A stretch of DNA of 34,930 nt from Anaerolineaceae bacterium. Its GTDB lineage: Bacteria > Chloroflexota > Anaerolineae > Anaerolineales > Anaerolineaceae. Positions within the stretch are counted from its first letter, which is position 1, and each line of letters starts with the position of its first letter. A model generated the notes under the pieces. It did not search any database. It saw only the letters and a list, made by a program, of their open reading frames with translations, and had not been told where the DNA came from. The stretch spans positions 1 through 34,930 of the forward strand of contig JAFPZX010000077.1 in assembly GCA_017417055.1 (NCBI GenBank), written 5' to 3'. Made by a program: the position numbers and the translations under genes. Below are positions 1 to 34,930 of the stretch, one piece after another.

Positions 1-57
1 AGATACTTTCACCTGAATCACGTCGCCGTTGATGTTTTTTTCAACTGTTCCGCACAT
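1..57 (-). CDS. 5' end of an unrecognised protein (partial)
   Basis: Only the first 19 codons lie in the window, reading MCGTVEKNINGDVIQVKVS. The start is well supported: the ATG at 57-55 is preceded on the minus strand by a perfect AAGGAGG (64-70) with 6-nt spacing. Met-Cys-Gly at the N terminus recalls Ntn-type glutamine amidotransferases after Met removal, but the following residues do not match that family, so no function is assigned. A heptamer repeat array begins directly upstream of the ribosome-binding site, at 76, so it lies in the leader or promoter of this gene. Confidence 0.6.
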   Translation of the reverse strand, partial: MCGTVEKNINGDVIQVKVS

Positions 58-75
58 GTCACGCCTCCTTCGTAA

Positions 76-180
76 GTTAGGAGTTAGGAGTGAGGAGTGA
101 GGAGTTATTTGCGTTCAGTCCCTGATCTTCGGGAACCTCATCACTCCTTACTACTTACTTCTTACTTCTTACTCCTTATA
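76..180. repeat. Heptamer tandem array in two facing arms
   Basis: The left arm (76-108) is built of 7-nt units such as GAGTTAG and GAGTGAG. The right arm (141-180) is built of units such as TTACTTC and TTACTCC, which are the complement of the same motif. The arms face each other around a short unique core (109-140). The array has the same 7-nt period and related consensus as those at 9216, 27032 and 29318. The remainder of the gene-free stretch 58-390 holds a long imperfect hairpin (272-322) and a terminator (328-368). Confidence 0.8.
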
Positions 181-271
181 TCCAGAGTTTACAACACAAA
201 TTTCAAAAAGTAAACGGGCAATGTTGTCCCTTGACTTTTGTTAAAAAATGTGGTAGGGCATATAGGAAAGC

Positions 272-322
272 CATCGGAATGGAATGCTTCGCAGGGACGC
301 GGCGAAGTATTCCTTTCCGATG
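272..322. repeat. 21-bp imperfect palindrome of unknown role
   Basis: Two 21-nt arms (272-292 and 302-322) are complementary except for one mismatch and one G-U type position, with a 9-nt loop AGGGACGCG. It lies between the heptamer array and the terminator of the GGDEF gene and carries no obvious ORF. A TTGACT box at 231-236 lies upstream on the plus strand, but no convincing -10 is spaced correctly. It could be a REP/MITE-like element or a small structured RNA. Confidence 0.6.
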
Positions 323-327
323 ACAGT

Positions 328-368
328 AAAAAAAAGGCTGCCGATACTCAAAAAGAAGTGCGGCAGCC
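328..368 (-). terminator. Rho-independent terminator of the GGDEF gene
   Basis: An 8-bp stem GGCTGCCG/CGGCAGCC (336-343 with 361-368) is followed on the minus strand by a run of eight T (the A-run at 328-335). It sits 22 nt beyond the stop codon of the minus-strand GGDEF gene that ends at 391. Confidence 0.85.
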
Positions 369-390
369 CCTATTTGATACGCAGCCGACG

Positions 391-1515
391 TTATTCTTCA
401 GAATGATGAATCTCTTTCATCGCATACATCCGGTTATCCATCTCTTTCATAAACAAATCAGGATTCCCGGAGCGATAGCTGCTCATACCATAGGAAAGTG
501 AAATCGGAAATTCAGGGTTCTGAAGGTTATACGCATCCGTTCGTCTGTTCACCTCATCCATATACTTTCTCAACCCCTCTTCATCACTGCCCATCTTCAA
601 AACGATGAACTCGTCTCCGGCAAAACGGAAGACCAGCTCCTTCCCGCTGCGGGCTGCCTTCAGAATATCCGCGACAATTTTCAACACACGATCCCCTTCC
701 GAGTGTCCGTACGTATCATTGACCTGTTTAAACCGGTCCACATCCAGCATGACGCCGACAAAGGGAGTTCCCCGGTTGATCCAGGAAGAAAGCGTACTGT
801 TCAAATACTGCCGGTTAAAGGTTTCCACCAGCGGGTCCACATAAGCCGCTTCATTTTGCTGCATCATATACAGTCCCGTCAATCCGACCGCAGCGGAAAG
901 CCATGCCATAGAGAGTCCGTAATACATGAATTGCAGCGCAGCGCCGATCAGAACCGGAAACAGGAAGATATAGACATTGAAAAATGATTTGGTGCCGTTT
1001 TCCTTTTCATACTTTATGGGCAAAACCAGTGCGGATATTAAAAAATACATAATCGCGACATAGTAGGCGTAGCTCAGCGGTCTGCGCGAATATAGATTTT
1101 CCGGTGAAACATAAAAAATGACCGGGGTAAACCAGTTCACAACATTCATCAGGATCATGACTGCAGCCATAATGATTTGCGGTTTATACAGCTTCCACAG
1201 CCGGGTGCGGTCGTTATATAAGCCCAGGTCGATATAAAACAGCACGGCTATGGGCAGCAGCATGTTGAATGTGTACAAATACGTATTCAGAAAAAAACTG
1301 AGGGAATAACATCCCGGGAAAACTTTTCCGTCAATGGCATAGGAAAATATCTCACAGACACAGCCCATCATGACGCCAAAGATCATGAAAACATAGATTT
1401 TGTCCTCAAGCCGGCCCCGCAGGATCCTGTCATGGGAGGCATACAGCAAAATCAACAGGATGAATATACCCGTCCCATTGGAAACATAAACTGACCGAAG
1501 ATCCAACACGCCCAT
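391..1515 (-). CDS. Membrane-bound diguanylate cyclase (AGDEF variant)
   Basis: About 374 aa. The N-terminal ~220 residues contain roughly six hydrophobic membrane-spanning stretches without a recognisable sensor family. The C-terminal ~150 residues are a GGDEF domain that would make c-di-GMP at the cytoplasmic face. Visible landmarks, numbered from the longer reading (start 1539), are DPLVETFNR at 235-243, the metal-binding segment LDVDRFKQVND near 265-275, and the signature RFAGDEF near 305-311. The first glycine of the signature is alanine, a variant often seen in cyclases. No RxxD inhibitory site is obvious upstream of the signature. The start at 1515 is preferred over 1539 because GGAGAG precedes it at a sensible distance. 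The gene appears to be single, with its own terminator at 328-368. Confidence 0.82.
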   Translation of the reverse strand: MGVLDLRSVYVSNGTGIFILLILLYASHDRILRGRLEDKIYVFMIFGVMMGCVCEIFSYAIDGKVFPGCYSLSFFLNTYLYTFNMLLPIAVLFYIDLGLYNDRTRLWKLYKPQIIMAAVMILMNVVNWFTPVIFYVSPENLYSRRPLSYAYYVAIMYFLISALVLPIKYEKENGTKSFFNVYIFLFPVLIGAALQFMYYGLSMAWLSAAVGLTGLYMMQQNEAAYVDPLVETFNRQYLNSTLSSWINRGTPFVGVMLDVDRFKQVNDTYGHSEGDRVLKIVADILKAARSGKELVFRFAGDEFIVLKMGSDEEGLRKYMDEVNRRTDAYNLQNPEFPISLSYGMSSYRSGNPDLFMKEMDNRMYAMKEIHHSEE

Positions 1516-1624
1516 AAATACTCTCCACCGACACCGCATCCACGCATTTCAGATTCTTTACAAATTCAGAAACAAGCACTTATTAACTCTCAACAGGTAC
1601 CATTTTTGAAACATTCCTTTTTTT

Positions 1625-1630
1625 ATTATA
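1625..1630 (-). promoter_or_regulatory. Candidate -10 box for the GGDEF gene
   Basis: A perfect TATAAT on the minus strand lies about 110 nt upstream of the GGDEF start. No good -35 hexamer is seen at 16-18 nt, so this rests on the -10 alone. Together with the terminator at 1664-1697 it suggests the GGDEF gene is transcribed separately from the upstream P-II pair. Confidence 0.3.
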
Positions 1631-1663
1631 CTCTATACTTGAACGATTCACAGAAAAACATTG

Positions 1664-1697
1664 AATAAAAAAAATTCCGCAAAACAACAGCGGAATT
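1664..1697 (-). terminator. Rho-independent terminator of the DUF1538/P-II pair
   Basis: An 8-bp stem AATTCCGC/GCGGAATT (1673-1680 with 1690-1697) is followed on the minus strand by about eight T. It lies 150 nt beyond the P-II stop at 1848. Nothing gene-like is seen in 1698-1847. Confidence 0.8.
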
Positions 1698-1847
1698 GTT
1701 ACAATTTATGCGTTTGTCAAAATCGCTGTGCCGCGTCACGGTGTTTAGCGAAAGACACTGTTCTGTAAGGTACAGACTCAGTCCATGTGATTTATGCCAG
1801 GAGATGCGTCTTGCTGTGCCGGCTTCAAAGCAGCGAAGCTCCTGCTC

Positions 1848-2525
1848 TCAGATTTTAAAAGCCTTATCAACCGGCAGTGCACAAATAATCGATTGAGCTT
1901 CGGAGCGTATGCCATGCTCAGTGTTTATGCTTTCCAAAATCGCGTCGCGCAGAGAGTTCGGTGCAAGGATCGCGATGATTTCCTTTTCCGGATCGATATG
2001 GATCCCGAAATTATCCTCAAACTGTTCAGCACCCATCATTCGGGAACGAATCACGGTTCCGCCCGTCGCGCCGGCTTTTCTGGCCGTCTGCATCACCACA
2101 TCCGTATAGCCCTGCTTAACTGCTGCAAGGAGCAAACTGTGATCAAATTCATTTTTCATTTTTTCCTCTTTTTCAGGGAAAGGTAATTCCTCTGCCCCTT
2201 CGATTAAAGCTGTTGAAATCAGATTATTAATAGCGGACAAATGGAGCTGCATCATCAGCCCTCTGCTGCGGCTGATTTCCCACAGTCCGGCATCGATCGC
2301 GTTCGTCAGGCTCTGCACAGCCTTTGCGGTACCCATGCTGAGAATAATATCCTTTTCTTTATTATTCAGACCCAGCACATCCAGCATTTCCGAGGTCGCG
2401 GTTCCGACACCCGAGAATTCCAGATGGAAATTCACCTGATGACGCTCGAGAAATTTAACCAGCTTTTTCCCTTTTCCGCGCTCCAAAATCGTAATAAGTA
2501 ACTCAATCCGATTGTAATCAACCAT
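1848..2525 (-). CDS. P-II-like regulator of tandem-domain type
   Basis: A 225-aa cytoplasmic protein, twice the length of classical GlnB. It appears to hold two P-II/ferredoxin-like halves: residues ~1-110 beginning RIELLITILERGKGKKLVKFL, and ~125-225 with GYTDVVMQTARKAGATGG, the usual P-II segment preceding the nucleotide-binding turn. The Tyr-51 T-loop uridylylation site of GlnB is not evident. This long P-II type is known to sit beside DUF1538 membrane proteins, as here: the DUF1538 stop lies only 25 nt upstream, so the two are probably one operon. By analogy with GlnK-AmtB it may gate its membrane partner, but that is inference. The start ATG is preceded by a weak purine stretch. Confidence 0.85.
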   Translation of the reverse strand: MVDYNRIELLITILERGKGKKLVKFLERHQVNFHLEFSGVGTATSEMLDVLGLNNKEKDIILSMGTAKAVQSLTNAIDAGLWEISRSRGLMMQLHLSAINNLISTALIEGAEELPFPEKEEKMKNEFDHSLLLAAVKQGYTDVVMQTARKAGATGGTVIRSRMMGAEQFEDNFGIHIDPEKEIIAILAPNSLRDAILESINTEHGIRSEAQSIICALPVDKAFKI

Positions 2526-2550
2526 TGTTCACATCCGCTTTCAAAATTTC

Positions 2551-4056
2551 TCAATAATAAACAATTGTGTCCGGCACAACACGCATCGCCTCCGCCTTCT
2601 GCTTTCTGCGCTGACGTTGGCGAATACTGCTGTAAAGTCCGATACCCTGGATCGTGATCAAAGGCGTCATGGCCACCATCGCCACAATCCCAAAGGCATC
2701 AGTCATGACATTTCCGCCCAAAGAGGTACAGGCCCCGACCGCAAACGGAAGAATAAAGGTAGAAGTCATCGGACCGGATGCCACACCACCGGAGTCAAAT
2801 GCAACCGAGGTATAAAGCGGCGGCACAAAAAAGCTGATAATCAGTGATAAGGCATAACCAACATACAGGAAGGGCTGGATCGGAATACCGGTCAAAACAC
2901 GCAGCATGGAAATACCAACGGAAACAGCCACACCAATGGAAAGCCCGAGACCGATCGAACGCTGCGAAATCGCGCCATTCGAGATTTCCTCCACCTGCTT
3001 TTTCAAAACAACAACTGCCGGTTCCGCGGCCACGACGAAATAACCGAACAAAGCGCCCACCGGTATCAGCAAAGCTTTTTTGTCTGAGTCAGCAATCAGT
3101 GAACCAATCAGATTCCCCGCAGGCATAAAGCCGACATTCGCCGCAGTCAAAAACATGACCAGACCTAAATATGTATAAATCATACCGATGACAATGCGGA
3201 TCATCTGGTGCTTGCGGAAACGTTTGAAAATCGCCTGAAACAAAACAAACACCAGAATAATCGGAGAAAAAGCCATTCCGACATCTTTCAAATAGTACGG
3301 AAGTCCGTTCAGGATGGCATTCAGCGCGTCTTTTGTGGAAACGATCTCAGCAATTTTTACCGGTGTTGTAGTTGCCTCAGGAGAATAGAAAAAACTCAGG
3401 ATCAAAACAGACAAAATCGGACCGATGCTGCATAAGGCAACCAAACCGAAACTGTCTGTCCGCGTACTTTTTCCGCTGTTAAAAACAGCCAAACCGGCAC
3501 CCATCGCCATAATAAACGGAACAGTCACCGGTCCCGTGGTAACCCCGCCGGAGTCAAATGCGGCAGGAATAAAAGAGGGGGGAGCGAAAGCCGCAAGGAT
3601 AAAAACAGCTGAATAGAAAATGAGGAAAAGACGCGTCAGTTTCATCTTGATCCGTATGCGCAGCATGGCGATGGAAAGAAAAATTCCGACGCCCACCGCG
3701 ACAGACAAAATCAATGTCATGTTCGGAATTGATGGAATCTGCTCCGCCAATACAGAAAGATCCGGTTCCGCAATCGTGATGATGGTTCCCAGGAGAAAAC
3801 ACAAAACCATCGGGATCCAAATCTTTTTTGATTTGCTCATTTCCGTACCAATACCCTCCCCCAGGGGAGTCATTGACATTCCCGACCCAAGTGTGAACAA
3901 CGCCATACCGAAAATCAAAAATACTGCTCCGAAAAGGAACAATACCAGGACCCCGGCATTAAAAGGCGCAATCGTAACGCTCAGCACCAGGACAACAGCA
4001 AAAATCGGCAGTACACTGCTGACGGATTCAAGTATTTTTTCTTTAAGCTGCTCCAA
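2551..4056 (-). CDS. DUF1538 integral membrane protein
   Basis: About 501 aa with some twelve hydrophobic helices. The sequence shows an internal duplication. Each half carries the motif AFDSGGVxxGP (near residues 172-182 and 425-435 in the longer reading) followed by a hydrophobic stretch ending in an xTDxFG segment. That repeated polar motif inside membrane helices suggests a transporter or channel; the substrate is unknown. The TTG at 4056 is proposed as the real start: AAGGAGG (4062-4068) lies 5 nt before it, whereas the ATG at 4074 would place that ribosome-binding site inside the coding region. The downstream P-II-like gene is likely its regulator. Family assignment is good; transport activity is inferred. 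Confidence 0.83.
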   Translation of the reverse strand: MEQLKEKILESVSSVLPIFAVVLVLSVTIAPFNAGVLVLFLFGAVFLIFGMALFTLGSGMSMTPLGEGIGTEMSKSKKIWIPMVLCFLLGTIITIAEPDLSVLAEQIPSIPNMTLILSVAVGVGIFLSIAMLRIRIKMKLTRLFLIFYSAVFILAAFAPPSFIPAAFDSGGVTTGPVTVPFIMAMGAGLAVFNSGKSTRTDSFGLVALCSIGPILSVLILSFFYSPEATTTPVKIAEIVSTKDALNAILNGLPYYLKDVGMAFSPIILVFVLFQAIFKRFRKHQMIRIVIGMIYTYLGLVMFLTAANVGFMPAGNLIGSLIADSDKKALLIPVGALFGYFVVAAEPAVVVLKKQVEEISNGAISQRSIGLGLSIGVAVSVGISMLRVLTGIPIQPFLYVGYALSLIISFFVPPLYTSVAFDSGGVASGPMTSTFILPFAVGACTSLGGNVMTDAFGIVAMVAMTPLITIQGIGLYSSIRQRQRRKQKAEAMRVVPDTIVYY

Positions 4057-4072
4057 AATAACCTCCTTCCTC

Positions 4073-4113
4073 ATTATAACGGATAATATTAAGTAGGAAA
4101 GGAATTAAGTCAG
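4073..4113 (-). promoter_or_regulatory. Candidate promoter(s) of the DUF1538 operon
   Basis: Two alternatives overlap on the minus strand. One is CTGACT (4108-4113) with TAATAT (4086-4091) and a 16-nt spacer. The other is a perfect TATAAT (4073-4078) with a poor -35, which would give a very short leader starting just before AAGGAGG. Confidence 0.4.
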
Positions 4114-4179
4114 AATTCATAAAGCGAATAAAATAATCTTAAAAAATATTGATTTACTGTTTCTTCTTATTTTTTTCGA

Positions 4180-4185
4180 TATAAT
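4180..4185 (+). promoter_or_regulatory. -10 box giving a probably leaderless mRNA
   Basis: A perfect TATAAT ends 6 nt before the ATG at 4192, and no Shine-Dalgarno exists in between (AGAGCC). Transcription would be expected to start at or beside the A of the ATG. No strong -35 is present at 16-18 nt. The same arrangement recurs at 34826 and, on the minus strand, at 12174. Confidence 0.6.
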
Positions 4186-4191
4186 AGAGCC

Positions 4192-5469
4192 ATGAATCGA
4201 AAACATCTCATCATACTGATATCTTTCGTCATTAATCTGGCTGTAATGGCCGGATGCAACTTGCCATCTAAAGATGACAAATTTGCCGGCTACCTGAGGC
4301 AGACTGCCACATCAATAGCGCTTGAGGAAATGGTTCAAACTGTACAGGCGGCGGAACCATTTATTCCTGAAACACAGCCCACGGCAGATACCGGAACCGG
4401 CAGCGGGGATGACGCTTCAATGATCACTCGGCCGTCCTCATCCGAAGTTCAGGCTCCAGAGGTCCAGGTTCCAATTGAACCCACACCGGTACCGACCGCG
4501 ACACCGGACCCGAACCGTACGCCCCCCGCTTTGCCTGCAGCCTTCCAAACGGACCTGCTGAACAAACTGGACACGCCGCATGAATACGAAGAGGACGTGT
4601 GTAAAGTAATCAAAAACCGCTGGGGATCCGGAAAAGCAGAACCGGGTACGGTGGTGATGGTCGTCATGTACCACGGTATTGCCAAAGGCGCAACGGAAGT
4701 TCAGCAGGATAACGCGGTAACAGCAGAAAAACACCAACAGTTTATGCGCAACCTGCATGATCAGGGCTTTACCGCTATTAACACAGAACAATTCATCGCG
4801 TTCATGGAAAATAATGACTGGATCCCGGACCGCTCCGCGCTGATCATCGTAGATGACAGACATACGGAAGAAAACTATATCACGCATTTCAAAGAATACT
4901 ACGATGAATGGGGCTGGCCAGTGGTCAACGGCTGGATTAGTGCGGATAGTACCACACAAGCTTTATGGGATGAAAACGCCCATGCCGAAGAAATCGGGCT
5001 GGTCGATCACCAGGCTCACGGTGTTGTTCATAATGAAAACATGAACGATGCATCCACGGATGAATTCCTGATTGGTGAACTCAAAGGAAGTGTAGATCGA
5101 ATTGAACAGCATTTCCATAAAACGCCCCATGCCATTATCTGGCCGGGCGGTGGTTTCGGTAAACGTCCGATTGAATTTGCCAAACAATTCGGCTATAAGG
5201 TCGGATTTACAACGCACCCGCGCGGACCGGTTATGTACAACTGGGTACCGCTTTGTGATGTAAGCGACCCGGGAAGACCTTACTATCAAATTGACGGCAA
5301 TCAGGATCCGCTGTTTGTGATCCCGCGGTACTGGTCTCCGGATGCATCCGAACATGTGGATACGGTCCGGCAAATCGGAAAAGCTGCCAAAGAATATTAT
5401 TATTCAAACCGCGCCACAGAACTGGAATACTACGACATTGTCTGTAAACCGGTTATGGGAGATTTATAA
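4192..5469 (+). CDS. Polysaccharide deacetylase-like (CE4) lipoprotein
   Basis: 425 aa. The N terminus is a lipoprotein signal with lipobox MAGC (Cys at residue 22), then a ~100-residue Pro/Thr/Ser-rich linker (PTPVPTATPDP) that would hold the catalytic domain away from the membrane. The domain (~145-400) shows the deacetylase-fold marks MYHGI, IIVDDR in place of the usual TFDDG, a His pair in the DHQAHGVVH segment, and WPGGGFGKR resembling the catalytic RxPxG loop. It likely acts outside the cell on an N-acetylated glycan such as peptidoglycan or an exopolysaccharide. The changed TFDDG motif makes activity less certain. It heads a plus-strand group with the HIT gene 14 nt downstream. The start follows a TATAAT by 6 nt with no SD. 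Confidence 0.82.
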   Translation: MNRKHLIILISFVINLAVMAGCNLPSKDDKFAGYLRQTATSIALEEMVQTVQAAEPFIPETQPTADTGTGSGDDASMITRPSSSEVQAPEVQVPIEPTPVPTATPDPNRTPPALPAAFQTDLLNKLDTPHEYEEDVCKVIKNRWGSGKAEPGTVVMVVMYHGIAKGATEVQQDNAVTAEKHQQFMRNLHDQGFTAINTEQFIAFMENNDWIPDRSALIIVDDRHTEENYITHFKEYYDEWGWPVVNGWISADSTTQALWDENAHAEEIGLVDHQAHGVVHNENMNDASTDEFLIGELKGSVDRIEQHFHKTPHAIIWPGGGFGKRPIEFAKQFGYKVGFTTHPRGPVMYNWVPLCDVSDPGRPYYQIDGNQDPLFVIPRYWSPDASEHVDTVRQIGKAAKEYYYSNRATELEYYDIVCKPVMGDL

Positions 5470-5483
5470 TAAAAGGAAAAATT

Positions 5484-5831
5484 ATGGAAGAAAACTGCAT
5501 TTTTTGTAAAATCGCGAACCACGAGATTCCCACAGATCTTGTTTATGAAGATGACACCGTTGCCGCGTTTAAGGATTTGAATCCTGTCGCACCGGTTCAT
5601 ATTTTGATCGTCCCGAAAGAGCACAAGCTGAACCTTTCACAATATAAGGAACAAGACGAAAAACTCCTCGGGCATATGCTTGTCACCGCAGCACACATCG
5701 CACGTGAACTCGGACTGGAAGAAAGCGGATACCGCGTGATCACAAATGCCGGTCCGGATGCCGGACAGTCCGTGATGCACACCCATTTCCACCTTCTGGG
5801 CGGACGCAAATTGAGTTTTGACAAACAATAA
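5484..5831 (+). CDS. HIT-family nucleotide hydrolase (HINT branch)
   Basis: 115 aa, the usual length for this branch. The catalytic histidine triad HTHFH lies at 99-103 inside QSVMHTHFHLLGGR, and the N-terminal CIFCKI (Cys5, Cys8) is typical of Hint/PKCI-type members. Such enzymes are cytoplasmic phosphoramidases that hydrolyse nucleoside 5'-phosphoramidates, including aminoacyl-AMP by-products. AAAGGA precedes the ATG. The gene follows the deacetylase by 14 nt and is closed by a strong terminator at 5846-5881. The last ten residues (LSFDKQ end) are slightly shorter than in E. coli HinT. Confidence 0.93.
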   Translation: MEENCIFCKIANHEIPTDLVYEDDTVAAFKDLNPVAPVHILIVPKEHKLNLSQYKEQDEKLLGHMLVTAAHIARELGLEESGYRVITNAGPDAGQSVMHTHFHLLGGRKLSFDKQ

Positions 5832-5845
5832 GCTGACATAAAAAA

Positions 5846-5881
5846 CGCAGAGGGCTGTTTCTGTCCCTCTGCGCATTTTTT
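5846..5881 (+). terminator. Rho-independent terminator after the HIT gene
   Basis: A perfect 9-bp stem CGCAGAGGG/CCCTCTGCG (5846-5854 with 5865-5873) is followed by CATTTTTT. An A-run on the other side could make it bidirectional. The next gene starts only 8 nt after the T-run, so its promoter must overlap the hairpin or it depends on readthrough. Confidence 0.88.
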
Positions 5882-5888
5882 CCGCTGC

Positions 5889-7661
5889 ATGAAAATAAAA
5901 CTCCGGACAACACTGATTTTCATCATCCTTTTTCTGCTGGTGTTCTTGTCAGCAGCATGTACACATACACGCAAGGCGAACTCTCCGCAGCAGCTGACTG
6001 CCATCGCGGACCGTGTAAACATACTGCGCGTTACTGAAGCCATGCTGGAAACCGAAGAACAGCGTTATGTCACGCCATCCGCAACACCAACGATCACACC
6101 TACAGAAACGCTGCCGCCGGAAGCAGAAACCGCAACCGCTGCATTTATCGCTACATCATCACTCACTCCCACAGTCACGCTGACACCGGAACCATCCGAC
6201 ACGCCAACGATAACACCAACAACGGTCACGCCCCGCGCTACCTTTCCGGTTGAAACCATCGCGCCGTCAACAGCCACAGCCACAGCTGAATTTGCAGAAC
6301 CGTCCGCAACTGCGACACCAAACATTCCGCTGCCGGATCTTACTTCGGATTTCAATAACAAAGCCTTTTACGTCGTTCAAAACGGCGACACAGCGCAATC
6401 TATAGCCTTCCGATACGGAACCGATACGAATCATATCACAGGGCTAAATAGTCCGGAAACAGAAGGATTTCTGAAACCGGGAACCCTTTTGCTGGTCAAG
6501 GCGCCAAAGCACGTTTACAGTTCCGGCACCCGTATACTGCCGGATGAATATATCGTTATGGGGTATCCCTCTATCGGATATGACCTGGAATATGAAGTTC
6601 AGCGGGCAGGCGGATATCTTTCTACTTACACGGAATACACTTCATCCGGAACCTTGACCGGCACGGAGATCATTCAGAAAGTGGCGATTGATTATTCCGT
6701 AAGTCCGATCATTTTGCTGGAACTGCTGGAATATAAAAGTCACTGGGTTTCCGGGCAACCTCATACGATCGTGGAAGAACATTACCCTCTCGGATGGCTC
6801 GGCGACAACTCTGAAGGGCTTTATCATCAGCTCACCTGGGCTGCGCAGGAACTTTCCCTGGGTTATTATGGCTGGCGCTACGGAGAGTTGGCGGAAATCC
6901 CCTTCTACAAATATCCTCAGCCCGAAACACCGATCTATTTCAACCCGCATCTGAATGCGGGGTCCGTTGCAATTCAATATTTATTCGCTCAGCTTTATTT
7001 GTATAATGAATTTGAAGATGCCATCTACGGAGCGAATGGATTTTTGCAGCAGTTTTATCTCGATTTCGGGAACGTCTGGGATTATTATGTACCGGACCCA
7101 CACGGATTCAATGACCAGCTTGTACAGCCGCCGCTCACGCTTCCCTATAATGAAGGCGATGAATGGTCCATCACGGGCGGCCCACACTTGTCCTGGACAA
7201 CCGGCTCTCCACTGGGCGCACTGGACTTTGCGCCGCCGATGGCCATCGGCGGATGCGCCCGCTCGGATTCATGGATCACCGCATCAGCCCCGGGGCTGGT
7301 TATTCGAAACGGCATTGGGACCGTAGTTCTTGATCTGGACATGGATGGGCACGAGGAAACAGGATGGGTCATTTATTACCTGCATGTCCGCACAGATGGG
7401 AAAGCAGAACCGGGAACCATGCTCCCGCTTCACGGCCGCATCGGACATCCTTCGTGCGAAGGAGGAAATGCCACCGGAACGCATTTGCATATCGCTCGGA
7501 AATACAACGGCGAATGGGTGCAGGCTTACGGCCCGCTGCCATTCAACATGAGTGGATGGATTCCATTTGGCGGGGAAGCTTACGCCGGCGGAGTCACCAG
7601 AGGAGACGAGACAGTTTACGCCGAGCAATACGCGTCATCAGAGAAAGTGGTGCATTATTGA
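5889..7661 (+). CDS. LysM-M23 peptidase lipoprotein, paralogue 1
   Basis: 590 aa. A lipoprotein signal with lipobox LSAAC (Cys at residue 24) is followed by a ~90-residue linker rich in Pro and Thr, a LysM peptidoglycan-binding domain (~160-210, starting YVVQNGDTAQSIAFRYG), a helical middle part, and a C-terminal M23-type zinc metallopeptidase domain (~420-560). Candidate zinc ligands are GGPH, the Asp of GALDF, and the second His of GTHLHIARKYNG. Within the domain, DLDMDGHEETGW resembles a DxDxDG calcium loop and is conserved in the next gene. It probably cleaves cell-wall cross-links outside the membrane. No Shine-Dalgarno is visible before the ATG, but the signal peptide fixes this start. 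Confidence 0.87.
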   Translation: MKIKLRTTLIFIILFLLVFLSAACTHTRKANSPQQLTAIADRVNILRVTEAMLETEEQRYVTPSATPTITPTETLPPEAETATAAFIATSSLTPTVTLTPEPSDTPTITPTTVTPRATFPVETIAPSTATATAEFAEPSATATPNIPLPDLTSDFNNKAFYVVQNGDTAQSIAFRYGTDTNHITGLNSPETEGFLKPGTLLLVKAPKHVYSSGTRILPDEYIVMGYPSIGYDLEYEVQRAGGYLSTYTEYTSSGTLTGTEIIQKVAIDYSVSPIILLELLEYKSHWVSGQPHTIVEEHYPLGWLGDNSEGLYHQLTWAAQELSLGYYGWRYGELAEIPFYKYPQPETPIYFNPHLNAGSVAIQYLFAQLYLYNEFEDAIYGANGFLQQFYLDFGNVWDYYVPDPHGFNDQLVQPPLTLPYNEGDEWSITGGPHLSWTTGSPLGALDFAPPMAIGGCARSDSWITASAPGLVIRNGIGTVVLDLDMDGHEETGWVIYYLHVRTDGKAEPGTMLPLHGRIGHPSCEGGNATGTHLHIARKYNGEWVQAYGPLPFNMSGWIPFGGEAYAGGVTRGDETVYAEQYASSEKVVHY

Positions 7662-7669
7662 TCCCTCGT

Positions 7670-9214
7670 ATGATACTGAAACGAATGTTCCTTCTGATCC
7701 TGCCCGCAGTTCTTATCCTTTGCGGTTGTATTGTCCGTGTGGAACAGATTCCAACAGAGGTTCCGACAAATACACCCGCTCCTACTCCGACGATTGAGAT
7801 CGTCCCTACAGTCAAATATGCGGGCGACCCTGTTCGTCAGCGCCGTCCGAAATATATGCCGGGTGAACTGGTTGATTATACAGCGATGGACGGAGACACG
7901 CTGCCCGCATTGGCTTCGAGATTTAATACGACAGAACAGGAGATCCGCGCAGCAAATCCAATCCTGCCGGAACATGTCACTACACTGCCGCAGGGATTGC
8001 CGATGCAGATTCCCATTTATTACCGCAGCGGCTGGGGCAGCTCCTACAAGATCCTTGCCGACGCACAGTTTGTCAACGGTCCGGCGGATAAAGGGTTTTC
8101 TGCCCGCAGCTATACTGACCGCCAGCCGGGATGGTTCAAATATTTCAATGTTTGGAGTGACAACCGGAATCTTCGGGGTGGGGAAATAATCGACAACATC
8201 GCGGAACAATACTCCATCAGTCCGCGCCTGCTGCTTGCAATCCTTCAATACCTGACGAATGCATTAACCGATCCAGGGTACCGGAATGATTTTAATACAG
8301 CCAGTGTTCTGCGAATGCCAGGCGATCGTTATAAAAGCCTGAGCGGACAGCTCAATCAGGTAGCAGAGTTTTTCAACGACCATTATTATAACTATAAAGC
8401 AGGGAACTTCAGCGAATATGAGCTGCAGGACGGCTCTCTGATCCGGATCGATCCATGGCTGAATGCCTGCAGCGCCACGCTCCAGGCTTATTTCGCGGCT
8501 ATATTCTCAGCAGAAGATTATTACAGAGCAATCGGCCCGGATGGTTTCGTCAGACTGTATAAAGAGATGTATGGCGATTTTCCCCCGGTTGAGGAATACC
8601 CGGCGCATTTGCCCGGGTCGTTGGAACAAATTGAGATGCGCTTGCCCTTTAAAGATGGAGAGGCGTGGACCTACACCGGCGGACCGCACACAGCCTGGGG
8701 CAGCATGCACCCCTACGCCGCCATTGATTTTGCACCTCCAAGCAATCAGCATGGCTGTTTTGTCAGCCGCGCGGAAGTGATCGCGCCTCACAGCGGCACC
8801 ATCGTCCGCACCGGGACAGGTCAGGCCATGTTGGACATGGATGAGGACGGTGATGAGCGGACCGGCTGGGTAATGCTGCTTTTGCATCTCAAAACCGAAT
8901 CTATCCCGCCGGTCGGGACACATGTAGAAACGGGAGATTTTTTGGGGCACCCATCCTGTGATGGCGGTACCTCCTCCGGTACACATGTCCACCTGGCACG
9001 GAAATATAATGGGGAATGGATCGAAGCCGGCGGTATTATTCCGCTGAATATGGATAACTGGATCACAGAGGCTGGTCCTGTGAAATATGAAGGCAGAATG
9101 AGGCGCTTTTCCAGTTATGTAACCGCATCTACCGTATCAGAATACTTCAGCCGCATTCTTGCCGGTCCGCCAATCTACCCTACAGCGGTCCCGACGCCGA
9201 AGCCGAAGAAATAA
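7670..9214 (+). CDS. LysM-M23 peptidase lipoprotein, paralogue 2
   Basis: About 514 aa, paralogous to the preceding gene. The signal peptide ends in lipobox LCGC (Cys20), followed by a shorter Thr/Pro linker (PTNTPAPTPTIE), a LysM domain (~65-115, YTAMDGDTLPALASRFN), a helical central region and a C-terminal M23 domain with GGPH, AAIDFAPP and GTHVHLARKYNG. The DMDEDGDERTGW segment matches the calcium-like loop of paralogue 1. The frame is open far upstream, but that part overlaps the previous gene out of frame and has no sense. ATG 7670 lies 8 nt after the previous stop; TTG 7658, overlapping that stop, is possible. Neither has a good SD, so translational coupling is likely. The gene ends just before a heptamer array. 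Confidence 0.87.
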   Translation: MILKRMFLLILPAVLILCGCIVRVEQIPTEVPTNTPAPTPTIEIVPTVKYAGDPVRQRRPKYMPGELVDYTAMDGDTLPALASRFNTTEQEIRAANPILPEHVTTLPQGLPMQIPIYYRSGWGSSYKILADAQFVNGPADKGFSARSYTDRQPGWFKYFNVWSDNRNLRGGEIIDNIAEQYSISPRLLLAILQYLTNALTDPGYRNDFNTASVLRMPGDRYKSLSGQLNQVAEFFNDHYYNYKAGNFSEYELQDGSLIRIDPWLNACSATLQAYFAAIFSAEDYYRAIGPDGFVRLYKEMYGDFPPVEEYPAHLPGSLEQIEMRLPFKDGEAWTYTGGPHTAWGSMHPYAAIDFAPPSNQHGCFVSRAEVIAPHSGTIVRTGTGQAMLDMDEDGDERTGWVMLLLHLKTESIPPVGTHVETGDFLGHPSCDGGTSSGTHVHLARKYNGEWIEAGGIIPLNMDNWITEAGPVKYEGRMRRFSSYVTASTVSEYFSRILAGPPIYPTAVPTPKPKK

Positions 9215-9215
9215 G

Positions 9216-9378
9216 CTGTTAGTTATTAGTTAGTGGTTGTTAGTTGTTTTTTGTTGGTTAGTAGTTAGTAGACGTTAGTTGATAGCAGTTAGACAATGAG
9301 CGAAGAACAGATCCTCAATCTACCAACTACCAACTAATAACTACTAACAAACAACTATCAACTAACAACTAACATCTA
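9216..9378. repeat. Heptamer tandem array, two facing arms, between convergent genes
   Basis: The left arm (9216-9292) is a run of about eleven 7-nt units close to TTAGTAG/TTAGTTG. The right arm (9320-9378) is about eight units close to CTAACAA/CTACCAA, the complement. The arms can form one long imperfect hairpin between the stop of the LysM-M23 gene and the stop of tsaD. The tsaD stop codon itself (CTA at 9376-9378) is part of the last unit. Confidence 0.85.
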
Positions 9379-10410
9379 AATTCTTGACAGCGGCCAGTTC
9401 GGGAAAACGTCCATATCCAGCCCATCAAATTTTCCGGTAAGAAAACGACGGTAACCGGCAGCGCCGATCATCGCGCCATTGTCTGTACAATATGCAAGCT
9501 TCGGAATAAAAACCTTGAACTCATTCTGGGCAAGGAATGTATCCCGCAGACATTTGTTTGCAGAAACACCGCCCGCGATGACAATATTTTTCGCGTTATA
9601 TTCCCGTGCGGCATGAATCGTCTTTTCAAACAGAATGCTCACAACTGATTTCTGGAAACTTGCCGCCAGATCCGGCACGTTCAGCGGCACTCCGTCTTTT
9701 TGAATCTTCTGAACCGTTCGTAAAACAGAGGTTTTCACACCGCTGAAGGAAAAATCGTAAGTTCCCGGCATCTTTGCCACATGAAATTGATAAGCGTCAG
9801 GATTCCCGTTCACCGCAGCCTTCTGGATCGAAGGTCCTCCCGGATACTCCAACCCCAACAGACGGGCAGTTTTATCAAAAGCTTCTCCTGCCGCGTCATC
9901 AAGCGTACCGCCCAGACGTTCATATTTCAGATGATCACTGAGCAGAATCACCTCCGAATGACCGCCCGAAACCAGTAAAACGATAGCAGGAAATTCAGGC
10001 TCCGGCGGAATCGATTCATCCCGATCAGAATACACCCAGGAAGAATAGATATGACCCTCCAGATGATTGATCCCGATCAACGGCAGCCCGGTGGCCAGAG
10101 CAAGCCCTTTGGCTGCGTTCATGCCGACAACAAGCGATCCGGCAAGTCCGGGACCGCGTGTCACGGCAATCGCGTCAATATCGGAATAACTCATATGAGC
10201 TTTCGTCATCACCTCTTCAATAACCGGATACACCGCCAGAACATGCTGCCGTGACGCGACTTCCGGAAAAACACCACCGTATTGCTTGTGAATATCGATT
10301 TGTGTCGAAATAAAATCGGATACGATATGGCGGCCGTTCTCAACGATCGCTGCCGCTGTTTCATCACAGCTGCTTTCGATTCCTAATATACGAATTGTCT
10401 TCTGCGGCAT
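9376..10410 (-). CDS. tsaD: tRNA N6-threonylcarbamoyladenosine synthase subunit TsaD
   Basis: 344 aa, full length. TsaD transfers threonylcarbamoyl from TC-AMP to A37 of ANN-decoding tRNAs, together with TsaB and TsaE, which are not in the window. Diagnostic features are the N-terminal ILGIESSCDETAAAIV, the metal-binding INHLEGH (His116, His120), LLVSGGHSEVIL, GEAFDKTARLLGL, and the third ligand Asp310 in YCTDNGAMIG. GAGGA precedes the ATG. It lies upstream (in minus orientation) of a heptamer array where convergent transcription ends, and downstream of an M24 peptidase gene with a 113-nt gap that holds a degraded palindromic repeat. Confidence 0.97.
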   Translation of the reverse strand: MPQKTIRILGIESSCDETAAAIVENGRHIVSDFISTQIDIHKQYGGVFPEVASRQHVLAVYPVIEEVMTKAHMSYSDIDAIAVTRGPGLAGSLVVGMNAAKGLALATGLPLIGINHLEGHIYSSWVYSDRDESIPPEPEFPAIVLLVSGGHSEVILLSDHLKYERLGGTLDDAAGEAFDKTARLLGLEYPGGPSIQKAAVNGNPDAYQFHVAKMPGTYDFSFSGVKTSVLRTVQKIQKDGVPLNVPDLAASFQKSVVSILFEKTIHAAREYNAKNIVIAGGVSANKCLRDTFLAQNEFKVFIPKLAYCTDNGAMIGAAGYRRFLTGKFDGLDMDVFPNWPLSRI

Positions 10411-10448
10411 TAAATTCCTCGATTCAAATCATTTATTGTTGCTGTCCG

Positions 10449-10513
10449 GTACAGAGCGTTCTGTTGACTCAATTTTGCTTCAACGGAAACAGATTCCTTT
10501 AACTCATTCTGAC
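10449..10513 (-). repeat. Degraded copy of the GTCAAAATGACCTGTTTT palindrome family
   Basis: Read on the minus strand it shares ATTGAGTCAACAGAAC exactly, plus a CTGTTTxCGTTGA block, with the element at 25574-25636, in the same order. The outer arm is diverged and carries about 11 extra nt. It lies between the M24 peptidase stop and tsaD. Confidence 0.6.
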
Positions 10514-10523
10514 TTGCTGCTAT

Positions 10524-11750
10524 TTATTTTGCTGGCACATCAATGATCAAACGATACGGATATTCAGTAAGCGCTTCTGCTTTTCCATCCTCATTCATAT
10601 AATACGTATCTTCAATCCGAACACCGTAGCCTTCCGGCTTGTCAGGATAATACAACCCCGGTTCAATTGTGAACACCGCACCGGGCAGAAGCAAATCTTT
10701 TTCAGAAGCTGTTTTGGAGCTGAAAGGCCGCTCATGAATATTCAGCCCGACGCCATGCCCAACGGAGTGCATATAACCATTTGTGACCTTTACATCTTCA
10801 TCAATGGTTATATGACCATGTGATTTGAAATAATCACAGGTCATCTGCTGAAGGTCCTTGAATTTCATCCCCGAACGGGCTTTTTCCGCGAGCAGGTCAT
10901 GAATTTCCTTGACTTCCGCATAAGCCTCTTTTACTTCATCCGGAGCCCAGCCGATACACCAGGTGCGGGTAAAGTCGCCGAAGTAACCGCCGCCCATTCC
11001 GCAGGGGAAGAAGTCATAGACGATCGACTTCCCGGCCTGCAGCACGTCAGCATCATTCCCCTGGTTATGAGGAACACCCGCATCGCGTCCCTGAGAGAAG
11101 ATCGTCCCTTCCGGATTTTCCGCGCCGAGCTCGCCCAGCCAGAGATTGATCAGTGACTTTACTTTGCCAATCGTCACCGGTGTGCCGTCATCGCCCATCA
11201 GCACGCCGTCATGGAGATATTTGGAAGAAATAAAATTCTCAACTCTTCCAACAACAGTCGTAACAATACCGCACATTTCCCGGATCTTTTCGATCTCCGA
11301 CGGATCTTTTAGGTATCGTGCTTCATTCAGGATCTCATCGCCGAGTCCGCCGACAAATTCAAGATCCGGCAGCTTGTTTTGCAGCTGAAGGATCGTTTGA
11401 TAAGCTGTGTTGAATTCAATTCTGCCGCAAAAAGCAATCCGTCCGGAAGTCATTCCGGCATAACGCAGTACCGCCAAAAGAGTGTTGGTTCTTTCCGTAC
11501 AATCACGGTAACGGCTCACTTCCAGGTCATTGTAACAAACACCCTGCAGCGAAGTCATTGCAGCCGTATCGCGCTCCATCACGCGGTAAAAAAGCAGCGG
11601 TTCACGGTCTTTCATGACCAAAACATCTGCCTGTGTGAAGAAGGCATCTCCGACAAAATAAGTCAAAAACGGATTATGTTCCCGTGATCCGGAAATGAGA
11701 ATTGCATCAAGTTTCTTTTGCGCCATCAGCGTCTGGATTTGTTTTTTCAT
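10524..11750 (-). CDS. M24 family metallopeptidase (Xaa-Pro aminopeptidase-like)
   Basis: 408 aa with the two-domain layout of Xaa-Pro peptidases: an N-terminal creatinase-type domain (~1-140) and a C-terminal pita-bread domain (~150-405). All five dinuclear-metal ligands are visible: Asp246 (VYDFFP), Asp259 (YFGDFTRT), His332 (SVGHGVGLNIHE), Glu363 (TIEPG) and Glu380 (VRIEDT). It should release N-terminal residues preceding proline in the cytoplasm. The start has AAAGGC upstream. The next gene downstream in the same direction is tsaD; the small membrane-protein gene upstream ends 20 nt before this start. Confidence 0.92.
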   Translation of the reverse strand: MKKQIQTLMAQKKLDAILISGSREHNPFLTYFVGDAFFTQADVLVMKDREPLLFYRVMERDTAAMTSLQGVCYNDLEVSRYRDCTERTNTLLAVLRYAGMTSGRIAFCGRIEFNTAYQTILQLQNKLPDLEFVGGLGDEILNEARYLKDPSEIEKIREMCGIVTTVVGRVENFISSKYLHDGVLMGDDGTPVTIGKVKSLINLWLGELGAENPEGTIFSQGRDAGVPHNQGNDADVLQAGKSIVYDFFPCGMGGGYFGDFTRTWCIGWAPDEVKEAYAEVKEIHDLLAEKARSGMKFKDLQQMTCDYFKSHGHITIDEDVKVTNGYMHSVGHGVGLNIHERPFSSKTASEKDLLLPGAVFTIEPGLYYPDKPEGYGVRIEDTYYMNEDGKAEALTEYPYRLIIDVPAK

Positions 11751-11770
11751 AATAATATGCCTTTACATTT

Positions 11771-12160
11771 TCAATCATCTATGCCGGAACGAAATTCAAC
11801 GGCTTCGCGTGCACGCCATAATAACTCCGCAAGGACTCCCCCGCCAATACAGATCATGATAATCGCCGGTGTCAAAACGCGTCCGATCTGGAACCACAAT
11901 AACAGATCAACAATCAACGCTGTCCCGACAGACTCTCTGATAATTGTGGGCGGATTAATGCGTTTTGCTGTAAAAAAATAACGGTTCAGCAATGCAAAAA
12001 GGGGCAGCATAACTCCGCAGACAAACAAAAAAAGAGCCAGGAAAAACAGCCATCTCTCCCTCAGATAAGGCTGGGTGTACATCACAAGATAATAAAGCCC
12101 TGCCCCGGAAGGAAGCGCCAAAAGAGCACCCAGGAAGAAATATGCTAACACGCTTTTCAT
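11771..12160 (-). CDS. Small four-helix membrane protein, unknown
   Basis: About 129 aa with four hydrophobic segments (near residues 5-27, 37-60, 78-95 and 97-115) and a charged cytoplasmic-looking tail REAVEFRSGIDD. The family was not recognised. A GTG codon directly precedes the ATG and could also serve as start. There is no Shine-Dalgarno; instead a perfect TATAAT lies 5-8 nt upstream, pointing to a leaderless message. It is followed after 20 nt by the M24 peptidase gene and probably cotranscribed with it and tsaD. Confidence 0.65.
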   Translation of the reverse strand: MKSVLAYFFLGALLALPSGAGLYYLVMYTQPYLRERWLFFLALFLFVCGVMLPLFALLNRYFFTAKRINPPTIIRESVGTALIVDLLLWFQIGRVLTPAIIMICIGGGVLAELLWRAREAVEFRSGIDD

Positions 12161-12168
12161 CACATAAA

Positions 12169-12174
12169 TTATAA
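12169..12174 (-). promoter_or_regulatory. -10 box giving a probably leaderless mRNA
   Basis: A perfect TATAAT on the minus strand is followed by TTATGTG and then ATG. A CTTTTC hexamer lies about 17 nt upstream as a poor -35. The distance to the start codon leaves no room for a Shine-Dalgarno. Confidence 0.5.
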
Positions 12175-12209
12175 ATGAATAATCGAGAATGAAAAGTGAT
12201 TTATGAATA

Positions 12210-13886
12210 TCAATACGTGCCCTTTTTGTTTTCCTGTTTACCTATTTCGATAATATACACGCACCACATAAACATGAGCGGGATCGTATATGTGATCGGA
12301 TACAAATACCGCATTCCCTCAAGATGCACCGAAGCAGGCGCCATCCAGCATCCCAGAACAAGCGAAAGGAAAAACGGAATAAATGCCAGCCAATATCTTT
12401 TCCTGCCATTTCCTTTCCGAAGCACAGTTGAGGCAAAAAACGCCGGCAAAATGGATGCGTAAAAGCCATAGGTAAAGAATAGTTTTGTAAAGGGATTTTC
12501 ATACAGCTTGTCAAACATCATTTTATAGGAAGCAGCTGTCTTTTCCGAAATATAACGAATAGCGACTGTTTTGGGAATATACTGCGTATCCAACTGATTT
12601 CGATGTTCCATATCCATCAAAGGGGCATACTCCGTCCAGGAAAACCAACCGGCCAACATACTGTTCGCGGCAGCAAGATAGGCATCCGGATGACGGAACC
12701 CCATTTTGAACCAGACTTTCAGATAAGGCAGATAGTCTTCATTGGTTCCTTTTTGATAATGACGTTTGACCGGATCAGCCCAGGTCGGGTCATAATCGCG
12801 GGCGATAATATCCGCATTCAGAACTTTATCGATCACCGCGTATTCCTCTTCTGTCACATCCTCTCCATAGTCTTTGAGATAGCGTGCTGTCATCTGGAAG
12901 GGCAGAGAATATTTTTCCTGCTGTCCGCCCGGCTGAACCTCTAATTTCATAAAAACAAACGGAAGAATGACAAACATCACAATTACCGTAGCAGCTGTAG
13001 GAATCAGCAGACGAATCCGGTTTTTTCTGAGAAAAAGGAACAGGAGCATGAAGGACGGCAGCAAAACATAAAAGCCTATTTTTTTTGTCAGACAGCAAAG
13101 TACGGACAACAAAGAAATTCCTGTCAAAAACCACCCTTTTCGAAGCGATTCTCCTTCCGAAAAGACAATTTCAAGATAAGCAACAGTAAAAAACACATAG
13201 ATCCAGCTGAAAAGCGCGTCTTTTGAAACCGTCTGCGTACTGGCCGGATAAATCGGCAGCAGACAGTAGAACAGGATCATGAGCAGCACCGCTCTGATAC
13301 CCGGTTTCAATTTTTTATATACGAAATCCACCGTACAGGAAAACGCAAGACTTGTCAGAAAAGACTGCAGCAGAACCCAGAAAAAGATCGCGTAATGCCA
13401 TTCGCCGGTCTTTTGTGAAAACGGAACAATCATCGCACCAAGCAGAAACGTATCAAAAACGGGGTGATGGTCGGACAAAACCGGATCCCCGGCGGTGAAT
13501 TTGATAAACTGTATCAATTCCCCCCAGGTATCATTGATCAGCGTGCCGGGGTACAGGAACCACAAAGCGGGCAGCCAGCAGATAAAGATCAGACAAGCCA
13601 CAATAAATATGTGGAAACGACTTTCCATGACCCGAGAGACAAATTTGAGAAATCCACGTTCTGGCACTTTAACTGCCGCACTCTTTGCCAAACAGGTGCA
13701 AAGAAAACAGGCTGAGAGGAGCAAAATTATAAACAAAACAAAGGCAGCAGCAAAGTAACCAACCGATGGCGTAAAACTCCCGGTCTGTATGTAATCCGAT
13801 GATGCTGTAAAAGCCAATGCCAACAAGCCGCAAAATAAATAATCAGAAACGCCCAAAACACGTCTATTCAAATATTTTTTTATCAT
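12210..13886 (-). CDS. DUF6020-like polytopic membrane protein, possible GT-C glycosyltransferase
   Basis: 558 aa with about twelve membrane segments. After the third helix comes an acidic extracytoplasmic loop PGTLINDTWGELIQF and then SDHHPVFDT, the arrangement typical of DUF6020-type proteins and of GT-C enzymes, which use a lipid-phosphate sugar donor on the outer face. A ~100-residue soluble loop (~310-430) follows. AGGGAA precedes the ATG. It is divergent from the ABC exporter genes at 14191, and the whole neighbourhood (exporter, sugar-nucleotide enzymes) points to surface polysaccharide or teichoic-acid-like polymer work. The glycosyltransferase role is inference. Confidence 0.75.
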   Translation of the reverse strand: MIKKYLNRRVLGVSDYLFCGLLALAFTASSDYIQTGSFTPSVGYFAAAFVLFIILLLSACFLCTCLAKSAAVKVPERGFLKFVSRVMESRFHIFIVACLIFICWLPALWFLYPGTLINDTWGELIQFIKFTAGDPVLSDHHPVFDTFLLGAMIVPFSQKTGEWHYAIFFWVLLQSFLTSLAFSCTVDFVYKKLKPGIRAVLLMILFYCLLPIYPASTQTVSKDALFSWIYVFFTVAYLEIVFSEGESLRKGWFLTGISLLSVLCCLTKKIGFYVLLPSFMLLFLFLRKNRIRLLIPTAATVIVMFVILPFVFMKLEVQPGGQQEKYSLPFQMTARYLKDYGEDVTEEEYAVIDKVLNADIIARDYDPTWADPVKRHYQKGTNEDYLPYLKVWFKMGFRHPDAYLAAANSMLAGWFSWTEYAPLMDMEHRNQLDTQYIPKTVAIRYISEKTAASYKMMFDKLYENPFTKLFFTYGFYASILPAFFASTVLRKGNGRKRYWLAFIPFFLSLVLGCWMAPASVHLEGMRYLYPITYTIPLMFMWCVYIIEIGKQENKKGTY

Positions 13887-14049
13887 GACATCATTTCCCT
13901 ATCCACATACACATCTGTACAGCATTTTTATATCAGCTGAAGGACACCCAAAAATTATTCCCATGCGCTTTTGTGAATAACAGCTCCTGAAAAAAATTAT
14001 TCATACACAGAAACAAACAATCAAACATCAATAGTATAAACAAATCGGT

Positions 14050-14055
14050 TATAAT
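14050..14055 (+). promoter_or_regulatory. Candidate -10 box for the ABC exporter operon
   Basis: A perfect TATAAT lies 135 nt upstream of the permease start with a weak ATCAAT 17 nt before it. The divergent intergenic region 13887-14190 shows no ORF or clear riboswitch; the leader downstream of this box is long (about 130 nt) and may be structured. Confidence 0.4.
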
Positions 14056-14190
14056 CAGGGAAGAAATTATGATGAATATAGCCGAATGAGAAAGTACCCG
14101 AACACAGTGCACACGAGGCAGGCTATGCTGCTGTCTCACAGCCGACACAAAAGGGCTGAACTCAGTGATGCGTCAAAATAAGGACTGTGA

Positions 14191-14982
14191 ATGCTGCGAC
14201 AGAAAATTCAGACCATTATCTACAAGATAAAACAAAATCAATTCCTTTTTGAGGAACTGGTTAAACGCGACTTCAAAAAACGCTACGCCCGCACCGCGCT
14301 GGGAATGTTATGGAGCGTTTTGAACCCGCTGCTGCAGCTGCTGATCATGCGGCTGGTATTCACACATTTTTTTGCGGACAGGATCTCTCACTATACGACA
14401 TTTCTGTTCAGCGGCATGGTAGTTTTCAATTATTTTTCGGAATCCACCCGTGAGGGAATGACAACGCTTGTAGACAATGCGCCGATTTTTTCCAAGATCA
14501 ACGTTCCAAAATATCTTTTTCTTTTCGCAAAAAACGCTCAATCCTGGATCAACTTTATTCTGATATTAGTTATTTTTTTTGTTTTCTGCGCACTGGACCA
14601 CGTTGCTTTTACCTGGAAGTTCCTGATGCTGATTTTTCCTGTTGTTTGTCTGGCGGTTTTTAACATCGGCACAGGCCTTGTGCTTTCTGCGCTTTATATA
14701 TTCTTTCAGGATGTCAAATATTTTTGGGGAATTTTCCTGCAGCTGCTGCAATATGTTTCCGCATTGTTTTACCAAATCGAAACCTTTCCGCCAAATATCC
14801 AAAAACTCTTTTACCTAAATCCTGTCTATTTATATATCAGTTATTTCCGGGATATCGTTCTAAACCAAACAATTCCATCTTTTGCATTTCATGCTGCTAT
14901 ATTTGCTGAAGCAATGCTTATGTTTCTCCTCGGTGCAGGGATTTACCGCAAATACAACTGGGAATTTTTATATTATATTTAG
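14191..14982 (+). CDS. Polysaccharide ABC exporter permease (Wzm/TagG type)
   Basis: 263 aa ABC-2 type permease with six hydrophobic helices. The N terminus has the family pattern LVKRDFKKRYARTALGMLWSVLNPLLQLL, in which an amphipathic interfacial helix precedes TM1, and the C terminus YRKYNWEFLYYI is typical. It would form a homodimer that, with the ATPase encoded 8 nt downstream, exports a lipid-linked polysaccharide or teichoic-acid-like polymer. AAGGA lies upstream of the ATG. The gene starts a two-gene operon divergent from the DUF6020-like protein. Confidence 0.9.
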   Translation: MLRQKIQTIIYKIKQNQFLFEELVKRDFKKRYARTALGMLWSVLNPLLQLLIMRLVFTHFFADRISHYTTFLFSGMVVFNYFSESTREGMTTLVDNAPIFSKINVPKYLFLFAKNAQSWINFILILVIFFVFCALDHVAFTWKFLMLIFPVVCLAVFNIGTGLVLSALYIFFQDVKYFWGIFLQLLQYVSALFYQIETFPPNIQKLFYLNPVYLYISYFRDIVLNQTIPSFAFHAAIFAEAMLMFLLGAGIYRKYNWEFLYYI

Positions 14983-14990
14983 AGGATGAT

Positions 14991-15752
14991 ATGAGCATTA
15001 TTGAAGTGAACAATGTTTCGATCCGTTACAAAAAAGGGAACTTCAAGGATATCGGCTTGAAAGATTTTATCATCCGCAAAATCCGGGGAACCTATCACGT
15101 TGAAGACTTCTGGGCAGACAAAGACATCAATTTCACACTCGAAAATGGTGATATGCTTGGCATCATCGGAACCAATGGCGCCGGAAAGAGCACGCTTCTG
15201 AAGGCAATCTCCGGTGTTATGGAGCCCACACACGGTCATATTCACCATCAAGGCAGGATCAGTTCTCTTTTGGAACTGACCGGTGGTTTTGACGATAACC
15301 TGACCGTCCGGGAAAATACATTCCTTCGGGGCGCTTTTTTGGGCTATACAAGACAATTCATGAACGAAAAGTATGGCGAAATCATCAGATTTGCGGAATT
15401 GGAAGATTTTCAGGATCATTTGTTCAGTCAACTCTCATCCGGGATGAAATCTCGTCTGGCATTCTCCGTCGCAAGCCTGATAAAACCGGATATTTTGATC
15501 TTGGATGAGGTACTTTCCGTCGGTGACGGCGCTTTCCGCCGCAAAAGCGAAGCTAAGATGATGGAAATTATCCATGGAGGAGCAACGACACTGCTGGTCA
15601 GTCACAGTCTCGACCAGGTCCGCAGCCTCTGCAATAAGATTCTCTGGCTCCATAAGGGACAGCAAATTACCTTTACAAAAAACGTCCAGGAAGCCTGCGA
15701 TCAATACGAGGCATTTCTGGATGGAAAATTTGAAATAGGCAATAGGATTTAG
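14991..15752 (+). CDS. Polysaccharide ABC exporter ATPase (Wzt/TagH type)
   Basis: 253 aa. Walker A GTNGAGKST, ABC signature LSSGMKSRLAFS, Walker B ILILDEVLSVGD and switch histidine LLVSHSLDQV are all present. The N-terminal extension before the nucleotide-binding core (VNNVSIRYKKGNFKDIGLKDF) is typical of Wzt/TagH. The protein ends right after the ATPase domain, lacking the C-terminal carbohydrate-binding domain of O9a-type Wzt, so substrate length or cap recognition is probably not used. AGAGGAT lies before the ATG, and the gene overlaps the same message as the permease. A large hairpin follows at 15784. Confidence 0.93.
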   Translation: MSIIEVNNVSIRYKKGNFKDIGLKDFIIRKIRGTYHVEDFWADKDINFTLENGDMLGIIGTNGAGKSTLLKAISGVMEPTHGHIHHQGRISSLLELTGGFDDNLTVRENTFLRGAFLGYTRQFMNEKYGEIIRFAELEDFQDHLFSQLSSGMKSRLAFSVASLIKPDILILDEVLSVGDGAFRRKSEAKMMEIIHGGATTLLVSHSLDQVRSLCNKILWLHKGQQITFTKNVQEACDQYEAFLDGKFEIGNRI

Positions 15753-15783
15753 GCAATATTAAATTCTTCGTTAAAGCACCGGA

Positions 15784-15842
15784 GCAGTTTTTCTGGATCT
15801 GCATTCATTATAGATCCGGGAAAACTGCCCTGATGAGTTTTT
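15784..15842 (+). terminator. Large hairpin terminator between convergent genes
   Basis: A ~17-bp imperfect stem (15784-15800 with 15812-15828: GCAGTTTT/AAAACTGC outside, GGATCT/AGATCC inside) is followed by CCTGATGAGTTTTT. It ends the exporter operon and may also stop transcription from the minus-strand fcl gene, whose stop is at 15860. Confidence 0.7.
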
Positions 15843-15859
15843 ATGCGTTTAATCATCGG

Positions 15860-16804
15860 TCAGCGTTCTGCGCGCATCGGATTATTCAGGAAATCTTCAT
15901 AAGCCAGTCGTATACCATCCTCAAGCTCGGTTTTGTACGTCCAGCCAAGAGCCGCCGCTTTTGAAACATCCAAAAGCTTTCGGGGTGTACCGTTCGGCTT
16001 GGACGGATCCCATTCGATGCGTCCGGTATATCCAACAACTTTCGCCACCAATTCCGTCAGCTCTTTGATCGTCAATTCTTTTCCCGTACCGGCATTGACC
16101 GTTTCATTGCCGCTGTAGTTGTTCAGAAGGAAGACGCACAAATTCGCAAGGTCATCCACGTACAGGAATTCTCGCAGCGGAGAACCATCTCCCCAGCAAG
16201 TCACGGATTCCTTTCCTTCCACCTTCGCTTCATGAAAGCGGCGGATCAGCGCGGGCAGCACATGCGAATGAGTTGGATGATAATTATCATTCGGACCGTA
16301 AAGATTCGTCGGCATCACGCTGATAAAATCGGTACCGTACTGCCGATTCAGGAACTCACAGTATTTCAACCCGCTGATTTTTGCCAGCGCATAGGCTTCA
16401 TTGGTCTTTTCCAGCGCACCGGTCAACAGGCAGGATTCCGGCATCGGCTGTGGAGCGAGTCTTGGATAGATACACGAAGAACCAAGGAACAGCAGCTTTT
16501 TGCAGCCATTCTGCCAGGCACTGTGGATCACATTCATTTCCAGCATCATGTTGTCGTACATGAAATCCGCAAGAGCGGATTCATTCGCCACAATGCCGCC
16601 CACCTTCGCCGCAGCCAGAACCACAACTTCCGGTTTTTCCTCTGCAAAAAATTTCTCAACAGCATCCTGCCGCATCAGATCCAGTTCTTTGTGTGTACGG
16701 GTAATGATGTTGTGATATCCCTGCCGTTCCAGTTCACGAACAATCGCAGAGCCCACCATCCCTTTATGCCCGGCAACATAGATTTTCGCGCTTTTTTCAA
16801 TCAT
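15860..16804 (-). CDS. fcl: GDP-L-fucose synthase
   Basis: 314 aa short-chain dehydrogenase of the extended type. It shows the NADP-binding VAGHKGMVGSAI (10-21), LGSSCIYP (S109, S110, C111 region) and the catalytic YALAK (Tyr138, Lys142), with the family-specific NLYGPNDNYHP and THSHVLPALIRRFHEAK. It performs epimerisation and NADPH reduction of GDP-4-keto-6-deoxy-mannose to GDP-L-fucose in the cytoplasm. The preceding enzyme, GDP-mannose 4,6-dehydratase, is not in the window. GAGG lies 4 nt before the ATG. It follows rmlB by 58 nt in the same direction. Confidence 0.95.
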   Translation of the reverse strand: MIEKSAKIYVAGHKGMVGSAIVRELERQGYHNIITRTHKELDLMRQDAVEKFFAEEKPEVVVLAAAKVGGIVANESALADFMYDNMMLEMNVIHSAWQNGCKKLLFLGSSCIYPRLAPQPMPESCLLTGALEKTNEAYALAKISGLKYCEFLNRQYGTDFISVMPTNLYGPNDNYHPTHSHVLPALIRRFHEAKVEGKESVTCWGDGSPLREFLYVDDLANLCVFLLNNYSGNETVNAGTGKELTIKELTELVAKVVGYTGRIEWDPSKPNGTPRKLLDVSKAAALGWTYKTELEDGIRLAYEDFLNNPMRAER

Positions 16805-16862
16805 AAAACCTCACGCTTATCATATTATTTACAATACATTCCGGCTTCATTCCCGAAGCCCG

Positions 16863-17882
16863 TCATCTGTTTCCATACATTTTGTCGTAATAGTTACGGT
16901 ATTCTCCGGAAATGATTGGCTCCCACCAATCCTGATTGTCAAGATACCAGCGGATGGTCTTTTTGATCCCATCTGCGAATTTTGTCTCCGGCAGCCAGCC
17001 CAGCTCATTGTGGATCTTGGTCGGATCGATCGCATAACGCAGGTCATGTCCCTTGCGGTCTGTCACATAGGTAATCAGATCCTCACTCTTTCCCAATTCC
17101 TTGATGATCAGTTTGACAATGTCGATGTTCCGCATCTCGTTATGACCGCCGACATTATAAACCTCACCGATGCGTCCATTCCGGATAATCAGATCGATGG
17201 CCCTGCAATGATCTTCCACATAAAGCCAGTCTCGAACATTCAAACCCTCGCCATAAACCGGCAGCGGTTTGTCATGCAGACAATTGATGATCATCAACGG
17301 GATCAATTTTTCCGGAAAATGATAGGGGCCATAATTATTGGAACAGCGGCTGATGGTTGCCGGCAGACCATAGGTCCGGTGATATGCCTGAACCAGCAGA
17401 TCGGCAGACGCCTTGGAAGAGGAATAGGGACTGGATGTATGAATAGGCGTCGTTTCAGTGAAAAACAAATCAGGACGGTCCAGCGGCAAATCACCGTAAA
17501 CCTCATCAGTGCTGACCTGATGATAGCGGATATTTCCATGAGAACGGCAGGCATCCATAAGCACAGAAGTACCGATAATGTTCGTCTGCAGGAAAATTCC
17601 GGGGTCTTCAATAGAGCGGTCCACATGGCTTTCAGCAGCAAAATTTACAACAATATCAGGCTTTTCTTCATCAAAAAGATGGTTGACAGCCTCCCTGTCA
17701 CAAATATCGATTTTGCAGAAACGAAAATCCGGATTGTCCATAACCGGAGCCAGTGTGGAAAGGTTTCCCGCATAAGTAAGCTTATCCAGACACACGATCC
17801 GTTCACCGGGATGTTCCCGCAGCATATGGAAAATAAAATTACTGCCGATAAATCCGGCTCCGCCTGTAACAAATATGGTCAT
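16863..17882 (-). CDS. rfbB: dTDP-glucose 4,6-dehydratase
   Basis: About 339 aa. NAD-binding VTGGAGFIGSNF at 5-16, catalytic triad region VSTDEVYGDL (Thr125, Asp126, Glu127) and YSSSK (Tyr153, Lys157), and FAAESHVDRSI are all characteristic of RmlB/RfbB. It converts dTDP-glucose to dTDP-4-keto-6-deoxyglucose, the entry to rhamnose and other deoxysugars. The ATG at 17882 is chosen because AAGGAG lies 4 nt upstream; an upstream in-frame start at 17915 lacks support. rmlA, rmlC and rmlD are not in the window. Probably cotranscribed with fcl and perhaps with the unknown gene upstream. Confidence 0.95.
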   Translation of the reverse strand: MTIFVTGGAGFIGSNFIFHMLREHPGERIVCLDKLTYAGNLSTLAPVMDNPDFRFCKIDICDREAVNHLFDEEKPDIVVNFAAESHVDRSIEDPGIFLQTNIIGTSVLMDACRSHGNIRYHQVSTDEVYGDLPLDRPDLFFTETTPIHTSSPYSSSKASADLLVQAYHRTYGLPATISRCSNNYGPYHFPEKLIPLMIINCLHDKPLPVYGEGLNVRDWLYVEDHCRAIDLIIRNGRIGEVYNVGGHNEMRNIDIVKLIIKELGKSEDLITYVTDRKGHDLRYAIDPTKIHNELGWLPETKFADGIKKTIRWYLDNQDWWEPIISGEYRNYYDKMYGNR

Positions 17883-17964
17883 AATACTCCTTAATAATGT
17901 CCGGTTGCCGCACACTCAATGCTTATAACGTTACTTTTTTGAACCGGCTCAACTTTGAAAATGC

Positions 17965-18555
17965 TTATCCTTTGACGATTTTCTTTCTGTATTTCACCAT
18001 CATGCTGTATGCATCCAGGTAAAAATCGGTAAAGCTTTCGTCAATTTCCTTCAAATCTTCATGAAGCACTTCATCATTCGGAAACTGCTTGATCATGAAT
18101 TTCACATGCCGGCTCACTTCTTCCCCAATTGCATAACTGTCTTTACAGACACGGTTCATAAGCTCCAGCGCATGATCCTGCAATCCGTTTATTTCACTGA
18201 ATTCTTCAAAAATCAGTTTGGCGCCATTCAATAAATCAGTGAGTGTATCCTGCATCTGTTCCGCTGCCGGGATCAACTCCGGCGTATCATATGCAGTTTG
18301 CTGAAAAAGCAGCCAATCTATATTATACCGTATTTCAATCTCCCTCAGGTCCCCCGTGTACTCACCATAATCCATTTCAGGAAAAAGTCTGATTTTATTT
18401 TCAGGCAAAGCAGCCATATCGAGCGGGAAAGGCCTGGGACTGAGCTGCAGCCGTTTTTTGTCTTCTTCTTTATTGATTTTATTGGAAATCGAGATATATT
18501 TTTCAGGTTCCTGTTCCGGTTCATCGTTCTCATAGTATATAGGGACTGGGTTCAT
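17965..18555 (-). CDS. Hypothetical acidic helical protein
   Basis: 196 aa; family not recognised. The first ~45 residues are charged and low in structure (NDEPEQEPEKYISISNKINK), and the rest is predicted helical and acidic with a basic tail VKYRKKIVKG. No signal peptide or membrane segment. GGAGAA lies 7 nt before the ATG, so it is a real gene. It is 82 nt upstream of rfbB in the same direction and could belong to the same transcript, but nothing in the sequence ties it to sugar metabolism. Confidence 0.75.
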   Translation of the reverse strand: MNPVPIYYENDEPEQEPEKYISISNKINKEEDKKRLQLSPRPFPLDMAALPENKIRLFPEMDYGEYTGDLREIEIRYNIDWLLFQQTAYDTPELIPAAEQMQDTLTDLLNGAKLIFEEFSEINGLQDHALELMNRVCKDSYAIGEEVSRHVKFMIKQFPNDEVLHEDLKEIDESFTDFYLDAYSMMVKYRKKIVKG

Positions 18556-18648
18556 TGATTTATTCTCCGGTGCTCTTATCAGTTGTTTTTTCGTGTACTT
18601 TTCGCAAACAACAAACTTCTATTCTTCTTTTGTAAATCCGACCTTGCT

Positions 18649-18654
18649 ATTATA
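18649..18654 (-). promoter_or_regulatory. Candidate -10 box for the 18555 gene and downstream sugar genes
   Basis: A perfect TATAAT on the minus strand, about 95 nt upstream of the start, with no strong -35. The rest of the gene-free stretch 18556-18855 holds only a short palindrome at 18731-18754 and AT-rich sequence. Confidence 0.35.
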
Positions 18655-18730
18655 CGTAATAATATAGGAATTGTGTACGATTTTCAATAATTTTCAGTCA
18701 ATTTCATGATACGTTTCACAGAGTATTCAC

Positions 18731-18754
18731 GGGACAGGCTAAAAGGCCTGTCCC
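18731..18754. repeat. GGGACAGGC palindrome (short hairpin)
   Basis: Perfect 9-bp arms (18731-18739 with 18746-18754) around a 6-nt loop. It resembles the GGGACNGNCCC elements at 20646, 21952 and 30857. There is no T-run, so it is not a standard intrinsic terminator, though it lies 100 nt beyond the metI stop. Confidence 0.6.
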
Positions 18755-18855
18755 ACTATGAAGCACATATGGCCACTTTTACAGCAGCATTGGAAATTTC
18801 CAATTAGCAGAATCTCTGTAAACTCAGGAACCGTCTCCAAGTGAGCCATTCTTTT

Positions 18856-19563
18856 CTAATCTTTCAACCGTTTATCGCTCTTGCGGGCGAGCCAGGTTCC
18901 GAAAGACTGGATAAGCTGGGTGATAAGAACAAGAACAATCACTGCCAGATAAAGCACCGCATAACGATAGCGCTGATAACCATAGGCAAGTGCCAGTTTT
19001 CCCAAGCCGCCGCCGCCCACAGCACCGGACATGGCCGTATATCCCATGATCGTAGTGATAGCCAGTGTAAAATTCGTGATCAGTGAAGGGACACTTTCCG
19101 GCAGCATCACATGAATAATGATCTGCATCGGCGTTGCGCCCATCGCCTGGGCTGTTTCAATGATGTTGGGATTCACTTCACGCAGACTGCTTTCCACCAG
19201 TCGTGCGATAAACGGGAACGCGGCCACCGTCAGCGGGACAATCGATGCAACCGTGCCGACGGAGGTCCCGACAATTACGCGCGTAAGCGGAATAATCATC
19301 ACCATCAGAATAATAAACGGGACCGAACGTAAAAAATTGATAAAAACATTGATGAAACTCATGATCGGTTTCGGCAATGGTTTGATCCCTTTCGGTTCCC
19401 CCGTCACCAGCAGGACACCCAAAGGCAGCCCGATGATGATAGCGAAAAGCGTGGCAAGCAAAGTGGAATAAAGCGTTTCCCAGATGGCAAACGGAAATTC
19501 ATTGATCAGGCAGTTCCAGGCCTCCTGCAGACGTTCCGGTGTAAATGCATTCGCAAAACTCAT
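18856..19563 (-). CDS. metI: Methionine ABC transporter permease
   Basis: 235 aa with five to six membrane helices and the binding-protein-dependent permease EAA loop near residues 135-160 (ETAQAMGATPMQIIIHVMLPES). The segment LPLGVLLVTGEPKG and the C-terminal GGGGLGKLALAYGYQRY are typical of MetI. It forms the translocation pore with MetN. Its ATG overlaps the metN stop by 4 nt (19560-19563), so translation is coupled. The first ~15 residues (NAFTPERLQEAWNC) are slightly longer than in E. coli. Confidence 0.95.
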   Translation of the reverse strand: MSFANAFTPERLQEAWNCLINEFPFAIWETLYSTLLATLFAIIIGLPLGVLLVTGEPKGIKPLPKPIMSFINVFINFLRSVPFIILMVMIIPLTRVIVGTSVGTVASIVPLTVAAFPFIARLVESSLREVNPNIIETAQAMGATPMQIIIHVMLPESVPSLITNFTLAITTIMGYTAMSGAVGGGGLGKLALAYGYQRYRYAVLYLAVIVLVLITQLIQSFGTWLARKSDKRLKD

Positions 19564-20588
19564 GACTGTGCCTCCTTTGATCCGTATTCAGCTTCCACCT
19601 GCACAATAACATCCGGCATGGAACTCAGATATTTCACCGCACGAGCAAGCTCCTCCGGACCGCCCGGGATTTCCAGCAGAATATAGCCATACGCAAGGTC
19701 GCCGACCGATCGGGTAGAGGCGCCAAGGATGGATCCTAAAATTCCGCAATCCACCGCCATTTTGGCGATCATTGGTTCCCGGGACGCGACAGCTCCGTTA
19801 TAAATAATGCGGATCTTCTGTCCGCCTTCGGAAAGAACAGCCGCGCCATCCGCAAGTTCCGGATAGATGAGGCTCTTCGTGGCGTTGGCTTTCGGGTTAG
19901 AGAAAACTTCGCTCACTTCGCCCTCTTCGACCACCTCGCCATGTTCCAGGATTGCCACCCGATTGCAGATTTCCTGCACCACGCTCATCTGGTGGGTAAT
20001 GACAATCACTGTGATGCCCAGCTTTCGATTGATATCACGGATCAGTTCGAGAATAGCGTGCGTCGTTTTTGGATCCAGCGCGGAAGTGGCTTCATCACAG
20101 AGTAAAACTTCCGGTTCCGTTGCAAGGGCACGGGCAATCGCGACACGCTGCTGCTGTCCGCCGGAAAGCTGAGCCGGATAGGAATTGGCTTTGTCCGGAA
20201 GTCCAACCAGTTCCAACAGCTCCATACCGCGTTTTTCCGCGTCCGTTTTATTCATACCGCTGAGCCGCAGCGGAAGTGTCACGTTTTTCAAACAGGTTCG
20301 CTGCATCAGCAGGTTGAAACTCTGAAAAATCATGGTGATCTGCCGCCGCATGGCACGCAGTTCCTTTTCCGACATGGCGCCAAGGTCTTTCCCGTCCCAG
20401 ATAACCGTACCTTCCGTCGGCTTTTCCAGCATATTGATGCAGCGGACGAGGGTGCTCTTTCCCGCGCCGCTCATGCCGATGATCCCATAAATGTCCCCAT
20501 TTTGAACTGTCAGATTGATATGCCGCAGCGCATCTACAGACCCATCTGCCGTTTCAAAATGTTTGGATAGATTTTTCAGTTCGATCAT
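19560..20588 (-). CDS. metN: Methionine ABC transporter ATPase
   Basis: 342 aa. Walker A GMSGAGKST (38-46), signature LSGGQQQRVAIARAL, Walker B LLCDEATSALDP and a C-terminal NIL/ACT-like regulatory domain (~265-340), which in E. coli MetN binds methionine and shuts the transporter off when the cytoplasmic pool is high. GAGGAAAG precedes the ATG. It is separated from the upstream metQ gene by a 369-nt stretch carrying two repeat elements, unlike the tight metN-metI overlap. Confidence 0.96.
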   Translation of the reverse strand: MIELKNLSKHFETADGSVDALRHINLTVQNGDIYGIIGMSGAGKSTLVRCINMLEKPTEGTVIWDGKDLGAMSEKELRAMRRQITMIFQSFNLLMQRTCLKNVTLPLRLSGMNKTDAEKRGMELLELVGLPDKANSYPAQLSGGQQQRVAIARALATEPEVLLCDEATSALDPKTTHAILELIRDINRKLGITVIVITHQMSVVQEICNRVAILEHGEVVEEGEVSEVFSNPKANATKSLIYPELADGAAVLSEGGQKIRIIYNGAVASREPMIAKMAVDCGILGSILGASTRSVGDLAYGYILLEIPGGPEELARAVKYLSSMPDVIVQVEAEYGSKEAQS

Positions 20589-20645
20589 AACGCTTTCCTC
20601 TGTTCAAATATAACGCGTATCGTCATTTCTATTCATAGAGTCACC

Positions 20646-20674
20646 GGGGTCTGTCCCTTTATGGGACTTTCCCC
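20646..20674. repeat. GGGACNGTCCC-type palindrome between metQ and metN
   Basis: Arms GGGG-TCTGTCCC and GGGACTTTCCCC pair imperfectly around TTTAT. It shares the core CTGTCCCTT-ATGGGAC with the long element at 30857-30950 and looks like a half copy. Confidence 0.6.
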
Positions 20675-20874
20675 ATCTCTCTGTAGTCCATAACAGAACA
20701 TTCCCGGTGGCTGACCAATGATTAGCCCCCTGTAAATTCCACTTCCGCATATTATATCCTATGTTTTACTGCCCGGGAAAAAGCCTTTACAAAAAACACA
20801 GGAGACCTTCCCGCTTTGCCGTCTGTACGGTCTCAGCTTGAACGTCCCCTATGCCATCATAGAAAAAACAAGAG

Positions 20875-20945
20875 ACGCACATGAGGACAGGCACACTTGC
20901 GTCGGCCGAGCGGCACAAGGTGCCAGTCCCCGATGTGCTTCGTGT
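20875..20945 (+). repeat. REP-like element, GGACAGGCACAC...CCAGTCCCC family, copy 1
   Basis: The ends GACGCACATGAGGACAGGCA and TGCCAGTCCCCGATGTGCTT are complementary over most of their length, with an inner GCGGCACAAG segment. A second copy with the same order of blocks is at 32888-32956. The element sits between the metQ stop (20958) and metN. Confidence 0.75.
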
Positions 20946-20957
20946 TGAATAGCAGAT

Positions 20958-21791
20958 TTATTTATCCAGACCCAGGGCAGCCAGATCAGCCTGTTTCCCG
21001 GCATAGAGCCCCATCGGTTCCACATGGACACCAGCAATAGTAACCAGGTGCGTACCGTTCTGAGCATTGAAGTCTTCCTGGTACGGGCTGTGAGCAAAGA
21101 AGTTGGCGAACGCGTCACCGTCATTCACGATGGTGTTCGGGGTCACATAGTCATCGACGATGGTGATATCCAGCTTGATGTCCTTTTCAGCAAGGATTTC
21201 TTTCGCGATTTCGAGGACATAAGAGTGAGGATCCAGTGTGCAGAGCACTTTGATGGTCTTACCAGCCAGTGCTGCGTAATCAACATCCGGATCGAAACCA
21301 TCGGTCGGTTCTTCCACGACGGAGATCGCCTGACCTTCATAGTTTTTGAAGTAATCAACGACTTTCTGGCTCAGGACGGCAGCGGCCAAAGCTTTGGCTT
21401 CATCGGTGTCCTTGTTAGGTTCATTGACGCTGACGACATTCACATACGGGGATTCTGCGTTTTCATAAAGCAGAGCGGAATCCAGTTCAGCAGCCAGGGC
21501 ATAGTTGCCGTTGATGATGCCGTAATCAACATCTGCCAAAACGTTCGGGACCATCGCGGCTTCAACTTCAACGAATTCGATACCCAGCGGGTTGTCCTTG
21601 ATATCAGCGACGGTAGCGGTAATGCCGGCTTCGTCATCAACATCGATCACGCCATAGGCTTCGAGCAGCAGAAGAGCACGGCCTTCATTTGTCGCGTCAT
21701 TCGGAACAGCAATCTTGATATTTGCTGCGGAAACGGATGCAGCGGTCAATACCAACACTGCAGCTAAAATCAAAACAATAAGCTTTTTCAT
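20958..21791 (-). CDS. metQ: MetQ-type methionine-binding protein, circularly permuted
   Basis: 277 aa. After a signal peptide (1-22, ending ASVSAA) comes the half that is C-terminal in ordinary MetQ: IKIAVPNDATNEGRALLLL (25-43), the VxEVEAAMVPNVLADVDYGI region, GNYALAAEL and SPYVNVVSV. A linker (~159-176) then leads to the half that is N-terminal in ordinary MetQ: KTIKVLCTLDPHSYVLEIAK, DYVTPNTIVNDGDAFANFF, HSPYQEDFN and VHVEPMGLY, ending LAALGLDK. All expected segments are present once, in rotated order. The signal lacks a lipobox Cys, so membrane anchoring is not apparent. The ATG at 21791 is chosen; the in-frame TTG at 21803 has AGGA directly abutting it. It heads the met operon. Confidence 0.9.
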   Translation of the reverse strand: MKKLIVLILAAVLVLTAASVSAANIKIAVPNDATNEGRALLLLEAYGVIDVDDEAGITATVADIKDNPLGIEFVEVEAAMVPNVLADVDYGIINGNYALAAELDSALLYENAESPYVNVVSVNEPNKDTDEAKALAAAVLSQKVVDYFKNYEGQAISVVEEPTDGFDPDVDYAALAGKTIKVLCTLDPHSYVLEIAKEILAEKDIKLDITIVDDYVTPNTIVNDGDAFANFFAHSPYQEDFNAQNGTHLVTIAGVHVEPMGLYAGKQADLAALGLDK

Positions 21792-21812
21792 AATAAATTT
21801 CAATCCTTTCTT

Positions 21813-21828
21813 TTCAGTTCAAACTGAA
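21813..21828. promoter_or_regulatory. 16-bp palindrome in the metQ leader, candidate operator
   Basis: TTCAGTT-CA-AACTGAA has perfect 7-bp arms. It begins 9 nt downstream of the -10 box of the metQ promoter, where a repressor could block initiation. No SAM riboswitch or T-box fits in the ~40-nt leader. Confidence 0.5.
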
Positions 21829-21836
21829 TACCCGTG

Positions 21837-21865
21837 ATTATAATCAGCACTTTTTCTTTTGTCCA
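21837..21865 (-). promoter_or_regulatory. Promoter of the metQNI operon
   Basis: On the minus strand TGGACA (21860-21865) and a perfect TATAAT (21837-21842) are separated by exactly 17 nt. This is the best sigma-70-type promoter in the window. AAAGGA follows upstream of the metQ start. Confidence 0.8.
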
Positions 21866-21951
21866 ATACTTGATTTCAATTATCAGATATAGTTACAACC
21901 TATAACGAACCATACGAATTATCAGTACAGTATATACATTCTGTTCTTAGT

Positions 21952-21980
21952 GGGGACCGACCCATAAAGTGACAGTCCCT
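21952..21980. repeat. GGGACNGTCCC-type imperfect palindrome
   Basis: GGGGACCGACCC and the facing GTGACAGTCCCT pair imperfectly around ATAAA. It lies directly after the stop of the flavodoxin-like gene (21990) and upstream of the metQ promoter. Confidence 0.5.
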
Positions 21981-21989
21981 AAAGAGAAT

Positions 21990-22385
21990 CTAACACAATA
22001 ACTTACGTTTTCCGAATTCCTTCGCAGCTTCGGCGCGGCCTTTGATATTGAGCATATGCGCATAAAAATGCTCGGGATCCACAGGAATATTCCGTTCCTT
22101 CAATATTTTCCGGAGTGCATAAACAGTACGCCGTGACCAGTTGGATGTTGTGAACAGGACCACCTTACCGACCAGTCCCGGTGACAAATTTTCAGCGTAA
22201 GCTCTCAACTCGGGCGCCATGATATTGGCATAAGGAGCTCCGCCGAGGAAAAGTACATCCACGTTTTCGGGCAGCTCGGGTTCATCTGTAATAGAGACAG
22301 CTTTCACACCGACACCTTCGGAAATAGCTTCCGCAATCGTTTTGGTATTGCCGAGTTTAGAAAAGTATCTGACTGCTGCTTTCAT
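21990..22385 (-). CDS. Flavodoxin-like protein
   Basis: 131 aa. The N-terminal YFSKLGNTKTIAEAI is a flavodoxin phosphate-binding loop for FMN, and FLGGAPYANIMAPELRAYAENL corresponds to the second FMN loop. A typical flavodoxin is ~140-170 aa, so this is a short member. The ATG overlaps the upstream carboxylesterase stop as TAATG, indicating translational coupling. It probably acts as a cytoplasmic single- or two-electron carrier for the nitroreductase or aldo/keto reductase encoded nearby; that pairing is inference. Confidence 0.82.
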   Translation of the reverse strand: MKAAVRYFSKLGNTKTIAEAISEGVGVKAVSITDEPELPENVDVLFLGGAPYANIMAPELRAYAENLSPGLVGKVVLFTTSNWSRRTVYALRKILKERNIPVDPEHFYAHMLNIKGRAEAAKEFGKRKLLC

Positions 22386-24211
22386 TAATTTGATTCTTTC
22401 TCAACATCGTAAATTTCATCCAGGACATCCTCTATATCCGTCCGGGGCAGTTCAAACCCGTACATTTCATCCAGGATCGAATACATCTCAAGATACGGTG
22501 CATCTACCCATTCGACGGATGTATTCAGTTCCAGCACCTTATCAAGGCCGGTTGATACAGGCCATGCCGGAAGCCCATGTCCATTGGGATCCCCGCCGGT
22601 AATAAAATGCTTGAAATAAAACATCATGGTATCACTGAGTGTCCGGTCATCATCATTATACAAAGAAGAATCCTGCGGAATATTCCCGTAAAGATACACT
22701 TCCTCACCCGAGTGCCACGCACTCAGCCTGCCATTCTGTTTCGTAAAATAGTAAACATAAGAGGGAATCCCATTTGCCAACGCCTGCCGCTCCCAGCAGT
22801 AATGGCCATAGGTGAAATAGAATACCGTATAAATTTCTGCCCAGTTTCGCTTCGCTTCCTCATCCGTCGCAGCCGGATAAAGTTCCAGAACCCGCGATGC
22901 GTATGGTTCCGGGAAAAGGGTCCGGATATTTTCCTCATAGTTTTTTAAATTTGCCTGACTGAAGAGAATAAACGGGGCAGATTCATCACGATTAAAACCA
23001 TGCATCTGCGCTTCCTCATTATGAATGCCTTTTGCATAGGACTCATAGGGCGTCTCCGGGAGCACATAGCCATCGATCGTGATGTGATGGTGTGTGTTCA
23101 TCTCCGATGCCAGTTTTTCCGCGGGAATCGCGCGCAGATCAGCAATGTTCACAGCTTTATACCGCGTTTTTGTATCAGCTGCGGCAGCATATGCTTCATC
23201 GAGCAGGCGGAAGGAATGTGCGGGTTTGGGCGCTGTGACTGTGGAACTTTCCCCAACCACACGGCGGAACAAACCTTTTGCCAGCGGCGAAGTCGATAAG
23301 GCGGAAACGCAGGCAGAACCGGCCGATTCCCCGGAGATGGTAACATTGCCGGGATCGCCGCCAAACGCAGCAATATTATCCTGAACCCATTGCAGTGCCA
23401 GGATCTGATCCAGCAGACCGTAATTCCCGGTAGTTCCATTGGGCGATTCGGCGGCCAGTTCCGGGTCTGCAAGGAATCCGAAAATGCCGAGACGATATCC
23501 CATGTTGACGACAATAACGCCCTCGTGAGCGAGTCCCAAACCGGAATAATCCTGATACCATGGCTGTCCGGTTTGCAGCGCACCGCCATGGATGTAAACC
23601 AACACCGGCAGGCCGGAAACATCACCCGCGGGTTTCCAGATATTCAGATACAGCGAATCCTCACTGACGGGCTCCCGGTAATTGTCATCAAACGAAAATT
23701 TATAGTCGTGATAGCCGATGATCTGCGCCAGGGAGTTGTAAATAGTTGAATTTTGAACCTGCATTGACATCGGCGCGAAATGGTTAGCAGCAAGCACACC
23801 GGACCAGGGTTTTGCGGGAACCGGTTCCCGCCAGCGCAAATCACCCACAGGCGGCTCCGCGTAGGGGATCCCTGCATAGACTTCCACCTCGCCGTCCTCC
23901 GTGAGCACGCCGGTCAGGTCACCTTGCGGGAGATGGATCACATTCGTTATCCCGCCGGTTTTTCCCTGTACCGCGGGAACTGGTTTGATGGGCGGTTTGG
24001 AGATCCACAGGATAATGGCAAACCAGGCGATCAACCCTGCCCAGCTAACAAAGCGAGCCCACCGGGACGCGCCATTCAAGCCCTTAACCCGGGCAAAAAC
24101 AAAACCGCAAACGAGAATGACTCCCAGAATCCAACCCAAAAGCGTATGTTTTCCCAATTCAAGCGTCGTAAAAAAGAGAAGTGATAAAATGATAAGCAAA
24201 AAAATCCACAT
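22385..24211 (-). CDS. Membrane-anchored type-B carboxylesterase
   Basis: 608 aa. Three hydrophobic segments in the first ~70 residues are followed by a full carboxylesterase type B domain (~88-570) facing the outside. The oxyanion region VLVYIHGGAL (204-212), nucleophile motif TISGESAGSA with Ser296, and a candidate catalytic His in AWHSGEEVYLYG near residue 505 are visible. Substrate unknown; such enzymes hydrolyse a range of esters. GGAGAAC lies 2 nt before the ATG. It is unusual for this family, mostly soluble or secreted, to start with a three-helix membrane anchor. The gene is embedded in a redox cluster and translationally coupled to the flavodoxin-like gene. Confidence 0.9.
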   Translation of the reverse strand: MWIFLLIILSLLFFTTLELGKHTLLGWILGVILVCGFVFARVKGLNGASRWARFVSWAGLIAWFAIILWISKPPIKPVPAVQGKTGGITNVIHLPQGDLTGVLTEDGEVEVYAGIPYAEPPVGDLRWREPVPAKPWSGVLAANHFAPMSMQVQNSTIYNSLAQIIGYHDYKFSFDDNYREPVSEDSLYLNIWKPAGDVSGLPVLVYIHGGALQTGQPWYQDYSGLGLAHEGVIVVNMGYRLGIFGFLADPELAAESPNGTTGNYGLLDQILALQWVQDNIAAFGGDPGNVTISGESAGSACVSALSTSPLAKGLFRRVVGESSTVTAPKPAHSFRLLDEAYAAAADTKTRYKAVNIADLRAIPAEKLASEMNTHHHITIDGYVLPETPYESYAKGIHNEEAQMHGFNRDESAPFILFSQANLKNYEENIRTLFPEPYASRVLELYPAATDEEAKRNWAEIYTVFYFTYGHYCWERQALANGIPSYVYYFTKQNGRLSAWHSGEEVYLYGNIPQDSSLYNDDDRTLSDTMMFYFKHFITGGDPNGHGLPAWPVSTGLDKVLELNTSVEWVDAPYLEMYSILDEMYGFELPRTDIEDVLDEIYDVEKESN

Positions 24212-24244
24212 AAGTTCTCCATTTTGAATTGGATACCGTTCTTC

Positions 24245-25060
24245 TTATTTTTCCAAATCATAGGAAGCGATATAGAAAACATTGGCGTCATTCGACAGCC
24301 CAGGGTCATCTATACGCAATTTCAAATTTCGGGCCTGATCCGATAGCCCTAACGCAAAATGGCACATGGCAATACCGAGATCGATTTTCTGCAGATCCCA
24401 GCCGTCAGCGCTCACATAACCACGGCTGCGTTTTTCATAAAAATGAATTGTATCTCCATCCACGATGATCCGCCAGGGCTGCTTGTTCACGGCAGAGGGA
24501 GCCCAGCGAACCATTTCCAGGGGATCAGCCAGGTTTCCCGCATTTTCCACACGCATAGGATTCTCAAACGAGCCTGAATAAAACAAGTCTTCGAATTTCA
24601 TGCGGCTGTCGGCTTTGATTCCTTTGCGCATCATCACTTCCCGCAGGGATTTTTTCTCAGCGGGATATCCCAGCGGACTGACACAGGGCATCACTTCATC
24701 CGCTTTCAGCTCCATAGCCCGTTCAAAGGCCGGACGGTCCATCGTCCCTGCAATCCAGGTTGTCCCAAAACCGAGAAATTCGGCATACAATACGATTTTC
24801 TCAAAGGTATATCCAAACGCTTCCTCCGCATGAGGAGCGCGCTTCATCTTACCCGCGATCCAGGAATCCGTACCGGCGATCACCGGAGATGACAGTCCGG
24901 AAACTTTGGCGCTCAGCAGACGCCAGTCTATTGACAGGTTATAAGGATTCGTCGTATTGTAAGCATAATCCATCAACTTTTTAGCATCTTCCGATTTCAG
25001 ATGATGCCCGTCAAAAGTCCGCACACTCCGGCGGCTACGAACCAGCTCCATTCCGGTCAT
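24245..25060 (-). CDS. Nitroreductase family protein (TM1586-like)
   Basis: About 271 aa. The N-terminal ELVRSRRSVRTFDG is the FMN-binding start typical of nitroreductases, and MVRWAPSAVNKQPWRIIV is the second diagnostic segment. The two related halves fit the single-chain putative TM nitroreductase family rather than the homodimeric NfsB type. The ATG at 25060 overlaps the upstream flavodoxin stop (ATGA) and has GGAAGGA at 8 nt; the longer start at 25081 is less likely. It probably reduces a flavin, quinone or nitro substrate with electrons from NAD(P)H or the coupled flavodoxin. Confidence 0.88.
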   Translation of the reverse strand: MTGMELVRSRRSVRTFDGHHLKSEDAKKLMDYAYNTTNPYNLSIDWRLLSAKVSGLSSPVIAGTDSWIAGKMKRAPHAEEAFGYTFEKIVLYAEFLGFGTTWIAGTMDRPAFERAMELKADEVMPCVSPLGYPAEKKSLREVMMRKGIKADSRMKFEDLFYSGSFENPMRVENAGNLADPLEMVRWAPSAVNKQPWRIIVDGDTIHFYEKRSRGYVSADGWDLQKIDLGIAMCHFALGLSDQARNLKLRIDDPGLSNDANVFYIASYDLEK

Positions 25061-25539
25061 TGCAGCGATCCTTCCATCCATATCTTCAAATCGGATTCAG
25101 AGATTTCTCCTCCAAGACGTTTTCCTTCCGCGACCTTTGCGCCGCTGCCCACAAGGCTTTGAATCCGCTCAGCTGTTTTTCCTAAGCCGCTTCCGCCCGA
25201 GGTGCAGAAAGGCACGATACGTTTCCCACTGAAGTCATAAGATGTCAGGAAAGTATCGACAACGGAAGGTTCCCTCCCCCACCAGATTGGGAATCCGACA
25301 AAAACCGCGTCATACTGCGACATATTATCAACAGTTCCGACGGTTTCCGGACGGCAGTCCGGGTTTGCCATCTCCACAGAGCTGCGGGATTCACGGTTCC
25401 GCCAGTCCAGGTCTTCCGGTGTATAAAGCTCTTTGGGCTTGATTTCAAACAGGTCGGCATTTTCTGCCTTTGCTAATTCGGCGGCAGCCTTTGCGGTCAC
25501 GCCGCTCGCAGAAAAATATGCAACTAAAATTTTGCTCAT
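25057..25539 (-). CDS. Flavodoxin
   Basis: 160 aa, normal length. N-terminal ILVAYFSASGVTAKAA is the FMN phosphate loop, and FVGFPIWWGREPSVVDTFL supplies the aromatic flavin-stacking region; PFCTSGGSGLGKTAERI is characteristic of the flavodoxin_4 type. The stop overlaps the nitroreductase ATG by 4 nt, so the two are coupled. AAAGGATG precedes the start. It is the second FMN protein of this cluster, with only low similarity to the one at 21990. Confidence 0.92.
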   Translation of the reverse strand: MSKILVAYFSASGVTAKAAAELAKAENADLFEIKPKELYTPEDLDWRNRESRSSVEMANPDCRPETVGTVDNMSQYDAVFVGFPIWWGREPSVVDTFLTSYDFSGKRIVPFCTSGGSGLGKTAERIQSLVGSGAKVAEGKRLGGEISESDLKIWMEGSLQ

Positions 25540-25573
25540 AGCAGTTTCATCCTTTCATATTCTTTTCAGAATT

Positions 25574-25636
25574 AGTCAAAGTGACCTGTTTTCGTTGACT
25601 CAGCATTGAGTCAACAGAACAGGCTGCATTGACTCA
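25574..25636. repeat. Palindromic element, GTCAAARTGACCTGTTTTCG family, copy 1
   Basis: Nested palindrome: inner GTTGACTCA/TGAGTCAAC and outer CCTGTT/AACAGG, flanked by GTCAA/TTGAC. It shares the order of blocks with 29250-29313 and the degraded copy at 10449-10513. It lies in the gap between the aldo/keto reductase stop and the flavodoxin start. The rest of 25540-25726 contains no gene. Confidence 0.75.
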
Positions 25637-25726
25637 CAACAAACGCAACACACAGTGCAGTCTTTTTGTGCCGGCGAAGCAGCAGCAAAAAGGCAGACCT
25701 GGTGAGCTTCATTCTGAACAGACACA

Positions 25727-26914
25727 TTATTTTGCTTTGCGGAACATGAATTTCCGCGCGATATCAATCCCGATCTTATATGGAAGCGGGCGGAGCGCTT
25801 TATCGGCTTCCTTCAGCTTTTCACGAATCGGCAGCCCCTGCGGGCAGTGCTTTTCGCATTTCCCGCAGCCCACACACTGGGAAGCAAACGAGGGCTCCTT
25901 CGTGAGTGCTACAGCCTGCGCATACTGGAAGCGTCCCTGAGATTTTGATTCAATAAACATCGTATTATAGGCGGCAAAGGTTCCCGGGATGTCGACTCCT
26001 TTCGGACAGGGCATGCAATAGCGGCAGCCGGTGCATCCGACCTTTTCCGTTTCATGGATCGCTTTGATCACTTCCGACAGCGTCGCGAAATCATCATCCG
26101 TAAAATGACCCGCGGGAGCTTCGGAAGCGGTACGGCAGTTTTCTTTGACCATTTCCAACGAATTCATTCCAGAAAGAACAACAGTCACCTCCGGCTGATT
26201 GTAGAGCCAACGCAGCCCCCATTCCGCGGGGGACCAGTCATGACCGCTGTTTTTCATGATCTGCTTTGCTTTTTCCGGCAGCATGTTGACCAGTTTCCCA
26301 CCCCGCAGCGGTTCCATGATGACAATCGGAATACCTTTGGCGGCAGCTGCTTTCACGCCGTCAACCCCGGCCTGGGAAAATTCATCAAAATAGTTATACT
26401 GAACCTGGCAGATATCCCAATCATAATCATGCAGGATTTTGAGGAAATTTTCGGTATTTCCATGATAGGAAAACCCGATATTCCGGATCGCTCCGGAGGC
26501 TTTTTTCTCCGCGATCCAGTCCAGAATGCCAATGCTTTTCAATTTCTCCCACATGGCCACATCGGTCAGATGATGCATCAGGTAATAGTCCACATAATCC
26601 GTCCGCAGACGGGAAAGCTCTTCGTTGAAATAGCGGTCAATCGCCGAGCGGCTGCTGATGAGATACTGGGGGAGCTTGGTCGCGATGTGGATCTTTTTCC
26701 GCATCTGATTCTTTTCAAAGATTTCACCAATGGCTGCTTCGCTGCCGCCATAGACATATGCCGTATCATAATAATTGACGCCGGCATGGAACGCTTCCAG
26801 AATCTGCTGTTCCGCCGCATTCATGTCAATGTGTCCGTTTTTCTTCGCAAAGCGCATGCATCCAAACCCGAGGATCGAAAGCGGCTCACCTTTTTTGTCA
26901 TTTCTGTATTGCAT
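25727..26914 (-). CDS. Aldo/keto reductase with C-terminal 2x[4Fe-4S] domain
   Basis: 395 aa. The AKR barrel (~1-285) keeps the catalytic tetrad Asp50 (YYDTAY), Tyr55, Lys80 (ATKLPQ) and His114/115 (YLMHHL). The C-terminal part has two cluster motifs, Cys294-297-300-303 in VGCTGCRYCMPCPKG and Cys347-350-353-357 in CVGCGKCEKHCPQG, as in bacterial ferredoxin-type oxidoreductases. It likely couples NADPH/carbonyl chemistry to ferredoxin or flavodoxin in an anaerobe. AGGAG lies 7 nt before the ATG. It is the furthest upstream gene of a minus-strand redox group with flavodoxin, nitroreductase and carboxylesterase. Confidence 0.93.
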   Translation of the reverse strand: MQYRNDKKGEPLSILGFGCMRFAKKNGHIDMNAAEQQILEAFHAGVNYYDTAYVYGGSEAAIGEIFEKNQMRKKIHIATKLPQYLISSRSAIDRYFNEELSRLRTDYVDYYLMHHLTDVAMWEKLKSIGILDWIAEKKASGAIRNIGFSYHGNTENFLKILHDYDWDICQVQYNYFDEFSQAGVDGVKAAAAKGIPIVIMEPLRGGKLVNMLPEKAKQIMKNSGHDWSPAEWGLRWLYNQPEVTVVLSGMNSLEMVKENCRTASEAPAGHFTDDDFATLSEVIKAIHETEKVGCTGCRYCMPCPKGVDIPGTFAAYNTMFIESKSQGRFQYAQAVALTKEPSFASQCVGCGKCEKHCPQGLPIREKLKEADKALRPLPYKIGIDIARKFMFRKAK

Positions 26915-27031
26915 ATCTCAACTCCTGTATGGGGCATATGTTCCGAACATTATTAAGCACTTATTATATAGTATTGTAAACTTCAAGTCAACAAATAAAG
27001 TTATATGCATAAAACATAGTTATATGGAATG

Positions 27032-27174
27032 TTGGCAGTTAGTAGTTAGCAGTTAGCAGTTAGTAGTTAGCAGTTGGCAGATGGCAGATGGTGGACAGTT
27101 GGCAGCAGATATTGATCAATAATTACCAGACACCAGCCACTTCTTACTTCTTACTCCTTACTTATTACTTCTTT
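27032..27174. repeat. Heptamer tandem array, two facing arms, between divergent genes
   Basis: The left arm (27032-27107) consists of units such as TTAGCAG, TTAGTAG, TTGGCAG and ATGGCAG; the right arm (27140-27174) of CTTCTTA, CTCCTTA and CTTATTA. The array lies between the AKR start and the asnA promoter, so it is not confined to gene ends. Confidence 0.82.
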
Positions 27175-27210
27175 TCTGTAACAAAAGTGAGCAATTTTCC
27201 CGTTCCCTCC

Positions 27211-27240
27211 TTGTTTTGTAGTATGATGTTTTGGTATATT
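27211..27240 (+). promoter_or_regulatory. Promoter of asnA
   Basis: TTGTTT (27211-27216) and TATATT (27235-27240) with an 18-nt spacer. GGAAGGA (27251-27257) follows 9 nt before the ATG. Confidence 0.6.
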
Positions 27241-27266
27241 TTTCAAAATCGGAAGGATAATTTCAT

Positions 27267-28277
27267 ATGGATCATCATGTTTTAATTCCTGAGGGTTATA
27301 AGCCGACACTGGACATTTACGAAGTTCAGCGCGCCATCACCTACATAAAAGACACCTTCCAGAATCAGTTCGCCGCAAGCCTGCATCTGAAGCGTGTCAC
27401 TGCCCCGTTGTTTGTCACCAAAGAATCCGGCTTGAATGATAATCTGAACGGCGTCGAACGCCCGGTCAGCTTTGACATTCCCGCAATCGGCGGCGACGCT
27501 CAAATCGTCCAATCACTCGCCAAATGGAAGCGCATGGCTCTCGCCCGCTACAAGTTTGAAGTCGGCAACGGACTTTACACCGACATGAACGCCATCCGCC
27601 GCGATGAGGCGATCGACAACATTCATTCCGTCTATGTTGACCAATGGGACTGGGAAAAGGTCATCACCGCCGAATCCCGCACCACGGAATACCTGCACAT
27701 CGTCGTGAAGGCCATCGTTAACGCTATCTGCAACACACATGAGCTGCTGCGCGCCCTTTATCCACAGCTGCATACCGAACTCAGCCGTGATGTTTACTTC
27801 ACCACCTCTCAGGAGCTGGAAGACCGCTGGCCGGAACTCACCCCAAAGGAACGGGAAAATGCTATCACACGGGAGCACAAGACCGTCTTTATCCAGGGAA
27901 TCGGACGGGCATTAAAATCCGGCATCAAGCATGATGGACGCGCCCCGGACTATGACGACTGGGATCTGAACGGGGATATCTTCTTCTGGCATGACACGCT
28001 GGACATGGCGCTGGAAATCTCCTCCATGGGGATCCGCGTGAGCCCGGAAAGTCTGGACCGTCAGCTCAGCGAGGCGAACTGTGATGACCGCAGAGAACTG
28101 GACTTCCACAAAAAACTGCTGACAGGTCAGCTCCCGCTTACCATCGGCGGCGGTATCGGTCAGTCGCGTCTCTGTATGCTCATCCTCGGCTGCGCCCACA
28201 TCGGCGAAGTCCAGGCCAGCCTGTGGGACGCGGAAACCATGAAAAAATGTGAAGAAGCAGGAATCAACCTGTTATAA
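27267..28277 (+). CDS. asnA: Aspartate-ammonia ligase (asparagine synthetase A)
   Basis: 336 aa, the family's usual length. AsnA makes asparagine from aspartate, ammonia and ATP on a class II aminoacyl-tRNA-synthetase fold. Characteristic segments are ITYIKDTFQNQFAASLHLKR, VTAPLFV, the VERPVSFDI strand, IHSVYVDQWDWEKVI and the ATP motif GGGIGQSRLCMLI. The enzyme uses free ammonia, fitting the P-II genes elsewhere in the window. The ATG follows GGAAGGA. The gene is monocistronic or leads into the solute-binding protein gene 87 nt downstream across a small repeat. Confidence 0.97.
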   Translation: MDHHVLIPEGYKPTLDIYEVQRAITYIKDTFQNQFAASLHLKRVTAPLFVTKESGLNDNLNGVERPVSFDIPAIGGDAQIVQSLAKWKRMALARYKFEVGNGLYTDMNAIRRDEAIDNIHSVYVDQWDWEKVITAESRTTEYLHIVVKAIVNAICNTHELLRALYPQLHTELSRDVYFTTSQELEDRWPELTPKERENAITREHKTVFIQGIGRALKSGIKHDGRAPDYDDWDLNGDIFFWHDTLDMALEISSMGIRVSPESLDRQLSEANCDDRRELDFHKKLLTGQLPLTIGGGIGQSRLCMLILGCAHIGEVQASLWDAETMKKCEEAGINLL

Positions 28278-28278
28278 A

Positions 28279-28344
28279 AATCAGAAATCAGAAATAAGAA
28301 ATGTAACTGTTCGGATTACACAGCATAGCAGGTACTGAACAGTT
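28279..28344. repeat. Short heptamer run plus inverted repeat before the binding-protein gene
   Basis: Directly after the asnA stop are AATCAGA, AATCAGA and AATAAGA (28279-28299), a 7-nt period again. Then AACTGTTC (28305-28312) and GAACAGTT (28337-28344) form an 8-bp inverted repeat with a 24-nt loop, 20 nt before the binding-protein ATG. No T-run follows, so it is either a protein site or mRNA structure. Confidence 0.55.
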
Positions 28345-28364
28345 AATAAATAAGGGGGAATACA

Positions 28365-29204
28365 ATGAAAAAAAACTTATATTCAACACTGATTCTTTTA
28401 TTGCTGCTGATATTCATTGTCGTTCCGGCAACAGCACAGGAATCTAATCCAACTTATGTAGTTGCCCAACTGGCAAAGCCCAATGATATTTCGGAAATTG
28501 ATTTTTCGAAATTTTTGGAGCCCAGATTTCAATCCGGTTGGACTGTTTTCGACCATAACCATGCCATTGATTTTCAGTATTATGAAGATTTATCCGGTAT
28601 GCTCATGGCCCTGGATGCGGGAACAGTAGATGAAATCACACTTCCCCGTTTTGTGGCTGAATATGTTGTGAGAACCAATCCTGAATTGGAAATTTGCTGT
28701 GTTGAAGCTATGCCTGAAAATATGACATTACGTTTCGGTTTCCGCGAAGATGAAAACGACCTTTTGGCGCAAATGAATGAAGCGATTGCCGCTATGAAGG
28801 GAGACGGGACACTGGATGCCCTGATTAACAGCTACATGAAACCGAACGCGGGGGAAGAATTGACCTCTGTACAATTTGACAGTTTTCCTGAATCCGATAA
28901 AACAATTCGTGTGGCTGTTACCGGAGATCTTCCTCCCATTGATTATATTGGCGCCGATGGCATTCCTGCCGGTTTCAATACCGCGGTGCTTGCAGAAATC
29001 GGTCGTCGACTTGGCGCAAACATCGAGTTATTAAGCATGCAAACCGGCAGCCGCGCACTTGCACTCACGAGCGGAAGAGCGGATTCTGTATTCTGGTTCA
29101 TGTGGTCTCCAAACGATTCATATGACGTACCGGAAGGAGTTCTGCTTTCCGATTCCTATCTCACCTTTGATATGTGGCTCCACGTCCGCAAAGCTGAGAA
29201 ATAA
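28365..29204 (+). CDS. Orphan SBP_bac_3-like binding protein, circularly permuted
   Basis: 279 aa. Signal peptide 1-24 ends PATA-QE, with no lipobox Cys. Residues ~28-160 match the second lobe and C-terminal helices of family-3 binding proteins: SGMLMALDAGTVDEITLP, EYVVRTNPELEI, FGFREDENDLLAQMNEAIAAM and GDGTLDALINSYM. Residues ~178-275 match the canonical first lobe: KTIRVAVTGDLPPIDYI, GIPAGFNTAVLAEIGRRLGA, ALALTSGRADSVFW and SDSYLTFDMWLHVRK. The order is therefore rotated. The T-x-x-R segment that binds the amino-acid carboxylate after the LxSGxxD motif is replaced by SPNDSYDVPEG, so the ligand may not be an amino acid. AAGGGGG lies upstream. No permease or ATPase is adjacent. Confidence 0.85.
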   Translation: MKKNLYSTLILLLLLIFIVVPATAQESNPTYVVAQLAKPNDISEIDFSKFLEPRFQSGWTVFDHNHAIDFQYYEDLSGMLMALDAGTVDEITLPRFVAEYVVRTNPELEICCVEAMPENMTLRFGFREDENDLLAQMNEAIAAMKGDGTLDALINSYMKPNAGEELTSVQFDSFPESDKTIRVAVTGDLPPIDYIGADGIPAGFNTAVLAEIGRRLGANIELLSMQTGSRALALTSGRADSVFWFMWSPNDSYDVPEGVLLSDSYLTFDMWLHVRKAEK

Positions 29205-29249
29205 AAATTAATATGTAAAAGGGGCGTCTATCCGACGGTCCCGATACAA

Positions 29250-29313
29250 GAGTCAAAATGACCTGTTTTCGCTGATTCGAATATGAATCGGCAAAAACAG
29301 GTCATTTTGACTC
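29250..29313. repeat. Palindromic element, GTCAAARTGACCTGTTTTCG family, copy 2
   Basis: A 20-bp perfect outer stem (29250-29269 with 29294-29313) encloses an inner GATTC/GAATC pair. It lies between the convergent stops of the binding protein (29204) and the PIG-L gene (29348) and may terminate both. Confidence 0.82.
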
Positions 29314-29317
29314 AATA

Positions 29318-29348
29318 ACTAACTACTAACTAATAACTACTAACTTCT
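29318..29348. repeat. Single-arm heptamer array
   Basis: About four units of ACTAACT/AATAACT follow the palindrome directly and run up to the PIG-L stop codon. Only one arm is present here, the other being absent. Confidence 0.7.
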
Positions 29349-29989
29349 TATTTTCCAAACTCCGCGACGATGCGCAGAATGTCGAAGCCTTCCGCATAGG
29401 GACGTTCACAGATGGCGCCGTTGCGGATCAACGTAGCCCGGGTGACATCGGGGGAGAAATAATATTTTCCCTCATACGTCTTATAACACGCGAGCGCATC
29501 CAGCTTTTTCTGAACATCAGCCTCATCCACACCCACCAGAAAATCCGGGAAGAACCCGTAACTGCTGCGGATCACATCAAACCCGAGAACAGTCCGGCCG
29601 CGGAACGCCCGCAGGGCTTCCTGAGTAAGAACACCGTGATCCTGATGAACATCGGATTTGGAATGGACAAAGACAATATCCGGATCGTCTTCACGCAGAA
29701 TGCCTACCATCACTTCCAGGATATCCTGACGATGTTCCTGAAAGCGGCGTGTCTCAAAATCCAGTAAATCCACCCGTTCACGGGGTACGCCAAGGGTTTC
29801 CATCGAGACATAATGCTCCCCGACCAGCTGTCCCAGCAGCGGATTTTTCTGGTTATCGGAAAACGTTACACAGCGAATGTCCGCCTTTCCCGCAATCCGC
29901 GCGATCAAAGCACCGCATCCCAGCTCAATATCATCCGGGTGTGCACCGATAAAACAGACTTTTTTTCCGTAAAACTGCATTCCGGCCAT
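29348..29989 (-). CDS. PIG-L/LmbE family deacetylase
   Basis: 213 aa. The zinc-binding AHPDDIELG (His17, Asp19, Asp20) and the HQDHGV motif (His115, His118) identify the LmbE-like N-acetylglucosamine deacetylase family, which removes N-acetyl groups from small GlcNAc conjugates or similar substrates. No signal peptide is present, so it acts in the cytoplasm. The ATG overlaps the methyltransferase stop (TAATG), so the pair is coupled. The members of this fold also include bacillithiol and mycothiol pathway enzymes and antibiotic enzymes; the substrate cannot be told from the sequence. Confidence 0.9.
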   Translation of the reverse strand: MAGMQFYGKKVCFIGAHPDDIELGCGALIARIAGKADIRCVTFSDNQKNPLLGQLVGEHYVSMETLGVPRERVDLLDFETRRFQEHRQDILEVMVGILREDDPDIVFVHSKSDVHQDHGVLTQEALRAFRGRTVLGFDVIRSSYGFFPDFLVGVDEADVQKKLDALACYKTYEGKYYFSPDVTRATLIRNGAICERPYAEGFDILRIVAEFGK

Positions 29990-30795
29990 TATTTTGTCCC
30001 GATAAATCCACCGACGACTTTGGTCATCACCAGTTCGCCATCCCGCTGGACGATGCCGTCCGCAACACGGGTGATATCCTGGATCAGCTGTTCATATTCT
30101 TCCTTGCTGTTGAACAGGGAAGTCCACAGTCGGCGGTCTTCATCCAGGGAAGCACGGGTATAGGCGATAAATGGAGCGGCTGTTTTGAATGTCAGCGGGT
30201 TCTCAAAGATTTCAGTATCGACTTTTGAAAACGTATCCTTCATTGCCCCGTAAATCTGTGTGCTGTAGCGGGAACTGCCGGGCATCGGAGGGATTTCCTT
30301 GCCGCTGGCTTCACGGATCACGTCATAAAACACCTTTTTATTGTCCGGCATCGGTCCGGAAGTGAACAGCCGTCCGCCCGGTTTGAGCACACGATGCATT
30401 TCGCTGATGGTATAGGGAATATCGCTGGCGTAATAAATCGCAAAACAGCAGCTAACAAAATCGAAAGTGTTGTCATCAAAAGGCAGCTGGCGATTGAAAT
30501 CTATGGGCAGGATGGTAAAGGGATTCCCCAGTTTCGTGTTTTCAAAACGAGCCTGTTCGAGTAATTCTTCATTCACATCACCGCCGGTGATATCCGCGTT
30601 TCCGTTCAGATATTTATAATAGGACATCAGCTGCTTTCCGCCGCCGCAGCCTACATCGAGAATTTTCATCCCGGGCTGAAGCTTCAGAATATCCAGCATC
30701 CACTGGTCAATATCCCGTCCGCCGTATTTGTTGTGAATATCGATCCGGGTCAGCAGATCGTTTGTTGTCTCTTTATAATCAATTTTTTCGTTCAT
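29989..30795 (-). CDS. SAM-dependent class I methyltransferase
   Basis: 268 aa. Motif I ILDVGCGGG at residues 45-53, an acidic end of strand 2 (GGDVNEELLEQAR) and post-I LPFDDNTFDFVSCCFAIYY show a Methyltransf_11-type Rossmann domain; SEMHRVLKPGGRLFTSGP is motif III. The C-terminal ~100 residues are a less conserved cap. AGGGAG lies 9 nt before the ATG, and TATAAT is upstream. It overlaps the PIG-L gene by 1 nt, implying a two-step modification of one small molecule or glycoconjugate; that link is inferred. Confidence 0.88.
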   Translation of the reverse strand: MNEKIDYKETTNDLLTRIDIHNKYGGRDIDQWMLDILKLQPGMKILDVGCGGGKQLMSYYKYLNGNADITGGDVNEELLEQARFENTKLGNPFTILPIDFNRQLPFDDNTFDFVSCCFAIYYASDIPYTISEMHRVLKPGGRLFTSGPMPDNKKVFYDVIREASGKEIPPMPGSSRYSTQIYGAMKDTFSKVDTEIFENPLTFKTAAPFIAYTRASLDEDRRLWTSLFNSKEEYEQLIQDITRVADGIVQRDGELVMTKVVGGFIGTK

Positions 30796-30816
30796 TTTTT
30801 GTATCTCCCTGTTCCT

Positions 30817-30822
30817 ATTATA
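30817..30822 (-). promoter_or_regulatory. Candidate -10 box for the methyltransferase/PIG-L pair
   Basis: A perfect TATAAT on the minus strand, 21 nt upstream of the methyltransferase ATG. The -35 (TTCTGA at 16 nt) is weak. Confidence 0.45.
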
Positions 30823-30856
30823 ACCAATTCGTATTTGTTCAGAATGTTTTCATGGC

Positions 30857-30950
30857 AAAATCGGGGACTGTCCCTTCATGGGACTGTCCCCACTTCTATG
30901 CCCTGCAGCGGGATGGGGACAGTCCCATAAAGGGACAGTCCCCGATGATT
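30857..30950. repeat. Long GGGACTGTCCC double palindrome
   Basis: Arms of about 31 nt (30861-30891 and 30915-30945) face each other almost perfectly around a 23-nt core that contains CTGCAG. Each arm is itself made of two GGGACNGTCCC palindromes. It fills the space just past the stop of the EAL gene (30951) and upstream of the methyltransferase promoter. Confidence 0.85.
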
Positions 30951-32612
30951 TTACGAATTCAGCTCCTGAAACACCGTTTCAAAATCCGAGACCGGGATCG
31001 GGCGGGAAAAATAAAACCCCTGGAAATGGGTGCACCCAAGACGGACCAGCTTTTCGACCTGTTCACCGGTCTCCACACCTTCCGTAATAACACCCATGTT
31101 CAGGTTTACGGCCATTTTTATGATCGATTCCAGGATCACCTGACCCCGTTCATAATTGGATTCATCCTGAATAAAGCCCATATCGATCTTCAGCACATTG
31201 GCATTGATCCCCTTCAGCAGGCTGAGCGAACTGTACCCTTTGCCAAAATCATCAATTTCAACAATAAACCCTTCCGACTGCAGTTTTTCTACGATTTTAT
31301 TTTGCCGGTCCATATCCTCGACCAGGGCAGTTTCCGTTATTTCAACGTGCAGCTTTTTGGGATCAATATCATATTTCCGAACCAGGCTCATCAGCACTTT
31401 CGGAACATCCATATAATAAAAATCAGAGGGATCCACATTAATGGAAACGTAAAGATCATTCAATATGGTGCCGCGCCATTTTTGTAGCAGCTGCGCGGCT
31501 TTGTCCCAGACATAAACATCCAAATGGGAAAGCAGCTCCGAACGATGCAGCACATTCAGGAATTCCCCGGGCAGCATCATTGAACCATCCGCCTGTAACC
31601 AGCGGACCAGAACCTCCCCACCCAATATTTCACCGTCAGAACGCACCTGAGGCTGCAGGAAGATGTGAAATTCCCCGCCGGTCAGCGCTTTTTCAAAATC
31701 CGCGATGATGCGCTGATCCTTCATTTTGCGCTGCAGCATTTCCGGTTCATAATGAACAGACAATACATCTTTGACATCACGAATGCTGTCCACTGCCACT
31801 TCCGCGTGCTCAAGCATCAGGGAAACGGGATAATTTTTATTTGTGATCTCATAGATACCGAGTTTGGGCTGAATCGTATAAATCGGGCTGTCGATCAGCT
31901 CTTTGACAGTCTGCAAATGCTCGAGGAAAAGATTTTCGTGGAATTTTTCTTTCTTGATCAGCAGGACAAAACGATCGTCATGATATCTGCCGTAAACTTC
32001 ATCTTTGGAGCACTCTTCCCGAAAAATATCCGCGATTCCGGTCAGCAGATGATTTCCGCCTTCCACACCAAATAAGCGGTTGATGACCTGGAAATTCCGG
32101 ATATTGACCATGATCAGGAGATAGTCACCTTCCGGATCCTGTTTCAGTTTCTGCCTGATTTCTCGGTAGAGCTTTTCCTGCGTATAAAGTCTTGTCAGGA
32201 CATCATGGGTATTGATATACTCCGCCGGTTCCTCTATTTCATAATCGGGACTTTCCACACCGGCAAGGGAAACGCACTCGATCACACACATTTCCAGCTC
32301 ACCGTCGTTCAGTTCCAGATAAATGGGAATGGAATGAACCTTTTCCCTGTTTTTCTGAAGATGTTCAATTTTATCAACATGCTGATGGGTCATACAGGCC
32401 CGCAGGCTGGAGCAGTTCGCACAGCGGTTATTCCGGTTCCAGATATTAAAACAGCTTTGCTTGAACTCGATCGTACCGTCATCCTTAACTTCCATAACGC
32501 TGCATTCTTCCACGTCAACAAGACGGACGATATCATAATTCTCCTGAAGAGAAGCCAAAATACTGTTTATTTCAAATACGGAATATTCTTTTAATTTATT
32601 GTAATTTCGCAT
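30951..32612 (-). CDS. GGDEF-EAL c-di-GMP protein with Cys-rich N-terminal sensor
   Basis: About 553 aa. An N-terminal PAS-like region (~1-130) contains SCFNIWNRNNRCANCSSLRAC with Cys54, 64, 67, 73 and His76, 78, a likely metal or Fe-S/heme site. The GGDEF domain (~140-290) is degenerate: HDDRF at 211-215. The EAL domain (~300-545) keeps GEVLVRW (EVL for EAL), NVDPSDF, VEITET (Glu424), IDDFGKGYSSL (Asp454, Asp455), LKIDMGF, TEGVET (Glu511) and QGFYFSRP. It should be a c-di-GMP phosphodiesterase. The ATG at 32612 is preferred; the upstream GTG at 32696 has no SD and a Cys-rich odd start. No membrane segment is present. Confidence 0.88.
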   Translation of the reverse strand: MRNYNKLKEYSVFEINSILASLQENYDIVRLVDVEECSVMEVKDDGTIEFKQSCFNIWNRNNRCANCSSLRACMTHQHVDKIEHLQKNREKVHSIPIYLELNDGELEMCVIECVSLAGVESPDYEIEEPAEYINTHDVLTRLYTQEKLYREIRQKLKQDPEGDYLLIMVNIRNFQVINRLFGVEGGNHLLTGIADIFREECSKDEVYGRYHDDRFVLLIKKEKFHENLFLEHLQTVKELIDSPIYTIQPKLGIYEITNKNYPVSLMLEHAEVAVDSIRDVKDVLSVHYEPEMLQRKMKDQRIIADFEKALTGGEFHIFLQPQVRSDGEILGGEVLVRWLQADGSMMLPGEFLNVLHRSELLSHLDVYVWDKAAQLLQKWRGTILNDLYVSINVDPSDFYYMDVPKVLMSLVRKYDIDPKKLHVEITETALVEDMDRQNKIVEKLQSEGFIVEIDDFGKGYSSLSLLKGINANVLKIDMGFIQDESNYERGQVILESIIKMAVNLNMGVITEGVETGEQVEKLVRLGCTHFQGFYFSRPIPVSDFETVFQELNS

Positions 32613-32795
32613 CAAATGCCCCAAATCGGAATATGGTTTACGGCTTGAAAACTGTCTTAAGCTGCGGCAGCAATATAGACTGCATGTGGCACACACTAAA
32701 AAGTTTACGCTAATTTTACATCAAAATTCAAAAAAATTTTTTTGCAATTATTCATCAATGATTCACAATATCCTGTTTTCATATTAATAGGCGGC

Positions 32796-32821
32796 GGGGA
32801 CGAACCTAAAGGTTCGACCCC
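32796..32821. repeat. Short palindrome GGGGACGAACC/GGTTCGACCCC
   Basis: Eleven-nt arms with one mismatch around TAAA, in the gene-free stretch 32613-32979 between the PAS-GGDEF remnant and the EAL gene. Confidence 0.6.
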
Positions 32822-32887
32822 TCAGTAACGTTTTCGCTGCCTCGATACCGAATCGTTACAATTTTTGTAACCATTCAAAAAACCGCT

Positions 32888-32956
32888 GCGAAGCACATGG
32901 GGACAGGCACACTCGTTCCGGCTTCGCGGCACAAGATACCAGTCCCCATATACTTC
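32888..32956 (+). repeat. REP-like element, GGACAGGCACAC...CCAGTCCCC family, copy 2
   Basis: It shares AAGCACATGGGGACAGGCAC at the left, GCGGCACAAG inside and CCAGTCCCCATAT at the right with the element at 20875-20945, in the same order. It lies directly after the stop of the minus-strand gene at 32980. Confidence 0.75.
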
Positions 32957-32979
32957 TTCCTGAACAGTTGCCAATTATT

Positions 32980-34770
32980 TTATGAATGAAACTCTGATTT
33001 CAAAGCTTCCACAGCCCGTCTCATCACATTTTCGCAGTCCAGGTCCCGGTCATATTTCGCAGCGCCGTAAGGAATAAAGATTCCTCCGGAAAGTTCATTC
33101 TTCTGATTTGCGAGTTTGACCTGTCCGATCAGTTCATCAAAATAATGATAATCCTGTCCCTGCGCGATGATGACAATCTCATCCTTGTCAAAATGGAAAA
33201 CCGGGCTGCGTTTAAAGATTCCCCCAATGACCGCCCCGGCCTGTTTGGACCATTGAATTTCTTCTTCATTTGAATTAAAACGTTTTTCACCCAAAAGTGC
33301 AGACATACCGAATACAGCTATTGCGAATTCAACAAAATGCCGCCCAATGATCTGTTCATCCAGCTGTTCTGTCACGGCCTCATAAGCATGTTTGCTTTTC
33401 AAACCGGTCAGCGGATCAATATTGACCCTGGCATTGGCAATGGCGATATTTTGTTCATAATCATGATCCCGTCTCAACCGTGCGTCAATGTTATGAACAC
33501 CGATGATCAGCCGTTTTTCCTCATCTTCATCAACAAAGGCCGCTTTCAAACTGACATATTTCGGTTTTCCATCAATCAAAAGACGGTAACGCAGGCCGTA
33601 TATATTGGATTCTTCGATACTCTTCAGCACTTTTTCTTTGCTGAATAAAGCCAGAAAACGGTCAACATCCTCTGAATAAACGGCGTGCAGTGCATCGATA
33701 CGGGCTTTTTCGAAGAAATTTTCACCTTTCTTGGCAAGTCCCAGTCCCTCATACTCCGCGGTAACATTGTATTCACTATATTCATCCGTAACCGGATCAA
33801 CCATATAAATGCAAATCAGGTCACCGGCCAGCGCTGCCATTCGAGAATACGTCAGACGTTCCTGTTTGATCCGTTCAAATGCCTCCCGCTGTTTCATCTG
33901 AGCGTCAATATTATTAACACCGACGATAATATAATGGTCATCTTTACTGACCCGGACAGCTTTCAGGTTTACATAAACGGGTTTTCCGCGGTACATCTGC
34001 CGATATGTCAATGAAAATGCTTCATTCGCATCAATACCTTTTATGACTTTTTCCTTTGTAAACGCTTTGAGAAACATTTCAAGATCCGGCTCATAAAGGA
34101 TCCGCTTTGCGTCTATTTTGACTTCTTCAAAGAAGTTGCTGCCATGCCGTTCAACAGATATGTTCCCAGTATTTCCATCCGAACTGTACTGGATAAACTC
34201 TTCCGTTTCCAGATTGATATAAAACAAGTCAAAATAGTCGGAGGACAAAGCCTGAGCGATATTGACATAAGTCAGCGGCGCTTTTTGACTGTCCGCATCC
34301 ATCACACCGAGAACCACAATTGCGATGGCAGCTGTACCGGTAACCGGATTGACCGCGACCCTTTTAACAAACGCATGGACAGTGGCCCCGTTCGGCATAA
34401 CATCATCAATAATGACCCTGTTCCCGTCAATGCCGCACTGCCGAACCAGTTTCATAAAAACAAGCCCGGGACGGTTCACCACATCTTCGTAATCAAGATA
34501 CCTGTCCACCGGAATGTTCCAGTTCATCATTTTCGAAAATTCCCGGAATGACTGATTGCAGCGTATGACCCGGAACCGGTCACCGTTGGACTCAAGGACA
34601 TTCATCGGAAGTGTATCGAAATATCTCCGGAAGGATGCCTGATCTTCCCGCGCGATCAATGCCGTATCATACAGGTTGATCCGCCCGATGGCGCTGTAAT
34701 ATTCGGTTTCCTGCGGGTTTTCAAAACCGATTTGGATCCCTTTTTCATAACGTTCAATCACCTGCTCCAT
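32980..34770 (-). CDS. PAS-PAS-PAS-degenerate GGDEF protein, 5'-truncated remnant
   Basis: 596 aa as an ORF. Residues ~50-157 look PAS-like; two tandem ~130-residue repeats (~170-300 and ~305-437) share NNIDA/HNIDA, KAxxV and FSKEKV/FTKEKV and are probably one sensory domain duplicated. The last ~150 residues are a GGDEF fold (NIDPLTGLKSKHAYEAV) whose signature is DKDEI (528-532), with the metal Asp lost, so no cyclase activity is expected. Reading upstream of the ATG in frame gives ASQYYTKPIP then MEQVIERYEKG, which lines up with QGFYFSRPIPVSDFE, the end of an EAL domain, before a stop at 34804-34806. So the gene is probably the 3' part of a larger EAL-PAS-GGDEF sensor, broken by the adjacent insertion sequence. 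No SD supports the ATG. Confidence 0.75.
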   Translation of the reverse strand: MEQVIERYEKGIQIGFENPQETEYYSAIGRINLYDTALIAREDQASFRRYFDTLPMNVLESNGDRFRVIRCNQSFREFSKMMNWNIPVDRYLDYEDVVNRPGLVFMKLVRQCGIDGNRVIIDDVMPNGATVHAFVKRVAVNPVTGTAAIAIVVLGVMDADSQKAPLTYVNIAQALSSDYFDLFYINLETEEFIQYSSDGNTGNISVERHGSNFFEEVKIDAKRILYEPDLEMFLKAFTKEKVIKGIDANEAFSLTYRQMYRGKPVYVNLKAVRVSKDDHYIIVGVNNIDAQMKQREAFERIKQERLTYSRMAALAGDLICIYMVDPVTDEYSEYNVTAEYEGLGLAKKGENFFEKARIDALHAVYSEDVDRFLALFSKEKVLKSIEESNIYGLRYRLLIDGKPKYVSLKAAFVDEDEEKRLIIGVHNIDARLRRDHDYEQNIAIANARVNIDPLTGLKSKHAYEAVTEQLDEQIIGRHFVEFAIAVFGMSALLGEKRFNSNEEEIQWSKQAGAVIGGIFKRSPVFHFDKDEIVIIAQGQDYHYFDELIGQVKLANQKNELSGGIFIPYGAAKYDRDLDCENVMRRAVEALKSEFHS

Positions 34771-34825
34771 GGGGATCGGCTTTGTATAATATTGAGATGC
34801 TAACTAAACGTTGCGATTTCCGTGG

Positions 34826-34831
34826 TATAAT
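34826..34831 (+). promoter_or_regulatory. -10 box giving a probably leaderless transposase mRNA
   Basis: TATAAT then TAAGCC and ATG (34838), the same 6-nt spacing and a very similar linker (AGAGCC) to that at 4180-4192. No SD and no strong -35 are visible. Confidence 0.55.
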
Positions 34832-34837
34832 TAAGCC

Positions 34838-34930
34838 ATGGAAGACGAACTTAAAACCAATGCAAAAAACTTGAATCAAGCCACACAATTTGAGATCAGA
34901 AAAAGTATTATCAGGCTCGATAAACAAGGA
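34838..34930 (+). CDS. N terminus of an IS630-like transposase (partial)
   Basis: 31 codons are in the window: AKNLNQATQFEIRKSIIR followed by LDKQG. The pattern resembles the start of the N-terminal helix-turn-helix of IS630-type transposases (RSLDHKTLEAIR...). IS630/Tc1-like elements insert at TA; the boundary with the disrupted sensor gene is next to TA at 34801-34802. The call rests on a short segment and could be another HTH protein. Confidence 0.45.
   Translation, partial: MEDELKTNAKNLNQATQFEIRKSIIRLDKQG

Follow-up and report, generated by a model that had tools for sequence, protein, structure and literature searches.

The window, as the whole 34,930-nucleotide stretch of DNA analysed here is called, carries on its reverse strand a gene for a protein of the MetQ/NlpA family, followed on the same strand by metN and metI (Table 1). 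The original prediction had described a metQ with swapped halves, an intact frame, a new linker of about 18 residues and the company of both transporter genes, and each of these elements was recovered: the frame is single and closed by a stop codon, the linker measures exactly 18 residues, and a MetN with a NIL domain and a MetI lie next to it. A sigma-70-like promoter also stands where it was expected, although the word "strong" went too far, since the scan yielded 3 sites against 2.5 +/- 1.8 in shuffled sequence.

Table 1. Positions of the genes and sequence elements of the window discussed in the text.
Feature	Position	Strand	Remarks
circularly permuted metQ (type A)	20958..21791	(-)	277 aa + TAA stop, single open frame
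signal peptide, aa 1-22	21726..21791	(-)	from sequence and model helix 2-19; putative cleavage site; without lipobox Cys
old C-terminal half, aa 25-156, now leading	21324..21719	(-)	carries N118 = E. coli N229
linker, aa 159-176 (VEEPTDGFDPDVDYAALA)	21264..21317	(-)	18 aa; bridges former C- and N-termini
old N-terminal half, aa 177-277, now trailing	20961..21263	(-)	from PF03180 and 4ib2 alignments
metN, ATPase with NIL domain	19560..20588	(-)	ABC_tran plus NIL; 78-83% identity to Clostridial permuted loci L051-L057
metI, permease	18856..19563	(-)	BPD_transp_1; 86-91% identity to Clostridial permuted loci L051-L058
sigma-70-like promoter, upstream of metQ	21837..21865	(-)	TGGACA-17-TATAAT, 11/12 match
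family-3 (PF00497) binding protein, seemingly permuted	28365..29204	(+)	profile start at 181-246, family end at 67-157

Several other elements were noted around these genes. A repeat, GGGAC..CCCATAAAG..GACAGTCCC, forms an inverted pair flanking metQ (20647-20675 and 21951-21979) and recurs at 30916-30942; by chance, no occurrence of the searched pattern would be expected. Beyond metI, positions 17965-18555 (-) encode a 196-residue protein without a Pfam match at E 0.001, and positions 5889-7661 and 7364-9214 (+) encode neighbouring, similar secreted proteins that by eye seem to combine LysM with a metallopeptidase. No Rfam element or riboswitch was found near metQ at E up to 1 (window 17500-23500), and among eight related loci tRNA alone reached the gathering score.

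The swapped halves of the MetQ protein

The window protein scores 191.7 bits against PF03180 (gathering cut-off 27), in two stretches of reversed order: profile positions 98-231 fall on residues 25-154 and positions 1-100 lie downstream of them. The canonical arrangement, N half before C half, is reversed, and the protein is therefore classed by homology as a permuted variant of MetQ rather than as an ordinary member of PF03180. Supporting this, phmmer aligns residues 177-270 with residues 10-103 of the 4ib2 chain and residues 25-156 with residues 110-249 (E 2.7e-53), the two parts of 4ib2 scoring 88.8 and 98.1 bits. The 22 sequence matches in the PDB are of the MetQ/NlpA type. The protein stays below the curated cut-offs of NCBIfam TIGR00363 (120.9 against 228.85) and NF008285 (121.8 against 374), as does the canonical protein nearest to it on the tree, L197 (186.7 and 200). 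These results support a MetQ/NlpA chain that is circularly permuted, with the new ends close to the lobe crossover and the old ends linked. The chain begins at the strand IKIAVPND, which opened the old C-terminal half and which, from known MetQ structures, I take to lie at the crossover between the lobes; it then runs through the C half, the linker and the old N-terminus to end where the N half used to meet the hinge.

An AlphaFold model of the protein reaches a pLDDT of 90.8, with block values of 97-98 over residues 161-180, which take in most of the linker, but it is weak independent proof because AlphaFold was given permuted homologues only and knows the MetQ fold. The fold matches listed for the model are MetQ (mainly over one half, with 25-53% identity in the C half), other type II binding proteins and HisG. 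Full-chain collinear matches were to OpuAC, HisG and others among the other type II proteins, at 10-18% identity, and I read them as the pseudo-symmetry of the two lobes. That the window protein might be an ordinary collinear type II protein of another family, resembling MetQ only through this pseudo-symmetry, can be regarded as refuted by its sequence, for both halves match MetQ separately, the C half at up to 53% identity, and PF03180 is the sole Pfam family found, in 40 of 40 members. A collinear match to a MetQ profile, which the original prediction had named as a refuting result, was looked for and not found.

Occurrence and probable transfer of type A

The hinge-start form found in the window, here called type A, has a linker of constant length in all members measured. 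Of the 14 genomes of the window's genus, five, counting that of the window itself, carry a full-length permuted MetQ at 90-100% identity (90-96% in the four other assemblies), and the remaining nine have MetQ in canonical order. Among 400 genomes of the wider order 24 matched, four of them with a full-length permuted match (G000, G006, G012, G013). A scan of named-species genomes gave 548 relatives, and the best 80 comprise 33 type A loci (L047-L079), 44 canonical loci, two in yet another order (L080, L081) and a hinge-start form from a Neisseriaceae assembly (L082); loci L047-L082 all come from uncultured bacteria or metagenome bins. Of the 391 Clostridia genomes sampled, 173 had a match to any MetQ, and 18, counting the search centre, carried the permuted form as judged by its profile. 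In one Clostridial order, 70 of 245 genomes matched, and the match ranges indicate type A with the hinge start in 15 and the form of L080 in one. Furthermore, the isolate Vescimonas fastidiosa MM35 carries a permuted MetQ on a large plasmid (WP_212820853.1; 53.8% identity over residues 25-273), followed by ATPase and permease genes; it is annotated simply as MetQ/NlpA, which illustrates how easily the permutation is overlooked. No canonical-order match above the cut-off was found in 34 of 37 draft genomes, where "sole copy" is bounded by genome completeness. Viral contigs yielded three relatives for P0001, their part order unclassified, and none for P0002.

This distribution bears on the simplest objection, a rearrangement during assembly or binning. 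The window does come from an 85%-complete bin of 200 contigs, but the same order, with the same linker length in the type A members measured, recurs in four congeneric assemblies, in many Clostridia assemblies and in a named isolate, and an artefact is thereby ruled out.

The occurrence in the window's Flexilinea-like genus probably goes back to horizontal transfer. Identity to the TsaD encoded on the window's contig is 92-93% for the four congeners that have a permuted MetQ, 65-70% for the four further genus members compared and 66% for a genome of the same family (G024). It falls to 39-49% for the seven Clostridia genomes in which TsaD was clearly matched (G419 gave only a distant match, 21%). 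The neighbours of metQ are far closer to Clostridia (Table 1; metN is 75% identical to that of L058), and trees place the window's metQ within the Clostridial type A clade and its canonical congeners elsewhere. With TsaD distant from Clostridia, the near metN and metI and the placement of metQ make it probable that the genus received the metQ-metN-metI operon from Clostridia, the direction being read from trees and identities.

Other start points and their origin

Type A is not the only departure from the canonical order. L080 and L081, 99% identical and from two assemblies, have the order N2-C-linker-N1: after the signal peptide they begin at VDANYFQH, and they end at PNTVVNDSK followed by a stop; the L080 genome has this end once more, on a different contig (L204). 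Both carry the type A linker and are nested in type A beside the hinge-start L153 (support for type A with this pair, 100/99), and their order is therefore a second permutation. A model of the L080 form (pLDDT 91.8) superposes residues 27-220 on residues 90-282 of meningococcal MetQ (6cva), with 1.9 Å over 191 residues.

Type B, a separate lineage, mostly carries PDD(A/G)TN, and its hinge-start forms have a linker of 25-29 residues; full-length, it was found in 1 of the 391 genomes of the Clostridia class sample (G893). Its parts occur as C-linker-N (L127-L131, L201, L202/L169, L237), as N-C with the linker forming a C-terminal tail (L167/L235, L167 being G556, and L236 from G1104), and as C2-linker-N-C1 (L168/L233, L168 being G578, and their 87% relative L234 from G1006). 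On the tree these orders are interspersed. That non-canonical order was gained just once, from an N-start form, is rejected (p 1.7e-4), and parsimony on an 18-row tree requires three order changes within type B, consistent with gain or reversion. G419 has a canonical metQ with a permuted type B gene immediately behind it. Type C (L082, L137), with a 13-residue linker, was found in 2 of the 83 Neisseriaceae genomes searched (MetQ was matched in 76), and Subdoligranulum variabile has a permuted MetQ (L287) whose linker differs from that of type A. The trees place type C and L287 apart from type A.

Do these forms descend from one event? Type A groups with MetQ relatives of canonical order. The main tree comprised 89 chosen rows and the later AU sets 54 and 62; in the tree of rotated sequences identical rows were merged and the first gene of L127, L168 and L196 was left out (both halves not found). 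A single ancient permutation, with the intervening canonical order as reversion, would agree with the similar crossover at which the hinge-start forms are cut, with L167 and L236, type B members whose canonical order may be a reversion, and with the clades that were not rejected, namely A+C (p 0.06, 0.17), A+L287 (0.29), C+L287 (0.37) and A+C+L287 (0.36). Against it, types A and B as one clade were rejected (p 2.2e-5), and the linkers are unlike one another, with 18 residues in A, 13 in C and 25-29 in B. The AU tests are all weakened by groups that were named after a first tree. One origin for all permuted MetQ is thus quite unlikely, and the evidence suggests that the ends of MetQ moved more than once in evolution. 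The permuted proteins of two Neisseriaceae genomes and Subdoligranulum may or may not share the origin of type A.

As for the route, metQ may first have been duplicated in tandem, the two copies then fused and trimmed, and the signal peptide of the first copy retained. A chain with its former termini linked could shift its ends again, to N2-C-linker-N1 in type A and to C2-linker-N-C1 or N-C-linker in type B. Tandem canonical metQ genes that share a frame do exist downstream of metN and metI, 15, 21 and 177 bases apart in L229 (2054-3811), L230 (2183-3943) and L232 (1657-3579), and are plausible raw material. The loci examined included no fused double metQ. Long open frames in G734 and G964 were considered as candidates, and each proved to be two adjacent genes. 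PMC3320104 sets out permutation by duplication through tandem copy, fusion and trimming; measured against that outline, the route proposed here is the same, except that the metQ pairs are unfused and the fused intermediate was not seen.

Function, relatives and meaning

The conservation of the permuted gene speaks for a working protein. Between the window's metQ and four relatives dN/dS is 0.015-0.074 over the whole gene and 0-0.11 in the linker, with dS close to saturation in one pair (1.79). Of the 51 columns whose conservation reaches 90% or more across 97 canonical rows (L132, L133 and L167 left out), 41 are also retained in 90% or more of the 55 type A rows. N118 of the window protein aligns with E. 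coli N229, and this Asn is present in all 55 type A rows and all 97 canonical rows compared. The permuted chain would fold into the usual two-lobed clamp, and L-methionine or a close relative would sit in the cleft and then pass to MetNI. The original prediction held that the gene should be functional, and purifying selection and the operon context argue in its favour.

A permuted protein that no longer serves methionine import, having taken another ligand (a methionyl peptide, for example) or a role independent of MetNI, would agree with the missed NCBIfam cut-offs, with the lack of a lipobox in the window protein, with the metN match of only 31% at L068, and with L059, L061, L062, L065, L074 and L080, where metN and metI were not detected near metQ (short flanks at L059 and L080); NlpA-family relatives are known to bind other methionine compounds (1p99). 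It is nevertheless an unlikely reading, if less so than a single origin, because the Asn that corresponds to N229 is retained along with most conserved columns, metN and metI adjoin metQ at the window locus and at 27 of the 33 type A loci L047-L079 (at the other six, one with a short flank, they were not found), and the nearest canonical protein also misses the cut-offs. I therefore put at about 0.87 the probability that the gene encodes a circularly permuted substrate-binding protein of a MetNI-type methionine importer, a function assigned from homology and context.

In a 35-row alignment (A1), 22 rows have no lipobox, the window protein among them; L067, L069-L079 and L082 do have one, as do L080 and L081 with their second permutation. 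The type A rows lacking it make up a single 22-member branch in the tree of rotated sequences. Canonical MetQ of the same genus varies at the lipobox Cys position too, with TGF or SGF in L009, L010 and L012 and TGC or SGC in L013-L015. Loss of the lipoprotein machinery as the cause is unsupported, LspA (PF01252) being present in 36 of 37 genomes. In Neisseria, according to PMC8416018, lipid on MetQ is required for full stimulation of MetNI, and MetQ with an uncleaved signal peptide works partly. One possibility is that an uncleaved signal peptide holds the unlipidated permuted MetQ near the membrane.

The window may contain a second protein of this kind. The family-3 binding protein (Table 1) looks circularly permuted from its profile matches, with the C-terminal part first and the N-terminal part last. 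A relative on plasmid pSRC1 of Selenomonas ruminantium TAM6421 (L288 3851-4726), the sole match in a plasmid collection, has the same order at 39% identity over residues 41-274 and is followed by permease and ATPase genes.

How do these proteins compare with known systems? With canonical MetQ/NlpA (PF03180; E. coli MetQ, 4yah; T. pallidum Tp32, 1xs5, 4ib2) the window protein shares the halves, the conserved residues and the operon with metN and metI, and it differs in the swapped halves, the 18-residue linker and the missing lipobox. Fukami-Kobayashi in 1999 reportedly described domain dislocation, a rearrangement of lobes between binding-protein families. Domain dislocation also reorders lobes, but it is ancient and separates families, whereas the orders seen here separate close orthologues. 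The domain order of OpuAC/ChoX is swapped relative to ProX, and the window MetQ model aligns collinearly with OpuAC. Closer in kind is TpMglB-2 (Tp0684) of Treponema pallidum, a naturally permuted ABC binding protein proposed as "Type Ic", with an extra crossover near the hinge and occurring in treponemes and Gram-positives (PMC4990184). The two are alike only in natural permutation near the lobe crossover. TpMglB-2 has a type I glucose-binding fold, belongs to another family, is cut elsewhere and is described there in one permuted order, unlike the MetQ series. Searches of the open PMC literature turned up neither a permuted MetQ nor a family-3 binding protein of permuted order. A permuted binding protein, of type I, was already known; the permuted MetQ appears to be new, and the surprising part is the repeated moving of its ends.

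Most known cases of natural circular permutation separate distantly related proteins. I lean towards the view that type II binding proteins of gut anaerobes, MetQ among them, act like closed rings in which the position of the ends has shifted time and again, with permutation at least twice in MetQ/NlpA and once in the window's family-3 protein, and with four start points (canonical start, hinge, mid N half, late C half) in present-day use, probably through recurrent tandem duplication of metQ. Close orthologues of one well-studied transporter protein here show canonical, several permuted and re-permuted orders, often as the only copy found. Such a series offers a natural test of which cut points a two-lobed clamp tolerates, of how shifting the membrane-proximal end affects docking to MetNI, and of how permutation arises.
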